Shown: piece by piece, positions 1 to 64,000 of the stretch | Layout of the letters: every line of letters begins with the position of its first letter | Numbering within the stretch: position 1 is the first letter of the stretch | DNA from: Rhodothermales bacterium | Lineage (GTDB): Bacteria > Bacteroidota > Rhodothermia > Rhodothermales > VXPQ01 | NCBI GenBank assembly: GCA_022821845.1 | Contig: JAJECT010000027.1 | Location: 62,001 to 126,000, forward strand | Reading direction: 5' to 3' | DNA: 64,000 nt | Position numbers and translations under genes: made by a program | The notes under the pieces: generated by a model | The model's database searches: none | Seen by the model: only the letters and a program-made list of their open reading frames with translations | Told to the model about the DNA's origin: nothing

Positions 1-92
1 CGATTTTGCGCTGGCGGCCTCCCCTGCTGCATGGCGCCACCGGTCCCGTTCTGCCCATAATAGACACATAACTCGCCGAAATATAACCCCAT
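1..92. repeat. Left copy of ~92-bp direct repeat
   Basis: This segment reappears in the same orientation at 4279-4371 with only a few mismatches; both contain the words CTGGCGGCCTCCC and CATAATAGACACATAACTCG. The window begins inside the repeat, so its true left end is unknown. The two copies bracket the FitAB remnant and the IetAS genes. Just downstream (about 92-126) the short word ATTGCGCC followed by an A-rich run occurs twice. Confidence 0.85.
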
Positions 93-156
93 TGCGCCAA
101 AAAATCGACAATTGCGCCGAAAATCCGGGAACCCGGCGGCGAGCATACGCGCAACG

Positions 157-185
157 TTGTCAAGCACAATACAGGCAGACAATAT
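157..185 (+). promoter_or_regulatory. Sigma-70-like promoter for the antitoxin
   Basis: TTGTCA (157-162) and CAATAT (180-185) are separated by exactly 17 bp and lie about 65 bp upstream of the antitoxin ATG. Toxin-antitoxin operons are usually autoregulated at such a promoter; no operator is evident beyond the short repeats nearby. Confidence 0.5.
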
Positions 186-250
186 GGAACAATCGTTTGC
201 TCTTTTCGTGATTGCATGAAATCGTTTTCTGTCCAGACGAACAAGACCGC

Positions 251-505
251 ATGGCCAGTATCACCATTCGCAATCTATCCGCGGAGTCAAAGGAGCGCCT
301 CCGGCGTACAGCGAGGCAACGAGGTTGTAGCCTTGAAGCGCTGGCCCGGTCTATTCTGGACGCCGCCGCCAGAGACGCCGCCCACGATACGGCGGCGCCC
401 TCCAGGTTTCCGTACGATCTCATCTCGATAGTCGAGCCCGGCGAAGATATAGAACCGTTTCTGCAGGATCACGACCACCCCCAAGCGCCTCTGAACCTGC
501 AATGA
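251..505 (+). CDS. FitA/VapB-type ribbon-helix-helix antitoxin
   Basis: An 84-residue protein starting MASITIRNLSAESKERLR, the typical opening of FitA-like antitoxins: a short beta strand (SITIRNL) followed by two helices forming a ribbon-helix-helix DNA-binding fold. The tail, rich in Pro and acidic residues, would wrap the toxin. Antitoxins of this class neutralise a PIN-domain RNase and repress their own operon. The stop overlaps the next ATG (ATGA at 502-505), as is usual for antitoxin-toxin pairs. In-frame codons exist upstream (from 212), but the family alignment fixes the start at 251. Its toxin is broken, so this antitoxin is probably an orphan. Confidence 0.85.
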   Translation: MASITIRNLSAESKERLRRTARQRGCSLEALARSILDAAARDAAHDTAAPSRFPYDLISIVEPGEDIEPFLQDHDHPQAPLNLQ

Positions 506-564
506 TCCTGCTGGACACAAATGTCTTGTCCGAGTTGACCAAAGCAGTAAACTTGAGAGCCTGA
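502..564 (+). pseudogene. Truncated FitB/VapC PIN-domain toxin
   Basis: The frame opens MILLDTNVLSEL, the hallmark first strand of FitB/VapC PIN RNases including the first catalytic aspartate, and overlaps the antitoxin by ATGA. It reaches TGA after only 20 codons, where intact toxins have about 135-140 residues. Homology seems lost around 545-564, immediately before the convergent ietS stop at 570-572. This suggests that the arrival of the ietAS block or a deletion removed the rest of the toxin. No remainder was found to the right of the block. Confidence 0.8.
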
Positions 565-569
565 AGCGG

Positions 570-3113
570 TCACGTTGCTACTTCGGCCTCGACGCTAACA
601 GCGTTTGCAATCTCGGTATAAAGGTCAATCTCAACGTTAGCCCGAAGGGTAACTATCAAAGCATATCGTACGCGACGATCAGCCCGTTTCAGTTTCGGCT
701 TCTCACGCCACCAGCCTCCAACCGGATAGACGGCTATCGCATACCGATCAGCAAGATCGGTCGCTGTTCCTTTCCAAAGGTCAGAGTGTATCGAGCCTCG
801 ATTACGAAGATTATATCCCAAGACCCACCCATCGTCGTTCCCGCCCTTGGGCGGGTTACGACCCTCATCGCGCGCAGCTGCGTTAATTCTTTCGCGAAAT
901 TGGGTGAGGCTATCCTCCGGGCGCTTGACAGAAAAGCGCAATCCGTGACCACTATATCGATGGCGGTTTGTCCAGCCTCGTTCGCCGGGATTCGGTTCTA
1001 TAAAATAACTCAGCGTCACTCGCATTTCTATCTCGGTTTCACCAAGCGACTTCAGCGTATCTTCAGGCCAGGGCAAATTGTGAAGCATCATGTCCTGCGG
1101 TCGAGCTGCCGAACCATCAAGGACAAAAGGCTGCAGGTCGGATTCAATCACCAAGGTCACATCGCTCGAAAGGCTGCGCAATGCCTTTTCAATATCCGGA
1201 ACGCCATATCCATACCGACGCATGATGAGCCGTTGATTATTCTTGTTGGGAGTTTCCGGCAAGTGCGCAAGCATTTGGCGCGTCCAACCAGCGGAATGTA
1301 TAATGAGTGCGCGGACCGTCTCAGGCCACAAATCGGGTTGATCTGAAAATATTTGAGCAGCTATGCGGGCAACCTGCGCAGTTGCCGCGCTTGTGTCGCG
1401 AGTCACAGTAAATGTACGCTCTTCTGGGCGATTATAAGTTGTCAAAATAGCCAGGTCATCAAGGTGGTCTATTTTATCAGTTGCAGGGTTAATACCGTAA
1501 TTTCCACCCTCGAAAACCACATCCGGTTTGATTGGCCAATCGTCATCCCAATTTACCGATGTACGACTTAACGGAGATAAATCTCCCGTATTAGCCATAA
1601 CTTTCCATCCTTGAAAATCAGGATGCGTGATTGTGCATTTTTCTGTGATAGCGCCAACAGTTAACGCATTCCATGCTTGCGCAGGATCCTCAATAGTAGC
1701 CGTATCGTTCTGGTCCAGATATTCTGTCGCCGGATAGAAAACCCGAATATTGCCAGCGGAGATTACGATTAGTCTTTGATCATCGCTGTCTCCATAAGCC
1801 AGATCATCAATCTTGGCGGACCAGGACGAAGGGCGCCCACGCCAATGATCTCCTCCGCTGGTCACAGCAAGGCAGTAGACGCGGGGCCGTTGCGGGGACT
1901 GGACTTCTATGCGCCCAACAGCAGTGGCAGTGATATAGCCGTAAAGATCAGGCTTGTTGTCGCCGCGATCTGGAAGTATTTTTACAGATTCGAGTCTGTG
2001 AAGAAGTTCCACCTGCCCACTACTGACAAGCGCTTCGGTCAAGTCGCCATAAAGCGCCACGCCGCTCATTTCCGTACCATGTCCACGCCATTGCAAACCA
2101 ATATCTTCCACATTGTGACTGCCATCCCATACCTGCTGATCTTCTTCCGCGAGAGCCAGCATGATTAATGGATGACGGCGCGTAGTGCCACTATCCAGCA
2201 AACAAACGGCTGGCGCATTTATATCTGGCGCCACAATCCGTTTGACAAGGTCTTGCGACCATTCGATCTGCTGCGCCCCATCAAGCTCCATAAAGAAAGA
2301 TGGCGTATCCCGCGAAAGACGAAGTTCGGCTATTGCATCGGTATTGGTAACTATAAGATTGATTGTCTCGGGAGCAGCGCATGCCAAGACCACTTCGCGC
2401 TCAGCAAAGACAACTGAGTGCTCCTTGATCGCTATTTCGAGTTGGTGCGATACATGTTCAAAAATTAGACGTTTATTACGCCGTAGCCAAAGTTCCCACC
2501 AAGTTTTTTGTCCCGGTGCCGGGAACAGCCCAATATCATCCGTATAAAGCGATTTCGCTTCGGCAATTCTTACAGACTCCAGCCTGGCAACCAAGTCTTC
2601 GTTTTTGGGACGTCGAGATTTTTCGATACGATTTCCGGCTTGATCCAAGACAAAATCGTCTTCATCATTTTTTTCAAACCGTACATTATCCTCGTGGCTG
2701 TATTTTTGAATCTTTTTCAGATAATAATCTCGTTTTGATTCCGGTACGAAGACAGTGGCATTGATAAAATCCTTGTCTTCGAATGATGGACGAGCGGCCA
2801 CCAATTCAATGTGTTCCTGTCCTTGCCTGTTCTCCAGTTTGTCCAAAACAGATCGCTGAGATAATGGCAATTCGAATTCCAGATAAAAACCGGGAATGCC
2901 GCCACTGATATCGGGATTACGATTTTCTATTCTAATTTGGGCAGATTCGACTGCTGCCACGAGCATTTCTTCGAGCCGCTGAGCGTGCTGCTCACGATTT
3001 CGTTCGGGAATATTTCCGCGACTACCCCCGCGTCGGGGCGAGGTAAAACTTTCCCTCTCGCCGTGTGCGGGAAGATAAATATGCCGCAGTTGACGCCGTT
3101 CTTCTCCAGGCAT
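570..3113 (-). CDS. ietS: IetS-like subtilisin (S8) protease
   Basis: An 847-residue protein without a signal peptide. The S8 catalytic triad is visible: Asp307 in CLLDSGT, His345 in RGHGTEMSG and Ser575 in DTSAATAQVA, with the oxyanion Asn455 in VISAGN. The ~300-residue N-terminal region starts with a HIYLP...TSPRRGG segment typical of the large cytoplasmic S8 peptidases that pair with an AAA ATPase. That pair is IetAS, first described as a plasmid stability toxin-antitoxin module and later found to protect against phage. ATG at 3113 was chosen over GTG at 3122. It lies 15 bp downstream of ietA and is surely cotranscribed. Base composition is more AT-rich than the neighbouring chromosome, consistent with transfer. 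Confidence 0.85.
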   Translation of the reverse strand: MPGEERRQLRHIYLPAHGERESFTSPRRGGSRGNIPERNREQHAQRLEEMLVAAVESAQIRIENRNPDISGGIPGFYLEFELPLSQRSVLDKLENRQGQEHIELVAARPSFEDKDFINATVFVPESKRDYYLKKIQKYSHEDNVRFEKNDEDDFVLDQAGNRIEKSRRPKNEDLVARLESVRIAEAKSLYTDDIGLFPAPGQKTWWELWLRRNKRLIFEHVSHQLEIAIKEHSVVFAEREVVLACAAPETINLIVTNTDAIAELRLSRDTPSFFMELDGAQQIEWSQDLVKRIVAPDINAPAVCLLDSGTTRRHPLIMLALAEEDQQVWDGSHNVEDIGLQWRGHGTEMSGVALYGDLTEALVSSGQVELLHRLESVKILPDRGDNKPDLYGYITATAVGRIEVQSPQRPRVYCLAVTSGGDHWRGRPSSWSAKIDDLAYGDSDDQRLIVISAGNIRVFYPATEYLDQNDTATIEDPAQAWNALTVGAITEKCTITHPDFQGWKVMANTGDLSPLSRTSVNWDDDWPIKPDVVFEGGNYGINPATDKIDHLDDLAILTTYNRPEERTFTVTRDTSAATAQVARIAAQIFSDQPDLWPETVRALIIHSAGWTRQMLAHLPETPNKNNQRLIMRRYGYGVPDIEKALRSLSSDVTLVIESDLQPFVLDGSAARPQDMMLHNLPWPEDTLKSLGETEIEMRVTLSYFIEPNPGERGWTNRHRYSGHGLRFSVKRPEDSLTQFRERINAAARDEGRNPPKGGNDDGWVLGYNLRNRGSIHSDLWKGTATDLADRYAIAVYPVGGWWREKPKLKRADRRVRYALIVTLRANVEIDLYTEIANAVSVEAEVAT

Positions 3114-3128
3114 TCGCAGCACCCCACG

Positions 3129-4106
3129 CTAATGTTGAGCGAAGGCCTTCCGCTCCGCTATCGCTCCCGACAAGTCGCCACGCGTAACACGGATGCGGTC
3201 ATCAAGAACTGCCCGCTTTGCTGCTTCGTCGGCAGCTCTTGAAATTTCGGCTTGGCTCAAGCCGCAAGTTGTCTCCGCCATCTGTTTCCAACGCATGCCT
3301 TTGACATCAAATCCCGAAAGACGTTTTTTTAGAATACCTTCTGCAATCGACGAATCAGGCATATCGTAATGGATAACGTCATCAAATCGTCGAAAAAGTG
3401 CAGGATCGAGCAGGTCGGGATGATTTGTGGCAGCAATGATCAAACTGTCGCTATCGTCATTCTCAAGAAACTGGAGAAAGGAGTTCAACACTCGCCTGAT
3501 TTCTCCAACATCGTTTCTTTCCGCCCTCCTTGAGCCGATTGCATCGAATTCGTCGAAAAAATATACGCCGCGCGTTTCCAGCATGGCATCGAATACAAGG
3601 CGTAACTTGGTGGCGGTTTCACCCATGAACCTTGTAATGAGAGAGTCAAGCACGACCGTAAAAAGTGCAAGTTTTAGTTCTCCTGCCAAGGCTGTAGCCG
3701 TCATCGTTTTCCCCGATCCTGGCGGGCCGATGAGCAGTATCTTTCTTCTCGAATGAAGCCCGTGCTTGGTCAGGCGGTACTGCTGACGCTGCTCCGTGAC
3801 AATCCGCCGCAGACGTCCTTCCAGTGCGGTTGGCAGCACCATGTTTGCAAGACGCGTATCTGAATAGCTGGCAGAAATCAGCGCCGCGAGTTCCCCTTTG
3901 GGCTGGGCGAAGGGCACGGGTCTATTCGCCCGGCTAACCTTCGGCAACCGCGCCTCGTCGACGAGATCGCGGAGCTGCTTCGCAAGAATTCCATGCCCTT
4001 GACGCGCCTCATGCGCGGCGACTTGCATAGCCACGGATAAGAACTGCTCATTGTCTCCGTCAATGTGGCTCCGCAGCAACGCTATCAAGTGCTTCGATGC
4101 AGCCAT
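3129..4106 (-). CDS. ietA: IetA-like AAA ATPase
   Basis: A 325-residue protein with an N-terminal helical region (1-90) and a single AAA module: Walker A GPPGSGKT at 127-134, Walker B YFFDEFDA at 182-189, sensor-1 AATNHPDLLDPALFRRF, and a C-terminal lid helix domain. This is the FtsH/VPS4-like class that partners S8 proteases in IetAS. The frame stays open to 4406, but that extension runs through the promoter and the direct repeat, so the start is placed at 4106, the first ATG after the promoter at 4202-4231. IetA is thought to restrain or direct its protease partner, which is the next gene. Confidence 0.85.
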   Translation of the reverse strand: MAASKHLIALLRSHIDGDNEQFLSVAMQVAAHEARQGHGILAKQLRDLVDEARLPKVSRANRPVPFAQPKGELAALISASYSDTRLANMVLPTALEGRLRRIVTEQRQQYRLTKHGLHSRRKILLIGPPGSGKTMTATALAGELKLALFTVVLDSLITRFMGETATKLRLVFDAMLETRGVYFFDEFDAIGSRRAERNDVGEIRRVLNSFLQFLENDDSDSLIIAATNHPDLLDPALFRRFDDVIHYDMPDSSIAEGILKKRLSGFDVKGMRWKQMAETTCGLSQAEISRAADEAAKRAVLDDRIRVTRGDLSGAIAERKAFAQH

Positions 4107-4201
4107 GGCCTCAGTTCGGAAAATCCAGACAATTAGCCGGAATCGCTTCAAGTACAGGGTTGCAGAGTGTCGCGCCACCTTCGGCAGCGCCTTTCGTGTG
4201 T

Positions 4202-4231
4202 AGTATACGTCGCCCGGCGCCAGGTTGTCAA
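4202..4231 (-). promoter_or_regulatory. Consensus sigma-70 promoter of ietAS
   Basis: On the minus strand, TTGACA (4226-4231) and TATACT (4202-4207) are separated by 18 bp, placing the transcript start near 4195 with a leader of about 90 nt before the ietA ATG at 4106. The match to the classical consensus is nearly perfect and rules out the upstream in-frame starts of ietA. The remaining stretch 4107-4438 holds only this promoter and the direct repeat. Confidence 0.7.
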
Positions 4232-4278
4232 GACCCCCGAGGAAACGCGAGGCTACAACTGCAGAATCCCCATCAAGG

Positions 4279-4371
4279 CGATTTTTCGCTGGCGGCCTCC
4301 CTTGCTGCATGGCGCGCACCGGCCCCGTTCTGCCCATAATAGACACATAACTCGCCGAAATATAACCCCAT
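4279..4371. repeat. Right copy of ~92-bp direct repeat
   Basis: The same orientation and nearly the same sequence as 1-92, differing by a few substitutions and single-base shifts. Similarity fades after CCCAT at about 4371. It marks the right boundary of the TA/ietAS block; the ordinary chromosomal genes begin at 4439. Confidence 0.85.
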
Positions 4372-4438
4372 CCGCCCCAAATCCCGGAATTTTTTCCTAC
4401 ATTCATTCTTCACCCTGTTCCCCAACCCCCGATACCTA

Positions 4439-5404
4439 ATGAATCGCCGCCATTTTTTGTACCGCATGGGAGGCGCCGCCGTCGGCGGCCTGACGCTAAG
4501 CAGCCTGGGCTTTCCGGCCAGAGGCATGGGCCTCCTGCGCCCCGGAGCTTCCGGCGTGAAAATCGGAGCCATTTCCTACAGTTTCCGCGAAATTCCGGCC
4601 AGCGCCGAGCAAATTCTCGAATACATGGTGGAGCTCGGCCTGAATACGGTCGAACTCATCGGTTCGCCCGCCGAGGAATACGCAGGCGCGCCCCCCGCCC
4701 CGCAGTTCCCCCGCAACTGGCGCGAACTGAGCCAGGACGAACGCGCCACCTTCCGGGCCGCGCGGGACGAGGCAGACAAGGAAGCCCGCGCATGGCGCCT
4801 GAAGGCCCCCATGGACAAATTCGAAGCGCTTGGCAAGGCGTACCGCGACGCCGGGGTCCATATCGACATTCTGAAACTGGGCAACCCCGGATGGACCGAC
4901 GAAGAAATAGACTACGCCTTCCGGGCGGCCCGGGCCGTGGGCGCGCGCGGCATTGCGTTTGAAATATCGAACGAGGCGGGCGAACGCATGGGGCCGTTCG
5001 CCACGAAGCACGAACTCATCACGAGCATGCACAACCATACCCAGGTGGCCGCCGAGGATTTCAGTTTCGATACCCCGCTCTCCTACTCGCCCTTCAACAT
5101 GCTCAATCTCGACATCGGGCACTACGTGGCGGGCCTGGGAACCTCCCCCCTCCCAATCATAGAGAAGTACCACGACCGGATTGCGCACCTGCACCTGAAA
5201 GACCGGCGAACCCCGGAAAACGGCGCCGAGAACGTCCCCTGGGGCGAGGGCGACACGCCGATCGGCGAAACGCTCCGGTTGCTCCGGGACAAGGAATATC
5301 CCATTCCGGCCATGATCGAACTGGAATATCCCATCCCGGAAGGCTCCAGCGTCATGGAAGAGATGAAGAAATGCGTGGCGTACTGCAAGGACGCGCTTTC
5401 GTGA
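4439..5404 (+). CDS. Tat-exported sugar phosphate isomerase/epimerase-like TIM barrel
   Basis: A 321-residue protein of the xylose-isomerase-like TIM-barrel family (AP endonuclease 2 fold). The N-terminus has a twin-arginine signal (NRRHFL followed by a hydrophobic stretch to about residue 29), so it is predicted to be exported folded. Barrel landmarks include IGAISYSFREIP, NTVELIG, MHNHTQ, NLDIGHYVAGL, IAHLHLKDRR and PAMIELEYP, giving the usual metal-binding Glu/Asp/His set. The exact sugar substrate cannot be read from the sequence. The following genes (a GMC oxidoreductase and its small partner) suggest extracytoplasmic sugar or sugar-acid processing. Confidence 0.85.
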   Translation: MNRRHFLYRMGGAAVGGLTLSSLGFPARGMGLLRPGASGVKIGAISYSFREIPASAEQILEYMVELGLNTVELIGSPAEEYAGAPPAPQFPRNWRELSQDERATFRAARDEADKEARAWRLKAPMDKFEALGKAYRDAGVHIDILKLGNPGWTDEEIDYAFRAARAVGARGIAFEISNEAGERMGPFATKHELITSMHNHTQVAAEDFSFDTPLSYSPFNMLNLDIGHYVAGLGTSPLPIIEKYHDRIAHLHLKDRRTPENGAENVPWGEGDTPIGETLRLLRDKEYPIPAMIELEYPIPEGSSVMEEMKKCVAYCKDALS

Positions 5405-5408
5405 TCGC

Positions 5409-5567
5409 ATGCGCTTCGTAAAAAACACGGCCCGGCGATTGTCGCGCGGCTGGTCCGCCTCCGACGGAGACCGCGTGGAATTCATGCGCCTGGGCGAACG
5501 CATGGCCCCCGGCCCCGTGGCGGACCCGGCCGCTCGCGCGTTTTTCAAGGAATACCTGGCGGAATAG
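5409..5567 (+). CDS. Small hypothetical protein
   Basis: A 52-codon frame starting 4 bp after the preceding stop and ending AARAFFKEYLAE. No signal peptide, membrane segment or recognised motif. The tight spacing favours a real gene or the residue of a decayed one (the text reads like the C-terminus of a longer protein), but with so short a sequence it could be chance. Confidence 0.35.
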   Translation: MRFVKNTARRLSRGWSASDGDRVEFMRLGERMAPGPVADPAARAFFKEYLAE

Positions 5568-5609
5568 CACGCTTTCTGCTCCCCGTATTTGAAAACCTGT
5601 CAACCAACG

Positions 5610-5996
5610 ATGGACAGACGCCATTTTATCGCATCCGCGGCGGCAGGCGCGCTGGGACTCAGCCTGCCCGGCGCCGCGTGGCGGACATCTCCTTCCGCGA
5701 ATCTGCACACCCTGGCGCGGCCTGCATTGCTGGACATGTTCGGCGAACGCCGCGTTCGCGACCTTGGCATGCGCTACCGGGCGATGTATCCCGCAGCATG
5801 CGATGCGGATACCCTGTGCGCCGCCATGCTGGACGGCGATACGCCGACCCCGGCGGACGCGGCGGCGATGCGCGCTTACCTGAATGCCAGGATTCGAGAC
5901 GATTTTGCCGCCGGACGAACCATGCTTCTCGATGGATGGGTGCTTTCCATTACCGAAGCGCGCCAGTGCGCGCTCTTCTCGCTCGTCTATCCATAA
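5610..5996 (+). CDS. Tat-signal small partner protein of GMC oxidoreductase
   Basis: A 128-residue protein opening MDRRHFIASAAAGALGLSLPG, a twin-arginine signal. The mature part has no cofactor motif and ends LLDGWVLSITEARQCALFSL, a pattern I associate with the small proteins encoded directly before membrane-facing GMC dehydrogenases (gluconate 2-dehydrogenase subunit 3-like role). The start at 5610 keeps the RR motif at the N-terminus; an ATG at 5589 is possible. The GMC gene follows 13 bp later, so the two probably form an exported complex, with this subunit supplying the Tat signal that the large one lacks. Confidence 0.7.
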   Translation: MDRRHFIASAAAGALGLSLPGAAWRTSPSANLHTLARPALLDMFGERRVRDLGMRYRAMYPAACDADTLCAAMLDGDTPTPADAAAMRAYLNARIRDDFAAGRTMLLDGWVLSITEARQCALFSLVYP

Positions 5997-6009
5997 ATCA
6001 TCGCAAGAT

Positions 6010-7557
6010 ATGCATACCGACGCGCGAACCCTGGAGAACGACGCCCTGATCGAAGGCGACCTCTGCATCGTAGGCGCCGGCGCCGCCGGCATCAGCATGG
6101 CTATGGAATGGACAGGAACCTCCTCCACGGTCATTTTGCTTGAAGGCGGCGGGTTCCACTACGAATCGCAGATGCAGGCCCTCTATGCCGGAAAAAGCAT
6201 GGGCGATCCGTATCAGGTACCGCTAGAAGCCGCCCGGCTCCATTTCTTTGGCGGCACCACCGGGCACTGGGCCGGCTGGTGCGCGCCCATGGACCCTATC
6301 GATTTCGAAAAACGCGACTGGGTCCCCCATAGCGGCTGGCCGTTCCAAAAAGAACATCTCGACCCGTTCTATGAACGCGCGCACGCCTATGTAGAACTGG
6401 GGCCGTACGCATATGACGTAGCCGACTACGAAGCCCAGGACCCCACGCGGAAACGGCTGCCCTTCGACGAAGAAAAGATATGGACGAAAATGTGGCAGTT
6501 CAGCCCGCCAACGCGCTTCGGGACGCGGTACCGGGATGCGATTATCGATGCGAAAAACGTTCATCTTTACACCTACGCGAACGTAACGGAGATCGAAGCG
6601 AACGAGTCGGCGCGGGCCGTAACCGGATTGCGGACGCAAACCATCGACGGGAAGCATCACCGCGTTCGGGCCCGGCGCTACGTGCTGGCTTGCGGATCGA
6701 TCCAGAATGCGCGGCTCCTGCTGGCTTCCAATGCGCAGGCCCCCTCCGGACTGGGAAATGACCACGACCTGGTGGGACGCTTCTTCATGGAACACCTGGA
6801 GATGGGCGGCGCGCAGCTGATCCTGGCGAAGCCGCACCCTCTGCCTATGTACGCGTTCCGCGTGGGCGGGGAACGGCCACCCACTGGAGAATTGGCCTTG
6901 ACCGAGCAGGTTCAGCGGACGCATCGCATTCTCAACGGGACGACCTCGCTCCGGCCGGGGACCTTTCCCGAAGCGATGAGGAGTTTTTTTCAACGGTTTT
7001 CGGAAAGCGACCCCAGAGACTGGATAGGCGGCGACGAAGAGGAGGGGGAAGAGCAGCGGCCCCCATCCAACTGGCCCGCTACGCCGGTCAAAGGACGTCG
7101 CGATTATCGACTCCATTCGCGCGCCGAACAAATGCCGAACCCCGACTCCCGCGTCATGCTCAGCGCCGAAAAGGACGCGATGGGGGTGCCCTATGCCGAT
7201 TTGCACTGGAAACTGTCCGCGTTGGACAAACGGTCGATGCGCGCCCTTTTCGAAATGGCGGCGCACGAATTCGGGCGGACCGGAATAGGGCGGGTGCAAG
7301 TCCTGGACTGGTTGCTCGAAGACGATACCGGCTGGCCCTCCTTTCTGAGCGGCGGGTTTCATCACATGGGCACCACGCGCATGCACGAAGACCCCAGGCA
7401 AGGCGTACTGGACGCCAACGCAAAGGTGCATGGCGTCGGAAACCTGTACGTAGCCGGCGCCTCGGCTTTCCCCACCTCGGGAGCGCCCAATCCAACGTTA
7501 ACGCTGATTGCCCTAAGCTTGCGATTGTCAGATCACCTTAAGCAGGACATCCGGTAG
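6010..7557 (+). CDS. GMC family FAD oxidoreductase
   Basis: A 515-residue flavoprotein of the glucose-methanol-choline family. The FAD dinucleotide motif VGAGAAG lies at residues 22-28. The family C-terminal block includes the catalytic-site HHMGTTRM and NLYVAGASAFPTSGAPNPTLT. The sequence resembles sugar or gluconate-type dehydrogenases that pass electrons to a cytochrome rather than oxygen-using oxidases, but no cytochrome gene is adjacent. It lacks its own export signal and probably hitch-hikes with the small subunit encoded just upstream. The start at 6010 was chosen because the in-frame sequence before it overlaps the small subunit gene. Confidence 0.88.
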   Translation: MHTDARTLENDALIEGDLCIVGAGAAGISMAMEWTGTSSTVILLEGGGFHYESQMQALYAGKSMGDPYQVPLEAARLHFFGGTTGHWAGWCAPMDPIDFEKRDWVPHSGWPFQKEHLDPFYERAHAYVELGPYAYDVADYEAQDPTRKRLPFDEEKIWTKMWQFSPPTRFGTRYRDAIIDAKNVHLYTYANVTEIEANESARAVTGLRTQTIDGKHHRVRARRYVLACGSIQNARLLLASNAQAPSGLGNDHDLVGRFFMEHLEMGGAQLILAKPHPLPMYAFRVGGERPPTGELALTEQVQRTHRILNGTTSLRPGTFPEAMRSFFQRFSESDPRDWIGGDEEEGEEQRPPSNWPATPVKGRRDYRLHSRAEQMPNPDSRVMLSAEKDAMGVPYADLHWKLSALDKRSMRALFEMAAHEFGRTGIGRVQVLDWLLEDDTGWPSFLSGGFHHMGTTRMHEDPRQGVLDANAKVHGVGNLYVAGASAFPTSGAPNPTLTLIALSLRLSDHLKQDIR

Positions 7558-7560
7558 GGA

Positions 7561-7600
7561 AAGGCGCTCCATAACATTCAGGCGGCGGGGCGCCTTTATA
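7561..7600 (+). terminator. Possible terminator after GMC gene
   Basis: AAGGCGC (7561-7567) can pair with GCGCCTT (7590-7596) around a 22-nt loop, followed by the AT-rich TATAAATTT. The long loop makes it a weak prediction. It sits between the oxidoreductase and the mcrBC operon. Confidence 0.4.
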
Positions 7601-7628
7601 AATTTCATGTAAATCTTTCGACAGGACT

Positions 7629-9515
7629 ATGGCGAAATCTCTTTGGGACGAATTCCTTGCAAAGGCAGACGAACACTACAAAGCGCTTGAGCGCGAGGAA
7701 CGCTATAAGTTCGCTCTGGCAGGAGCACTGGCGAAAGCCCGTAACGCATTGTTGCAAGACAGATCGGACTGGGAAGAACTTGTGACGGCGGCGATCATGC
7801 ACAGAGACAATAATCTCATTTTCTACATAAACCGTGATAAATTCAAGAAGTGTATTGCCAATAACAGACAGGATGTGCGTGAGGCACTTCTAGAATTATG
7901 GTCCGAAGACGACCGAACGCCTGGCGACCGCATTCGCGCATTCGACAACAGACTGTCCGAAGGCATGTTGAATATTAAGAAGCGCCACACGGGTTCTCGC
8001 CTCGCGATCGAATCGTATCTCATGATGGGTATTAATGCGCAGAAGTATCCGCCGTTTCGTCGGGACACGTTTCGCATCACGTATACCAAGCTGGGCTATC
8101 CACAAGCCCCCGCCAACGACGTGGGCGTATGGTACGAACACGCCCTTGGCTTCCTGGATCGCATCATCAAAGAGGCAAAGGGGCGCGATATGGATGCGCC
8201 AAACAATCGGCTGGATGCGCAATCAATCGTCTGGAAGCTTGATAGAAATCCTGATATCCCTTGGGGGATTAATAGCAAGCGCAAGCCTAAAACACCCTCC
8301 AATAATACCAACCGAAACCGCCCCAAAAAGATGCCCCACCCCCTGAACACCATCCTCTACGGCCCGCCCGGCACCGGAAAAACATGGCATACCGTAACCC
8401 GCGCCGTGGCGATTATCGAGAAGAAGGATGTCGAAGAGGTGGAAAAGGAACAACGCGACGAAGTCAAGCGCCGATTTGAAACATACCGGGATCGGGACCG
8501 GGACGACGCGCAGGTCGAAATGATCACGTTCCACCAGAACACCACCTACGAGGATTTCATCGAAGGCATCCGGCCCGTCCTGAACAAAGACCAAGCCAGC
8601 GCCAACGGACAGGCGACGGGCGAACCCCAGCGCTCCGTATCCGCCGCAGCAGGCGTACTTACCGATATAAACGACGACGAGCAATCTTCGTCCGAAGGCA
8701 GCAGTCCCGGAGAGGTGCAATATGAAATGCGGGAGGGCGTGTTCCGGCGCATTGCCAGGCGCGCAGCAGCGAACGAGGGCCAGCGGTACGTGCTCGTCAT
8801 CGACGAAATCAACCGGGGCAACATCGCCCGCATCTTTGGCGAATTGATCACGCTGATCGAGGACTCGAAGCGAACCGGAAAGCACGACGAAGCCTGGGTA
8901 ACGCTGCCCGGCTCGCAGGACACGTTCAGCGTACCGGACAACTTGTACCTCCTCGGCACCATGAACACGGCAGACCGGTCCATCGCGCTGCTGGACACCG
9001 CCTTGCGCAGGCGATTCAAGTTCATCGAAATGATGCCGGACCCGTCTCACGAAGGCGTCAACGAAAATGTTGACGGCGTGGATTGCAGCCGTCTTCTTGA
9101 GGCCATGAATAACCGCATCGCCGTCCTCTTGGACCGCGAACACCAGATCGGACACACGTATTTTCTGGACGTGAACGACATGGACGCGCTTGCCGATGCG
9201 TTTCAGCATGGCGTCCTGCCGCTCTTGCAGGAATATTTTTACGAAGATTGGGAGAAAATTAGCGCGGCGCTGAACAACAACGGGTTCGTCAAGCGCCGGA
9301 AGCCGCCGAAAGAACTGGTTGACGCGAACCTGGCGGATGCAAACCGAGACGTATACGACCTGCTGCAACGCGACGACAACCTGTGGACCGACCCGGCGGC
9401 GTATCAGAAAATCTACGGCAAGGCCGCAACGCCGACGAACGACGACAACGCAGAAGAGTCAGACGACAACAGCGCAGAAGCAACAAACGACGCCAGCGTC
9501 ACGGGAGACGAGTAA
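7629..9515 (+). CDS. mcrB: McrB-like AAA+ GTPase of type IV restriction system
   Basis: A 628-residue protein. The N-terminal ~230 residues, presumably the DNA- or modification-sensing region, are mostly helical and do not resemble the classical E. coli McrB reader in anything I recognise. The motor follows: Walker A GPPGTGKT at 245-252, Walker B VLVIDEIN at 388-395, and the McrB signature MNTAD at 445-449, which marks the GTP-using subfamily. The C-terminal tail is extremely acidic (Asp/Glu/Asn/Ser/Thr). McrB hexamers hydrolyse GTP to drive the McrC nuclease, cutting foreign DNA that carries modified bases. mcrC follows after 2 bp, so the pair is a translationally coupled operon. Confidence 0.9.
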   Translation: MAKSLWDEFLAKADEHYKALEREERYKFALAGALAKARNALLQDRSDWEELVTAAIMHRDNNLIFYINRDKFKKCIANNRQDVREALLELWSEDDRTPGDRIRAFDNRLSEGMLNIKKRHTGSRLAIESYLMMGINAQKYPPFRRDTFRITYTKLGYPQAPANDVGVWYEHALGFLDRIIKEAKGRDMDAPNNRLDAQSIVWKLDRNPDIPWGINSKRKPKTPSNNTNRNRPKKMPHPLNTILYGPPGTGKTWHTVTRAVAIIEKKDVEEVEKEQRDEVKRRFETYRDRDRDDAQVEMITFHQNTTYEDFIEGIRPVLNKDQASANGQATGEPQRSVSAAAGVLTDINDDEQSSSEGSSPGEVQYEMREGVFRRIARRAAANEGQRYVLVIDEINRGNIARIFGELITLIEDSKRTGKHDEAWVTLPGSQDTFSVPDNLYLLGTMNTADRSIALLDTALRRRFKFIEMMPDPSHEGVNENVDGVDCSRLLEAMNNRIAVLLDREHQIGHTYFLDVNDMDALADAFQHGVLPLLQEYFYEDWEKISAALNNNGFVKRRKPPKELVDANLADANRDVYDLLQRDDNLWTDPAAYQKIYGKAATPTNDDNAEESDDNSAEATNDASVTGDE

Positions 9516-9517
9516 CC

Positions 9518-10837
9518 ATGCCGTCCCCCGCTACGCACAACCTGCGGACAGGTCGTCGCAAGACCGCCGCGCAAGTCCGAACTCCGCCGCCCCCGATAAC
9601 CGTTCGGGAATACCAAGACCTGACCGGGCTGCAGGAGGACGAAAAACGCGATCTGGAGCGATTCGCGCTGGAACGAGCAAGCGAAGAAAAAGGCGAGCGA
9701 CAGGCCAGCGTACTCACGCTCCAGCATGGCAAGCTCCGCACGCAGAACTACGTCGGGATTATCGAAACGCGCCAGGGCAGAGTGATCGAAATTCTGCCGA
9801 AGGTCGATCTTGCGCAGGGCGAAACCGACCAACGCGAAAACACCCGGCGCGTCTTTATGAACATGCTCCGGGACTGGCGGCGCCTGGGGGAAACGCCATG
9901 GAACGACGCCGGCATTCGCCACATCCGCCGCTTCAACATGCTCGAAGCCTTCATCCACCTGTTCCTGACAAATGTGATCCTGCTGACCCGGCGCGGCCTT
10001 GCCCGGGCCTACCGAACGCAAGAAGCCAACCTCGCCTGCCTGCGCGGACGGATTCTGTTTCCGCAGCATATCCGCGAAAATCTCGTGGACCGCTCCCGGT
10101 TCTACGTCGGCTTCGACGAATTCACCGCGGACCGGCCTGCCAATCGCCTGATCCACTCTGCGTTGCAGCGGCTCATGGGCATTGCGCGGCACCCCGCAAA
10201 CCGGCAGCGGCTCCATCAATTGCGCATTCTTTTCTCCAGCGTACCCCTTTCGACGAACCTGAACGCCGACTGGGCGCGCCATCAGGTGGACCGGTCCATG
10301 CGCCAGTACGACGCCGTAATGCCCTGGGTCAGGCTCTTCCTGTTCGGCCACGGCCTCGCCACCTTCGCCGGTGCGCACGTCAACCGCGCGTTGCTGTTTC
10401 CCATGCAAGAAGTATTCGAGGATTTCGTAACCGCCGCCCTCCGCCGTCATCAGCAGGACTTCGCGGTGCACTCGCAAGGAACAGGGCAGCACCTGGCGAT
10501 AGACGACCGCGACCAGGAATGGTTTTACCTGAAACCGGACATTGTTTTGCAGGAACGCGGACAAACCCGGTTCATTCTGGATGCCAAATGGAAGCGACTC
10601 GACCCCAGCGAACGGAACCACAATATCAAGCAGCCCGACGTATACCAGCTCTTCGCGTACGGGCGGCGATACGACTGCCGTCGCGTGGCGCTGATCTACC
10701 CGCAAACGGCGGCGTTTCGCCAAACGCTCCGGTTTCGATTCCAGGACGAGCCCGCATTGGAACTGGCTTGCTTCCCGTTCAACGTGGAGGAGCCGGAAAA
10801 AACCGTAGGCGCACTGATGCAGGAATTGCGACGCTGA
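9518..10837 (+). CDS. mcrC: McrC nuclease subunit of type IV restriction system
   Basis: A 439-residue protein with the McrC layout: an N-terminal beta-rich segment (TLQHGKLRTQNYVGII...EILPKVDL) that docks on the McrB ring, a central helical region, and a C-terminal PD-(D/E)xK nuclease with Asp341 in KPDIVL and Asp355-Ala-Lys357 in ILDAKWK. The start 2 bp after the mcrB stop preserves the usual coupling. The length is close to other McrC proteins and all catalytic residues are present, so the system looks intact. Confidence 0.9.
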   Translation: MPSPATHNLRTGRRKTAAQVRTPPPPITVREYQDLTGLQEDEKRDLERFALERASEEKGERQASVLTLQHGKLRTQNYVGIIETRQGRVIEILPKVDLAQGETDQRENTRRVFMNMLRDWRRLGETPWNDAGIRHIRRFNMLEAFIHLFLTNVILLTRRGLARAYRTQEANLACLRGRILFPQHIRENLVDRSRFYVGFDEFTADRPANRLIHSALQRLMGIARHPANRQRLHQLRILFSSVPLSTNLNADWARHQVDRSMRQYDAVMPWVRLFLFGHGLATFAGAHVNRALLFPMQEVFEDFVTAALRRHQQDFAVHSQGTGQHLAIDDRDQEWFYLKPDIVLQERGQTRFILDAKWKRLDPSERNHNIKQPDVYQLFAYGRRYDCRRVALIYPQTAAFRQTLRFRFQDEPALELACFPFNVEEPEKTVGALMQELRR

Positions 10838-10954
10838 CCGCCACATCCGCGCCTCGCGCCTCGGTGCAAGGACAGGAATCGGAAGCAAAACGCGCAGCGA
10901 ACAAACCTGCGCCGCGACTGCGCCCCGCTAACGAACCCTGAAGCGCAAAGAAAA

Positions 10955-11030
10955 TGGAGCCAACGACCGGACTTGAACCGGTGACCTGCTCATTACGAGT
11001 GAGCTGCTCTACCAACTGAGCTACGTTGGC
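10955..11030 (-). tRNA. tRNA-Thr (anticodon CGT)
   Basis: Reading the minus strand from 11030 gives a complete cloverleaf: acceptor GCCAACG pairing with CGTTGGC, a D-arm with AGTTGGTAGAGC, an anticodon stem CTCA/TGAG enclosing loop CTCGTAA (anticodon CGT, codon ACG) and a T-arm containing GGTTCAAGTCC. The 3' CCA is encoded (10955-10957). The flanks (10838-10954 and 11031-11264) show no genes. Confidence 0.96.
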
Positions 11031-11264
11031 TGGTCGATCTGCAACGCATAACGCGAAAAATACGCCGCCTGCGCCCACGAAACGCGCAACCCGCGCACGG
11101 GATCCCCGCAGCGCGCATCACATAAGAACGAGCCGTTCTTGCAAATCTGTTCGGACCCCACCGAAAACCGCGCCAATCCGCCCGAAACACAATACATTTC
11201 CCTGCGTTTCGTTAGACTTTGCGTATACTGCGCGTAATGCTTTCCCGAGTACTACCTCTGCGCC

Positions 11265-12659
11265 TTGCTGGGCATGTCCCGTTCCCCTGTCATAGCCGAA
11301 GCCAACGCGGCATGGAATCCCGCGTCCTGGCGCGAACGGACCGCCGCGCAGCAACCGCAGTACCCCGACCAGGCCGCCTTGTCCGAAACGCTGGCGCAGT
11401 TGCACGAACTGCCTCCGCTCGTAACGTCGTGGGAAATTCAGGCGCTCAGGCGACAAATCGCCGAGGCGGCGCAGGGACAGCGTTTTATCTTGCAGGGCGG
11501 CGAATGCGCGGAGCACTTCAACGAATGCAGCGCAGGCATTATCGCCAATCGCCTGAAGGTGCTCCTGCAGATGAGCCTCGTGCTGATCTTCGGCATCCGA
11601 ACGCCCGTCGTGCGCATAGGCCGCTTTGCCGGCCAGCACGCCAAACCCCGCTCTTCCGATAGCGAAACGCGCGACGGGCTTACCCTCCCGAGCTACCGGG
11701 GCGACCTGGTCAACGGCGCCGCCTTCACGCCCGAAGCGCGCAAGCCGGATCCGAAGCGCATGTTGCAGGCCCACGCGCATTCCGCCATGACGCTGAACCT
11801 CGTTCGCGCCCTCACCAATACGGGCTTTGCAGACCTGCATCATCCGGAATACTGGAACATTGATTTCATCCGCCGGACGCCGCTGGAAAAAGAATACCGC
11901 CAGATCGTCGAATCCATTCAGGAGACGATTGCGTTCATCGAAACGGTCTCGGGCAACCCGCTTCGCAGCCTGGGCCGCACCGAATTCTTCACCAGCCACG
12001 AAGCCCTGCACCTTCCCTACGAAGAAGCCTTCACGCGCCACGTGCCGCACAACGAAGGCATTTTCAATCTGGCGACCCATTTCCCGTGGATCGGCGCCAG
12101 AACGGCGGACCCCGAAGGCGCGCACATCGAATATGCGCGAGGCATTGCGAATCCGGTGGGGCTGAAAATAGCCCCGAGCGTATCGCCGGAAGAACTGGCG
12201 CGCATCGTGCGCATGCTGAATCCGAACGCAGACCCCGGTCGGCTCGTGCTCATTCACCGCCTCGGCGCAGACCGCATCGGCGCGCTGTTGCCCCCCTTGA
12301 TCCGGGCCGTGCAGGCTTCGGGTACGCCCGTGGCCTGGATGAGCGACCCCATGCACGGGAACACGGAATTGACGGAAACGGGCGTCAAAACAAGGCGTTT
12401 CGAAAACATCCTCGACGAACTCGAACAAGCGTTCGACATCCATGCCGCGGAAGGATCGCACCTCGGCGGCGTACATTTCGAACTGGCGGGCGAAGACGTT
12501 ACCGAATGCACGGGCGGCGCAAGCGGCCTGAACGACGCCGATCTGATGCGCGCCTACAAGTCGCAAGTCGATCCGCGGCTGAATTACGAGCAAGCGCTGG
12601 AAATGGCTTTCCTTGTCGTACGCAAGAAAAAACGCATGGAAAACGCATCGGCTATATGA
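11265..12659 (+). CDS. aroG: Class II DAHP synthase
   Basis: A 464-residue 3-deoxy-7-phosphoheptulonate synthase of the class II (plant/mycobacterial) type, condensing phosphoenolpyruvate and erythrose 4-phosphate at the entry of the shikimate pathway. Family landmarks are WEIQALRRQIAEAAQG, the metal-ligand cysteine block LQGGECAEHF, PVVRIGRFAGQHAKPRSS, SHEALHLPYEEAF, HFPWIG, GNPVGLK-like ANPVGLKI, WMSDPMHGNT and GEDVTECTGG. An ATG at 11274 is an alternative start. It overlaps the TonB receptor gene by ATGA although the functions are unrelated. Confidence 0.95.
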   Translation: MLGMSRSPVIAEANAAWNPASWRERTAAQQPQYPDQAALSETLAQLHELPPLVTSWEIQALRRQIAEAAQGQRFILQGGECAEHFNECSAGIIANRLKVLLQMSLVLIFGIRTPVVRIGRFAGQHAKPRSSDSETRDGLTLPSYRGDLVNGAAFTPEARKPDPKRMLQAHAHSAMTLNLVRALTNTGFADLHHPEYWNIDFIRRTPLEKEYRQIVESIQETIAFIETVSGNPLRSLGRTEFFTSHEALHLPYEEAFTRHVPHNEGIFNLATHFPWIGARTADPEGAHIEYARGIANPVGLKIAPSVSPEELARIVRMLNPNADPGRLVLIHRLGADRIGALLPPLIRAVQASGTPVAWMSDPMHGNTELTETGVKTRRFENILDELEQAFDIHAAEGSHLGGVHFELAGEDVTECTGGASGLNDADLMRAYKSQVDPRLNYEQALEMAFLVVRKKKRMENASAI

Positions 12660-14920
12660 TTTCGCGCCGCCCCCACAGCAGTTATTTCCTTGCCGGGCTG
12701 GCCGCGGTTTCGCTGTGGCTTGCGCCGACGCTTGTCCATGCGCAGGAGTCCGCCGCCGTGCGCGGATTCGTCACGGCGGAAGACGACGGACAACCGCTCC
12801 AGGGCGTACATGTCATCCTCCGGCAAGGCGAAACACTCCTCGGCGGCGTAACCGATCCCGACGGGATATACCTGATTGGCCGCGTCCCGGCGGGGCAATA
12901 CGTCCTGGAGGCTTCCTTCATCGGATTCGAAACCTTCTCGGACACGCTCGACCTGGCCGCAGGGGATTCGCGGCACCTGGACATTGCGCTGGCCACGCGA
13001 CAAGCCGCCATGGACGAAGTCGTGGTCGAGGCCGAACGCGAAACCGGCGCCGCGCGCGTTACGGCGGGACAGCAGCGGGTGCTGCCGCAAGACATCGAAT
13101 TGATTCCCTCGCCCAGCGTATCCGGCGACCTTGTCAACTACCTTGCCGCGCAGCCCGGCGTGGTATCCATGGGAGATCGCGGCGGCCAGGTCTTCGTCCG
13201 GGGCGGCGAACCCGCCCAGAACCTGACCCTGCTGGACGGAATGTACATTCTCCAGCCCTTCCATCTGCTGGGATTCTATTCGGCGTTTCCGTCGGATATC
13301 ATCAACAACGCGGATATTTACGCAGGTGGGTTCGGCGCGGAATTTTCGGGCCGGCTGTCCTCGGTGATCGACGTGCAAACGCGCAACGGCAACAAGCGCC
13401 GCTACGAAGCAGGCCTTGCGCTAACGCCTTTCGTAAACTCGGCCCGCCTCGAAGGCCCGCTGGTGGGACCCATTTCATTCCTCGGATCCGCCCGCATTTC
13501 AACCCTCGAAGAAGTCGCCTCGCTGTATGTCGCGGACGACCTGCCCTACCGCTTTGGCGACCTGTTCGGCAAACTGCACATCCCCATCTCGCGCAATCAC
13601 CAGACCTCCGTATCGTCCGTGCATACGTTCGACCGGGGCACCCTCGCGGAACCCACGCTCTTCGGCGGCAACAACGAAATTCGCTGGAAAAACACCGCGC
13701 TCGGGGTACGCCACCTCGTGCTCCCCAGGTCTCTCCCCATTCTTGGCGAAGCCCTGTTCTCCTGGTCCCGCCTCGAAACGGAATACGGCCTGCGCGAGGA
13801 GCCGTCCCGCACCACCGACGTAGACAATTACAACCTCGAAGTCAATTTCAGCAACTTCGGGCAACGCGTCGAAACGCGCTGGGGATTCTTCGTCCGCAAC
13901 GTCGAGCTCACGGCAGACCTCGGCGGCGCATACCAGAACATCGTGGAAAATTTCGTCCGTTCGACGAATGCGGGCGGCTGGGCGGAGCCGGAATTCGACC
14001 TTGGCAACGGGTTGCGGGTGCGCGTCGGCGCCGTCGGTCAATTCTTCGGCAATTCCGGTTTCTTTCTGGAGCCGCGCATCCGGGCCGTGATCGAACGCGG
14101 CAAACATCAATGGAGCTTCGCCGGCGGCATGTACCGGCAAAACATCCTCGGCTTAAGCGACCGCCGCGACGCCTCCAGCATCTTTACGGCCTACGCAGAA
14201 GCGCCGACCGGAGAAATCCCGACCGCCCTGCACGGCATTGCAGGCTACCGGATATCGCCCTCCGCATCCCTCGAAATCTCGGTCGAGACCTTCTACAAGG
14301 ACCTCAAGAACCTGTTTATCGCGGAATGGACCTCGTTTCCCCGGTTCACCACGCGCCTTCAGCCGGCGGAAGGCGAAGTCTTTGGCGTGGACCTCCGCAT
14401 GGAACTGCGGCGCCGAAATTTCTATGCATTCCTCAATTACGGCTACTCTTCGACCCGCTACGATGCCATGCAGGCATCGCTGCCCCTGTGGTTCGGGACC
14501 GACCAGCTCTCCTTCCGCCCGCCACACGACCGCCGCCACCAGCTCAACCTGATCCTGAGCGGCTCCGTCGCCGGGTTCGACATGAGCGCGCGCTGGAATA
14601 TCGGATCGGGCCTGCCCTATACCCGGGTGCGCGGGTTCGACGGGTTCATTCTGATGGACGGCGTCGTAGACGTGGAAGGAATCGAGGGCTTTCCGCGGGT
14701 GATCTACGACCGTCCCTACGAAGGCGTACTCCCCATGTACCACCGGCTGGACGCAACGATCGAGCGGCAGATGTCCCTCGGCGCGGCGGACCTTACCGTA
14801 CAGGTTGGCGCCATCAACGTCTACAACCGGGCCAACCTGTTCGCCCTCGACATCTTTACCCTCCAACGAACCGACCAGCTCCCCTTCGTGCCCACGGCGG
14901 GAATCGAGATAGAATTCTGA
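12656..14920 (+). CDS. TonB-dependent outer-membrane receptor with carboxypeptidase-like N-domain
   Basis: A 754-residue outer-membrane receptor. A signal peptide (about 1-28, cleaved after VHAQ) is followed by a CarboxypepD_reg-like beta sandwich (AVRGFVTAEDDGQPLQGVHVIL...) at about 31-115. The plug domain follows (LVNYLAAQPGVVSMGDRGGQVFVRGGEPAQNLTLLDGMYI), then a 22-strand-type barrel ending with a terminal aromatic-rich strand. Such receptors import large or scarce substrates using TonB energy and are characteristic of Bacteroidota and relatives. The next gene encodes a DUF4249-type lipoprotein, a standard partner. The start overlaps the upstream stop (ATGA). Confidence 0.9.
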   Translation: MISRRPHSSYFLAGLAAVSLWLAPTLVHAQESAAVRGFVTAEDDGQPLQGVHVILRQGETLLGGVTDPDGIYLIGRVPAGQYVLEASFIGFETFSDTLDLAAGDSRHLDIALATRQAAMDEVVVEAERETGAARVTAGQQRVLPQDIELIPSPSVSGDLVNYLAAQPGVVSMGDRGGQVFVRGGEPAQNLTLLDGMYILQPFHLLGFYSAFPSDIINNADIYAGGFGAEFSGRLSSVIDVQTRNGNKRRYEAGLALTPFVNSARLEGPLVGPISFLGSARISTLEEVASLYVADDLPYRFGDLFGKLHIPISRNHQTSVSSVHTFDRGTLAEPTLFGGNNEIRWKNTALGVRHLVLPRSLPILGEALFSWSRLETEYGLREEPSRTTDVDNYNLEVNFSNFGQRVETRWGFFVRNVELTADLGGAYQNIVENFVRSTNAGGWAEPEFDLGNGLRVRVGAVGQFFGNSGFFLEPRIRAVIERGKHQWSFAGGMYRQNILGLSDRRDASSIFTAYAEAPTGEIPTALHGIAGYRISPSASLEISVETFYKDLKNLFIAEWTSFPRFTTRLQPAEGEVFGVDLRMELRRRNFYAFLNYGYSSTRYDAMQASLPLWFGTDQLSFRPPHDRRHQLNLILSGSVAGFDMSARWNIGSGLPYTRVRGFDGFILMDGVVDVEGIEGFPRVIYDRPYEGVLPMYHRLDATIERQMSLGAADLTVQVGAINVYNRANLFALDIFTLQRTDQLPFVPTAGIEIEF

Positions 14921-14922
14921 TT

Positions 14923-15945
14923 ATGGCCCTCTCCTCGCTGCGAAATACAACCCTCGGCCTGCTGATTGCCGCCGCCTTGCTCGCCTCCTGCGAAAGCGGC
15001 GTCGATCCGCTCATTGGCGAACCCCGGCCCTTTACGGTCTGGGGCCTGCTGGACGCTTCGGCGGACACCCAGCGCGTCCGCATTTTTTCTATCGAAGGCG
15101 AATCCGGCGTCGACCGGCCCGGAAACCTGGACGCCGTCGTAACCAGCACGGACCTCGAAACCGGGGAAACGCTGACGTGGCGGCCCTACCGGGTAACCTA
15201 CGAGAGCGGCGTAACGGGACATGTGTTCGAAGCCGCCTTTCGCCCGGTGCACGAACGCCGCTACCGCCTGGACGTGACCCGGTCGGACGGCGCCGTATCC
15301 AGCGCCACGGTGAAGGTGCCGCCCGAAGTGGAATTCACCATCGAACGCACGGATACCAGTCCGAAAGTCTTTGTCTACGTGCACGGCGAAGGATTCAACC
15401 TGCTGGGCGTCGAAATGCGGTACGAGGCAACCAACGTTCCCCCCGGCAACGTCTGGCCCACCGACCTGAAACGCCACCCCGCCGTATTCTACCCGGTAGA
15501 AGTATCCTATCAGGGGACGGAAGAAAAAACAAGAGACGGCGTACGGTACGACATCAACATGGTGGACGACTTTGCGGTCGTAGAGGAGGAGTACAAAAAC
15601 AAATGCCTGGTGACGGAAGGCAACCCCGACATTGCGCTGCGCCGCGTCGAGTTTCATTTCGTGGCGGCGAACGAAGCCTGGGATCCGCCGGGCGGGGTAT
15701 TCGATCCGGAGGTGCTGGTCGAACCCGGCGCCCTCTCCAACATCGACAACGGATACGGCTTTCTCGGGGCCGGCATGGTGGTCGCCGAACGCTGGATCCC
15801 CCCGAAAGGTTTGCGGGATTTCATTGGATTCAGCTCGGAAGCGGGATGCAGTCTCGTTCCCAGCGCCACGAATCCGGCCTGCACCTCCCCGCCCATCCCG
15901 TGCCTGGACAACGTAACCGACGATATCTGGAGTCTTTATCTCTAA
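14923..15945 (+). CDS. DUF4249-type lipoprotein, partner of the TonB receptor
   Basis: A 340-residue protein with a lipoprotein signal (LLIAAALLASCES, lipidated Cys about residue 23). The body is beta-rich, with the FTVWGLLDASADTQRVRIFSIEG opening and the RRYRLDVTRSDG segment typical of DUF4249 proteins encoded after TonB receptors in Bacteroidota. The function of this family is not established; it is inferred to act with the receptor at the outer membrane. The start lies 2 bp after the receptor stop. Two C-terminal Cys-containing loops could form disulfides. Confidence 0.75.
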   Translation: MALSSLRNTTLGLLIAAALLASCESGVDPLIGEPRPFTVWGLLDASADTQRVRIFSIEGESGVDRPGNLDAVVTSTDLETGETLTWRPYRVTYESGVTGHVFEAAFRPVHERRYRLDVTRSDGAVSSATVKVPPEVEFTIERTDTSPKVFVYVHGEGFNLLGVEMRYEATNVPPGNVWPTDLKRHPAVFYPVEVSYQGTEEKTRDGVRYDINMVDDFAVVEEEYKNKCLVTEGNPDIALRRVEFHFVAANEAWDPPGGVFDPEVLVEPGALSNIDNGYGFLGAGMVVAERWIPPKGLRDFIGFSSEAGCSLVPSATNPACTSPPIPCLDNVTDDIWSLYL

Positions 15946-15955
15946 TGCCTGGCGT

Positions 15956-17086
15956 TTAGCCCCCGGAAGCCGCCGGGCGCGCCCCCGCCTCTTCGATCCA
16001 GCCGCCGCCCACCACGTCGTCGCCTTCGTACAACACCACGGACTGCCCCCGCGTAACGGCCTGCCTCGGCGCCCCAAAGGCTACGCGCAGTTCGTCCGGC
16101 CCCTCCTGCCGCGCCACGCCGGGCGCGCCCGGATCGTTGTAACGGATTTTCACGTCCACCGGCAATTCGCCGTCCAGGCGATCATACTTCACAAGATTGA
16201 TCTGCCGGGCCGTCAGCGCGCCCCGAAATAATTCCTCGCGCGGCCCCAGGACAATGGTGTTCGTTTCGGGGTCGATATCGACTACGTAGGCCGGGTAGCC
16301 CAGCGCGACGCCAAGCCCGCGACGCTGCCCGATCGTGTAAAACGGATACCCCTCGTGCCGCCCCAGCGCGGTCCCGTCGGACGTTACGAACAATCCTCCC
16401 GACACATCCTCCGCCAACCCGTCCACGCGGTCTTTCAGAAAACGCCGGTAATCGTTGTCCGGGATGAAGCATATTTCGTACGAATCGGGCTTGTCCGCCA
16501 CGCGGTCCAGCCCGTACGCCGCCGCCATCTCCCGAATCGCCGGTTTCTCGAAATCCCCCAGCGGCAACAAGGTGCGCGCCAAATGCTCCTGGGACACCCC
16601 CCACAAGGCATAGCTCTGATCCTTGCGCGCGTCGCGTCCCTTCGTCAGCACGAAGCGGCCCGTGGCTTCGTCCCGCCGGAGCCGCGCATAATGCCCGGTG
16701 GCGATGTAGTCGCAATCCAGCTGGTCGGCCCGCCGCATCAACGCCGCCCACTTTATGTGCGTGTTGCACAATACGCACGGGTTCGGGGTGCGCCCGGCAA
16801 GATACTCGTCGGTAAAGCGCTCAATGACCCAATCCCCGAATTCTTCTCGTATATCCACGATAAAATGGGTAAAGCCATGCTGCACGGCGACGGCGCGCGC
16901 GTCGTTCATGGATTCGAGCGTGCAACATCCCACCTCCTTGCCGCCTCGCCCGCCGCTGCGGGCGTAATCCCACGTCTTCATCGTAACGCCGACCACCTCG
17001 TACCCTTGCTCGGACAGCATGACCGCGGCAACCGAGGAATCCACCCCGCCGCTCATGGCCGCCAGTACCCGTCCCTTGCTACCCAT
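15956..17086 (-). CDS. mnmA: tRNA-specific 2-thiouridylase MnmA
   Basis: A 376-residue enzyme that installs the 2-thio group on wobble uridine 34 of tRNA-Lys, -Glu and -Gln. The N-terminal ATP pyrophosphatase loop AAMSGGVDSSVAA is at residues 9-21. The catalytic cysteines lie in NPCVLCN and EICFIPD. The central HYARL and DQSYALWGV segments and the C-terminal beta barrel (TARQINLV...VKIRYNDPGAPGVA...VTRGQSVVLYEGDDVVGGG) are complete. It is convergent with the DUF4249 gene, with only 10 bp between the stops. Confidence 0.96.
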   Translation of the reverse strand: MGSKGRVLAAMSGGVDSSVAAVMLSEQGYEVVGVTMKTWDYARSGGRGGKEVGCCTLESMNDARAVAVQHGFTHFIVDIREEFGDWVIERFTDEYLAGRTPNPCVLCNTHIKWAALMRRADQLDCDYIATGHYARLRRDEATGRFVLTKGRDARKDQSYALWGVSQEHLARTLLPLGDFEKPAIREMAAAYGLDRVADKPDSYEICFIPDNDYRRFLKDRVDGLAEDVSGGLFVTSDGTALGRHEGYPFYTIGQRRGLGVALGYPAYVVDIDPETNTIVLGPREELFRGALTARQINLVKYDRLDGELPVDVKIRYNDPGAPGVARQEGPDELRVAFGAPRQAVTRGQSVVLYEGDDVVGGGWIEEAGARPAASGG

Positions 17087-17107
17087 GATTCGCGCCCCCG
17101 AAATTCG

Positions 17108-17923
17108 TTACAAAACGTGCTTGGACCATCCGCCGTCCACGGGAAACCCCACGCCGGTTACGTACGTAGCCCGCTTGCTTACGAGAAAAGCCGCCGCAGC
17201 CGCGAATTCTTCCGGGTCCGCAATGCGCCGCAACGCATTGCCTTCAGCCCATCCCGCCTCGATCTCTTCCGCAGAGCGTCCCGACGCGGAAGCAAGGCGC
17301 TCCGAAAGATGCCTGAGACGATCCGTGCGGGTATACCCCGGCAAAATGGTGTTGACCGTAATGCCGGCTGGCCCCAGCTCCTCCGAAAGCGTCTTGGCGA
17401 AGCCTTGTACGCCCGCGCGCGTCGCATTGGAAAGGTACAAGCTGGGGATCGGGCGCTTGGCCGAAATCGACGTAATCATCAAAATGCTGCCATGCGGATC
17501 GTCGCTGGCCGCCGCAACGCGCAAATGGGGCAACGCCGCCCGGCACAACTGGATGACGCTGACCAGATTCAATTCAATGCCGCCGCGCCACGTTTCGATA
17601 GACAAATCGTCGATATAGCCCGGAGGCGGCCCGCCTGCGTTCGTAACCAGAATGTGCAAGCCGCCGAACTGCGCGGCGGCCTGGTCGATCGCTTCGTGGA
17701 CGGCCTCCTCGCTCGTTACGTCGCACGCAAGCGGCAGAACGCGTCCCGAATCGACGCCCGCCTCCTCCGCCAACCGCCCGGCAGCATGGGCGATCCGTTC
17801 CTCGTTGCGGGAACAGATCGCTACGCGACACCCCTCCCGGGCCAGCGCGCGGGCGACAGCGTAGCCCAGCCCGCTGCTCGCGCCCGCAACGAAGGCGGTT
17901 CGTCCCTTGATTCCCAGGTCCAT
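17108..17923 (-). CDS. SDR family oxidoreductase
   Basis: A 271-residue short-chain dehydrogenase/reductase. The cofactor motif GASSGLG is at residues 14-20 and the NAG motif (VTNAGGPPPG) follows strand 4. The catalytic Ser lies in MITSISAKRP and the Tyr-x3-Lys position reads YLSNATR, so the usual lysine is replaced. The GGPPPG insertion and C-terminal RATYVTGVGFPVDGGWSKHVL match a subgroup annotated as 3-oxoacyl-ACP reductase-like, often of unknown substrate. It lies upstream of mnmA on the same strand (21 bp apart). Confidence 0.85.
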   Translation of the reverse strand: MDLGIKGRTAFVAGASSGLGYAVARALAREGCRVAICSRNEERIAHAAGRLAEEAGVDSGRVLPLACDVTSEEAVHEAIDQAAAQFGGLHILVTNAGGPPPGYIDDLSIETWRGGIELNLVSVIQLCRAALPHLRVAAASDDPHGSILMITSISAKRPIPSLYLSNATRAGVQGFAKTLSEELGPAGITVNTILPGYTRTDRLRHLSERLASASGRSAEEIEAGWAEGNALRRIADPEEFAAAAAFLVSKRATYVTGVGFPVDGGWSKHVL

Positions 17924-18015
17924 AATCCTTGATGCTTTTTTTAGCGCCTTCTCCGAAGCGCGCAGTTGAGCATTTCCTGTATAACCGTCCGGTAGCGGAC
18001 GCCGCCAAGGCCTTT

Positions 18016-18564
18016 CTACCCGTCGAACCGCAGCGCAGCTTCGACCGCGACGCCGGCGCCAAGCCGGTCCCGCCCCGACAGGAAACCCAGTTCCGCCAGA
18101 AACGAAAAGCCGACAGGTTCCCCGCCCGCCTCCCGAATCATTCGCTCCGCCGCCGCCGCCGTCCCGCCCGTAGCGATCACGTCGTCATGGATCAGTACGC
18201 GATCCCCTTCCGCGACCGCGTCCCTGTGCATTTCGATGCAATCCGTACCGTATTCCAGGTCGTATTCCAGGCGGTAGGTCCGCCAGGGCAGCTTGCCCTT
18301 TTTGCGAATAAGCGCGAACCCCGCGTCAAGTTCCTCGGCCAGGGATAATCCGAAGAGGAACCCGCGCGACTCGATCCCCGCCACCTTCGTAACGCCCGCC
18401 TCGCGAAAAGGCGCCGCCAGCGCCTCGATAGCCTGCCGAAACAAATCGGGGTCCAGCAGGATCGGCGAGACATCCTTGAAAGCGATGCCGGGTTTGGGAA
18501 AATCCTGCACGGTGCGCACCGCGTCATGCAGGGCCTGGATAGACGGTTCGGAAGAAAAAGACAT
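18016..18564 (-). CDS. apt: Adenine phosphoribosyltransferase
   Basis: A 182-residue purine salvage enzyme making AMP from adenine and PRPP. It shows the Apt opening (RTVQDFPKPGIAFKDVSPILLDP), the adenine-binding GIESRGFLFG loop, the KKGKLP segment and the PRPP-binding loop VLIHDDVIATGGTA. The start at 18564 gives the normal length; an in-frame extension to 18633 has no homology. Confidence 0.95.
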   Translation of the reverse strand: MSFSSEPSIQALHDAVRTVQDFPKPGIAFKDVSPILLDPDLFRQAIEALAAPFREAGVTKVAGIESRGFLFGLSLAEELDAGFALIRKKGKLPWRTYRLEYDLEYGTDCIEMHRDAVAEGDRVLIHDDVIATGGTAAAAERMIREAGGEPVGFSFLAELGFLSGRDRLGAGVAVEAALRFDG

Positions 18565-18641
18565 ACGCAACAAAATGAAAACAGCGGGACGGATAGCGGA
18601 ACGACATAAAAACAAAGCCGAAGAACTTGCCAAACGAGGGC

Positions 18642-20009
18642 TTACGGAGCGAGCCCCCTGTCGTATTGCTCCTTGTACGCGCGAACCGCGCGAAAGATGG
18701 CGCTCGCCAGATAATCCTGCCCGGATTCGCTGGCCAGAAACGCCGCCTCGTCTTTATTGGTTACGAAGCCCAGTTCGACCAGCACGGCAGGCATGGAAGC
18801 GCCCCAAAGCACGTAAAAACCGGCCTGCTTGACGCCCCGATTCTTGCGATGCACCCGTTTTGCGAACTGATCCTGGATCAGCATGGCCAGTTGCTGGCTA
18901 TGCTGCATGTACGCGCTTTGCGTCAACGCCATGCGAATAAGCGCTTCTTCGTCCATCTCCTCGTATTCCCGCTGGGAACTCTCCAGTTTCACCACCTCGT
19001 TTTCGCGCTCCATCGTGCTGCGGGCCGCGTTGCTCTTGTGCAGGCCAAGGAAGTAGGTTTCCGTGCCGCTCGCCGCCGCGCTGCCCGCCGCATTCGCATG
19101 AATCGAAATAAACAGTTTGCCTCCGTGTTCGTTGGCGATGCGCCCCCGGTCGGCGAGTTCGATAAACCGGTCGTCCTCGCGCGTATATTCGACCCGCACG
19201 CCGAGACGCTCTTCGATATACCCCCCGACTTTCAGCGCAACGGACAGGGCAATGTCCTTTTCGAGAATGCCGTGCGCGCGGGCGCCCGGATCCTTGCCGC
19301 CATGCCCGGCGTCGATCACCACGGTATCCAGAAGCCAGTGTCCGCCGGTCGGCGCAGCTTCCGTGGGCGACAATTCCGGTTCCCTTTGCCGCATCCGGCC
19401 GGTGGTGCCGCCGCCAAGGGCGGGCAACAGGTCGGTGGCGGGCGTAGCCAATAGCGATATGCCCCGCGCAGGGACCGGCCGAGGCTCCCGGAGCGCCTCC
19501 CATTGCCAGATATTCTGCCCGTCCGCATACGAAAGGCTCACCAGTATGTCGTGGGAGGCCTCGTCCCGATACGCCGAGGCCCGCATGGATTCCCCGGAAA
19601 CAAGGGTAAACCGAAAAAACAAATGCCCCGCCTCTTCTTCTCCCGCATACCGGACCACGGGGCCTGCCACCGCGCCCCGGACATGATCGGAAGCCAGCCT
19701 CGTATTGAAAAGAACGACCTCCAGTCGCCCGTCGGGAAGCAGGCGCGGCGCGCTGTAAGCCGCTACCGGGCCGTCGGTATGAAAGCGAACGACATAGCCC
19801 TTGCCGTCGGATCGCTCGGCGAGGGAAATCCGCTCCACATGCGGCACGTTGTCTTCTGCAACGCCCGGCGGCGCGGCGACCGCGCCAAGAGCGTATCCAG
19901 ACGCGCCCGCCGCCAGAAGAACGAGCGCAAGGGCGCGAAACCGGAACGTTCCCCACAGGGAAACGGAAAATCCGGCGCGCATGGAAAAGCCCGGACGCAA
20001 GGAATGCAT
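18642..20009 (-). CDS. N-acetylmuramoyl-L-alanine amidase (Amidase_3)
   Basis: About 455 residues. An N-terminal signal peptide (hydrophobic ALALVLLAAGASGYALGAVAA) leads to an AMIN-like beta domain (HVERISLAERSDGKGYVVRFHTDGPV...) that would bind the cell wall. The C-terminal zinc amidase domain shows VVIDAGHGGKDPGA (His ligand), ILEKDIAL (Glu ligand), SIHANA (His ligand) and VLVELGFVTNKDEA with the catalytic Glu. It would cleave the peptide stem from glycan strands during cell separation. Starts at 20009 and 19982 are both plausible; the latter trims the n-region. Confidence 0.9.
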   Translation of the reverse strand: MHSLRPGFSMRAGFSVSLWGTFRFRALALVLLAAGASGYALGAVAAPPGVAEDNVPHVERISLAERSDGKGYVVRFHTDGPVAAYSAPRLLPDGRLEVVLFNTRLASDHVRGAVAGPVVRYAGEEEAGHLFFRFTLVSGESMRASAYRDEASHDILVSLSYADGQNIWQWEALREPRPVPARGISLLATPATDLLPALGGGTTGRMRQREPELSPTEAAPTGGHWLLDTVVIDAGHGGKDPGARAHGILEKDIALSVALKVGGYIEERLGVRVEYTREDDRFIELADRGRIANEHGGKLFISIHANAAGSAAASGTETYFLGLHKSNAARSTMERENEVVKLESSQREYEEMDEEALIRMALTQSAYMQHSQQLAMLIQDQFAKRVHRKNRGVKQAGFYVLWGASMPAVLVELGFVTNKDEAAFLASESGQDYLASAIFRAVRAYKEQYDRGLAP

Positions 20010-20192
20010 CGTATTAGGGAAACGGTCAATGGAATCGCTTCCGCTGCATTTTGCGCTGCCGCAAAGGTGGGTGGTGGGCGGGCAGATAAAAAAACGTCGC
20101 AGCGCAATGCCCCACACAAAGGGTAAATATAATCATTCGCCCGGAAAGAAGCAAGGCGGGACGCAGCGCGCCCGCGTCCCGCCCCCACCGCG

Positions 20193-20846
20193 TCACCAGT
20201 CCAGCGTACTGTTTCCGAGCAATTCTTGCAAGCGACGATCCACGATCTGGTTCCGAAAACGCTCGCGCTCGACAATCGCCTCGCGCAATTCTTGCAACTT
20301 TTCTTCCAACTGCTCCACCTCGCGGCGGCGATTTTCCTGCTTGAGTTCGAATATTTCGGTCAGCCGCTGCCGCAACACGTCAATGCTGTCCCGGCGCGCC
20401 TTCCCTTCTTCCATCGCGGCGAATTTGCGGGCCATCATCGCCGCTTCGCGCTCCATGCGCTGTTCGCGTATCAAGCGGTCGAAAAGGGCTTTGTCCGTAT
20501 CCTGGACGCCCCGGAGGTAGCGCTGCATCTGGATATGCGGAAATTCGCTCGCCGTGCGGGCCGCTTCCTCCGCATGCAGCGTCATTTCTTCCATCATTTG
20601 TTGCAATTCGCCGGTCTCGCCCGCCGCGAAGCGGTGTTGCAAATCCTGCATGCGCCTGGCCTGTTCGAACAGGATTTCGGCCTTCTGCTCGAAAATATCG
20701 CCGGTCGCGTCAAGCGAATCGGGGGGAATGAACAGGATCGGGGGGTCGAAAAAGCGGGGCTGTTGCGCCGCCGCCGTTCCGGCGACGAGCATCAGCGCCG
20801 GAAGGGCGAGCAACCAGCCTTTGAAGTACATGGAAAGAGAGGTCAT
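20193..20846 (-). CDS. Periplasmic coiled-coil protein of the ECF sigma cassette
   Basis: A 217-residue protein with a signal peptide (cleavage after GTAAAQ) and a mature part that is almost wholly helical and highly charged. Long heptad-like stretches with QARRMQDLQHRF and ENRRREVEQLEEKLQELRE predict a coiled coil. It resembles the periplasmic Spy/LTXXQ-like or metal-sensor proteins often encoded third after an ECF sigma factor and a membrane anti-sigma factor in Rhodothermota, but no family motif is decisive. It follows the anti-sigma gene on the same strand after about 80 bp. Confidence 0.65.
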   Translation of the reverse strand: MTSLSMYFKGWLLALPALMLVAGTAAAQQPRFFDPPILFIPPDSLDATGDIFEQKAEILFEQARRMQDLQHRFAAGETGELQQMMEEMTLHAEEAARTASEFPHIQMQRYLRGVQDTDKALFDRLIREQRMEREAAMMARKFAAMEEGKARRDSIDVLRQRLTEIFELKQENRRREVEQLEEKLQELREAIVERERFRNQIVDRRLQELLGNSTLDW

Positions 20847-20924
20847 GGCTTTACGGTATGGGTTGGGTATGGGTGCGTTACCTCCGATTTCCAGAAATGA
20901 ACAGCGTATTTTCGAAGCGCTCCC

Positions 20925-21722
20925 TCAGCGACGCTCCGAGGCGGGAAGAAGGCCATCTCCTCCCGACCCGGCAGGAAGCATTTCGAGCGGCGCCACCGGG
21001 GCGTCCCAGCCGTCGGCGACGCCTTCCCCGATGCGCTGGATGCGCTGCCGCAGGTACATCACGTCGTCCGGGTCGTCCCAGGCCGGTATGTCCGCTATGG
21101 CCGCAGGCGGATCGCCGCCGGCCTGTTCGTCCGCCGCCGCCGATTCCAGCGCCCCGTCGGCGGCAGGTCCTGCATCGGCAAGGGCGGACGACGCATTGAG
21201 ATCCGGCGCCGTTTCCGGGGACAGCGCGGGAAAAGCTGTCTCGCCGGGCCGTATGTCGGCAGCGGAGCCCGCGCCCTCCCCGGTCGAGTCGGGCGTTTCG
21301 GGAACCGTTTCGGCGACCGCCGCCTCAGGCGCGTCCAGCCCGGCGGTATCGGTCGCATCGGGAGCCAGCAAATCCGACCGAAACAATCCAACAAGCGCAA
21401 AGCCCGCCAGCATCGCAGCGACCGCCCCGACGGCAATGCGTTTCGGCGACAGCCACGCCCTGCGCCTGCGGGACCGGGCCGGACGATCTTTCCGCGCGCC
21501 AGAAGGCGAAGCCTCCCGCGCCGCCGCCAACACCGACGCAACGGCCCCGGAATCGGGCCGCGCAGACCGGATGGCCGAGCGCGCCTCCAGCCAGCCCTTC
21601 ATTTCGCGCAGGGAAACAGCCTCCTCCGCGCTCCCGGATTCGGCGTCCGCGGGCGGATCCGAGCCTTCGTACAGTTCGAGAAGCCAAGCGTCTTTCTTGT
21701 CCATGCGGGTTTGTCGTATCAA
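20925..21722 (-). CDS. Putative membrane anti-sigma factor
   Basis: A 265-residue protein with a cytoplasmic N-terminal part (about 1-90, ending in an Arg-rich RSRRRRAWLSPKR), one membrane segment (IAVGAVAAMLAGFALVGLF, about 96-114) and a long periplasmic domain very rich in Ala, Glu, Asp and Pro. No zinc-binding HxxxCxxC motif is present. Its start overlaps the sigma gene stop by 4 bp, which is the classic arrangement for a sigma factor and its anti-sigma. The function is inferred from topology and position. Confidence 0.65.
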   Translation of the reverse strand: MIRQTRMDKKDAWLLELYEGSDPPADAESGSAEEAVSLREMKGWLEARSAIRSARPDSGAVASVLAAAREASPSGARKDRPARSRRRRAWLSPKRIAVGAVAAMLAGFALVGLFRSDLLAPDATDTAGLDAPEAAVAETVPETPDSTGEGAGSAADIRPGETAFPALSPETAPDLNASSALADAGPAADGALESAAADEQAGGDPPAAIADIPAWDDPDDVMYLRQRIQRIGEGVADGWDAPVAPLEMLPAGSGGDGLLPASERR

Positions 21723-22324
21723 GTGGTTCGTATGCCTTCGGCCTCCTCGCCAAGTTCTGTCCGCATCATCTTTTGCAGATTAAGCAGCGCGTAACGCATC
21801 CGCCCCAGCGCCGTGTTGATGGATACGTTCGTAAGCTCCGCAATCTCGCGGAACGTCATGCCAACCTCGTGGCGAAGCAGCAGCACTTCGCGCTGTTCGC
21901 CCGAAAGCCGCTCGATGCATTGCTCCATCAGGTCGATGCGCCGTCGCAAGTCCACCTGCTCGTCGACCGACGGCGCCGCATCCGGCAACCGATCCCAGAA
22001 AGAATTGCCCTCGGCGTCCTGCATTTCGACGTCGCTCCATTTTTTCCGCTCGCGCATATGGTCGAAGACCGCGTTGCGGGCAATGCGCATGACCCAGGCC
22101 AGCCATTTCCCCTGCGCTTCATAGGATCCGCGTTGCTTCTTCATGGCCCGAATGGCTCGAAAAAAGGTTTCCTGAAACAGGTCGTTCGCTATGTCCCGAT
22201 CCCGCACCATACCCATCACATACCCGAATATGCGTTCCTGATGGCGCTCGACCAGTTGGCGAAACGCTTCCTGATCGTCTCGTTCAATGTATGCGACCGC
22301 AAGGGCCTCATCCGTACGATGCAT
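21719..22324 (-). CDS. ECF-type RNA polymerase sigma factor
   Basis: A 201-residue sigma-70 family factor with region 2 (AFRQLVERHQERIFGYVMGMVRDRDIANDLFQETFFRAIRA, including the core-binding DLFQETF block) and region 4 (LSGEQREVLLLRHEVGMTFREIAELTNVSINTALGRMRYALLNL, helix-turn-helix). Region 3 is absent, as is typical of ECF sigmas. ATG at 22324 was chosen because the longer frame lacks homology. It is coupled to the membrane anti-sigma gene and presumably released by an envelope signal. Confidence 0.9.
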   Translation of the reverse strand: MHRTDEALAVAYIERDDQEAFRQLVERHQERIFGYVMGMVRDRDIANDLFQETFFRAIRAMKKQRGSYEAQGKWLAWVMRIARNAVFDHMRERKKWSDVEMQDAEGNSFWDRLPDAAPSVDEQVDLRRRIDLMEQCIERLSGEQREVLLLRHEVGMTFREIAELTNVSINTALGRMRYALLNLQKMMRTELGEEAEGIRTT

Positions 22325-22710
22325 TCGGAATGACGGACCGGACCGGATACAGAAAAAACACCCTGCGCCCGGCTCGCAATCCTTTATAGAGAACCGATTC
22401 CATTGCAAGAACGGAGCGGCGCGGGAATTATTGTTTTATTACGAGCAAGTAATACCGAACCGCGCAAGGAAAGATCGCGGCGACAGGATCAGGGAGCCGC
22501 CGATCCAAACCGCTTCGGGCGGCGCGGCGCGTTCCCCGCCAAGAAACCATTCCAGCGCCTTTTCATACAAGGCTCGGCTGTTCCTGTCGTCGAAAGCAGC
22601 GCCCGGAGCGCTTTACCGATCGAAACCACCACGCACCATGCCGCGCGCAGCGGCGTCACGATCCTCCGCATTTCCGGTCTCGTTTCTCCGTTCGATTCCC
22701 GCCGCGCGCG
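22325..22710. other. Divergent intergenic region between sigma cassette and mla operon
   Basis: There are 386 bp between divergently transcribed genes and no credible ORF. An inverted repeat TATTAC-6-GTAATA spans 22437-22454, about 113 bp upstream of the sigma ATG, and could be an operator. No clear promoter hexamers were found. Confidence 0.4.
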
Positions 22711-23472
22711 ATGACGCATTCGCTTACCTGGCTCTTGCGCCCTGTTACGATCCTGGGCAAATACTCGCTGCTGATTGCCCGCGCGTTCGTTTCGCCGGAT
22801 GATTTCCGTACGTATCGGAAAAACACCATCAGCGAGATGATCCGCATCGGCGTGGAATCGCTCCCGATCGTCGCGCTGGCCGCCGCCTTTTCCGGCGCCG
22901 TGACCACGGTGCAGGTATCCTACCAGCTGGTTTCCGTCTTTCTGCCCGCCACCGTGATCGGGTCGGTCGTAGCGCCCTCCATCATTCTGGAACTCGCCCC
23001 GGTCGTCACGGGATTTATTCTGGCCGGACGGGTCGGGGCGCGCATCGCCGCCGAACTGGGAACCATGCGCGTCACAGAACAGATCGACGCCCTCGAAACA
23101 ATGGGCCTCAACTCGATAAGCTACCTGATCGCGCCCCGCATCCTGGCGGGGGTGGTCATGTTTCCCATGCTCTACGTGGCGGCCTGCGCCGTCGGAATCG
23201 GAGGCGGCATTGTGGTAGCCAATCTCGGCGGCTACCTGACCACGCAGGAATTCGTCCAGGGCGCCCAGAACTTCTTTCGTCCGTTCGATCCGTACTTCGG
23301 CCTGAGCAAAGCGTTCGTGTTCGGTTTCATTATTACTTCCGTGTCCTGTTACATGGGATATTTTACGGCCGGGGGCGCCGAGGGCGTGGGCAAAAGCACG
23401 ACGCAAGCCGCCGTAATGAGTTGCGTGTTTATTCTTATCGCAGACCTGGTCCTCGCGGTGGCGCTTTTGTAA
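22711..23472 (+). CDS. mlaE: MlaE-type lipid ABC transporter permease
   Basis: A 253-residue inner-membrane permease of the MlaE/TrnI family with about five to six membrane helices. Family landmarks include GVESLPIVALAAAFSGAV near the N-terminus, the ELAPVVTGFILAGRVGARIAAELGTMRVTEQIDALETMG core (coupling region for the ATPase) and the C-terminal CYMGYFTAGGAEGVGKSTTQAAV. It works with the ATPase and the MCE-domain protein encoded next to move phospholipids between the two membranes. Confidence 0.93.
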   Translation: MTHSLTWLLRPVTILGKYSLLIARAFVSPDDFRTYRKNTISEMIRIGVESLPIVALAAAFSGAVTTVQVSYQLVSVFLPATVIGSVVAPSIILELAPVVTGFILAGRVGARIAAELGTMRVTEQIDALETMGLNSISYLIAPRILAGVVMFPMLYVAACAVGIGGGIVVANLGGYLTTQEFVQGAQNFFRPFDPYFGLSKAFVFGFIITSVSCYMGYFTAGGAEGVGKSTTQAAVMSCVFILIADLVLAVALL

Positions 23473-23478
23473 AAATCC

Positions 23479-24252
23479 ATGATCCGGCTCGAACATATCA
23501 GCAAGCAGTTCAATAACATGGTCGTGCTGCGCGATGTCTCCCTGGATATTCCCGAAGGGGAAACGCTGGCGATCATCGGACGGTCGGGTTCGGGTAAAAG
23601 CGTGCTTATGAAACATTCGGTGGGCCTGCTCACGCCCGACCAGGGGCGCGTGTTCGTGGACGATGCCAACATCAACGCGGTCCCCTACAAGGAACTCCGC
23701 CGGATACGACGCAAGTTCGGGGTCCTGTTTCAGGGCGGCGCGCTGTTCGATTCGATGTCTTCCTTCGAAAACATTGCTTTCCCGCTGCGCACCTTCACGG
23801 GGAATTCCGACCAGGCCATCCGGAGCCGGGTCCAGGAATGCCTGGAAATGGTGCAGTTGCCCAACATCGGGACGAAAATGCCGTCCGAACTCTCCGGAGG
23901 CATGCGGAAGCGCGTCGCGCTGGCCCGCGCCATTGCGTTGCAACCCAAGTACATCATATACGACGAGCCGACCAGCGGCCTCGACCCGTCCACGTCCAAC
24001 CATATCAACGAACTCATCCTGTCGCTCAACGAACAGTTGCGCGTAACCAGCATCGTGATCACGCACGACATGCATTCGGTGCTCGCCATTGCGGACCGGG
24101 TCGCCTTCATCCATAAAACCCGCATCGCCTGGACCGGAACCGTGCGCGACCTCCACCGAACCGACCACGAAGCCCTGCTCGATTTCGTCCGGGCCAGCGA
24201 ATACGTGATCGGAGAACCGACCGCCGCGCCAGAAGTATCCCTGCACCCCTAA
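23479..24252 (+). CDS. mlaF: MlaF-type lipid ABC transporter ATPase
   Basis: A 257-residue ABC ATPase with Walker A GRSGSGKS (residues 34-41), signature LSGGMRKR (136-143; the GGM variant is typical of MlaF), Walker B IIYDEPTSGLDP and the switch His in VITHDMHS. It starts 6 bp after mlaE and is followed by the MCE-domain gene, the standard mlaE-mlaF-mlaD order. Confidence 0.94.
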   Translation: MIRLEHISKQFNNMVVLRDVSLDIPEGETLAIIGRSGSGKSVLMKHSVGLLTPDQGRVFVDDANINAVPYKELRRIRRKFGVLFQGGALFDSMSSFENIAFPLRTFTGNSDQAIRSRVQECLEMVQLPNIGTKMPSELSGGMRKRVALARAIALQPKYIIYDEPTSGLDPSTSNHINELILSLNEQLRVTSIVITHDMHSVLAIADRVAFIHKTRIAWTGTVRDLHRTDHEALLDFVRASEYVIGEPTAAPEVSLHP

Positions 24253-24272
24253 CGACTCGATTATCCACCACA

Positions 24273-25202
24273 GTGAAGCATTCCAAAGAATTGATCGTCG
24301 GCCTGAGCCTCGCTGCGGCGGCGGTTGTTTTCGTACTGGGCATCCGTTTTCTGCAGGACGTGCCGCTTTTCCGAAGCACCTACGTTCTTTACACCCATTT
24401 CGACTCGGCCGGGGGGCTTTCCGGGGGCAGTCCCATACGCGTGCGCGGCGTCGACGTGGGCACGGTGGAGCATGTCGCGCTGGACCCGGACAATCGGGTG
24501 CGCATACGCCTGCACCTCGACAACAATGTGCATGTCCCGGAAGGCTCCTACGCCGAAATCGGCGGCATCTCCGCGCTCGGCAGCAATTATGTGGTTATTT
24601 TTCCCGGCCCTGCGGACAATCCGTCGATAACCGACGAAGGATATATCGAAGGGCGCAGCACGCCGGACGCCCTCGAAGCGGTAACCGAACGCAGCGTCCG
24701 CCTCACCGAAAACGTAGAGGAAGCGCTGGCGAACGCCAACGTGCTGCTCGAAGACACGGGCAGCCTGATCGGAGCGACTGGCGCAGACATCCGCCCGACG
24801 CTCCGGGCCTTGCGCGAAGTAACGGACGCCCTGGCCCAGACGCTGCGCGAGGAACAGGCGTCCGTGCAGCAGATCATTCGCAACGTCGAAACCTTTTCGG
24901 AGGACCTTGCCAGCATATCCGGCGGCAGCGCGGACACCCTGGCCCAAACGCTGCGCCGCCTGGACCAGATCGCAGGACATATCGAAGGCTCCCTCGGAAC
25001 GCTGGAAGGGGCCACGCGCAACCTGGACGAGATTCTGCACAAAATCAACCACGGCGACGGCACCATAGCCCGGATGCTGAACGATCCGACCCTGTACATA
25101 CGGATGGGGTCTACGCTGGGAACCCTTGAGTCCCTCATGCAGGATTTGCAGGAAAATCCGCGCAAATACCTGCGACACATGGATATTGTGGATGTTTTCT
25201 AA
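24273..25202 (+). CDS. mlaD: MlaD family MCE-domain protein
   Basis: A 309-residue protein with an uncleaved N-terminal membrane anchor (residues 8-28) and one MCE domain (about 35-120: THFDSAGGLSGGSPIRVRGVDVGTVEHVAL...). Beyond it lies a long helical tail of LRE/ALAQTLRE repeats (about 150-290) such as lines the hydrophobic channel in MCE hexamers. The start codon is GTG at 24273. It is the periplasmic lipid-binding component of the Mla transporter encoded just upstream. Confidence 0.92.
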   Translation: MKHSKELIVGLSLAAAAVVFVLGIRFLQDVPLFRSTYVLYTHFDSAGGLSGGSPIRVRGVDVGTVEHVALDPDNRVRIRLHLDNNVHVPEGSYAEIGGISALGSNYVVIFPGPADNPSITDEGYIEGRSTPDALEAVTERSVRLTENVEEALANANVLLEDTGSLIGATGADIRPTLRALREVTDALAQTLREEQASVQQIIRNVETFSEDLASISGGSADTLAQTLRRLDQIAGHIEGSLGTLEGATRNLDEILHKINHGDGTIARMLNDPTLYIRMGSTLGTLESLMQDLQENPRKYLRHMDIVDVF

Positions 25203-25285
25203 CGGAAGGCGCGCCGGGGAGGGCCCCGCCCGCATCCGCCTTGCGCGCCAACGCATCGCCGACCTCGGGATACGCTGATTATCCG

Positions 25286-26440
25286 ATGCTCATCGACTAT
25301 ATCCGCCGCCACCTCCCACCCCTCCCTGCGCCCCGGCGTACGCAAATAGAACTTCCCCGCAGAGAGCAGGACCGCCTGTTGTCCCTTGTCCTGTTGCTCC
25401 TGCGCAGCGTACCGCCGATCCTCCTGGCCATGTTCGTTTTCAGTTTCTGGTGGGACGTCCCCATCGGCGACCGTACGTACTTCGGCGTAACGTACCGCTT
25501 CGAAAACCTGCTCCGCATCATTGCCGTAAGCGGGCTGATCGGGTACCTTACGAACTGGCTGGCCATCGCCATGCTGTTCCACCCCCGGCAGCGGCGCCCC
25601 TTGCTGGGGCAGGGCCTGATCCCCGCGCAACGGGAGCGCGTGATCCTCCGGCTGGCCAAAACCGTCTCCGAAGAGCTCATCAACGAAGACATCATCAAGG
25701 AAAAAATCGAGACGTCGGGCCTCCTGCGAAAATATCGGGACATGGCCTTCGCCGCCACGCGCAACCTCGTCGAGGATCCCGAATTTCGGAGCGAACTGAA
25801 GACGTTCCTGGCCCGCTACGTCAACGAGGCCCTTTCTTCGCCCGAAGTACGCGCGCAGATCGTTGCGTTCATGGAAAACAAAATACACCTCCTCGCCGGC
25901 CGCGGCGTGGCGGGTTTTGCGCTGCGCGGCTGGCGTTTCTGGAACGAAGACGATTTCCGCCGCCGGCTGGACGAAGCAGTCCAGGAAATTCCCGCCTCCA
26001 TGGACACGATCCTGGACGAACTGGACAGCGTACTGGACCAGCTCCCCGACAAGATAGAAGCCCGCGCCGGCGACATCGAAAACTGGTCCGCGCGCATCGT
26101 GCTTGGCTTTATCGAGCGCCTCGACATTTACGGCATCGTCGTGTCGAACATGCAACGGTACAACGAAGACAAACTGGAAGCCGTCATCCGGAACGCTTCC
26201 AACGAGCAACTCCGCTACATAAAATATCTCGGCGGCGTCCTGGGCACCTTCGGCGGCCTGGTCATCTGGGAACCGTTCACCAGCTTGATCCTGTTCGCGA
26301 CCGGCGGCGGAGCGATATACGCCCTGGACAGTTTGCTACTCGCGCGCTCCCGGGCGCGTCGGCGCGGAAGCGACGGACTCCATGGCGGCGGCGCGAACCC
26401 GGCGGGGCGAGACGGGGCGGGCGGCGACCTTCCTGCGTGA
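25286..26440 (+). CDS. DUF445 family membrane protein
   Basis: A 384-residue protein. A membrane segment lies near the N-terminus (LLSLVLLLLRSVPPILLAMFVFSF) and another at GLIGYLTNWLAIAMLFHP, the signature segment of DUF445/YheB-like proteins. The middle is a long amphipathic helical region, with a further membrane-like stretch (GGVLGTFGGLVIWEPFTSLILFATGGGAIYAL) near the C-terminus. The function of the family is unknown. It follows the mla operon and its last 105 bp overlap the convergent dihydrouridine synthase gene. The start at 25286 (MLIDYI) was preferred to 25241. Confidence 0.85.
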   Translation: MLIDYIRRHLPPLPAPRRTQIELPRREQDRLLSLVLLLLRSVPPILLAMFVFSFWWDVPIGDRTYFGVTYRFENLLRIIAVSGLIGYLTNWLAIAMLFHPRQRRPLLGQGLIPAQRERVILRLAKTVSEELINEDIIKEKIETSGLLRKYRDMAFAATRNLVEDPEFRSELKTFLARYVNEALSSPEVRAQIVAFMENKIHLLAGRGVAGFALRGWRFWNEDDFRRRLDEAVQEIPASMDTILDELDSVLDQLPDKIEARAGDIENWSARIVLGFIERLDIYGIVVSNMQRYNEDKLEAVIRNASNEQLRYIKYLGGVLGTFGGLVIWEPFTSLILFATGGGAIYALDSLLLARSRARRRGSDGLHGGGANPAGRDGAGGDLPA

Positions 26441-27442
26441 CGCAAGAGATCGCACGGGGACCCGAACGTACGGGGCGCGTTCCTCGAAATTCAGCAGTGT
26501 TTCGAGGGCGCCGGGCAGGGTGTCCTGCTCCATAAGCGCCGCGCGCAGGGACCCGGCGTTCCGAAATCCCTTGAAATATCCTCCGTACTGGCGGCGCATT
26601 TCGAGGACGCCTTTCCTTTCGCCCAGCCATTCGCATTTGAGCGCAAGATGTTCGGCCACCACGGCAAGGCGTTCTTCCCAGGAAGGCGGATCCATCTTCT
26701 CGCCCGTTTCCAGCCAGGCCTTCGTTTCCCGGAAAATCCATGGATTTCCTATCGCCCCCCGCCCGATCATCACGGCGTCCACGCCCGTCTCGGCAAACAT
26801 ATCCCGTATTTTGACCGCATCGGTGGCGTCCCCGTTGCCGATGAGCGGTATATCCCGCACGCCCTCCTCTCGAATGCGGCGCAGCCACTCCCAGCGGGCC
26901 GTACCGCGATACATCTGACTGCGCGTCCGGGCATGCACGGCCAGCGCGGCGATGCCTGCTTCCTCCAGCATGCGCGCCACCTCTATAATCCGAATGGATT
27001 CGTCGTTCCAGCCCAGGCGCGTCTTGACCGTAACGGGCCGCGTGGCCCCCTCGATCACCGCCTCGGTAATCTCCAGCATTTTCGGGAGATTGCGCAAAAT
27101 GCCGGCCCCGCCGTCCTTGCACACCACCTTGCGAACCGGACACCCGAAATTAATGTCGATAAGGTCCGGGTTGGCGCGGTCGACCACCGCCGCCGCTTCC
27201 CGCACCTGTTCCACGTCGCCCCCGAACAGCTGAATGCCTATCGGACGCTCCTCTTCGTAGATGTCCAGTTTTTGCACGGAATCCTGCGCGTCGTAGACCA
27301 GTCCGCCGCTGGAAATAAACTCCGTGTAGAGCAAATCCGCCCCGTACCGCTTGCACAATATCCGAAACGGCGGGTCGCTCACGTCCTCCATGGGCGCAAG
27401 AAACAGGGGATGCCGACCAAATTCAAGGGAACCGATGCGCAT
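26336..27442 (-). CDS. dusB: tRNA-dihydrouridine synthase
   Basis: A 368-residue FMN TIM-barrel enzyme reducing uridine to dihydrouridine in the tRNA D-loop. Diagnostic parts are LAPMEDVSDPPFR (FMN loop), the active-site cysteine in DINFGCPVRKV, KTRLGWND, AVHARTRSQMYRG and VMIGRGAIGNPWIF. The C-terminal helical tRNA-binding domain is followed by a ~40-residue Arg/Ala/Pro-rich tail encoded in the 105-bp overlap with the DUF445 gene. The spacing and sequence fit DusB better than DusA or DusC. Confidence 0.92.
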   Translation of the reverse strand: MRIGSLEFGRHPLFLAPMEDVSDPPFRILCKRYGADLLYTEFISSGGLVYDAQDSVQKLDIYEEERPIGIQLFGGDVEQVREAAAVVDRANPDLIDINFGCPVRKVVCKDGGAGILRNLPKMLEITEAVIEGATRPVTVKTRLGWNDESIRIIEVARMLEEAGIAALAVHARTRSQMYRGTARWEWLRRIREEGVRDIPLIGNGDATDAVKIRDMFAETGVDAVMIGRGAIGNPWIFRETKAWLETGEKMDPPSWEERLAVVAEHLALKCEWLGERKGVLEMRRQYGGYFKGFRNAGSLRAALMEQDTLPGALETLLNFEERAPYVRVPVRSLASRRKVAARPVSPRRVRAAAMESVASAPTRPGARE

Positions 27443-27697
27443 GACGAACCATCCGGGAACGAACAAAGCGAACACCGGCGGCTAAAAACCGGGGCGCTCC
27501 CGTAGCAACCCGATACGCGAAACCCATACGATCCGCCAAAAGCCCGCCGAAAGATTTTATCGCAAAAACGTAACCAGACCGCATGCGTTCCCGTAGCACA
27601 AGCGTAAGGCCGGTTTTTCGCGCAAGCCGGAATCCGCGCAGAACTGCCCGGAACCGAAACAATCCATTGCAATCCGACATTTCGATCCCTCGACGCC

Positions 27698-27982
27698 ATG
27701 TACGATTTCGCCCGCCGTCCGACCCCGCGCGCCCTCGCCGCGCCGCTTGCGGTCGCCGCCAGTTTCCTGCTTGCCGGATGCGGCCCCAACCTCTTCGACC
27801 GCATCGGAAATTTCGGATCGCTGGGTTTCTGCTCGATCATCGTGGTCGTGCTCGACGTCATCGCGCTGATCGAATTGCTCGGCAGCCGCAAATCCTTCGG
27901 CAACAAAGCAGGCTGGGCGCTCGTTATTATTTTCTTTCCGGTGCTGGGCTGCGTGTTGTATTACTTCTTCGGGCGATCATAG
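27698..27982 (+). CDS. PLDc_N domain lipoprotein
   Basis: A 94-residue protein with a lipoprotein signal (SFLLAGCGPN, Cys at about residue 28) and two hydrophobic helices (CSIIVVVLDVIALIELL and WALVIIFFPVLGCVLYYFFGR). The second ends with the PVLG...YYFFGR pattern of the phospholipase D/cardiolipin synthase N-terminal (PLDc_N) domain. No catalytic HKD domain is present, so the role is unknown; free-standing PLDc_N proteins are common small membrane proteins. Confidence 0.75.
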   Translation: MYDFARRPTPRALAAPLAVAASFLLAGCGPNLFDRIGNFGSLGFCSIIVVVLDVIALIELLGSRKSFGNKAGWALVIIFFPVLGCVLYYFFGRS

Positions 27983-28093
27983 ACGGTCGGCGTACGCGCC
28001 GCCTTGAAGACGCAAGGCATAAAGGACGCCGCAGCGCCCCGTCCGGCCCCTGCCCCTGGCGGACTTAGGCCAGCGTATCCTTAGAACGACCCG

Positions 28094-28786
28094 ATGAATC
28101 CAGACCCTGCGCCGCTGCCCTTCGCAGCGATCATCTTCGATATGGACGGCGTCATTATCGACTCCGAGCCAATACACGACCAATCCCACCGAATCGTTTT
28201 CGGGCTGCACGACCTGCCCGTTCCCGCCGAGGCGTACCCTTCCTTCAAGGGCGTCCCCGAACGCAAACTGTTCGAGCGGGTCGTGTCCGAGTTCGGATCC
28301 GACGAACACGACGTCGATACGCTCACTGTTTCGAAAGAAGAAACCTTCCTGAGCCTCATGCCGGAAATGCGCCTCATCCCGGGCGTCCTGGATTTCATAA
28401 GGCAGGCGCACGCCCGGCGGCGGCTTGCGCTAACCACCTCCGCAACAAGAAGGTATCAGCGGTTCGCCTTCGACCGGTTCGACCTGGACCCCTTCTTCGA
28501 AATCGTCGTCACGGCAGAGGACATACGCCATCACAAACCCCATCCCGAACCATACCTGGAAACAACCCGCCGCCTTGGCGCAGCGCCAAACGACTGCCTC
28601 GTTATCGAGGATTCCGTACACGGCGTCCGGTCGGCGAGCCAGGCCGGGTGCCGCGTAGCGGGCGTGACGACGTCCTTCCCCGCCGAGGCGCTCAGCGAGG
28701 CGGGCGCATACCTTACGGTGGACACGTTCGAAGCGCTGGCGAATCATCTCGGCCTGGACAGCGCGGCCCCGGGGACCGCCCGCTGA
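28094..28786 (+). CDS. HAD superfamily hydrolase (phosphatase/phosphoglucomutase-like)
   Basis: A 230-residue HAD subfamily IA protein. Motif I FDMDGVIIDSEP carries the nucleophile and acid/base aspartates (residues 15-26). Motif II is LTTSATRR, motif III the Lys in HHKPHPEPYL and motif IV CLVIEDSVHGV. The helical cap between motifs I and II is of the beta-phosphoglucomutase/phosphatase type. The natural substrate is probably a small sugar phosphate but cannot be specified. It stands alone. Confidence 0.88.
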   Translation: MNPDPAPLPFAAIIFDMDGVIIDSEPIHDQSHRIVFGLHDLPVPAEAYPSFKGVPERKLFERVVSEFGSDEHDVDTLTVSKEETFLSLMPEMRLIPGVLDFIRQAHARRRLALTTSATRRYQRFAFDRFDLDPFFEIVVTAEDIRHHKPHPEPYLETTRRLGAAPNDCLVIEDSVHGVRSASQAGCRVAGVTTSFPAEALSEAGAYLTVDTFEALANHLGLDSAAPGTAR

Positions 28787-28818
28787 CCCCACCGTCCGCG
28801 CCTCAGAGTTATCCTTGT

Positions 28819-29907
28819 CTATTCCAGCCCGCGGTCGGCAAGCCAGGCCGGGCCGCGCCCCTTGATGTTTTCGTCCCAGTACTGCATCCATTCGGGACCT
28901 TCGCGGGAGAGCCGTTCCCAGTCCATCTCCATAGGTTCGATATCCACCCCGGTCATCCATTCCGGAAGTTCCGTATCCGCCAGCGTATTCCGAACCGGAA
29001 TGCGGTAAAACCGGTGCGCCTGGTCCACGAGCGCGCTATCGGACGTAACGAATTCGTAGAACGCCCGCGCCAGCGCCGGCTGCGGGCCTCCGGCGACCAG
29101 GGCGATGCCGTCCGTCAGCACCGGCGTGCCGGCAGCAGGCGCGATATAGCCAAAAGGATACCCGTTCTGCGACTGAATGTACGTGTCCGGCATATTCCAC
29201 AGCGTCACGTCGCCTTCCTCGCGGGCCAGTTTGAGGTACAGTTGCGTCGGATCGGCGGCGTACGTCTCCACGTTGCGGTCCAGGCGAGCCAGCCATGCGT
29301 AGCCTGCCTCCACGTCCGACTGGCGCAGAATCATCGCCCCGAAAATCGTCCGCATCGTACTGGATGCCAGAGGATACCGAACGATGATGCGGTCATGCCA
29401 TTGTTCGTCAAGCAAATCGTCCCAATCCTGCGGAGGCGCCTCGCCCGTCATCGCCAGAGAGCGGGTATTGTACATAATGACTTCCGGGGTCAGAAAGGTG
29501 CCGTACCAGGCGTTGCCCGCGCCCGCAGCGTACGCGGGGGCTTCTCCCGCCCAGGACGGTTCGTACGGATCAAGCAGCCCCTCCCGGGCCGCCCGGTCGA
29601 ACGTCATGCCGTCTCCGCCCCACCAGACGCTTGCCTGCGGATTCTGCCGTTCGGTCCGAATCCGGTCGTAGGCGTCCTGTCCGCCCATATCTATCCAGGC
29701 GATATCCACATCCGGGCGGCGGGCCTCGAACAAATCCTCATAGGCGCCCAGCATTTCCTTGCCGTGGGGAGAATAGACCAGTACGCGGACGCGCTCGTCT
29801 TCGGAAGAGCACCCGGTCAGCGCCCCGGCACACCATGCCGCCAGCGCAACAAGGAGCGGCGAACGCACAAAACCGCGAAACGTCTCTGAAAAAGTATACA
29901 TCTTCAT
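28819..29907 (-). CDS. Extracellular solute-binding lipoprotein (AfuA/FbpA-like)
   Basis: A 362-residue periplasmic binding protein with a lipoprotein signal (WCAGALTGCSS, Cys about residue 33) and the type 2 binding-protein fold seen in iron- and polyol-binding FbpA/AfuA proteins: RVLVYSPHGKEML at the start, WWGGDGMTF, MYNTRSLA and a C-terminal YEFVTSDSALVDQ-like segment. No permease or ATPase gene is adjacent, so its transporter must be encoded elsewhere or it acts as an orphan. The typical ferric-ligand tyrosine pair is not obvious. Confidence 0.82.
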   Translation of the reverse strand: MKMYTFSETFRGFVRSPLLVALAAWCAGALTGCSSEDERVRVLVYSPHGKEMLGAYEDLFEARRPDVDIAWIDMGGQDAYDRIRTERQNPQASVWWGGDGMTFDRAAREGLLDPYEPSWAGEAPAYAAGAGNAWYGTFLTPEVIMYNTRSLAMTGEAPPQDWDDLLDEQWHDRIIVRYPLASSTMRTIFGAMILRQSDVEAGYAWLARLDRNVETYAADPTQLYLKLAREEGDVTLWNMPDTYIQSQNGYPFGYIAPAAGTPVLTDGIALVAGGPQPALARAFYEFVTSDSALVDQAHRFYRIPVRNTLADTELPEWMTGVDIEPMEMDWERLSREGPEWMQYWDENIKGRGPAWLADRGLE

Positions 29908-29984
29908 GGAGAAAGCGTGAAAGCAATGCGCTGATTAAATCCGCTAAGCGAAGCAGTCCTCGTTAGCGCAATCCTGAAAGGGCG

Positions 29985-32333
29985 TCACTGTTCGACGAGG
30001 CGCAGCTGCGCGTATTTCAGCATAATTTTTTTTCGGCCCGCCTCCTGAAAGGCGATGACGGCCCGCATCTGCTCGCCATGGCCTTCCACGGAAAGCACTT
30101 CGCCTTGCCCGAACTTCGGATGATCCACGCAGCGGCCCGGCGCAATGGCGCCCTCGCCTTCTTCGTAGACCACGGTGCGCCCGTTTGCCTTGCGCGCAGG
30201 CGCGGCCAGGTTCCGGCGATAATAATGCGGCGCCATCTGATCGTACGAAGAATTTTTGGGAATGTCGAACGTTTCTTCCGGGTCCGCCTGGAACCGCCCC
30301 TTCCGCTGCGCAATCGGCGAACCGCCCGGCGCGCGAACGACGCCCCCGTCGATCTCGTCCAGAAAACGGCTGCGCACGGACGGCGACGAACTGCCGAAAC
30401 GAAAGCGGCTCCGGGCCCAGGACAGATAGAGCTGCTTCGCCGCGCGGGTGGCGCCTACGTAAAAAAGCCTGCGCTCCTCCTCCACGGCGTCCTGTTCCTG
30501 CATGGCCATGGAGATGGGAAAAAGCCCCTCTTCCAGTCCCGTAACGAACGCCACGGGAAATTCGAGCCCCTTGGACGCATGCAGCGTCATAAGCGTTACG
30601 CGCGCTTCGTCGTCCATATCGTCGAGGTCGGTCCGAAGCGCCATTTCCTGCAGGAACGTACTGAGCGTACGCTCTTCGGGATTGTCCGCCGCGTATTCCG
30701 CAATGGCCCCGATCAATTCCTGCACATTCTGCCAGCGCGCAAGGCTTTCTTCAGGCGTTCCGTCCTGCTGGAGCTGGCGGGCAAGGCCGGTCGCCTCCGT
30801 CAGGGAGCGCGCTACGTCCTCGACGGGCGCGCCTGCTTCGACCTGCCGCATGTGCTGGCGCATCATTTCCCGGAACGCAACGACGGCGCGCTCGCCCTGC
30901 GGCGGAAGTCCCGCCAGCGCGGCTTGCTCGATGGCCTCCCAAACCGTGCACTGCCGATCTTCCGCAAAGGCTGCAAGCCATTCGAACGTCCTCGCCCCGA
31001 TGCCGCGCGCGGGATAATTGATCACGCGCCGCAAACTGGCCAGATCGCCGGGGTTGATCAACAGGCGCAGGTACGCAAGCATATCTTTTACTTCCTTGCG
31101 CTGGTAGAACGAAAGTCCGCCCACGACGCGGTACGGAACGCCCCCCTGCCGCAGCGCGTCCTCTATCGAGCGGCTTTGCGCATTGGTCCGGTAGAACACC
31201 GCGAAATACTCGTAGCCATAGCCAAACGCGGCGCGCGCGCTCCTGATTTCCCGTTCGATTTTTTGCGCCTCTTCCCGCTCCGATTCCGCCTCTATGAGCG
31301 ACACAGGCTCTCCCTCTCCGTTTTCCGTCCACAGGTTTTTTTCTATGCGGTCCCGATTGTGTCCAATGATGGACTCGGCCAGGCGGAGAATATTCCCGGT
31401 GGAGCGGTAATTCTGCTCCAGCCGCACGGTAACGGCTTTCGGATAATCGCGGCGGAAAGAGAGGATATTGGCGATATCGGCTCCGCGAAAGGCGTAAATG
31501 CTCTGGGCGTCGTCCCCCACGACGCAAATGTTCTTGTGCCCGCCGGCGAGCAGGTTGACCAGTTTGTACTGCGCGTGGTTGGTGTCCTGGTATTCGTCGA
31601 TGTGCAGATATTTCCAGCGCGCCCGGTATTTTTCGAGCGCGTCCGGGTGTTGATTGAACAATGCAATGGGCTTCAGGAGCAAGTCGTCGAAATCCATGGC
31701 GTTTGCCGTGCGAAGCGCCTCTTCGTACAACCCGTAGAGTTGCGCGGCGACCTGCTGAAACGGGCCGAATGCGGATCGGGCGTATTCCTCCGGGGATTTC
31801 ATCCGGTTCTTCGCGCCGGACAACATATTGCGAATGCTGCGGGGCGCGTACTGCTTCGCATCGATATCGGCGCGCTGCATCAACTGGCGCAGCACCCGCT
31901 CCGAATCGTCCGTGTCGTAAATGCTGAAATCCCGCCCATAGCCGATCCGCTCCCCTTCCATGCGCAGGACGCGGGCGAAAATCGAGTGAAACGTGCCCAT
32001 CCACAGGTCGCGGGCGGCAGGCCCCGCCAGCCGATCGATGCGGCTGCGCATTTCGCGGGCGGCCTTGTTCGTAAACGTAAGCGCAAGAATCTCCCAGGGG
32101 CGGGCGCGCTGCGTCGCAAGCAGATACGCAATCCGGTGCATGAGCATCCGGGTCTTGCCGGAACCCGGCCCCGCCACGACAAGCACCGGCCCTTCGGTCG
32201 TTTGCGCCGCTTCCCGCTGGGACGAGTTCAGGTCGGCCAGAACAGATTCGGGCGTTTCCTTGCGGGAAACGGTCTCTGCGGAAGCGGGCGCAACGGACAA
32301 ATCGGACAAATCGGCGGGCTCGGGAAAAGACAT
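29985..32333 (-). CDS. pcrA: PcrA/UvrD superfamily 1 DNA helicase
   Basis: A 782-residue 3'-5' helicase acting in nucleotide excision repair and replication-fork rescue. All SF1A motifs are present: Q motif (LNSSQREAAQ), Walker A AGPGSGKTRML, Ia TFTNKAAREM, Walker B IDEYQDTN, III VVGDDAQSIYAFRGA, IV VRLEQNYRS, V LMTLHASKGLEFP, VI LFYVGATRA. The C-terminus carries the PcrA-type Tudor-like module (GRCVDHPKFGQGEVLSVEG...) that binds RNA polymerase. The start at 32333 removes a leader without homology. Confidence 0.95.
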   Translation of the reverse strand: MSFPEPADLSDLSVAPASAETVSRKETPESVLADLNSSQREAAQTTEGPVLVVAGPGSGKTRMLMHRIAYLLATQRARPWEILALTFTNKAAREMRSRIDRLAGPAARDLWMGTFHSIFARVLRMEGERIGYGRDFSIYDTDDSERVLRQLMQRADIDAKQYAPRSIRNMLSGAKNRMKSPEEYARSAFGPFQQVAAQLYGLYEEALRTANAMDFDDLLLKPIALFNQHPDALEKYRARWKYLHIDEYQDTNHAQYKLVNLLAGGHKNICVVGDDAQSIYAFRGADIANILSFRRDYPKAVTVRLEQNYRSTGNILRLAESIIGHNRDRIEKNLWTENGEGEPVSLIEAESEREEAQKIEREIRSARAAFGYGYEYFAVFYRTNAQSRSIEDALRQGGVPYRVVGGLSFYQRKEVKDMLAYLRLLINPGDLASLRRVINYPARGIGARTFEWLAAFAEDRQCTVWEAIEQAALAGLPPQGERAVVAFREMMRQHMRQVEAGAPVEDVARSLTEATGLARQLQQDGTPEESLARWQNVQELIGAIAEYAADNPEERTLSTFLQEMALRTDLDDMDDEARVTLMTLHASKGLEFPVAFVTGLEEGLFPISMAMQEQDAVEEERRLFYVGATRAAKQLYLSWARSRFRFGSSSPSVRSRFLDEIDGGVVRAPGGSPIAQRKGRFQADPEETFDIPKNSSYDQMAPHYYRRNLAAPARKANGRTVVYEEGEGAIAPGRCVDHPKFGQGEVLSVEGHGEQMRAVIAFQEAGRKKIMLKYAQLRLVEQ

Positions 32334-32484
32334 ACGGCGAAGATAGCGAAAACGAAGGCGAAGACCGCGGGCGCCGTCGCGAAAAACGACAGGCGACGTC
32401 CGCAAGCGCTACAAGATACTGCGCGGCGAACGCGGATTCGAGCCCCAGCGGCGGCAATACGCGGAAAGAAATGTCGAAATCCGC

Positions 32485-32982
32485 CTACGAAGCAGGGTCT
32501 TCCGAGTCCGCCAGCCGCACGAAGAACCGGCGACGGTCCATGGCCACGACCCGCACATGGCTTCCGGCGGCGATAAAATCCCCTTCCGTAGCGACTTCGA
32601 TGCGTTCGTCGTCGATGCGGGCGACGCCGGTCGGGCGCAGGGGGGTTACGGCGACGCCCGTCTTGCCGAGATACCGTGCCCGCCGCTCGCTATCCCGATC
32701 CGCGCCGGGTTCGTCTCCTGTAATCGTCGTGCCCAACACAAAGCGATCCCAGGCTCCCGACGTCCACATCCAGTAAAAAAGCCCGCCGCCCGCCACCGCC
32801 GTCCCCAGAATGACGTAGACGCCCCCCAGCAATCCGGCTTCCGTGAACGTATACCCGATAGCGAACAGAATAACGATAAAGCCGAAAATGCCGACCACAT
32901 TGAAGCCCGGCACAAGATAGACTTCCACGGCGATCAGGCCGAGACCCACCAGAATGAGCGCTATCGGAAGAAAAAATCCCAT
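32485..32982 (-). CDS. NfeD C-terminal domain membrane protein
   Basis: A 165-residue protein with two to three membrane helices (FFLPIALILVGLGLIAVEVYLVPGFNVVGIFGFIVILFAIGYTF, then GGVYVILGTAVAGGGLFYWM). A soluble NfeD OB-fold follows (GKTGVAVTPLRPTGVARIDDERIEVATEGDFIAAGSHVRVV...). It lies 38 bp downstream of the long NfeD gene. Short NfeD proteins usually work with flotillin-like proteins in membrane organisation; no flotillin gene is present in this window. Confidence 0.88.
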   Translation of the reverse strand: MGFFLPIALILVGLGLIAVEVYLVPGFNVVGIFGFIVILFAIGYTFTEAGLLGGVYVILGTAVAGGGLFYWMWTSGAWDRFVLGTTITGDEPGADRDSERRARYLGKTGVAVTPLRPTGVARIDDERIEVATEGDFIAAGSHVRVVAMDRRRFFVRLADSEDPAS

Positions 32983-33020
32983 GAATTCGGGGCGTTATCC
33001 AGATCGAAAAAGCGTACAGG

Positions 33021-34439
33021 TCAGGAGGGCTCGGTCGGAGTCGAAGGGCGCACCACCACGCGGCTGCCCCGCACCTGAATTATTTCCACCGCCGCGCCGG
33101 GCGCGACGAATTCCCCCCGCGTCACCACGTCGATGCGGTCGCCGCCAATGTCCGCCGTGCCCGCAGGGCGCAACGGCGTCACGGCGACGCCCGCCTGCCC
33201 AACCAACTCGTCCAGGGCGGCGGACGAAACATACCCGGAGGCGCTGGCCAGATCCGGCGAAAGCACCAGGTGGCCGAACCGCTCCGATTTTGGAAGATAT
33301 TTGCTCAGCGAAAACATCAGCGCGATCAGCAAAACGAGCGTAACCGCCATCGTGCCAACCGCAGGCGCCAGCGCGGCGAAAGGCGGAAACGCAAGCCCGA
33401 CATTCCCGATCAGCGCGGCGAAAAGCGACCCGGCCACAAGGACCAGTCCGCCTATGCCCGCCACGCCAAAGCCCGGAATGACGAAAATCTCGGCGAGCAA
33501 AAGCAACACCCCTATGCCGAAAAGCACGATTTCCCAACTCTGGACCAGGCCGATCATGTAGTGCGGCGCGAAGAACATGGCGGCGCCCACGGCGGCGATC
33601 GTTCCGGGAAACCCGACGCCCGGCGTTTGCAATTCGAAATACAGCCCGCCCATCATCATCAGCATAAGCAGGGACTGCAAAACCGGCGAGCTGAGAAACC
33701 GCAACGCGCGTTCGATCATCGAGGCGCGATGGGCCACGGAAGCCGTCGGAGCCAGCCCGGCCTGCTCCACCACCGCATCCATATCGGAAAGAATGGCGTC
33801 CGCCACGCCCAAACGAAGCGCTTCCTCGGAAGAGAGGGTCAAGACGCTGCCTGCTTCGGATATGCCCTCGACTTCCAGCGATTCGTCCACCATGGCCTCT
33901 GCAATCCGTGGATCGCGCCCGTTGGCTTCGGCCGTGGCCCGCATCAGGCCCCGCATATAACTTTGGTACTTGTCCGGCGCCGCCTCTCCCGAACCCCCTT
34001 CCACAACGGTAGCCGCCCCGATGGAAGCGCCCGGAACCATCACGATGCGGTCGCTGGCGTAGGAAATAAGCGCCCCCGCGGAAGCAGCGTTCTTGTCGAT
34101 AAAGGCGACCGTAACCGGCTCGACGTCCAGAATCGTCTTGCGAATCTTGTCTGCGGCGTCCACCAGGCCCCCGAACGTATCCACGTCGAAGACAAGCAGC
34201 GACGCGCCGGCGGCTTCGGCGTCGCGCGTAGCCCGGCTTACGTAGCGGGCCAGCACATTGTCGATAGGCCCCTGAATCGGAACGATGTATACGGCGCCCT
34301 CCGCGAGCGGGGCTTCGAACAAAGCGTCCGGAGGCGACAAGCCCGCCTGCTGCGACTGGCCAGACGCAACAGGGGCCAGGCCGAACAGCAAACCTGCCGG
34401 AACAAGCAGCGAAGCAAAGCGCCTTGCAAGGCTATTCAT
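33021..34439 (-). CDS. Long NfeD protein with ClpP-like serine protease domain
   Basis: A 472-residue protein with a signal peptide (to VASGQ, about residue 30) and a ClpP-class domain: YIVPIQGPIDN, FDVDTFGGLVDAADKIRK, and the Ser-containing FIDKNAASAGALISYA with the following D-R-I-V-M-VPGASIGAA. Several membrane helices (LLMLMMMGGLYFELQTPG...) and a C-terminal NfeD OB-fold (VGQAGVAVTPLRPAGTADIGGDRIDV) complete it. The long form cleaves membrane stomatin-like proteins in archaea. A start at 34505 would add 22 residues ahead of the signal. Confidence 0.9.
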   Translation of the reverse strand: MNSLARRFASLLVPAGLLFGLAPVASGQSQQAGLSPPDALFEAPLAEGAVYIVPIQGPIDNVLARYVSRATRDAEAAGASLLVFDVDTFGGLVDAADKIRKTILDVEPVTVAFIDKNAASAGALISYASDRIVMVPGASIGAATVVEGGSGEAAPDKYQSYMRGLMRATAEANGRDPRIAEAMVDESLEVEGISEAGSVLTLSSEEALRLGVADAILSDMDAVVEQAGLAPTASVAHRASMIERALRFLSSPVLQSLLMLMMMGGLYFELQTPGVGFPGTIAAVGAAMFFAPHYMIGLVQSWEIVLFGIGVLLLLAEIFVIPGFGVAGIGGLVLVAGSLFAALIGNVGLAFPPFAALAPAVGTMAVTLVLLIALMFSLSKYLPKSERFGHLVLSPDLASASGYVSSAALDELVGQAGVAVTPLRPAGTADIGGDRIDVVTRGEFVAPGAAVEIIQVRGSRVVVRPSTPTEPS

Positions 34440-34516
34440 GGCGGCGCGAAAAAAGGGGAAAAAGTACCTGATCGTCTTACGGAGCTCCATTAAAATAAGA
34501 TTCATGGCAAGATGGC

Positions 34517-35053
34517 CTACCGCAACGCCGTATCGTCTCGTTCGAACGGCGTGCCAACCGGTTGCAGGCCATGTTTCGCGAACGTCTCGTCGAGTTCCGG
34601 AAGGAATCGGGCGCGAATCGGACGCGTCAGGTACGGAATCTTGCTGGCCTTGCCGAATACGTATTTTCGGAAGGGGTGGGCATAGATGCGCACATGGTCG
34701 CGCCCCAGCGGCGCGACTTCGAGGTACGCGACAATGCGGTACAACCCCCATTGTTGCAAGACGCGCTCGCGGGTAGCCACGGCGTGCGGCAAGTTGGTGG
34801 ATGTCGTATCCCATCCTGCCTCATGCAGGGCGGCCACGATGCGTTGGCGCACCCTGGCGGGAGCCACGCGCTCCTCCGACGGCGCGGCGGACAAGGTTGC
34901 CGGGTGCTCGGCGGGGTCGGCAAGGGACGCCACGCGGGACGTATCCGGCGAAACGACGTCGTAATCCCGGTATAGCGGAGCAAGCGAAGGGGCGCAGGCC
35001 GAAAACAAAAGCGAAGCGACGAGAAACGCTATCGGCGCGCAGGATCGTTTCAT
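34517..35053 (-). CDS. Hypothetical lipoprotein
   Basis: A 178-residue protein with a clear lipobox (ASLLFSACAPS, Cys about residue 19). The mature part starts LAPLYRDYDV and contains an alpha/beta region RVRQRIVAALHEAGWDTT...WGLYRIVAYLEVAPLGRDHVRIYAHPFRKY. I do not recognise a family, although the layout (short linker, then a ~130-residue globular domain) is common in Rhodothermota lipoproteins. It is cotranscribed between the hydrolase gene upstream and nfeD downstream. Confidence 0.7.
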   Translation of the reverse strand: MKRSCAPIAFLVASLLFSACAPSLAPLYRDYDVVSPDTSRVASLADPAEHPATLSAAPSEERVAPARVRQRIVAALHEAGWDTTSTNLPHAVATRERVLQQWGLYRIVAYLEVAPLGRDHVRIYAHPFRKYVFGKASKIPYLTRPIRARFLPELDETFAKHGLQPVGTPFERDDTALR

Positions 35054-35084
35054 GATCAAGACAGGCCTCTTGCCGCGTATATTT

Positions 35085-35897
35085 TCAGACCGCAAGGGCG
35101 GTGGCGCTCACGCGCTTTTGCAGAAAACGCAGCATGATCCTGTTGAACGTATCCGGATGCTCCAGCATCGGCGCATGGCCGCATTGCGCAATGAAATGCA
35201 GCTCGGCGTCCGGAATCAACTCCTCGAACTGCCTGGCTACGTCCGGGGGCGTAATGACGTCGTCCTCCCCCCAGATAAGCAGCGTCGGCGCCTGGATCGC
35301 ATGCAGGCGCGTGCGAACGGTTTCTTTTTTCGAAGCCCGCGCTACCTTGATCAGCCGCCGCACGGCAGACCGATCCGTAACCACATCCGACATTTCGTCG
35401 ATCAAATCGTCCGTCACATGCTTCTTGTCGTAAAAGGTGACCGCCGCGCGCTCCCGAATGAAATTCTTGTCGTGCCGCTTGGGACTGCCCGTTCCCATCT
35501 CTACTTCGTACAACCCCGAGGAACCGGTAAGGACCAGGGCGCAGGCGCGATCAGGATACGTGAGGATATACATGCTGGCCAGCTGGCCTCCAAGCGAATT
35601 GCCCACAAGCGTCACGAAATCAAGCGACATTTCGTCGAGAAATTCGTGCACGTACTGCATGAGCCCCTCCATATGGGTCTGGTCTATGGGAAGGGTATAC
35701 ACCGGCAGCATGGGAACGATGGCGCGGTATCCGTCCGCCGCCACGGACCGGACGGCGTCCGTCCAGTTCGTCAAGTTTCCCAGCATGCCATGCAGAAATA
35801 CAATCGGCGGGCGATCTGTCCGGGGACCTTCTTCGATATACCGGAAGCCGCCGCGCTCTTTGATTTCGTAAATGGATTTTTCTATGACCGTGTACAT
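35085..35897 (-). CDS. Alpha/beta hydrolase
   Basis: A 270-residue hydrolase with the oxyanion HG motif (FLHGMLGN), nucleophile elbow GNSLGGQ (Ser at about residue 103), acid in LIWGEDDVITP and catalytic His in QCGHAPMLEHP. It resembles C-C bond hydrolases and lipase-like esterases; the substrate is unknown. No signal peptide, so it is cytoplasmic. Confidence 0.88.
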   Translation of the reverse strand: MYTVIEKSIYEIKERGGFRYIEEGPRTDRPPIVFLHGMLGNLTNWTDAVRSVAADGYRAIVPMLPVYTLPIDQTHMEGLMQYVHEFLDEMSLDFVTLVGNSLGGQLASMYILTYPDRACALVLTGSSGLYEVEMGTGSPKRHDKNFIRERAAVTFYDKKHVTDDLIDEMSDVVTDRSAVRRLIKVARASKKETVRTRLHAIQAPTLLIWGEDDVITPPDVARQFEELIPDAELHFIAQCGHAPMLEHPDTFNRIMLRFLQKRVSATALAV

Positions 35898-36233
35898 GAA
35901 GCCTGCACGTCGTTGATTCGCAATAATCAGGAAATATACGGCGTATTTCGCTGGAATAAAAGTGTCCCGTTTACGAATCGGGGATCCTTGCCGCCGATTT
36001 TAAGGATACGCTGATCAATTCCACGAAGCGCAGCAGCTTGCGCGGACGACGCGACGCCAACGCCGAAACGCAGGCGTTCTCGATAAATCCCGCAGGGTCC
36101 GTCGCGCCCATGCGCCCGGCCTGAAACTTTCCGCCCCGATCCGGGTAAAGGATTGTTCAGCCCGAAAAGCATCGGGCAAACACATTCGCCAGCCCCGCGC
36201 GGGGCGCTTTATTTACGAGAGGAACTTGTCGCT
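35898..36233. other. Intergenic region with palindromic hairpin
   Basis: There are 336 bp between divergent genes. A perfect palindrome GCCCCGCGCGGGGC (36192-36205) followed by a T-rich GCTTTATTT resembles a terminator or leader hairpin just before the small basic-protein gene. A second small hairpin CCCG-8-CGGG lies near 36158-36173. An 81-codon minus-strand frame (35927-36172) has no coding signature and was not called. Confidence 0.45.
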
Positions 36234-36329
36234 ATGCCATGCGGACGTAAACGCAAAAGACACAAGATCGCTACCCACAAAAGGAAAAAGCGTCTTCGGA
36301 AGAACCGCCACAAGAAGAAAGGAAGATAA
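36234..36329 (+). CDS. AURKAIP1/COX24-type ribosome-associated peptide
   Basis: A 31-residue, extremely basic peptide beginning MPCGRKRKRHKIATHKRKKR and rich in Lys, Arg and His throughout. It matches the short conserved AURKAIP1/COX24-domain proteins found across Bacteroidota, relatives of mitochondrial mS38 and mycobacterial bS22, which sit on the small ribosomal subunit near the decoding centre. The gene has its own leader with a GC palindrome and is easily missed because of its length. The role is inferred from the family. Confidence 0.85.
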   Translation: MPCGRKRKRHKIATHKRKKRLRKNRHKKKGR

Positions 36330-36378
36330 ACGTCGGGCATGACCTGACCAACCACCTGACTAAACGGGCTACGGTCGA

Positions 36379-36714
36379 ATGAAGCACTATTCGCTGGGCA
36401 ATATCGTTCGAACAGGCGTATGGGGCCTTGTCGTCGGCGCCGCCGCGGGCTTTGTCGCGGGGCTTCTGCTGGCGCCGGGCGAAGGAAGAAAACTGCGCCG
36501 GCGCCTTGTTTATCAGCTGGAAACGATGGCGGATCGGGTCGGGTCGGCGGTGGAAGACTTCTCTGGCGCAGAGCGCGACAGCGAAGCGCGGCGCACGGGC
36601 AACCAGCTCGTTGAGGACGCCGAAGAAGAAGCGCGGCGGATTCGGGACGAAATAGACACATTGCTTGGAGACGCCCGAAGCGCCTCCGCCCCGCCCGCCG
36701 AAAAAACAACGTAA
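36379..36714 (+). CDS. YtxH domain-containing protein
   Basis: A 111-residue protein with one N-terminal membrane helix in the YtxH pattern (GLVVGAAAGFVAGLLLAPGEGRKLRRRL, the LLAPxxG motif) followed by a charged helical tail. YtxH proteins are general-stress membrane proteins of unknown mechanism. It lies 49 bp after the ribosomal peptide gene and before yaaA, another stress gene. Confidence 0.85.
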   Translation: MKHYSLGNIVRTGVWGLVVGAAAGFVAGLLLAPGEGRKLRRRLVYQLETMADRVGSAVEDFSGAERDSEARRTGNQLVEDAEEEARRIRDEIDTLLGDARSASAPPAEKTT

Positions 36715-36770
36715 AAACCGTACTATTCAGGATTGCCGGCCACCGCACCCCGCTGGCGCACTGCTGTCCC

Positions 36771-37583
36771 ATGGCGAACTTTTCGATTCTTCTTGCGCCT
36801 TCCGAAAAATCTCAAGAGGGGGGCAATCCTTTCGTGCCGGACATGTTCGACTATCGCACGCCGAACACGTTCAATTATTTCAACGAACTGAACATCGAGC
36901 GGCGGAAGGTCATCGGCGCGGTGCAGGAATCCATCGAAGCCGGGGATCGTCTCGAAGCATTGTTTGCGACCCGGGGCGAAGACCTTGAACGCGTCACCCG
37001 AATTAACCAGGAAATCTACGACGCGCCGCTCATGGCTGCCCTGGACCGTTTCAGTCCGGGCGTCATGTACGAGGCCATGGATTTTCAAGGATTGCCTACG
37101 GGCGCCCAACGCCGCCTGCTGGAAAACGGAGTCATCCTGTCCGGATTTTTCGGATTGTTGCGCCCGGACGATCTGGTCCCCGACCATCGGCTGCCCATGG
37201 AATCGAATGTGCCGGGCGTCGGCGCGCTGACCGATTTCTGGCGTCCCGTCCTGAGTCCCGTGCTCAACCGGACGATCAAGGGCGCCTTCGTCTGGAACAT
37301 GCTCCCCGATTCGCACCTCCCCGCCTGGGAAGACGACCACGGGTATGCGCAATGCGTACGCGTCCGGTTCTACGACGAAAAGAAGGGCGCGCGACAAGCG
37401 ACGCGTAGCGACATGGCGCCGATTACGGGAAAACTGGTTAATTTCATTGTGCGCGAGGCCGTGGACAATCTGGACGCCTTGCTTGCGTGGAAACACCCGG
37501 ACGGATATGCGTACGACGCGGACGGCTCCACGGAAAACGAGGCCACGAAGGAAATCGAAATCGCCTTCGTAAAACGCGCCTGA
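36771..37583 (+). CDS. yaaA: YaaA family peroxide stress protein
   Basis: A 270-residue DUF328 protein. The family opening is LLAPSEKSQEGG, with the later blocks YDAPLMAALDRFSPGVMYEAMDFQGL, GVILSGFFGLLRPDDLVPDHRLPM and the C-terminal KLVNFIVREAVDNLDAL. E. coli YaaA limits free iron during hydrogen-peroxide stress and binds DNA. Length and motif order are normal. Confidence 0.88.
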   Translation: MANFSILLAPSEKSQEGGNPFVPDMFDYRTPNTFNYFNELNIERRKVIGAVQESIEAGDRLEALFATRGEDLERVTRINQEIYDAPLMAALDRFSPGVMYEAMDFQGLPTGAQRRLLENGVILSGFFGLLRPDDLVPDHRLPMESNVPGVGALTDFWRPVLSPVLNRTIKGAFVWNMLPDSHLPAWEDDHGYAQCVRVRFYDEKKGARQATRSDMAPITGKLVNFIVREAVDNLDALLAWKHPDGYAYDADGSTENEATKEIEIAFVKRA

Positions 37584-37614
37584 CGCGCACCTGACACGTA
37601 CCGAGCGCGCGACG

Positions 37615-38391
37615 CTACGACGCGGCGTCCGCCTCGTTCAGCGCCATGAGCTGGCGCACGCCTTTCAGCGTCAGGTGCTCGTCTGCCTGATCTATTTCCG
37701 GGATATGCTCGGCCAAGAGGCCACCCCATCCCCCGGTAGCCACGACAAACGCTTCCTCCTGCACCGCATCCCGGATTCGGCGCGCAAGGCCGCGTACCCC
37801 CTCCACGAATCCGTACATAACGCCGGATTGCATGGCCTGGGCCGTCGAGCGCCCGACGAGCGCCGTCGGCCAGTCGGGAGCGACAGCGGGCAGCTGCGCC
37901 GTGCCTTCGCAGAGAGCCTGCAAGGCTATCGCCGGACCAGGCCCGATCGTCCCCCCGACATAGACGCCGCCGGAGCGTACAACCTCGAACGTAACGGCGC
38001 TCCCCGCATCGACGACGATCACAGAACGCGACTCCCGCGCGCCGTACTCGGTCCAGGCCGCGGCGGCGGCGGCAAGGCGGTCGGCGCCGAGGGTTTCCGG
38101 GCGGGCGATATCGAGGCGAAACGGAAGCCGCATCGCAGCATGGATCCGAACGGGGACAAGGCCCCGGTCCGACAGCAAGCGCGCGAGGCGCGCCTCCGAA
38201 GCGGGCGCGACGGACGCGACGCCGACCCGATTGGCAACCTGCGCGGCGGCAGGCGCCCTGCGCAGCGCCTCATCCAGCGCGGCCTCCATGCCCGACGGAT
38301 CATGCGGCAGCGAAAACGCATGGCGCAGCCGATCCCCTTCGAACACGCCTCCCTTGACGGCGCTGTTGCCTATGTCGAATGCAAGTTGCAT
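37615..38391 (-). CDS. coaX: Type III pantothenate kinase
   Basis: A 258-residue enzyme performing the first committed step of coenzyme A synthesis. The ASKHA-fold motifs are visible: DIGNSAVKGGVF (phosphate 1), GADRLAAAAAAWTEYG, VVDAGSAVTFEVV (phosphate 2) and GGTIGPGPAIALQAL. The pantothenate-binding segment follows. ATG at 38391 puts the first strand at the N-terminus; 38400 would add three residues. birA lies immediately upstream (12 bp). Confidence 0.93.
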   Translation of the reverse strand: MQLAFDIGNSAVKGGVFEGDRLRHAFSLPHDPSGMEAALDEALRRAPAAAQVANRVGVASVAPASEARLARLLSDRGLVPVRIHAAMRLPFRLDIARPETLGADRLAAAAAAWTEYGARESRSVIVVDAGSAVTFEVVRSGGVYVGGTIGPGPAIALQALCEGTAQLPAVAPDWPTALVGRSTAQAMQSGVMYGFVEGVRGLARRIRDAVQEEAFVVATGGWGGLLAEHIPEIDQADEHLTLKGVRQLMALNEADAAS

Positions 38392-38402
38392 GGGATGCAA
38401 AT

Positions 38403-39266
38403 TTATCGGACCGCAGTGACTTCGCCGGCATGAAACGTCTGTACGCCCTCGTCCGTGGCGAGCAGCAGGCCGCCGGTCTCCCCCAGTCCCGCAACAATCC
38501 CCTGCACGGTCCCTTGCCCGTGCGCAAAGCGAAGTTCCGCAGGCGCGTTCAGATTATACATCCGGTTCATGTATTTTTTCAATATATCGAGCGCGTCTTC
38601 TTCAAGCAGGCGAAGCGCCTGGTCGATCCGATCGAACAAGGCGGCAAGCAGGTGGGCGCGGCGAACCGGGCGCCCCGTAGCCAAAAGCAGCGACGTCGCC
38701 TGGCCTTCGATCTCAGGGGGCAACGTATCCTCGTTGACATTGACCCCAACGCCAAGCACGACGGCGCGCGCCGCAACGGAGGGCTGGCCCGCTCCGGCGG
38801 ATTCCAGGAGCATTCCGCAGCATTTTCTGTCGTCGATCAGGATGTCGTTGGGCCATTTTATCTGCGTACGCAGAGGCGCCGCCATGCCATCTATCGCTTC
38901 CGCCGCCGCCACGCAGGCCGCGATCGTAATAAGATTCCATCGGTCGGGCGGCAATGTCGGGCGCAAAACCACAGAAAACGTAAGGTTGCGTCCGCTGCGC
39001 GCCACCCATGCGCGTCCCATGCGTCCCCGCCCTTTCGTCTGCCGTTCGGCGTACGCGACGGCGCCATGGGGGGCGCCCGCCGCCGCCCACGCCAGCGCAA
39101 GGTCGTTCGTGGAGGTCGCGGCCTCGTACGAACGGAGCGCCCTCCCGACGCCGCTTCGCCGTCCGGCCCCCTGCGCGTCAAGCAGGCGACAGGCTTCGCG
39201 GGCCGGCCCGTCCGCTGTCTCGCGTGGCGATGTACCCGCAGCGTGCATATCGAAAGGCTTTGACAA
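38403..39266 (-). CDS. birA: Biotin--[acetyl-CoA-carboxylase] ligase
   Basis: A 287-residue enzyme attaching biotin to carboxylases. It carries the substrate-binding STNDLA, the biotinyl-AMP loop KGRGRMGRAW, KWPNDILID, GVGVNVNE, and a C-terminal SH3-like domain (GTVQGIVAGLGETGGLLLATDEGVQTFHAGEV). There is no N-terminal DNA-binding domain, so it is a group I enzyme without repressor function. It is cotranscribed with coaX, a frequent pairing. Confidence 0.93.
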   Translation of the reverse strand: MSKPFDMHAAGTSPRETADGPAREACRLLDAQGAGRRSGVGRALRSYEAATSTNDLALAWAAAGAPHGAVAYAERQTKGRGRMGRAWVARSGRNLTFSVVLRPTLPPDRWNLITIAACVAAAEAIDGMAAPLRTQIKWPNDILIDDRKCCGMLLESAGAGQPSVAARAVVLGVGVNVNEDTLPPEIEGQATSLLLATGRPVRRAHLLAALFDRIDQALRLLEEDALDILKKYMNRMYNLNAPAELRFAHGQGTVQGIVAGLGETGGLLLATDEGVQTFHAGEVTAVR

Positions 39267-39350
39267 GGACAGGGTAATGGGGCAAGATACGGCGCAAAAG
39301 CACAGGGGAAATATCCCGGCGCGCGGATCCGCAGAACCGCATCCGGGACG

Positions 39351-40340
39351 CTATTCGGGGACCTGCGCAGACAAAGCGCCCTGCGCGGCCGGCGCCATTT
39401 CCCGGAAATCGTAGTACTCCGCCTCGCTCGTAAACCGCTGGGCGGGCCTCAGCAGCAATTTGACGCGCGTTTCGAAACGGGTCCGGTCCGGGACCCAGGC
39501 GCCGGAAGCAAGCGGGACCGCGCTCAGGAAAAAGGCGCTTTCTTCCCGAAACCAAAGCGCCGCATGCGTACGCTCGATGTACAGGCCGGCAAGCCGATCC
39601 GAAGTCCGGTCCAGATACAATCGTACCTGCCGGATGGACCGGGAAACGTTGAAACCCGGGCGGGCCGTAATCCGAACGACCCGCACCGGCCTTGCGGACA
39701 GCAGGGAATCCGGGGCGAACGCATACCGCCATGCCTCCCGGTTTCGGGCGGAAGCGTACGGGGGGTCGTTCAGGAGAATGTGGTCCGGGAAACCGGCGGC
39801 GGCCAGCGCGCTTTCCTCCATGTTCTCTTCCGAAGACGCGAAGCGGCGCAAGTACCCGAAATCGAAGGTCCCGGAAGATTCCGAGCGGAGAGCGCGGGCG
39901 CCCGCCTCGTCGTACCGGACTTCCCGTTCGCTGGACGCCAGCAGCGTTCCGTCGGCGTCGAACTGCGCGGCGCGGGCGCGTTGCGTATGCGCATGATTCG
40001 CAAGCCCCTCGAAAGCGGAGCGAAGCGCCGTGTCGTCCAGGCGCGCCAGCAGGGCAAAGACCGAATCGGTCGCCGCCTCTTCTGCCGCCGTCGGCAACGC
40101 GGGAGGCGGCGACGGGTCCGCGCAGCCCGCCGCAAGCAATCCCAGGCCCGCGCCGCACGCAAGCGCCATCGCATACGATATCCCGTGCGATACCTGATGC
40201 GATATTCCATGCGATACCCGATGAGAGACGCGCCGAAACCGCCGCGCGAACCGCGCAAAAAGCGCCGCGAAGCGCGTCCGCAGGGCCGCAAACGGGCGGA
40301 AAAAGCCGACGAGGCGGGAATAGCGTAGCGAATAAGGCAT
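39351..40340 (-). CDS. Hypothetical lipoprotein with unusual repetitive N-terminus
   Basis: Up to 329 residues. A lipobox LGLLAAGCADP is preceded by a hydrophobic stretch starting at an internal Met (40169). From the ATG at 40340 there would be about 57 extra residues, strongly Arg/Phe-rich and ending in a duplicated VSHGIS motif encoded by a 24-bp tandem repeat. Starting at 40169 would leave a signal without positive charges, so the longer form or an unseen start may be used. The mature domain is beta-rich (SREVRYDEAGARALRSESSG..., SVRQVRLYLDRTSDRLAGLYIERT) and resembles an outer-membrane lipoprotein-carrier-like fold; the family is not identified. Confidence 0.65.
   Translation of the reverse strand: MPYSLRYSRLVGFFRPFAALRTRFAALFARFARRFRRVSHRVSHGISHQVSHGISYAMALACGAGLGLLAAGCADPSPPPALPTAAEEAATDSVFALLARLDDTALRSAFEGLANHAHTQRARAAQFDADGTLLASSEREVRYDEAGARALRSESSGTFDFGYLRRFASSEENMEESALAAAGFPDHILLNDPPYASARNREAWRYAFAPDSLLSARPVRVVRITARPGFNVSRSIRQVRLYLDRTSDRLAGLYIERTHAALWFREESAFFLSAVPLASGAWVPDRTRFETRVKLLLRPAQRFTSEAEYYDFREMAPAAQGALSAQVPE
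40176..40223. repeat. 24-bp tandem repeat inside lipoprotein leader
   Basis: Two adjacent 24-bp units (40176-40199 and 40200-40223) match at 21 of 24 positions. On the coding (minus) strand they give a repeated octapeptide HR/QVSHGIS just before the lipoprotein signal. The unit length is a multiple of three, so copy-number change would keep the frame. Confidence 0.75.
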
Positions 40341-40465
40341 CGGATTCTTACATTGCATGCGCGCATTCCGCGCTGTGCCGCGCGAACCGCAAGGGTCGGA
40401 TGCGGCGCGAGCCGGAAGCAAACAAAAATCTCCTCGATAATATAGTACGCATAATCCACAGGAAA

Positions 40466-41287
40466 ATGACTGGAAACGGATTGCTGCAAGGAAAACGAGG
40501 CGTGGTCTTTGGCGCGCTGAACGAGCAGAGCATCGGATGGGCGATCGCGGAAGCCGCGCACCGGGAAGGCGCGTCGCTTGCGCTTTCGAACGCGCCCGTG
40601 GCCCGGCGCCTCGGCACGCTGAACAGTTTGGCCGAACGCACGGGGAGCCGAGTTCTGTGGGCGGACGCCACGAACGACGACGACCTGAAGGCGCTGTACG
40701 CCGCCATCGAAGAAGACGGCCCGCTGGATTTTATCGTGCATTCCATCGGGATGGGGGTCAACCTGCGGAAAAATGTGCCGTACCCGGAGCTGAACTACGC
40801 ATGGTACCAGAAAACGCTGGATATTTCCGCAGTCAGTTTGCACCGGATCGTGCATCATGCGCTCGACGCCGACCTGCTTGCGGACGGCGCGTCCATCGTC
40901 GCCCTTACGTACATCGGCGCGCAGCGGGTGTTCTCGAAATATTCCGAAATGGGCGACGCCAAGGCCCTCTTGGAAAGCATTACGCGTTCGTTTGGCTATC
41001 GGCTGGGCAAGCGAGGCATTCGCATCAACACCATTTCGCAAAGCCCGACCCGGACCGTGGCGGGATCGGGCATCGACGGTTTCGACGCCATGTTCGAATT
41101 CGCGGAACGGATTGCGCCGCTGGGCAATGCGGACGCAGCAAGTTGCGCGGATTACACGGTCATGCTGCTGAGCGACTATGCCCGCATGGTAACCATGCAG
41201 ACGCTGTATCACGACGGCGGCTTTAGCGCCACGGGTATTTCGGACGAAGTCATCGAGGGGCTTGCAAAAGCATTTCCGCCGGGGTAG
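40466..41287 (+). CDS. fabI: Enoyl-[acyl-carrier-protein] reductase (NADH)
   Basis: A 273-residue fatty-acid synthesis enzyme of the FabI branch of the SDR family. It shows the divergent nucleotide motif GALNEQSIGWAIA (FabI-type GxxxxxSxxxA), HSIGMG at the strand-4 position, the catalytic YIGAQRVFSKYSEMGDAKALLE with the FabI-specific Tyr-x6-Lys, and RINTISQSPTRTVAGSGI for the substrate-binding loop. The start at 40466 was taken as the first ATG in the family-length frame. Confidence 0.94.
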   Translation: MTGNGLLQGKRGVVFGALNEQSIGWAIAEAAHREGASLALSNAPVARRLGTLNSLAERTGSRVLWADATNDDDLKALYAAIEEDGPLDFIVHSIGMGVNLRKNVPYPELNYAWYQKTLDISAVSLHRIVHHALDADLLADGASIVALTYIGAQRVFSKYSEMGDAKALLESITRSFGYRLGKRGIRINTISQSPTRTVAGSGIDGFDAMFEFAERIAPLGNADAASCADYTVMLLSDYARMVTMQTLYHDGGFSATGISDEVIEGLAKAFPPG

Positions 41288-41290
41288 CCC

Positions 41291-42046
41291 ATGACGCCTG
41301 CGGTCGTTTCGATCTTGTTTGCGTTCTTCTTGCAGGGATTCGGGGGGGCGCCCGCTCCTCCGGACGAAGACGACGCGCCCGCGCTCTACTACTCCATTGA
41401 ACGAAACGGCAGGTTGTACGCCCGGCCGGACCGAACCGCGCCGCTGCCCGGTTTTCGTCCGCTGGCCTTGCAGGAACCGCTCTTTTTGCTGGAAGCCCTG
41501 GACGGCTGGCTGCATGTCCGAACGGCGGACGACGCGACGGGCTTCGTGCCCGCGCAATCCGTATCCAACGTGTGGCTCCGCGTATCGAAAAAGCGGCAAA
41601 TGCTTTTTGTGTATCGGGGGGCGCATCTGGAGACCCGCCTCCCCATCGACCTGGGGCTGAATGCGATTATGGACAAGGAACGACGCGGCGGTACGCTGGA
41701 ACCCGACCACTGGCGTACGCCCGAAGGCAATTTCCGCATCGTCGCCAAAAACCCGAACAGCAAGTTCCACAAGGCGCTGGTCCTGAACTACCCTTCGGCG
41801 GAGGACGCCGAACGCGGGCTCCGGTCGGGGCTGATCGACGAGGCGGAATACCGCGCCATCCTCCGGGCGGAAGCGGCGCGCAGGATGCCTCCCATGCACA
41901 CCTTGCTGGGCGGGTACATCGAAATTCACGGCCACGGCACCGGGGCCAGCGTAAACTGGACGGAGGGGTGCATTGCCATAACCAACCGGGCCATCGACCG
42001 GCTATGGCCGATGGTGCACGTGGGCACGCCGGTGCTGGTGGAGTAA
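41291..42046 (+). CDS. L,D-transpeptidase (YkuD) with SH3-like domain
   Basis: A 251-residue protein with a hydrophobic N-terminus, an SH3-like segment (about 40-95: GRLYARPDRTAPLPGF...GWLHVRTADDATGFVPAQSV) and a YkuD catalytic domain (about 105-250). The active site reads IHGHGTGASVNWTEGCIAITN, carrying the His and the nucleophilic Cys. It would cross-link peptidoglycan by 3-3 or anchor bonds. It starts 3 bp after the fabI stop. Confidence 0.9.
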   Translation: MTPAVVSILFAFFLQGFGGAPAPPDEDDAPALYYSIERNGRLYARPDRTAPLPGFRPLALQEPLFLLEALDGWLHVRTADDATGFVPAQSVSNVWLRVSKKRQMLFVYRGAHLETRLPIDLGLNAIMDKERRGGTLEPDHWRTPEGNFRIVAKNPNSKFHKALVLNYPSAEDAERGLRSGLIDEAEYRAILRAEAARRMPPMHTLLGGYIEIHGHGTGASVNWTEGCIAITNRAIDRLWPMVHVGTPVLVE

Positions 42047-42262
42047 GGAGGGCGGGCTGCGCAGCGAGGCGGCAATATCGTATCCTTTTATTTCCCGCGC
42101 GGGAAACCTGCTTGCCTGCCCGGTGTTGAATGGGTCAAGGGGTTTTTCGTGTCGCCCGCTTCGCGCGACGCCGTATTTGCCTGGACGCCAGGCGGCGCCG
42201 GCTGCGAACGACGGATGCGCGCCGGAACCCCGGCGGCCTTGCGCTTGCCTGCGGGCTGCGCC

Positions 42263-42290
42263 GTTCTTTGCACATTGTTCTTTGCACATT
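42263..42290. repeat. Two perfect 14-bp tandem repeats before ssrA
   Basis: GTTCTTTGCACATT occurs twice head to tail (42263-42276, 42277-42290), ending 2 bp before the tmRNA 5' end. The TTTG at 42281-42284 sits about 9-12 bp upstream of the start, similar to the TAnnTTTG -7 box of Bacteroidota housekeeping promoters, so the repeat probably is, or duplicates, the ssrA promoter core. Confidence 0.75.
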
Positions 42291-42292
42291 AT

Positions 42293-42653
42293 GGGGATGA
42301 CATGGTTTCGACGGGTGGTATTCGCGCTGCAAGTTGCGTGTCGAGCTCCTCAGTCCAGCTCGTTAATATGACTGGGAACTGGTAACTGCGAACGATTACT
42401 CGTACGCGATGGCGGCGTAAGCCCCATCTGTCCAATGCATTGCTCGTTCATCGGCGTACATTGGGCATCGACTCAGATGAACCCGCTGCGACTCGTACCG
42501 GCTGAACAGGTCGCAGTCAGAAGAATCAGCCTTTGCTTGCGTCAGGCTCTTGTCGGGCGGCTTTCGATGCAAGCGAGCACGAAAGACCGACTACGCACGT
42601 AGACGCTTGTTGGTACGGCCATTCGGACGCGGGTTCGACTCCCGCCATCTCCA
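42293..42653 (+). ncRNA. ssrA: Transfer-messenger RNA (tmRNA)
   Basis: The classic tmRNA ends are both present. The 5' GGGGATG of GGGGATGACATGGTTTCGACGGG pairs with CATCTCC at the 3' end, and the T-arm reads GCGGGTTCGACTCCCGC before the discriminator A at 42653. CCA is not encoded. The tag frame runs 42388-42420 as GCG AAC GAT TAC TCG TAC GCG ATG GCG GCG TAA, giving (A)ANDYSYAMAA, a normal degradation tag for this part of the tree. It rescues stalled ribosomes with SmpB, whose gene is not in this window. Confidence 0.97.
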
Positions 42654-42814
42654 CTATCAGGGCGCCGGGGACCTTGCGCGGACCGGGAAATACGGATCGC
42701 GGCGCGGGTTTCCGGCATGCTTCTTCGATTTTTCGCACAAGAAGGGTTATATTGCGGCGGCGCGCGTGTCTTATGTAGCCAAAACCGCAACCTTCGTTTT
42801 TCCCTCCTTCGACT

Positions 42815-43036
42815 ATGGACACGCACGCGACGTACAAGAACCTTGTTCAGGCAGGCTTAACGGATCAGCAATCCGAAGCCATCGTAAACGGCCTCCGGGG
42901 CTCCCGGGATACCCTGGTGACCAATAAAAAACTGGAAGCTGCCCTGGAACGGCGTACCCGAATTATCCTTCTCGCCGTTACCGGAATCGTGTCGGCGCTG
43001 AACGCGATTCTTTTCGTTTTGCTGCAGCTGGGGTAA
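42815..43036 (+). CDS. Small DUF1640-like membrane protein (N-half type)
   Basis: A 73-residue protein with a soluble start THATYKNLVQAGLTDQQSEAIVNGLR, which resembles the N-terminus of DUF1640 (CCDC90/MCUR1-like) coiled-coil proteins, and a C-terminal membrane helix (IILLAVTGIVSALNAILFVLL). It lies after tmRNA and 5 bp before a second small membrane protein that resembles the other half of the same family. Confidence 0.6.
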   Translation: MDTHATYKNLVQAGLTDQQSEAIVNGLRGSRDTLVTNKKLEAALERRTRIILLAVTGIVSALNAILFVLLQLG

Positions 43037-43041
43037 GGAGT

Positions 43042-43209
43042 ATGGCTTTGCAAACAGAACAAGGCAACCTGGCGACCAACGATAACCTGGAAACCTTCCG
43101 GGATGGTTTGCGGGCTACAATGGCCGCTTCGGAGGCCCGGTTGCGGCGCTGGATTATCGGAAGCGCGGTCGCAATAACGGCAGCTGTTATCGGAGGATAC
43201 TTTGTGTAG
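43042..43209 (+). CDS. Small DUF1640-like membrane protein (C-half type)
   Basis: A 55-residue protein: NLATNDNLETFRDGLRATMAASEARLRRWIIG followed by one membrane helix (SAVAITAAVIGGYFV). This is the pattern of the DUF1640 C-terminal half (NLATKxDLE...LRAELxA...EARLLRWI). It follows the preceding small gene after only 5 bp, so they are probably coexpressed and may form a hetero-oligomer. Confidence 0.6.
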   Translation: MALQTEQGNLATNDNLETFRDGLRATMAASEARLRRWIIGSAVAITAAVIGGYFV

Positions 43210-43282
43210 GACTGCCAAACAGTACAGCGACGCAGAACGCGAGGATGGGACAGAAACGAGGCGTAAGGCAACCGCCAGCGAC

Positions 43283-43621
43283 ATGCTTCACTTGAATAGC
43301 GTTGCAAAGAAGGACGGAAATCCCGCGTATCGCCTGAAAATACACAAAATACCTTTGAAAAAAGGCCTACTGCGCAGACGGGAACCCCTGATCCTGTACC
43401 CATGCCTTTCTGCCTGTAAAAGATATTTCACCGTGTATTTTGACGATATAGACATGGACCTCACAGAGGCGTCTATAGCGGAATTAAAGGATGCGGTCGA
43501 ATCTGTATTGCGTATCGACTGGAAAACATATGCGATGGGAGATTCCAATGAAATGACATGGGAGGCTCAAGGGCTGAAAAACAGATTGCTTTCGTTGTAT
43601 AGCCATGACCCTGCAAAGTGA
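43283..43621 (+). CDS. Hypothetical protein
   Basis: About 112 residues from ATG 43283 (the frame is open from 43202). The N-terminal half is basic; the C-terminal half (YFTVYFDDIDMDLTEASIAELKDAVESVLRIDWKTYAMGDSNEMTWEAQGL) is acidic and looks globular. No family was recognised. Its last codons overlap the frame of the DUF899 gene, and its codon use is more AT-rich than its neighbours. Confidence 0.4.
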   Translation: MLHLNSVAKKDGNPAYRLKIHKIPLKKGLLRRREPLILYPCLSACKRYFTVYFDDIDMDLTEASIAELKDAVESVLRIDWKTYAMGDSNEMTWEAQGLKNRLLSLYSHDPAK

Positions 43622-43653
43622 AAAATGCGTTAACCAAACTTCCAATGCGCCAC

Positions 43654-44253
43654 ATGGCAGACGATAGAATTACTGAACTCGAAGGACAGATCGGGGAGTT
43701 GATCGTGGAACTCAACGCCCTTCGCAAGGCCAATCCGGGGACGCCTGTCCGCAATTACGCCTTTGCGACGCGCACCGGGGAGACCACGCTGCTCGACCTG
43801 TTCGGCGATAAAGACAAACTGCTTGCGATCCACAACATGGGGCAAGGCTGCCGCTATTGCACGCTGTGGGCGGACGGTTTCAACGGATTGCTTTCCCATC
43901 TGGAGTCGGCCATGTCCGTAGCGCTCCTCTCGAAGGACTCGCCGGAAACCCAGCGGCGATTCGCCAACAGCCGGGGTTGGCGGTTTCAACTGGCTTCGCA
44001 TGGCGGCGGAGACTACATGCGCGAGCAATCCGTCGTACCGGGCCAGAATAATTACCCCGGCGCGGTGGTCTACGAACGCGACGGCGACGTCATTCTGCGC
44101 AAGAATGCGTGCGTGTTCGGACCTGGCGACCTCTATTGCGCGATGTGGAGCCTGCTCGGCCTTGCGGGACTTGGCGAAGAGGAGTGGACGCCGCAATACG
44201 CTTACTGGCGTCGCCCGGAGAAACTGGACGACGGCGGCCTGAACGTACTCTGA
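43654..44253 (+). CDS. DUF899 family thioredoxin-fold protein
   Basis: A 199-residue protein of the DUF899/AhpC-like family. It shows NYAFATRTGETTLLDLFGDKDKLLAIHNMGQGCRYCTLWADGFNGLLSHLES, where the GCRYC cysteines sit at the thioredoxin active-site position, and the later SPETQRRFANSRGWRFQLASHGGGDYM, a family hallmark. It is possibly a redox or dithiol-linked protein; function unproven. ATG at 43654 was chosen; GTG at 43618 would add 12 residues. Confidence 0.8.
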   Translation: MADDRITELEGQIGELIVELNALRKANPGTPVRNYAFATRTGETTLLDLFGDKDKLLAIHNMGQGCRYCTLWADGFNGLLSHLESAMSVALLSKDSPETQRRFANSRGWRFQLASHGGGDYMREQSVVPGQNNYPGAVVYERDGDVILRKNACVFGPGDLYCAMWSLLGLAGLGEEEWTPQYAYWRRPEKLDDGGLNVL

Positions 44254-44345
44254 TCGCGTTGCGGCGGCGGCCCGGTTCGTCTGGATACACCGGCGTTTGC
44301 GGAGGCGGCGGTACGTGGCTCGTCTCTCCCCCGCCACCCCTGCGC

Positions 44346-45941
44346 CTATCCTACGTCCCCTGTCGAATACTGCCCGTCTACAAGGCGGCGGATGCCTCGT
44401 TCGTTGCAGTCTCGCAGTTCCGCAGGCAACAGGGAAGACGGAAAATCCTGCCAGGCGGCGGGGCGGACGAATCGCAGCAGCGCGGCGTCCCCTACGGCGC
44501 CCGTGCGCACATCGGTCGTGGCGGGGTACGGACCCCCGTGGTGCATGGCCGAGCACACCTCTACGCCCGTCGGAAATCCATTGAAAATGAACCGGCCCGC
44601 CACGCGCCGCAACGCGCGAACCAGGCCGCCATGGCGAGCGATCTCTTCCGCATCGCCATGGATGGAGGCCGTAAGTTGCCCCTTCAGGCTGTGCGCGACC
44701 TCTTCGAGTTCCGCCATATCCCGCGCGACCACGACCAGGCTGGACGGCCCGAACACCTCTTCGGCGAGCAGATCGTTCGCAAGAAACGTCTGCGCGTCCG
44801 TCCGAAACAGCATGCCCCCGGCCTCCGTCCGCTCAGGATCCGCCGCCCGTTCCGCAACCGCCACGCGCCGAACGCCTTGCGCCGCACCCAGGCGATCCGT
44901 CCCGGCGCAGAACCGGTCGCGTATGCCCCGGTGAAGCATCGTAGCGGGTTCGCCGCGCCGAATATGCTCGGAGAGCGCGCGCACGAAGGTCTCCATGGCC
45001 TCGCCCGCCACCCCGAACGCCAGACCCGGATTCGTGCAGAATTGTCCCACGCCCAGCAGGATCGACCCGGCCAGTTTTTCGGCCAGCGCTTCCGGACCTT
45101 TCTCCAGGGCGGAAGGCAAAATGAACACCGGATTGACGCTCCCCATCTCGGCGTACACCGGAATCGGGACGGGGCGCGCCGCAGCGGCGTCGAACAAGGC
45201 GCGTCCCCCCTGCAGCGATCCCGTGAAACCCACCGCTTGCACCAGCGGATGCCGCACCAGCCCCAATCCGACCTCGTACCCCTGGCCATGCACCAGCGAA
45301 AACACGCCGTCGGGCATGTTCTCCGCCTCGGCGGCCCGCAAAATGGCGCGGGCCACCATCTCGGACGTACCGGGATGCGCCGGATGCGCCTTGCATATCA
45401 CCGGACAGCCTGCGCCCAGCGCCGAAGCCGTGTCGCCGCCCGCCACGGAATAGGCCAGCGGAAAATTGCTGGCCCCGAACACCGCCACAGGCCCCAGGGG
45501 CACGTTCATGCGGCGCAGGTCGGGTTTGGGGACGGGAGTACGGTCGGGGATGGGCCCTTCGATGCGGGCGTCCACCCACGATCCTTCTCGAATCGCCGCC
45601 GCGAAAAGCCGGAGCTGATACGCGGTGCGGCCCCGTTCGCCCCGAATACGGCCCGCCGCAAGGCCCGATTCCTGGCTGGCCCGTTCGACGAGCGCCTCGC
45701 CAAGATCCTCGATCTCCGAAGCAATGCGTTCCAGAAAATCCGCCCGATGGGCCGGTTCCGTCGCCGCATACGCCGCAAAAGCGGCTTCGGCTGCTTCGGC
45801 GGCAGCGGCGACGTCGGCGGCGTCCGCCTCGCAAAACGAAGGATCAATCGGGGCGCCCTCTGCCGGATCCCAGGCGCGGAAGCCTTCCGCCTCGTCGCCC
45901 GTTATCCGACCTGCAATAAGATGTTTGCCGTGTAAAGTCAT
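44346..45941 (-). CDS. Alpha-ketoglutaric semialdehyde (2,5-dioxovalerate) dehydrogenase-like ALDH
   Basis: A 531-residue aldehyde dehydrogenase. The catalytic Cys is in GVGQFCTNPGLAF and the general base Glu in AEMGSVNPVF; the NAD(P)-binding GFTGSLQGGRAL is the SDR-like Gly motif of this subfamily. Its length, the NFPLAYSVAGGDTASALGAGCPVICKAHPAHPGTS segment and the FPTGVEV block near the C-terminus match the KGSADH group that oxidises 2,5-dioxopentanoate, the last step of non-phosphorylative pentose or uronate breakdown. It lies beside a sulfatase, which fits catabolism of sulfated polysaccharides. Confidence 0.88.
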   Translation of the reverse strand: MTLHGKHLIAGRITGDEAEGFRAWDPAEGAPIDPSFCEADAADVAAAAEAAEAAFAAYAATEPAHRADFLERIASEIEDLGEALVERASQESGLAAGRIRGERGRTAYQLRLFAAAIREGSWVDARIEGPIPDRTPVPKPDLRRMNVPLGPVAVFGASNFPLAYSVAGGDTASALGAGCPVICKAHPAHPGTSEMVARAILRAAEAENMPDGVFSLVHGQGYEVGLGLVRHPLVQAVGFTGSLQGGRALFDAAAARPVPIPVYAEMGSVNPVFILPSALEKGPEALAEKLAGSILLGVGQFCTNPGLAFGVAGEAMETFVRALSEHIRRGEPATMLHRGIRDRFCAGTDRLGAAQGVRRVAVAERAADPERTEAGGMLFRTDAQTFLANDLLAEEVFGPSSLVVVARDMAELEEVAHSLKGQLTASIHGDAEEIARHGGLVRALRRVAGRFIFNGFPTGVEVCSAMHHGGPYPATTDVRTGAVGDAALLRFVRPAAWQDFPSSLLPAELRDCNERGIRRLVDGQYSTGDVG

Positions 45942-45995
45942 GGCTTCCAGGTGGTCAGGTTAGGAATCCGGGGGCGTTATGCTTTATGGAATCCT

Positions 45996-47642
45996 TTATG
46001 GAGCGGGAACCTCGTACTGCGCTTTCAGGCGAACCAGTTCGGCGCGCAGCCGGGCCGTCTCGTCGGCGTAGGCGGGGTCGCCGTACGCATTCCGCAATTC
46101 TTCGGGGTCCGCCTCCAGGTCGAACAGTTCCCACTGATCCAGCGTGTAGTAATGGATGAGCTTGTGGCGGGCCGTGCGCACCCCTTCGTGCGGGTGCACA
46201 TGATGGGGCTGCGGAAATTCGTAGTAGTGGTAATACACGGATTCGCGCCAGTCTTCGAGCGTCTCGCCTTTCAAGAGCGGGACGAGGCTGCGCCCCTGCA
46301 TGGGCGAGGACGGCGCCACGCCCGCCATATCCAGCAGGGTCTGCGCAATATCCAGGTTCTGCACAAGGGCCTTGCTTTCTGAACCGGGCGGCGCCACGCC
46401 GGGCCACCGCACGATGAGCGGCGTCTTGAAAGATTCTTCGTACATCCATCGCTTGTCGTACCAGCCTTTTTCCCCGAGAAAGAATCCCTGATCCGAGTTG
46501 TAGACCACGATGGTGTTTTCGGCCAGCCCGGCTTCTTCGAGATAATCCAGCAAGCGCCCGATGTTTTCGTCCATGGAATACACCGTGCGCAGGTAGTCCT
46601 TCAGGTACCGCTGAAACTTCCAGCGAACAAGGTCGCGTTCCTGCAATCCGCCGATGCGGTAGCGTTCGTAGAAGGTATCGTTCTTCGGGCCATAGGCCGC
46701 CTCCCACGTGGCGCGCTGGCCCGGCGTAAAGCGGTCGATCCACTGATACCCCTCGGCAACCTCGTCGAGATGTTCGGGGTTCAGGGGAAGTTTCAGGTCC
46801 CATCCCCAACGCAGGTCCGTGGAGATTTCCATTTCCTGCAGGACGGCAGGCGTCGAAAGCCCGGAATAATCGTAGAAGAGGGAACGCGGCGCGGGGATTT
46901 CCACGTCGTCGTACAGGGTCAGATGGGTGGGGCCGGGGAGCCAGTTTCGATGCGGCGCCTTGTGCTGGTACATCAGCAGGAAGGGCGCGTCCGCGTCGCG
47001 TTCGTTTTCGAGCCATTCGATGGCCCGGTCCGTCACGATGTCGCTGACGTAGCCTTCGTAGTTCGCATCCCCTGCCTGCGTCCGAAACGCCGGGTTGTAA
47101 TAGTCCCCCTGGCCCGGCAGCACTTCCCAGTAGTCGAAACCCCGGGGCTGGCTCTTCAGATGCCATTTGCCGATGATGGCCGTCCGGTACCCTCCCTGCT
47201 GAAGCATTTCCGGAAAAACGGGAATGGATGCTTCGAGGCTGTCGCGGCGGGCGTTCGTTTCCACGCCGTTCAGGTGGCTGTGCAGGCCAGACAGAATGAC
47301 GGCCCGGCTGGGCGCACAAATGGAATTCGTAACGAAAGCGTTGCGAAAAAGCATGCCCTCGTCCGCAAGCCGGTCCAGGTTGGGCGTGGGGTCAAGCGCG
47401 GCCAGGGGCCCTCCGTAGGCGCCGAGCGCCTGCGTCGCATGATCGTCCGAAAAGATGAACACGATATTGGGACGTTCGGCCCCCTGGGCGAAAACGGACG
47501 CGGCGGGCGTCAGGAGGCCAGGTAGCAAAATAGCAAGTAGACCGATCAGTCTACCTGGAGAGGCCAGACGTATACGCAGCGGTATCCTGACAGGCGCATA
47601 CGAAAGCAAGGCGCGAAAAAACGCGAACGCGGGCGGTTTCAT
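45996..47642 (-). CDS. Type I (formylglycine) sulfatase
   Basis: A 548-residue exported sulfatase. A signal peptide ends near SVFAQGAERPNIVFIFSDDHA, where the Asp-Asp metal ligands follow. The maturation motif is ICAPSRAVILSG, with the Cys of CxPxR converted to formylglycine by a dedicated enzyme not encoded here. GKWHLK and the late YNSDQGFFLGEKGWYDKRWMYEESFKTPLIVRWP complete the active site. The likely substrate is a sulfated carbohydrate; the class cannot be named from the sequence alone. Confidence 0.93.
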   Translation of the reverse strand: MKPPAFAFFRALLSYAPVRIPLRIRLASPGRLIGLLAILLPGLLTPAASVFAQGAERPNIVFIFSDDHATQALGAYGGPLAALDPTPNLDRLADEGMLFRNAFVTNSICAPSRAVILSGLHSHLNGVETNARRDSLEASIPVFPEMLQQGGYRTAIIGKWHLKSQPRGFDYWEVLPGQGDYYNPAFRTQAGDANYEGYVSDIVTDRAIEWLENERDADAPFLLMYQHKAPHRNWLPGPTHLTLYDDVEIPAPRSLFYDYSGLSTPAVLQEMEISTDLRWGWDLKLPLNPEHLDEVAEGYQWIDRFTPGQRATWEAAYGPKNDTFYERYRIGGLQERDLVRWKFQRYLKDYLRTVYSMDENIGRLLDYLEEAGLAENTIVVYNSDQGFFLGEKGWYDKRWMYEESFKTPLIVRWPGVAPPGSESKALVQNLDIAQTLLDMAGVAPSSPMQGRSLVPLLKGETLEDWRESVYYHYYEFPQPHHVHPHEGVRTARHKLIHYYTLDQWELFDLEADPEELRNAYGDPAYADETARLRAELVRLKAQYEVPAP

Positions 47643-47693
47643 GGGAATCTCTCAGGCGATAAATCGGGGCGGGCGCGGCAGAACAGGGAAAAC

Positions 47694-47708
47694 ACTATTA
47701 CCAATAGT
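47694..47708. promoter_or_regulatory. Inverted repeat upstream of sulfatase gene
   Basis: ACTATT-3-AATAGT forms a perfect 6+6 dyad 52 bp upstream of the sulfatase ATG (47642, minus strand). Its size and position fit an operator for a dimeric regulator. No regulator gene is adjacent, so this is a guess from symmetry. Confidence 0.35.
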
Positions 47709-47772
47709 AGAGGGATAAACGCGCAAAGCCCGCATGGGATCGCTGCGGCGATCAAAAAAACGTGTTGCGCCG

Positions 47773-48717
47773 CTACGCCGCATCCGGCGGCGGCGTTGCA
47801 AAGGCGAACGCCCGGGCCGGATTGCCGACGAGCAGGTCGTCGATCGCGGCGGCGGGCAGGCCCAGTTCCCGCAAACGGGGAACGAATTCCTTCAGAATGC
47901 AGGCAAAACCAGGGCCTTCGGCATGTCCCCAGGCGGGCCAGTAGGAACGCCGCGCCAAATCGCTCCCAAGGAGTATTTGCTTGCCGTACCCGGCGTCCGC
48001 AAGGCGGGCAATGGCCTCGGCCCGGAGCCGATCCGGATAGTACTTCGCCTTGCCGATCTGATCGTATCCCAGAAAAGCGCCGGTAGAAGCCACTTCGATA
48101 TGGTACGATACGTCCAGCTTGCGGTCCATATGCCCGATAACGACCCGCCCCGGATCGACCCCGAGGGACGCCAGCAGGCGAACCTGTTCGAGGGCCATGG
48201 TTCCGGCCTCCGTATGCGTCGAAATGGGCGCGCCGGTCTTGCGATGCGCGGCGGCCGCAGCGCGAAACACTTTTTCCGCCAACGGACTGATTTCGTCGAG
48301 CGTGGAGGCGGCCTTGACCAGGCCTGCGCGGACGTCGGTCCCGTCGATGCCCTTGACAATCTCCCGCTCGAAACGCGCCGCAAGGTCGTCTACGGACGCC
48401 CCCTCAACAAAAGGCGCCGAAAACGGATCTTTGTTGTACCCCGTAGCGCACACGATATGTACGCCGGTCCGCTCGGAAATGCGGCGCAGCCCGGCGACGT
48501 CCCGCCCGTAATCCGGGGTGCTCATTTCCACGACGGACCACCCGCCCGCCGTGCGAAAACCCTGCATTTCCAGGACCGCCGCCTCTTCGTCGTCGAGCAC
48601 GAAATCCATTTCTTCGGGAGACGGGGCGGGCGGGGCGCACAGCAAATGCTCGTGTCCGTAGCAAATGCCCAGACGCGCGGCTTCCACAGGCCCCCGAACT
48701 GTTTGAATCATGGGCAT
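47773..48717 (-). CDS. Phosphotriesterase-related metal hydrolase
   Basis: A 314-residue amidohydrolase-superfamily TIM barrel. Binuclear metal ligands are visible: YGHEHLL (His-x-His), the carboxylated Lys in AGLVKAA, His in STHTEAGT, His in VIGHMDRK and Asp in LGSDLARR. This is the phosphotriesterase homology protein/lactonase set; most relatives hydrolyse lactones or organic esters rather than phosphotriesters. Next to the ALDH and sulfatase it may open a sugar lactone. Predicted cytoplasmic. Confidence 0.88.
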   Translation of the reverse strand: MPMIQTVRGPVEAARLGICYGHEHLLCAPPAPSPEEMDFVLDDEEAAVLEMQGFRTAGGWSVVEMSTPDYGRDVAGLRRISERTGVHIVCATGYNKDPFSAPFVEGASVDDLAARFEREIVKGIDGTDVRAGLVKAASTLDEISPLAEKVFRAAAAAHRKTGAPISTHTEAGTMALEQVRLLASLGVDPGRVVIGHMDRKLDVSYHIEVASTGAFLGYDQIGKAKYYPDRLRAEAIARLADAGYGKQILLGSDLARRSYWPAWGHAEGPGFACILKEFVPRLRELGLPAAAIDDLLVGNPARAFAFATPPPDAA

Positions 48718-48730
48718 GGCGGCGCGGCGA

Positions 48731-50080
48731 TTATACTATGGCCCCCATCGCGGCAAGCCGTTCCCGCAACGCATCCGGCGACAAGGCATGGGGCGGCGTC
48801 TCCTCCTTGCAGGACAGGGCCGCCGCCACGCCCGCAGCCTGCCCCATGGCCATGCACTGCCCCATGCTGCGCACGGAAGCATGCGCGTCGCGCTCGGCGG
48901 ACAAGCACCGACCAGCCACAAGCAACCCCTCCACGCGCTGCGGCAACAGGCAGCGATACGGTATGTCATAGGCGGCGCCCTCCGGGAGATATTCCCACCG
49001 CGTGTCACGGCCCCCATGATGATCCTCGATGGGCGCCCCGCATTGCGCAATGGCGTCGTCGAACTTGCGGGCCGAAAGCACGTCCTCCCTGGTCAAGCGG
49101 TACGCGCCCCGGATGCGGCGGCTTTCCCGAACGCCGATCTGGTTGCTCAAATCGGTCAGGAAGGCGCGTTCGTACCCCGGCACGAAATCTCGCAGAAACC
49201 GGGCGTACTCCATGGCCTGCCGGCGGCCTTCTATTTCGGCGCGGGTCAATTGCTCGGGGTCGGTGGCGTCCACCTCGCCCACGCGGGTCATGTTCGTGGC
49301 CATCACGCCGGGGTACGGGGTAATGTGAATGCTCCCCTCGCGGCGCGGCAAGGCGTATCGGCCGGTTTCGGCGGCCTGCGCCATGAGGGCGTGCAACTGC
49401 TCCTTGCTAACGGCCCGGGCGCGGGCGTCGTCCACGCCGGTCATGCGGAACGTGGTGGTGAGGGATTGCACGGGGCTTTCTTCGGGGCCTTCGTACGGCG
49501 CGCCGGACCAGGCGGCGACGTCCGCATCCCCGGTCGCGTCCACAATGCAATCCGCATGAATGCTGAACCAGCCGCGCTTGGTGGCCGCCACCACGCCCGC
49601 CAGTCGGTCCCCGTCCATGAGCGTATCCATCACGAACGTGTGAAACAAGAGGCGCGCCCCGGCCTCGAGCGCAAGCGATTCCCAAACGACCTTGAGCGTT
49701 TCGGGGTCGTACGTCACGCCCTGCCCCGCCCCGTACGTGTTGGGACGAAGCAGCATGGCCCCCCGCGCTTTCAGGGCGTCCACGACGAGGTCCGGCACGC
49801 CGCCCACGACCTTTCGGGGCGCGCTGCCCGGCGTGTAGAATCCGTAGAACGTGTCCAGCACCTGGGTGCTGACGCCGCCCATAAAGCCGTATCGCTCCAC
49901 AAGCAACGTGTCGGCGCCCGCCTTGGCGGCGGCGATGGCGGCACAGGCCCCGGCGGAGCCGCTCCCCACCACCAGCACGTCGGCGCGTAGTTCGGCTACG
50001 GTTTGCTTGCTATGGACAGGCACGGAACGATCTGGAAAACGAAAAGACAAGGCATGGCGAATCCGCGGGGCGGACGCCAT
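48731..50080 (-). CDS. FAD-dependent oxidoreductase
   Basis: A 449-residue flavoprotein of the FAD_oxidored type. The ADP-binding motif is VVGSGSAGACAAIAAAKAG, followed by DTLLVERYGFMGG. A second dinucleotide-type block CIVDATGDADVAAWSG and the C-terminal VEGLLVAGRCLSAERDAHASVRSMGQCMAMGQAAGVAAAL are typical. It probably oxidises a hydroxyl group on a sugar or carboxylate. The start at 50080 is chosen over 50131. It lies 13 bp upstream (in transcription) of the phosphotriesterase-like gene, forming an operon. Confidence 0.85.
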   Translation of the reverse strand: MASAPRIRHALSFRFPDRSVPVHSKQTVAELRADVLVVGSGSAGACAAIAAAKAGADTLLVERYGFMGGVSTQVLDTFYGFYTPGSAPRKVVGGVPDLVVDALKARGAMLLRPNTYGAGQGVTYDPETLKVVWESLALEAGARLLFHTFVMDTLMDGDRLAGVVAATKRGWFSIHADCIVDATGDADVAAWSGAPYEGPEESPVQSLTTTFRMTGVDDARARAVSKEQLHALMAQAAETGRYALPRREGSIHITPYPGVMATNMTRVGEVDATDPEQLTRAEIEGRRQAMEYARFLRDFVPGYERAFLTDLSNQIGVRESRRIRGAYRLTREDVLSARKFDDAIAQCGAPIEDHHGGRDTRWEYLPEGAAYDIPYRCLLPQRVEGLLVAGRCLSAERDAHASVRSMGQCMAMGQAAGVAAALSCKEETPPHALSPDALRERLAAMGAIV

Positions 50081-50230
50081 TGTGAAAACGTATCGAAAAT
50101 AAGGACGCGCAGAGCAAGCCTGCAAGCGCAAAGACTGCGCGTTGCGTAATCAGGAACGAAACCGCAGCGCCGCCGTTCGGAAAAACGCCATAGCGACGCC
50201 GCCCGATCCTTTCCCAACCCTTTGACGCTC

Positions 50231-51454
50231 ATGACCAGCGCTACGCAAAAAGGCTCCTCCATCACCCTGCTCGGGACCGGCCTCATCGGCATGTTCTATG
50301 CGCTGGCCGTCAACGGCTCCCGGGGACGGGACCGCATCCGCAGCGTGTTTTCGCGCAGCGCGGAACGGGCGAAAACCTTCGCCGGGGAATGGGACATAGC
50401 CCACCATACGGGCGATATGGAAGCCGCCGTCCGCCATCCCGATACGGACATGGTGATCATTGGCTTGCCGAACCATCTCCACGAGGAATGCGTACGCCTT
50501 GCGGCGGAAGCGGGCAAAGGCATCCTGTGCACCAAGCCGCTGGGGCGGACTGCCGCCGAAGCCAGGCGCATGCTGGACATGGTGGAGCAAGCCGGTGTGT
50601 TTCACGGCTATCTCGAAGACCTCGTGTATACGCCCAAAACGCTCAAGGCCATCCGAAGCGTACGGGAAGGCGCGCTGGGAGATATTTTGTGGGTGCGCTC
50701 CCGCGAAACGCATCCGGGGCCGCACAGCGCCTGGTTTTGGGATATCGAACAGGCCGGGGGCGGCGCGCTGATCGACATGGGATGCCACACCATCGAAATC
50801 GTACGGAATTTCGTGGGCAAGAACAATCGCCCGGTAGAGGTCATGTGCTGGGCCGACACGCTGGTCCATCCCGTCGAGGCGGAAGACCACGGCGTGGCGC
50901 TCATCCGTTTCGAAAGCGGGGCGGTGGGGCAAATCGAGGTGAGCTGGGCGTTCCGGGGCGGCATGGACCTGCGCGACGAGGTGGCCGGCACGGAGGGGAC
51001 GATCTGGCTAAATCACTGGCTGCGCACCGGATTCGAGATGTTCACCTCTGGAGAAACCGGGAGTTACGTGGCCGAGAAAGTGGAAACGCCCAGCGGATGG
51101 CTGTTCCCGGTGGGCGACGAGCCGAAGGCGCTTGGCTATACGGACATGTTCGAGGACATGTTCGAGGCGGCGGAGGCGGGCCGGGAGCCGATGGAAACGT
51201 TCTACGACGGGTATGTCGTGAACGCGGTCCTTGACGCCTGCTACAAATCCGCGGAATCCAGGCGGTGGGAACCCGTGGAACTGGACGACTGGCGGGCGGA
51301 AAAACCGCATCCGAGGGTGGCGCCCGTCGCGCGCGAGGCGGATGGACAGGTGATCATCAAGGAAGAGGTATTGCCCGACGGCTCCAAACGCCGCATCCTG
51401 AAAAACAGGGAAACGGGGGAAATAACCCAGGTCATGCTTGACGCAACGCCTTGA
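50231..51454 (+). CDS. Gfo/Idh/MocA family oxidoreductase
   Basis: A 407-residue NAD(P)-dependent sugar oxidoreductase. The Rossmann motif is [12 protein letters not shown] (residues 11-22). The family EKP motif appears as [12 protein letters not shown], with Thr in place of Glu. [28 protein letters not shown] and the C-terminal alpha/beta domain follow. Such enzymes act on inositols, glycosides or sugar acids. It is divergent from the FAD oxidoreductase and ends overlapping the next gene by 4 bp. Confidence 0.88.
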
Positions 51455-52281
51455 ACGGTTCGGCTGAACATCCTGTCGTCCGCATCGCCATGTGGTCGGG
51501 GCCGCGCAACATTTCCACGGCCCTGATGCGGTCCTGGCAAGCCCGTGGCGATACGGTCGTGACGGACGAGCCATTCTACGCGCATTATTTGCTGAAAACC
51601 GGCGCCCCGCACCCCGAACGCGACAAAATCATTGCGCAGGGGGAGACGGACTGGCGCAAGGCAGCGGCGCGCCTGACGGAGGAAACGGACCGCGAATCAG
51701 GCCCGCTTCAGGGGGCGCGTCGGCGCGAAACCGGCGGCGGCAGCGACGAGGCGGGGAATCGGGACGCGCCCGTTCGGAAGCCCATTCATTACCAGAAGCA
51801 TATGGCGCACCATCTCTTCCCGGAAATGGAGGGGCTCTGGCTGGACCGGCTGCGGCACGCCTTCCTGATTCGCGATCCGGCGGAAATGGCGAGGTCGCTG
51901 GCGCGCATCACAGAAAATCCCGAACCGTACGATACCGGGCTGCCGAACCAGTGCGCCCTGTACCGGCGCATCGCGGAGCAGACGGGCCGCCCGGCGCCGG
52001 TCGTCGACGCGCGGGACGTACTGGAGAACCCGGCGGGCGTGCTCGAAAAACTGTGCGCGGCCCTTGGCGTACCCTGGACGGAGGCCATGCTCTCCTGGGA
52101 ACCCGGCTTGCGGCCCGAAGACGGCGTCTGGGCTCCCCACTGGTACGACCAGGTCGCTACCTCGACGGGTTTTCGGCGCCCCGCCCCGGCGAAGCGGGAC
52201 GTTCCCCCGGCGCTGCGCACGCTGGTCGAAACCTGCCGCCCGCTATACGAAACGTTATACCGCAACCGAATTACGGCCTGA
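51451..52281 (+). CDS. Sulfotransferase-like P-loop protein
   Basis: A 276-residue protein with the PAPS-binding loop [16 protein letters not shown] near the N-terminus (5'-phosphosulfate loop) and the later [19 protein letters not shown], the 3'-phosphate-binding Arg/Ser block. [26 protein letters not shown] is a standard sulfotransferase helix-turn element. A Gly/Arg/Glu-rich insertion interrupts the middle (about residues 78-112). The start is a TTG overlapping the previous stop; ATG at 51490 would cut the loop close. The next gene, a class IV aminotransferase, is a recurring partner of this protein type. Confidence 0.75.
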
Positions 52282-52282
52282 C

Positions 52283-53185
52283 ATGCTCCAGACTTTCGAC
52301 GAGCGCAACCGGAATATTCTGATCAATATCAACGGCGACCTGGTTCACCGGGACAAGGCGGGGATCAGCCCCTTCGACAGCGCGGTGCAGGGCGGAGATT
52401 TCGTATGGGAAGGACTGCGGCTGTACGAGGGGCGCATTTTTCGCCTCACGGAACATCTGGACCGGCTGAAAGCGTCGGCGCAGGCGCTGGCGTTCGCCGG
52501 GATTCCTTCGCGCGAAGAGATGATCGAAGCCGTGCGGCGGACGCTGGAGGCGAACGGGATGCGGGACGGCGTACACATCCGCCTGTCGCTGACGCGGGGG
52601 GTAAAAATCACGTCGGGCATGGATCCGCGCCTGAACCAGGGCGGCCCGACCCTGATCGTGCTGGCCGAATACAAGGCGCCCGTGTACCCGACCGACGGGC
52701 TGTCGCTCGTCACCAGTTCGGTCCGGCGGTTTCCGCCCGATTGCCTGGACCCGAAAATTCATCACGGGAACCTGCTCCAGTCCATACTGGCAAAGGCGGA
52801 GGCGAATGCGGCGGGCGCGGACGATGCGCTAATGCTGGACCGCAGCGGGTTCATCGCCGAAACGAACGCCACGCATATCTTTCTGGCGAAGAACGGAACG
52901 GTGCTGACGGGGCATACCCATGCGTGCCCGGAAGGGATTACGCGCCAGGTGGTGCTGGATCTGTGCGCGGCGCATGGCATTCCCTCGGAGGTTCGGAATC
53001 TGTCGCTTGCGGAGGCGTACGCCGCAGACGAAATGTTCTGCACCGGAACGATGGGCGAACTGGCGGGCGTCACGCGCCTGGACGGGCGCAGTATCGGAGA
53101 CGGGCGCGTCGGGCGGGTGACGCAGCGGCTTGCCGGGCTGTACCGGGAGGAGACGGCGCGCAGCGGGGTGGCGGTGGTGGGGTGA
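52283..53185 (+). CDS. Class IV (branched-chain/D-amino acid type) aminotransferase
   Basis: A 300-residue PLP enzyme. It starts with the fold-type IV pattern ININGDLVHRDKAGISPFDSAVQGGDFVWEGLRLYEGRIF. The PLP lysine lies in CLDPKIHHGNLLQSILAKAEA, followed by ADDALMLDRSGFIAETNATHIFLAKNG, and CPEGITRQVVLDLC contains the phosphate-binding block. Related enzymes act on branched-chain amino acids, D-amino acids or aminodeoxychorismate. It starts 1 bp after the sulfotransferase-like gene, so the two are coexpressed, and animal proteins fuse the two domains. Confidence 0.85.
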   Translation: MLQTFDERNRNILININGDLVHRDKAGISPFDSAVQGGDFVWEGLRLYEGRIFRLTEHLDRLKASAQALAFAGIPSREEMIEAVRRTLEANGMRDGVHIRLSLTRGVKITSGMDPRLNQGGPTLIVLAEYKAPVYPTDGLSLVTSSVRRFPPDCLDPKIHHGNLLQSILAKAEANAAGADDALMLDRSGFIAETNATHIFLAKNGTVLTGHTHACPEGITRQVVLDLCAAHGIPSEVRNLSLAEAYAADEMFCTGTMGELAGVTRLDGRSIGDGRVGRVTQRLAGLYREETARSGVAVVG

Positions 53186-53224
53186 GGGCGCTGGCGCAGG
53201 CTTGGGCTTAACTTCCTGAATGGA

Positions 53225-53359
53225 TTGAAACTGGAAGAAATATTCTGGTTGGCCAAGAAAAATGGCTTTACGACTGCGCGCCGGGCTTCCGACGACGAAC
53301 TGCTCCGCAACCTTGCCGCAGAAGGAGACTTGCCGGGGGCGCTGTGGAAACAGAAATAG
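53225..53359 (+). CDS. Possible small protein or gene remnant
   Basis: A 44-codon frame opening at TTG (53225), reading LKLEEIFWLAKKNGFTTARR and ending DLPGALWKQK. The composition is that of a real amphipathic protein rather than a GC-rich shadow, but there is no ATG, no homology I recognise and no clear promoter. It could be the tail of a decayed gene. Confidence 0.25.
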   Translation: MKLEEIFWLAKKNGFTTARRASDDELLRNLAAEGDLPGALWKQK

Positions 53360-53432
53360 GGAACCAAAAACGCATGTTGCTATTTTCATGATGTCTCTAT
53401 TCTGGCATACCTGAACGAAACCCCCGCATACC

Positions 53433-53885
53433 ATGACGCTGCTTCGCTCCACCACCCGCATCGCGCTCGGCCTGCTTGTCGCCGGCGGATTCCTTGCCCA
53501 AACGACTTTCGCGCAGGAGATGCCCCGCACCGCGGCGCCCGAAGGCGCGACGGCGTATATCGTTAGTCCCGAAGACGGCGCCATCATCAAGGGCGGCAAG
53601 GTGCACGTCGTGTTTGGCCTGAAAGGCATGGGCGTCGCGCCCGCAGGGATAGATTACCCCGACACCGGGCATCATCACCTGCTGGTCAATGCGGAGGAGT
53701 TGCCGCCTGAGAACATGCCTATCCCCACCGACGAAAACCATATCCATTTCGGGAAAGGCCAGACGGAAGCCACGCTGATGCTGGAGCCGGGCGTCTACAC
53801 CCTGCAACTGTTGCTCGGGGATAAAAACCACATCCCCCACGAGGCGCCGGTGATGTCGGAGAAGATTACGGTGACGGTGGAGTAG
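53433..53885 (+). CDS. DUF4399 periplasmic protein
   Basis: A 150-residue protein with a signal peptide (cleaved after TTFAQ, about residue 28) and a DUF4399 domain: AYIVSPEDGAIIKGGKVHVVFGLKGMGVAPAG, then DTGHHHLLVN, HIHFGKGQTEATLMLEPGVYTLQLLLGDKNHIPHEAPVMSEKITVTVE. The conserved His cluster hints at metal binding. The function of the family is unknown. Confidence 0.88.
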   Translation: MTLLRSTTRIALGLLVAGGFLAQTTFAQEMPRTAAPEGATAYIVSPEDGAIIKGGKVHVVFGLKGMGVAPAGIDYPDTGHHHLLVNAEELPPENMPIPTDENHIHFGKGQTEATLMLEPGVYTLQLLLGDKNHIPHEAPVMSEKITVTVE

Positions 53886-53965
53886 GATGGATGGCGGGCC
53901 AGAATAATCGATGAATTTCAAACTCGTTTACACAATTTACAGAGCGGATTTTCAAACCGTGGACT

Positions 53966-54109
53966 ATGGACCAGCGACCAGTCATCAAAGAAAAAAGCAG
54001 TTTTGTAAAGGGCGTAGGCACCGGTGCAGGCTGCCTTAGCGGGGGATGCCTGTTTTTTATCGGCCTTATTGTGGTGGCGGTTATTTTGCTGATGCTTATG
54101 GCTGGGTAG
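53966..54109 (+). CDS. Small single-pass membrane protein
   Basis: A 47-residue protein: a charged start (MDQRPVIKEKSSFVKG), a Gly/Cys-rich stretch and one strongly hydrophobic helix (LFFIGLIVVAVILLMLMAG). No family recognised. It lies just left of the AT-rich segment. Confidence 0.5.
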   Translation: MDQRPVIKEKSSFVKGVGTGAGCLSGGCLFFIGLIVVAVILLMLMAG

Positions 54110-54413
54110 GGGGTTCTGGGGTGACCGTGGCGGGGGTGGAAAATGGCGCGGGGGGCGATAGCACAGTAACGAACCCCCTCCAGGGGCTTGTACGGATCGA
54201 CGGGGCAAGGTATCTTTACCGGTAAACGGCGGCGAGCCAGAGCCATGCGTTAAATTTCGCCCCTTCCGAACCGGGCAATTTCTTTTCCGTTAAATCCCCT
54301 TAAAGGCAAAAAAGCCGCCCCCCGAAACAGCCAGCCGGGCAAAGCCGCCCTCTGGCCCATCGCCCCAGAATGCGGAAAAATGCCCGGATTCCTAAATTTT
54401 TTCGCTTTATGGC
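54110..54413. other. Gene-free stretch left of the AT-rich insert
   Basis: There are 304 bp with no supported gene. The phrase GTTAAAT followed by CCCCTT appears twice (near 54249 and 54289), and a run of six As next to GCCGCC could be the end of a minus-strand hairpin. The GC content falls sharply from about 54400 onward. Confidence 0.35.
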
Positions 54414-54442
54414 TTGACAGTATCCGGGCGGCGTGTTATACT
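54414..54442 (+). promoter_or_regulatory. Consensus sigma-70 promoter in AT-rich segment
   Basis: TTGACA (54414-54419) and TATACT (54437-54442) are separated by exactly 17 bp, predicting transcription from about 54450. It explains why the reading frame should begin at ATG 54508 rather than at the in-frame start at 54433, which lies inside the promoter. Confidence 0.75.
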
Positions 54443-54507
54443 GTGAATACGCGTCCGGCGCAAGGCCGGGTGCTTTCGTGCTTGTTTTACTCAAACTTGT
54501 TTTTATC

Positions 54508-55174
54508 ATGCGTACCAAACCTGCTCCCAACTCCGCGTTTTATCGTTGGCTTCGTTACTGGGTTCTTTCGTTTCCTTTTGGGATTCCTATATGGGAAATG
54601 AAAATAAAAGAATTATTTTGGGCCGTTTCTAAAGACAAAGTTGACCGTACATCGCGCGGTCTACTTCGTACTTTTATACATATGATTATTCTTCTTTCTA
54701 TTATTGTGATTGCCGTTTCTATTTTACAACCTAAAGATGCAAACGCACAATATAATCAGAATGTATGTAATGTTAATTCTGATAGTTATGATCCTACATT
54801 ATGCCAACAACAAAACGGCGGTAGTGGCGGATCAGGTTCAGGGCATAACACGAATCAGGGGCTACTCCTCGGCTCCTTCTTCTCCGAATTACCATAATCA
54901 TCAGGGATCGGGTTCTAATTACAGCGGAGACTATCAAGCAGCGGTCAGGTTGTGCTCTCAATCTGTAGGGCTTTCGGGCAACGTAGTACAAATGACTTCT
55001 TGCATGTCATCGCTGCGCCCTTATGCTGTCAATCAATGCCAGCGTAACAGTATACGGGATATGTTAGTTGGAATCGGTTTGTTTGGCATAGGCGGAGTTA
55101 CCCGATATAAAGGGGCTATGTTAGGCGGGGCCGCTTTGTTCGGTAGGGCCGTTGATAATTTCATTCAATGTTAA
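54508..55174 (+). pseudogene. Frameshifted membrane protein in AT-rich island
   Basis: Two overlapping frames form one protein if a single G is removed from the GGGG run at 54858-54861. Frame 1 (54508-54897) gives a basic cytoplasmic start, one membrane helix (FIHMIILLSIIVIAVSIL) and a Gly/Ser/Asn linker with paired cysteines. Frame 2, to 55174, continues the linker (YSSAPSSPNYHNHQGSG), then AAVRLCSQSVGL...CMSSLRPYAVNQC and a C-terminal hydrophobic segment (GIGLFGIGGVTRYKGAMLGGAALFG). The repaired protein would have about 221 residues. Base composition is about 40% GC, far below the surroundings. No family recognised. Confidence 0.7.
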
Positions 55175-55218
55175 TAACAATGAATAATTTATATTGCCCC
55201 TTATAATATGCGGCTTTT

Positions 55219-55260
55219 GGCGTGGGGTATCTTTGCGATACCCTGCGTCGTTTTTTGTTT
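55219..55260 (+). terminator. Rho-independent terminator
   Basis: GGGTATC (55225-55231) pairs with GATACCC (55237-55243) around a 5-nt loop, extended by G-U and G-C pairs on both sides to about 11 bp, and is followed by a T-rich run (TTTTTTGTTTTTTTT). It lies 45 bp after the frameshifted gene and closes its transcript. Confidence 0.8.
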
Positions 55261-55587
55261 TTTTTATTGTTTATGTCGCTGGTCTTTTCGCTTAAAATGA
55301 TACCCATGATATGTTTGAATATATGGGTATGAGTTATAATAATTTTCTCTTTTTATTTATCATAATTAGTTTATTTTTTCGCTATTTTCTTTGTTTCATT
55401 TTGGTTCTGCGGGCGTTATTTTGTGGAACGATCCGAAAAAAATATGTATAAAAAAAAGAACTGATACGCCTGCGCGAACGAACTGAAACGAAATATCCGG
55501 AACGGTTGGAAGATTATGCCCCGAAAATCAAATAGATTCGGGGGCGCGTAGGGGCATTGCATCCTGTTTCGCCCCCTCCAGCCCGCC
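55261..55587. other. AT-rich gene-free stretch with a small coding scrap
   Basis: A very AT-rich sequence (55261-55440) without ORFs. Near 55453-55530 a short plus-strand frame reads KKELIRLRERTETKYPERLEDYAPKI, which looks like a protein scrap. An inverted repeat CCCGAA/TTCGGG around 55520-55545 lies just beyond the integrase stop and may be its terminator or part of an attachment site. Confidence 0.35.
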
Positions 55588-55917
55588 CTACCCCTGTTCG
55601 TAGTACCGGGCAACGGCCCCCCGGCCCGCGGCTTCGTTGCGCGTGTACAGGGCGGGCATACGTTCGCTTTTCCACCGTCCGGCCTGCATGAGGGCGGGCA
55701 ATTCCGTACCGGATGCGGCAAGATCGCGGGCCATGCCTGCGCGAGCGGAATGGCCTGAAAAATCACCCTCAAGGCCTGCGGCCAGCGCGGCAGCACAAAT
55801 CCGGTTCGATATGCTTCGGGCAGGCAAGCCGAAAATACTTTGCCCGACGACTGCTGGAGACGGCGCCGAACCTCCCCACCTCCGGGAACCCGTTTTCGTA
55901 TAAATATTATGTCCGTA
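55588..55917 (-). pseudogene. C-terminal fragment of a tyrosine recombinase (integrase)
   Basis: The minus-strand frame from the stop at 55918-55920 down to 55588 lacks an N-terminal half, but its end is diagnostic: SVSNR-like ARSISNRICAAALAAGLEG, then FSGHSARAGMARDLAASG (His-x-x-Arg motif), LMQAGRWKSERMPALYTRNEAA with the third Arg/Trp and the nucleophilic Tyr, and GAVARYY. Intact integrases have about 300 or more residues; only ~110 remain and no ATG exists upstream. It points to a decayed integrative element next to the AT-rich insert. Confidence 0.85.
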
Positions 55918-56006
55918 TTACATGCTACGGACGGGCGCCGGGCGAATGATTCCCGGCGGAATATTTGCGCTATACACAATCACACTATACGAGAGAGAGG
56001 CAGACT

Positions 56007-57701
56007 ATGGCCGCACCGTACAGAGAACTCATCCAGAATATACGACTCGCATTTCCCCAGCCGACTTCTGATCGGATTCACGATTCGTATCTGGTGCATT
56101 CGTTCATGAATGCGCTGAACCAGGTGGACGCCCTGAAAATGCACTTGCCCATGCTCGGCGCCGTCGTGGAGCCGAACTACGAGGAAGCCCGCCATGCCGG
56201 ATTGCCGAGCGACATGTCCTCCGTGGAGGAGGTAACGTCCGAACTCGTGGGCTACCTGCGGGGCATGACCGTCGTGGGACATCCGCGAACGCAGCAGAAC
56301 GTCATTTGCCCGCCCACCATCCCCAGCGTGATCGGGGTGTTGCTCGCCGCCCTGCACAATCCGAACCTGGGGTGGGACGAACACAGCCGCCTTTTCGCGC
56401 TGGCCGAGGTCGAAGCCGCCGGCATTACGGCGGGCCTCATCGGCTACGATCAGGAACAGGCGGCGGGCCTGTTCACGTTCGGCGGCACGGGCACGTCGCT
56501 GTACGGCATCCGAATCGGCCTGGAAAAAGCCTGCCCGGGCAGTTTGCGGCGCGGATTGTCCGAAGAAGCCGTGCTGTTCGTGGCGGATACGGGGCATTAC
56601 TGCGCGTACAGCATTGCCGGATGGATCGGGATGGGATCGGACCAGGTGGTCTCCATTCCCACCACCCCCGAAAACGAAATAGACCTGCGCCTGCTGGAAG
56701 AAGCGGCCCGCAAGGCGCTCAAGGACGGCAAAAAGATTGCCGCCTTCATCGCCACCATGGGAAGCACCGATGCGTTCGGCGTGGACGACCTGCGGGCCAT
56801 CGTGGCGCTGCGGGATACGCTGGTCGAGGAATTCGACCTCCCCTACCGCCCGCACGTACACGCCGACGCGGTCATCGGATGGGCCTGGTCCGTCTTCAAC
56901 GACTACGATTTCGAGAAAAACGAACTGGGCTTTCGGCCCCGGACGCTGCGGGCGCTTGCAGGGGCCTGCCGGCAGATACGCCACCTCCCGCTCGCCGATT
57001 CCGTGGGCGTCGATTTTCACAAGACCGGCTTTACGCCGTATATATCCAGCCTCATTCTGGTCAAGGACTACAAAGACCTCCGCCTGCTGAAACGCGACCG
57101 CGAACTGATGCCCTACCTCTATCATTTCGGGGAATACAAGCCGGGCATGTACACGCTGGAAACCTCCCGATCCGGGGCAGGGCCCATGGCGGCGCTCGCC
57201 AATTACCAGTTGCTGGGCGTACAGGGCATACGCGCCCTGATAGGACATCTCGTGGAAATGGCGCAGTTGCTGCGCGAGCACCTCGAAGGACACGAGGGCG
57301 CCATTGTGCTGAATCGGGATAATTTCGGGCCGGTCACGCTATTCCGGGTGTATCCGCCCGGCAAGGAAGTCCTCACCACGTTCACGAACAGGCGAAAGGA
57401 ATTTACGGATCCGGCCTGCCGGGACGCCATGCTGGCCTACAACGACTACAACCGGAAGGTCTCCGCGTATGTGCACAAGGAAGCCATGGCGGGGCGGGGC
57501 GTGTTGCTTTCCCTAACGGACTGCTACCGGCACACGACCTACGGAGAACCCGTCGTGGCCATGAAATCCTACATCATGTCCCCCTTCGTGGACGAGGAAA
57601 GCGTGGAAATCATCGTGGACAAAGTGCTGGAGGCGCGCGAACGGCTGCGCCAGGAAGCCGCCGCCGACAAAAACCAGAAGATGCTGCACTGGTTTGCTTA
57701 G
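56007..57701 (+). CDS. PLP-dependent group II amino acid decarboxylase
   Basis: A 564-residue pyridoxal-phosphate enzyme of the glutamate/aromatic-amino-acid decarboxylase family. Landmarks are GTSLYGIRIGLEKA in the large domain, DTGHYCAYSIAGWIGMG (His stacking on PLP), HVHADAVIGWAW (PLP-binding Asp) and the PLP lysine in SVGVDFHKTGFTPY. The ETSRSGAGPMAAL block follows. The substrate is not determined (the length exceeds GadA and resembles the pyridoxal-decarboxylase group of unknown substrate). The start at 56007 (MAAPYREL) was chosen over 55965. Confidence 0.88.
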   Translation: MAAPYRELIQNIRLAFPQPTSDRIHDSYLVHSFMNALNQVDALKMHLPMLGAVVEPNYEEARHAGLPSDMSSVEEVTSELVGYLRGMTVVGHPRTQQNVICPPTIPSVIGVLLAALHNPNLGWDEHSRLFALAEVEAAGITAGLIGYDQEQAAGLFTFGGTGTSLYGIRIGLEKACPGSLRRGLSEEAVLFVADTGHYCAYSIAGWIGMGSDQVVSIPTTPENEIDLRLLEEAARKALKDGKKIAAFIATMGSTDAFGVDDLRAIVALRDTLVEEFDLPYRPHVHADAVIGWAWSVFNDYDFEKNELGFRPRTLRALAGACRQIRHLPLADSVGVDFHKTGFTPYISSLILVKDYKDLRLLKRDRELMPYLYHFGEYKPGMYTLETSRSGAGPMAALANYQLLGVQGIRALIGHLVEMAQLLREHLEGHEGAIVLNRDNFGPVTLFRVYPPGKEVLTTFTNRRKEFTDPACRDAMLAYNDYNRKVSAYVHKEAMAGRGVLLSLTDCYRHTTYGEPVVAMKSYIMSPFVDEESVEIIVDKVLEARERLRQEAAADKNQKMLHWFA

Positions 57702-57841
57702 GCTGCACAGGCGGCGCGCGGAAGCGGGGTACCTTGCTCGAAAGGCTGAATGCCGCACATTTGGACGGATCTAAATCCAAAAAGGAAAAATAGTGATTTA
57801 TTTAAAGTATTATTTTGATTTATGACGTATTTTATAAAAAA

Positions 57842-57870
57842 TTGACGGGTTAAATTAAAAATGCTATATT
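57842..57870 (+). promoter_or_regulatory. Sigma-70 promoter of the AAA_14 fusion gene
   Basis: TTGACG (57842-57847) and TATATT (57865-57870) are separated by exactly 17 bp in a very AT-rich region. Transcription would start near 57877, about 27 nt before the ATG at 57904. Confidence 0.75.
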
Positions 57871-57903
57871 GAGAGCGACATCGTTCGCACATAATCCAGC
57901 CCC

Positions 57904-60234
57904 ATGATTTACCGAAATCTGGCTGCCCAGCTTGCCGGCGCGGCAACCCGAGCGCCTGCGATCACGCTTACCGGACCCCGGCAGAGCGGGAAAACGACCC
58001 TGTCCCGGTCGGTCTTTCCCGAACACCCGTACGTAAACCTCGAATCTCTGGACGAACGAGCCTTTGCGAAAGGCGACCCCCGGGGATTTCTGGCGCAATT
58101 CCCGGAGGGGGCCATCCTCGACGAGGTACAGCGCGCCCCCAATCTTTTCTCCTATCTGCAAGGCATTATCGACAATGACCCGGCCCCCGGCCGCTGGATA
58201 CTCAGCGGATCGCAAAATTTTGCCCTGCTGGCGTCAATCAGTCAGTCTTTGGCCGGGCGGACGGAGGTGCACCAGCTGCTGCCACTGACCTGGGACGAAA
58301 TATTGCGCTTCCCCGCCCCTCCCGCAACCCTTGCAGAGGCCCTGTTCAGCGGAGGCTATCCTCGCATCTTCGACAAAAAGCTCGATCCGTCGGACTGGTT
58401 CCGCTCCTATGTCGCAAATTATGTGGAGCGGGATGTTCGAACGCTCAGCAATATCGGCAACCTCACTGCTTTTCAACAATTTGTGGCGTTGTGCGCCAGG
58501 CGTACGGGGCAACTGTTCAAATATTCGTCGCTGGCAAGGGATTGCGGTATTTCGCAGCCCACCGCAAAAGCCTGGCTCAGCATTCTGGAGGCGAGTTATA
58601 TCGCATTCCGCCTGCCTGCCTTCAGTTCCAACCTGAACAAGCGCCTGATCAAGATGCCCAAGCTGTATTTCTACGATACAGGACTGCTTTGCTGGCTGCT
58701 TGGCATCCGACAGCCAGAACATATTCTCTCGCATCCGCTGCGTGGCGAAATATTCGAAACGTGGGTGGTTTCGGAAATACTGAAACACCGTATCCATCAA
58801 GGTACAGGCACAAACGCCATGCATGGTCTCTCGTTCTACCGGGACCAACATGGCGCCGAAATCGATCTCTTGATAGAGCAACCGGATCGGCTGATTCTGC
58901 TTGAAGTCAAATCCACGGAAACGCCCTCGAAAAGCCCGTTTGCAAACATACGTCGCATTCGGCGGCATTTCGAGGACGCAGGCCACGCTGGCGATGCGGC
59001 GATAGCCTATGGCGGGGAAAATTTTCAGCAGCGCAGCGACGGGAAATTGATTCCGTGGCGAATGCTGCGAATGGCCCTGTTGCCGGATATCAAACCTGTG
59101 GTGCATGTCCTTGCGAATGGCGCGCCGCTCGCTGGCGCCAATGTGCAGGTGCAATTTCCCAACAAAACGTCAAAACATACGACCACTGACGAAAACGGGG
59201 AAGCGCATTTCGATCTATACGCCCGTGTACTTCCTATGACTGTATTTGTATCCGCTACAGGTTTCGCGGAGCAAAAGACAGAAAACTGGGTCCCCGCCGA
59301 ACGCGCGCTCCGTATTGATCTGGGGCCGAAGCACGACATAGAAACTGCGGTTTCCGAACTGAAGGATTACCTTGCCGAACCCCAATACAGGATTAAACTG
59401 TCGGACTTCGTCCAGGATACCGTTGAGCGCGTTGTAAAGGCGACGACCAGCGAGCGATTTTCTATACAAGCAGATAGCAGCCCGGAACCCACTACGGAGT
59501 CGGCGGCGGAACGTTTACGCAGGTACGAGGCGGCCTGCGAAACATTGCTGGCGATAGCGGTGGTTGGGGGCAATTGGGCAGAGGAGGAACACGATCCGAT
59601 ATGGAGAGATGCATTGCAGCGCCTTGATTTAAGGGCAAGGACAGGCGGTTATTCATTGTGGCGCGATTTGCAACGATATCCGGCAACGCTTCTCCTCTAT
59701 GCGCTGGGCTTGGGCGCCGTCAAGGCCAATCGACTGCGGTTCCTGGATCGCATGCTGAGGACGCCATTGTATAAAAACCCGCAGGAGGATATATCTGCCG
59801 TACAGGCGCTCGCGCCTTCCTGCCTGTTCGAGCATGGCGCGCAGGCGAAGCACATTCTGCAAGGCATGAATAAACGTCAAACGTCGCTGAACGCCCGCAT
59901 TTTCGACATATTGCAGCCCTATGCCGAACGCATTATTCCAGACCCTGATCGATATGCGTTGGCCTTCGACAAACTCGAAATCCTCATAACGCTGAACTAC
60001 GTCCATCAATTACCCGAAGCCCAGTATCGGGACTATCCCCCTCCCGGTCTTTTTACCTATCGCGACGATAGCAGAAAGCGCGTTTTTCGAGAGATCAGGG
60101 AGTCGCTCTCGGCAGATCAAGACGCATCCCCATTCGTAACGTCTGGAATTTTCGGAAGAACCGCAGAGGATTGCGGCAACGAACTCGCGCATTTAGAGCA
60201 ATTGGTTCAGGAGGGGCGCTGGTTGTGGTGGTAG
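57904..60234 (+). CDS. AAA_14/DUF4143 ATPase fused to Ig-like and helical C-terminal domains
   Basis: A 776-residue multidomain protein. Residues 1-130 form an AAA_14 ATPase (Walker A GPRQSGKT 24-31, Walker B ILDEVQ 71-76, sensor SGSQ 101-104). Residues ~165-340 are DUF4143, including a PD-(D/E)xK-like site: Glu319, Asp321, Glu334-Val-Lys336. Residues ~395-472 form a CarboxypepD_reg/Ig-like beta sandwich (HVLANGAPLAGANVQVQF...). Residues ~480-776 form a helical domain with WRDLQRYPATLLLYALGLGAV, a pattern I associate with C-terminal modules of defence or signalling proteins. Ordinary AAA_14-DUF4143 proteins stop near 400 residues. It has its own promoter and lies in a defence island. Confidence 0.8.
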   Translation: MIYRNLAAQLAGAATRAPAITLTGPRQSGKTTLSRSVFPEHPYVNLESLDERAFAKGDPRGFLAQFPEGAILDEVQRAPNLFSYLQGIIDNDPAPGRWILSGSQNFALLASISQSLAGRTEVHQLLPLTWDEILRFPAPPATLAEALFSGGYPRIFDKKLDPSDWFRSYVANYVERDVRTLSNIGNLTAFQQFVALCARRTGQLFKYSSLARDCGISQPTAKAWLSILEASYIAFRLPAFSSNLNKRLIKMPKLYFYDTGLLCWLLGIRQPEHILSHPLRGEIFETWVVSEILKHRIHQGTGTNAMHGLSFYRDQHGAEIDLLIEQPDRLILLEVKSTETPSKSPFANIRRIRRHFEDAGHAGDAAIAYGGENFQQRSDGKLIPWRMLRMALLPDIKPVVHVLANGAPLAGANVQVQFPNKTSKHTTTDENGEAHFDLYARVLPMTVFVSATGFAEQKTENWVPAERALRIDLGPKHDIETAVSELKDYLAEPQYRIKLSDFVQDTVERVVKATTSERFSIQADSSPEPTTESAAERLRRYEAACETLLAIAVVGGNWAEEEHDPIWRDALQRLDLRARTGGYSLWRDLQRYPATLLLYALGLGAVKANRLRFLDRMLRTPLYKNPQEDISAVQALAPSCLFEHGAQAKHILQGMNKRQTSLNARIFDILQPYAERIIPDPDRYALAFDKLEILITLNYVHQLPEAQYRDYPPPGLFTYRDDSRKRVFREIRESLSADQDASPFVTSGIFGRTAEDCGNELAHLEQLVQEGRWLWW

Positions 60235-60326
60235 CAGTTTGCGCGCTCCTTGGGAAATCTGCTGGCGGGCTTGCAGAAGCAGCTCCCCGGACTTGCGCTT
60301 CTCCGATGCAAAAGGAGCGAGAATTT

Positions 60327-60332
60327 TATAAT
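60327..60332 (+). promoter_or_regulatory. Possible -10 box before the ATPase-TOPRIM gene
   Basis: A perfect TATAAT lies 51 bp upstream of the ATG at 60384. No convincing -35 hexamer is found 16-18 bp further up, so independent transcription is only suggested; the gene may also be read from the upstream promoter. Confidence 0.4.
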
Positions 60333-60383
60333 TTCGCATAGCGGCAATCCAGCGCGCGGGAAACGAACCCCATAAAGTCCCTT

Positions 60384-62132
60384 ATGCTCACCAGGCTGAC
60401 CATTCGCAACTTCAAGCGCTTCGGCGAGGTGGATATCCCGTTGGGGAATCCCGTGGTGTTCATTGGACCGAACAACTCGGGGAAAACGTCCGCCATGCAG
60501 GCCCTTGCGCTCTGGGACGTCGGCCTGAAAAAATGGAATGAAAAACGTTCCGGGAAAAGCGCGCCCGAGAAGCGTCCGGGCGTTACGGTCAACAGAAGAG
60601 ACCTCCTGGCCATCCCTGTTCCCAATGCGAATTTGCTGTGGCGGGAGTTGCATGTGCGCAACGTACGAAAAGTCGATGGGCGGCAGCGAACGGACAATAT
60701 CCGGATCGACCTGGTCGTCGAGGGCGTCAGCCGGGACAAGGCATGGAAATGCGGCCTCGAATTCGATTATGCGAACGAAGAATCGTTTTATTGCCGCCCA
60801 TTACGGCTCGCCGAGGGCAAAACGCCGAACCGCATGCCCATTCCAGATGAGGCTGCGGCAACCCGGATCGCCTTTCTCCCCCCTATGTCGGGGCTTGCCG
60901 CCACCGAAACGCGGCTGGACGAGGGCGCGGTGAACGTTCGGGTAGGCGAAGGCCGCACGGCAGAGGTTCTGCGCAACCTGTGCTGGCGGGTTCTGAACGA
61001 GCGTCCCGATCTGTGGGAAAAAACCGTCGAGGACATCGACCGCCTCTTCGGCTCTCGGCTCAAAGCCCCTGTTTATATGCAGGAAAGGGGAGAAATCGTC
61101 ATGGAATACCAGGAGCAAGGCGTTCGTCTCGATCTGTCCTGTAGCGGACGGGGTTTACAGCAAACGCTGCTTATCCTGACCTACATGCGCGCCAATCCGG
61201 GCGCGATCATCCTGTTGGACGAACCCGACGCGCACCTGGAAATTCTGCGGCAGCGGCAAATATACGCGCTGATTACCGAGGTGGCGGCGGAACAAGGGAA
61301 CCAGATTATCGCCGCCAGCCATTCGGAAGTGCTTTTGAACGAAGCGGCCGACAGGGATACGGTTATTGCTTTCGTCGGCAAGCCCCATGTCCTTGGAAAC
61401 GGCCGAAGCCAGGTGCGCAAGGCGCTGAATGAAATTGGTTTCGATCAATACTACCAGGCCGAGCAGACCGGGTGGGTTCTGTATCTCGAAGGCTCGACCG
61501 ATTTGGCCATATTACAGGCATTCGCCAGGCGCTTGGGCAACGAGCGGGCGATCCATGCGCTGGCGCGTCCCTTTGTCCGATACGTTGCGGATCAGCCCAG
61601 GCAAGCGAGGCGTCATTATTATGGCCTGCGGGAAGCGTTGCCCGCACTCAAGGGCCTGGCCCTCTTTGACCGCCTTGACGACGAGCCGGCGGAACGCGGC
61701 CCGCTTCAATGTATCTTCTGGAAAAAACGGGAGATAGAAAACTATTTGTGCACCCGGGAAACGCTGGAAGCATACGCCCGCGCAAGCGACCTGACAACCG
61801 ATCCGGCGCCGCTATTTACCGCGGCGGAAACAGATCGGCGCGTTGGCGCCATGCGGGAAGCCATTGACGAAATAGAGGAGGCCATGGCGACGCTGGGCAA
61901 GGACTCCCCGTGGTCGCCCGACGCCAAGGCAAGCGACGATTTTCTGACGCCGCTTTTCAAAGCGTACTTCAAAAAACTGGGTTTGCCCAACATCATGGAC
62001 AAAAAGCAATTCCATGAACTGGCGGGCTATGTCCCGCAACGCGAAATAGACGCTGAAATCGGCGAAAACCTGAACGCTATCGCCCATGTGGCCGAGCGGG
62101 CAACATCCGCGGGCAACGGGGAAAACGCCTGA
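60384..62132 (+). CDS. OLD-like AAA ATPase with TOPRIM-type nuclease domain
   Basis: A 582-residue protein. The N-terminal ABC/SMC-like ATPase has Walker A GPNNSGKT (28-35), signature DLSCSGRGLQQ, Walker B ILLDEPDAHLE (Asp279-Glu280) and the His switch AASHSE. The second half carries TOPRIM-like acidic motifs: YLEGSTD (Glu369, Asp373), LFDRLD (Asp429, Asp432) and WKKREIENYL. This resembles OLD-family nucleases and other ATPase-TOPRIM defence proteins such as AriA/AriB in PARIS; which one is not clear. The ~90-residue tail after the TOPRIM part is unassigned. It follows the fusion gene on the same strand after 149 bp and may work with it. Confidence 0.8.
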   Translation: MLTRLTIRNFKRFGEVDIPLGNPVVFIGPNNSGKTSAMQALALWDVGLKKWNEKRSGKSAPEKRPGVTVNRRDLLAIPVPNANLLWRELHVRNVRKVDGRQRTDNIRIDLVVEGVSRDKAWKCGLEFDYANEESFYCRPLRLAEGKTPNRMPIPDEAAATRIAFLPPMSGLAATETRLDEGAVNVRVGEGRTAEVLRNLCWRVLNERPDLWEKTVEDIDRLFGSRLKAPVYMQERGEIVMEYQEQGVRLDLSCSGRGLQQTLLILTYMRANPGAIILLDEPDAHLEILRQRQIYALITEVAAEQGNQIIAASHSEVLLNEAADRDTVIAFVGKPHVLGNGRSQVRKALNEIGFDQYYQAEQTGWVLYLEGSTDLAILQAFARRLGNERAIHALARPFVRYVADQPRQARRHYYGLREALPALKGLALFDRLDDEPAERGPLQCIFWKKREIENYLCTRETLEAYARASDLTTDPAPLFTAAETDRRVGAMREAIDEIEEAMATLGKDSPWSPDAKASDDFLTPLFKAYFKKLGLPNIMDKKQFHELAGYVPQREIDAEIGENLNAIAHVAERATSAGNGENA

Positions 62133-62134
62133 AG

Positions 62135-62290
62135 AAACAGGCTGCGCCGGGGAGCCGGGCGGACGGATCGGTAACAATCTTTCAGAAAGGAGAACGCCTT
62201 GAAGACCCGGATGTCATGCCAAAGCTCCCGCTGGAGATGGAGGAGGTGTTCGTTTTCTTGCGCTACCTTGTACCCGGAAAATCTTTTCGC
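62135..62290 (+). pseudogene. Possible C-terminal remnant resembling a Uma2-type endonuclease
   Basis: In the gap after the ATPase gene, a plus-strand frame reads ...SVTIFQKGERLEDPDVMPKLPLEMEEVF, similar to the end of Uma2 (DUF820) restriction-endonuclease-like proteins. There is no start codon with a matching N-terminal part, and the frame runs on into sequence coding for ptuB on the other strand. It is judged a scrap; the family assignment is weak. Confidence 0.25.
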
Positions 62291-62895
62291 AAACGCTCGC
62301 AGACATCGGGTCGATCAGAAAACACCGTCATCCATACGGACCAAAAACCGGTGTGCTTCGCCAGTTTAAGAACATTATTGACATCGGTCGCTTCGCTCGC
62401 CAAACTTGCGTAAGCCTCCTCCGCTGCATTCCATGCCTCCCGGCGCTCTCGCCATCGTATGTCTTTCATTTCCAGGTCATTGCCAGGTCTGCGCCCAAGT
62501 CCCAAAAGGCTAAACAGATTCTGGGCTTTTTTGCGATTCGGGCCGGAAAGATCGTCTTGCACTTTGACAATTCCATCCGGGAAATAATCGAATGGACGCC
62601 AGTCCTCGTCATCGTCAGGCCAAGTATAACCAGCACGCGAAACATTTTTATCCCGTTTGATACTGTTACAATTGCGGCAAGCGAGAAGAAAGTTGGTCCA
62701 GTTCTCTTCCAGCGTAGGCGCACGCTTCTTTGGGACAACATGCTCCACGGCCAAGCCGTCTTTCTCGCGCTCGCAATAGCTGCAATACGCGCCCAAGCGC
62801 TCTATTAAATCACTCTTCGCTTTCCTGTAGGGACGGAATATCTTTTGCTGACCATTACCGTCTTCAGGCCACGCTCCCTTGTCTACGCGTCGCAT
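62263..62895 (-). CDS. ptuB: PtuB-like HNH endonuclease (Septu system)
   Basis: A 210-residue HNH nuclease. Zinc-binding CysxxCys pairs are in AYCSYCE (Cys38, Cys41) and ACRNCN (Cys73, Cys76), with the catalytic AVEHVVP (Glu51-His52) between them and Asn77 completing the motif. This is the PtuB half of the Septu anti-phage system, which cuts DNA when released from PtuA complexes. It directly follows ptuA (26 bp apart when started at 62895; a start at 62940 would overlap by 20 bp). Length is as expected. Confidence 0.83.
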   Translation of the reverse strand: MRRVDKGAWPEDGNGQQKIFRPYRKAKSDLIERLGAYCSYCEREKDGLAVEHVVPKKRAPTLEENWTNFLLACRNCNSIKRDKNVSRAGYTWPDDDEDWRPFDYFPDGIVKVQDDLSGPNRKKAQNLFSLLGLGRRPGNDLEMKDIRWRERREAWNAAEEAYASLASEATDVNNVLKLAKHTGFWSVWMTVFSDRPDVCERLRKDFPGTR

Positions 62896-62920
62896 GACAA
62901 TATCCTCTCTCTGTACCTCT

Positions 62921-64000
62921 CTATTCGCTCCAAGTCTCACGCGGGCGCTTCAAGCGGAGAAACGCAACATAGGCAGGGTTGTCCGCAAACGGTTCCTCTA
63001 ATCGATCAAGCTTGTCGCGAAGAACGCGGATAGCCCCTGAATCATCCATTGAAGTATTTTCAATAGCCCTGAAATATTTTTCCGCAGCGGCCACCATATC
63101 CTGAAAACGCCTGCTGCGCTGCGGCTGCTCGACACCCATTATATTCTCTGCCACATCCTCAATGCTCTGTTGATAAAGCGTTTCCGATTCTTCGTGCTCT
63201 GCATCCAGATTAATGACGCTGCCCTGTTGCGCCATGGACTGAATGATGAATGGCGAGTGGCTTGTGGCAATGAACTGCATATTGGGAAAGGTTTCGCGCA
63301 AATCGCTGACTACGCTGCGTTGCCATCGCGGATGCAAATGAAGATCGATCTCGTCAATCAACACCACGCCGGGAGTTTGGCGACAGGCGGCCCCATTCAA
63401 ATGCGGATTGAGCTGCGAGCAGCGCATGGCGATGTCGGCCGCAATGGCAGCCATGTTGCGTTGGCCGTCACTCAGCATATTGAACGGAAATCGCACATTA
63501 CCCGGGAAGGTTATTACGATATCGTCCTGGTCAAAATCGAAATATGCGTCCGTAGCATGATCGACGCAACGGACAATCGCATGAATCATCGCTTTCAGCG
63601 TTTCAAGCGTTGTGCCTCGTTGCGCCTGAATTAGCGTCAGGCGCTTCACCCATGCAACCAGATCGCGCGTAGAGGATCTAGGCGTAAGGCAATTTCTGTA
63701 TCCGGCGTACCGGGAAATCTTTCTGCCCGGATCAACGCCGCCAGCCAGCCTTTGCCGCTGTTCCAGCCAAAGTCTCCCGGTACCGTAAAAACTGACACAA
63801 GGAAAGATCACATCCTCGCCGTGGCGGCTTTGTTGCACCAGAGCATGTATTGCGTCCCGGATACTCTTCGCCGCGCCGTAGGTCGTATGCGAATTCGCTG
63901 TCCGCAATTCGCGCGCCCAGGTGAGCCGATTGGGGCCAACGGAACCATGCGCTGTCACAACAGCAGGGTAGTGTTCCTCAAAATGACCCGTTTCCGCAGT
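62921..64000 (-). CDS. ptuA: PtuA-like AAA ATPase (Septu system), N-terminus beyond window
   Basis: About 360 C-terminal residues of an ABC-type ATPase; the frame stays open to the window edge, so the Walker A P-loop lies outside. Visible are the signature FNMLSDGQRNMAAIA, Walker B GVVLIDEIDLHLHPRWQ and the switch His in ATSHSPFIIQ, followed by a helical tail (RSRRFQDMVAAAEKYFRAIEN). The order ATPase then HNH nuclease on the same strand is the Septu (PtuA-PtuB) arrangement. GTG at 63956-63958 is not the real start. Confidence 0.82.
   Translation of the reverse strand, partial: TAETGHFEEHYPAVVTAHGSVGPNRLTWARELRTANSHTTYGAAKSIRDAIHALVQQSRHGEDVIFPCVSFYGTGRLWLEQRQRLAGGVDPGRKISRYAGYRNCLTPRSSTRDLVAWVKRLTLIQAQRGTTLETLKAMIHAIVRCVDHATDAYFDFDQDDIVITFPGNVRFPFNMLSDGQRNMAAIAADIAMRCSQLNPHLNGAACRQTPGVVLIDEIDLHLHPRWQRSVVSDLRETFPNMQFIATSHSPFIIQSMAQQGSVINLDAEHEESETLYQQSIEDVAENIMGVEQPQRSRRFQDMVAAAEKYFRAIENTSMDDSGAIRVLRDKLDRLEEPFADNPAYVAFLRLKRPRETWSE

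Follow-up and report, generated by a model that had tools for sequence, protein, structure and literature searches.

What kind of protein results when an ATPase, a nuclease-like domain, a β-sandwich and a long helical tail are joined in one gene, and what might such a protein do beside known anti-phage genes? This question is raised by a gene in a Rhodothermales genome, found in the window, i.e., the whole stretch of 64,000 nucleotides that was analyzed (contig JAJECT010000027.1 of assembly GCA_022821845.1, positions 62,001 to 126,000). A first-pass annotation, made from the letters alone, had described a four-part fusion, and the gene is as it was described: a single unbroken open frame of 776 aa (57904-60234, +) in which Pfam and PADLOC matches delineate, in this order, an AAA_14 domain, a DUF4143 domain, an Ig-like domain and a helical domain. 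Our preferred reading, to which we assign a probability of about 0.6, is that the gene encodes a modular, single-gene anti-phage nuclease with a swappable C-terminal helical control module, both the defence function and the nuclease activity being predictions.

Regarding the first half of the protein, the AAA_14 P-loop ATPase domain (residues 18-134; 57955-58305, +) is recognized by Pfam (E 2e-24) and has intact Walker A (GPRQSGKTT, residues 24-32) and Walker B (ILDEVQ, residues 71-76) motifs. It is followed by the DUF4143 PD-(D/E)xK nuclease-like domain (residues 175-337; 58426-58914, +; Pfam, E 8e-51), which includes an HTH-like stretch (residues 215-225) and in which the PD-(D/E)xK set is also complete (E285, D321 and E334-x-K336), as had been noticed at first reading. 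Residues 2-363 match the PADLOC model PDC-S01 almost over its full length (model positions 12-393 of 422, E 2e-101). The Ig-like/CarboxypepD_reg sandwich (residues 396-473; 59089-59322, +) is supported by a Pfam match above the curated cut-off (CarboxypepD_reg, residues 404-472, 36.0 bits versus 32.3), by homologues in Rhodothermales and by seven strands, of modest confidence, in a full-length AlphaFold model. This model was used for the Ig strands only; with no more than three alignment rows to build on, most of its N-terminal half reaches a pLDDT of about 50 or less. The idea of a secreted protein, which the Ig-like domain brings to mind, was rejected, as no signal-peptide-like N-terminus is visible by eye and the Ig-like domain comes after the ATPase.

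The helical C-terminal domain (residues 478-776; 59335-60231, +), delineated by PADLOC, alignment, homologues and a tree, corresponds to the C-terminal half of PDC-S65 (residues 478-772 versus model positions 303-590 of 592, E 6e-53), and a second PDC-S65 model gives E 8e-43. A match of this domain to a known metabolic family would have refuted the initial description; the domain matches no such family but this predicted defence family. Pfam has no match in the last ~295 residues and, over the entire protein, none to STAND/NACHT families (the ATPase being AAA_14), to SIR2 or to DUF4062; a PDB sequence search with the whole protein returned no match.

The window genome is a draft of 45 contigs, and such a gene might be thought an artefact of assembly or frame. 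However, an independent genome of the genus, a Rhodothermales MAG representing a second species (G242, locus L026), encodes the same four-domain order, free of stops, with 86-88% protein identity in the ATPase and nuclease parts and 76% in the Ig-like and helical parts. This rules out an artefact, and we give this refuted reading practically no weight. The complete order was found in these two species only. In line with the initial statement that AAA_14/DUF4143 proteins usually end after some 400 residues, the DUF4143 proteins of Rhodothermales are mostly about 390-475 aa long, and the listed matches from 109 genomes include four frames of 575-779 aa that have additional domains at the C-terminus. 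A 656-aa DUF4143 frame (G236), considered as a fifth long case, was discarded as its added length is N-terminal read-through. DUF4143 matches number up to 14 per genome in other genera of the order and are absent from many genomes. The window genome has 12 of them in 2.8 Mb, with the fusion gene as the only one in a long frame.

The neighbours named by the first-pass annotation were all recovered. Upstream lies a PLP-dependent decarboxylase gene (55965-57701, +), which all six genomes of the genus possess and which adjoins a variable site. Downstream are the gene of a 582-aa AAA_15/AAA_21 (OLD/AbiEii-like) ATPase (60384-62132, +; Pfam and PADLOC), a defence-type neighbour, and the Septu genes ptuB (HNH nuclease; 62263-62940, −; PADLOC, E 3e-71) and ptuA (62921-64000, −; PADLOC), the latter running to 64219 past the window end, where it is complete at 432 aa. 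The PtuA-PtuB pair by which Septu is recognized consists of these neighbouring genes and does not include the fusion gene. Past the window end (L044:11431-15017), Septu is followed by tandemly repeated blocks that encode Uma2-like proteins and a small protein of membrane type ('MKNREWKDVIAFAVFLVTFAGLLFGFYN'). The fusion gene had also been credited with its own near-consensus promoter; a site TTGACG-17-TATATT with TG before the -10 element is present (57842-57870, +; 10/12 matches), and it is suggestive only, since chance sites are not negligible, a shuffled sequence of equal size yielding 1.9 sites at the lower threshold of 9/12.

Comparison within the genus shows how variable this site is. 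In the window, the decarboxylase gene is followed by the fusion gene in its helical version, the OLD-like gene and Septu. In a sister species (G241, about 95-97% DNA identity around the site), the OLD-like and Septu genes are present and the segment 57728-60261 is replaced by a 189-bp scar (L120, reversed strand about 7176-7366) which lies between the decarboxylase and OLD-like genes and contains pieces of the promoter region together with a 40-bp piece of AAA_14. We considered this genome as an empty site and rejected this interpretation, as the gene pieces show a deletion; the fusion gene was therefore lost in the sister species. In G240, of the same genus, the site is occupied by a version of the gene with another tail, of about 90 aa, without the OLD-like and Septu neighbours, while G243 and G244 have neither tail version. 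In G242, the helical version is one gene further from the intact decarboxylase gene, and immediately before the helical version lie 150 bp left over from the 3′ end of a decarboxylase gene (L074, reversed strand 4139-4293), which read as a vestige of the block's movement. Such variation at the decarboxylase-linked site is typical of a defence locus that is gained and lost.

The G240 gene is located directly downstream of the same decarboxylase gene as in the window and, like a gene of a genome from another family of the order (G147), encodes AAA_14-DUF4143-Ig with an unrelated tail of ~90 aa. Protein identity between the window and G240 copies is 82% over residues 1-174, 76% over residues 175-395 and 65% over residues 396-473, and then falls to 22%, i.e., chance level; at the DNA level, homology (79%) begins with the start codon and does not go beyond residue 472, where the Ig-like domain ends. 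The tail of the fusion protein has been exchanged at the decarboxylase-linked site. Moreover, the Ig-like domain and the 90-aa tail travel together: they end Schlafen/AlbA_2-HATPase_c_4 proteins across many Rhodothermales genomes, including the window genome itself (G000, contig 34, L087), where the Ig-like domain is 50% identical to that of the fusion, as well as DUF4062-HATPase_c_4 proteins. The 90-aa part, which no Pfam or PADLOC model matches, is found in a ParA-TIR protein from Sinorhizobium as well. Copies of this mobile tail, of the form 'GRLNPIRD..DRTYLYADNIAI', were seen in L087, L083, L104 and L078. The β-sandwich, regarded in the initial description as a peculiar linker for an ATPase, is instead part of a C-terminal tail common to several protein types of the order. 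The switch at residue 472 and the mobility of the Ig/90-aa tail show the window protein to be a chimera, in which two modular series meet where the Ig-like domain ends.

What, then, is the helical domain? The AlphaFold model of residues 478-776 is nearly all-helical (pLDDT 86.7, pTM 0.90), and a Foldseek search of this confident model against the PDB and a viral library found no relative (best E about 0.5). An alignment of 19 members contains 11 invariant positions, which include K, Y and YRI near the alignment start and, within the RYPATLLLYALGLG core that the first-pass annotation had pointed out, P, Y and G. PDC-S65 is SIR2-like in its N-terminal half, as seen in homologues in which SIR2_2 precedes this helical domain, and a scan of GTDB genomes retrieved 18 loci: 14 SIR2 fusions (one ended by a contig edge), two fusions to caspase-like proteases (Peptidase_C14), one effectorless copy (L039) adjoining a GmrSD-like gene, and the second AAA_14-DUF4143 fusion. 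Plasmids carry SIR2 fusions in actinobacteria, proteobacteria and haloarchaea, as well as fusions to a caspase-like domain in Pseudoalteromonas, to TIR (TIR_2) in Rhodococcus and to DUF4062 in Nostoc. The domain is C-terminal in every fusion and is hence found behind five effector types, four of them characteristic of programmed death (SIR2, caspase-like, TIR and DUF4062) and the fifth being AAA_14-DUF4143, and in the partner enzymes the SIR2 motifs (GSGVS, TTNFD, H/NGDY) and the caspase His/Cys motifs are mostly retained. Downstream of the gene for the helical domain, here a DUF4062 fusion or its remnant, two Nostoc plasmids encode a macro-domain protein, for which a link to ADP-ribose products is conceivable (L066:8929-9786 and L067:10156-11028). 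The domain is scarce and patchy (2/247 and 7/398 genomes in two phylum samples), with a single match in the window genome and none in viral contigs. The latter contain one tailless AAA_14-DUF4143 protein (63% identity) adjoining a recombinase-like gene, and phage records gave no match.

A tree of 35 copies groups the two AAA_14-DUF4143 copies at 100/100 and nests them in a clade that is supported at 99/97 and whose remaining members are SIR2 fusions and the effectorless copy; at least six partner changes are needed over this tree, whose deep forks and long branches are unsure. The simplest reading of these sequences is that the helical domain moved from a SIR2-type protein to an AAA_14-DUF4143 chassis. 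A broader proposal, which we hold tentatively and at somewhat less than even odds, is that the domain is a portable infection sensor moved by recombination among NADases (SIR2, TIR, DUF4062), caspase-like proteases and an ATP-gated nuclease, with the exchange in Rhodothermales taking place at a defined joint, where the Ig-like domain ends. If this were true, a single trigger could be coupled to suicide responses of very different kinds.

The constant C-terminal position of the domain and the effectorless copy next to a GmrSD-like gene (L039) are also compatible with an oligomerization or docking module, which would tether the effectors to each other or to a common partner while another protein detects the phage. 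Homotypic contacts have been put forward as the mode of action of effector-associated domains in conflict systems (PMC7159879). However, the single match in the window genome makes a homotypic partner not evident, most homologues are lone genes without a constant adjacent partner, and the scar in G241 as well as the variant in G240 depict a gene that changes alone. We therefore judge docking unlikely and retain it as the main rival. The range of partners likewise bears on a reading outside defence, by which AAA_14-DUF4143 proteins would be selfish or regulatory ATPases and the tail would only alter localization or stability. The 12 DUF4143 genes of the window genome would suit it, and we found no proven activity of a PDC-S01 member; yet a tail common to SIR2, TIR and caspase-like effectors and located in defence loci argues against it, to the point that we consider it highly improbable.

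The genomic surroundings of the homologues were the second check proposed at the outset, and they did not refute the initial description. A recognized or candidate defence gene lies within three genes in 11/16 of the GTDB loci with readable flanks, a raw count in which some defence assignments were made by reading the sequence. In Dechloromonas, a SIR2-helical gene is inserted in a type I restriction-modification (R-M) operon, with the HsdM and specificity genes plus a PDC-S11 gene on one side and HsdR on the other (L029:5307-14031). In Paramagnetospirillum caucaseum, PglZ and BrxL are encoded just upstream of a SIR2-helical gene (L032:4427-10888) that is apparently at the end of a BREX operon. 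Further neighbours are HsdS in two loci, a second HsdR, a DNA methylase, and HamB-like, HmaC, GmrSD-like and PDC-S21 genes; the two GTDB loci with caspase fusions have no recognizable defence gene within three genes. On a Streptomyces plasmid (L068:7071-16873), a few genes separate a SIR2-helical gene from a CRISPR-Cas locus of type I-C. These locations inside R-M operons and beside BREX genes, and that of the window gene beside Septu and an OLD-like gene, could mean that the helical domain guards a co-resident restriction system or its state, the nuclease firing once this first line is inhibited. Neighbours vary from locus to locus, however, neither the window gene nor its G240 counterpart adjoins an R-M gene, and several homologues have no defence gene nearby, which leaves a guard function improbable, although slightly less so than a role outside defence.

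The preferred reading, a modular anti-phage nuclease, draws on the observed domains and motifs, the conservation in two species, the module common to five effectors, the exchange of tails, the loss in the sister species and the defence neighbourhoods. The AAA_14 and DUF4143 half would be the effector chassis, the Ig-like sandwich the joint, and the helical domain an interchangeable control module, probably a sensor or adaptor, that would hold the effector inactive until an infection cue. This cue might be a phage component or the fact that another defence in the same cell, for instance restriction-modification, has been lost. The ATPase would then change state or oligomerize, ATP binding or hydrolysis would license the DUF4143 nuclease, and DNA cleavage would stop the phage or kill the infected cell. 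For the fusion protein we infer tail sensing, its cue, ATP gating, DNA cleavage and cell death by analogy with single-protein systems that combine C-terminal recognition with an N-terminal killer enzyme, such as Swarozyc (PMC13174449). The sensor role put forward by the first-pass annotation thus stands as a prediction that fits the swapping of the domain among suicide-type effectors.

Several known systems invite comparison. PDC-S01, reported to rank fourth in frequency among prokaryotic defence genes, awaits experimental validation, as do most PDC-type candidates, which were found by guilt-by-embedding (PMC12988326). The fusion protein shares with it a near full-length model match and the same ATPase and PD-(D/E)xK motifs; ordinary members, however, end at about 390-475 aa, whereas the fusion adds the Ig-like and 300-aa helical domains. 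With PDC-S65, for which we found no paper under this name, it shares the C-terminal helical half, the window copy being nested among SIR2 fusions, but AAA_14-DUF4143-Ig replaces the SIR2 half, so that the fusion is not a PDC-S65 member. The G240 and G147 proteins have the same AAA_14-DUF4143-Ig chassis but the short unrelated tail. PrrC/RloC-type nucleases are suicide effectors tied to type I R-M, and the SIR2-helical protein in the Dechloromonas restriction operon recalls this arrangement; nevertheless, the nuclease and the domains are others, and the helical-domain proteins contain no anticodon nuclease. Swarozyc likewise unites an effector and a C-terminal recognition domain in one protein, and the Nostoc relative of the helical domain is fused to DUF4062, reported to be a TIR-like NADase defending against phage (PMC13174449). 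The fusion lacks the DUF4062 NADase domain, and its tail is a nearly all-helical domain of ~300 aa, whereas the auxiliary domain of Swarozyc has an HTH/winged fold and binds the phage portal (PMC13174449). As for STAND/NLR-type (Avs-like) proteins, the fusion lacks their arrangement of a STAND NTPase with a repeat sensor behind it, its ATPase being AAA_14, and the comparison is one of working only.

The suggestion of an undescribed anti-phage system is hence upheld in part: the fusion, the exchange of tails and the five-effector series are undescribed in the literature that we found, while both halves are already single-gene candidates in PADLOC. The fusion is a kind of modular effector-plus-recognition defence protein and not a new category. 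That a PDC-S01 part occupies the slot held elsewhere by SIR2, TIR or caspase-like killers independently supports an effector role of AAA_14-DUF4143. Moreover, with a common C-terminal module, the trigger becomes searchable through any of the five effector types, and the window and G240 genes form a natural pair for a domain swap. More generally, this gene and its relatives suggest that anti-phage proteins have in common interchangeable, probably infection-sensing modules.
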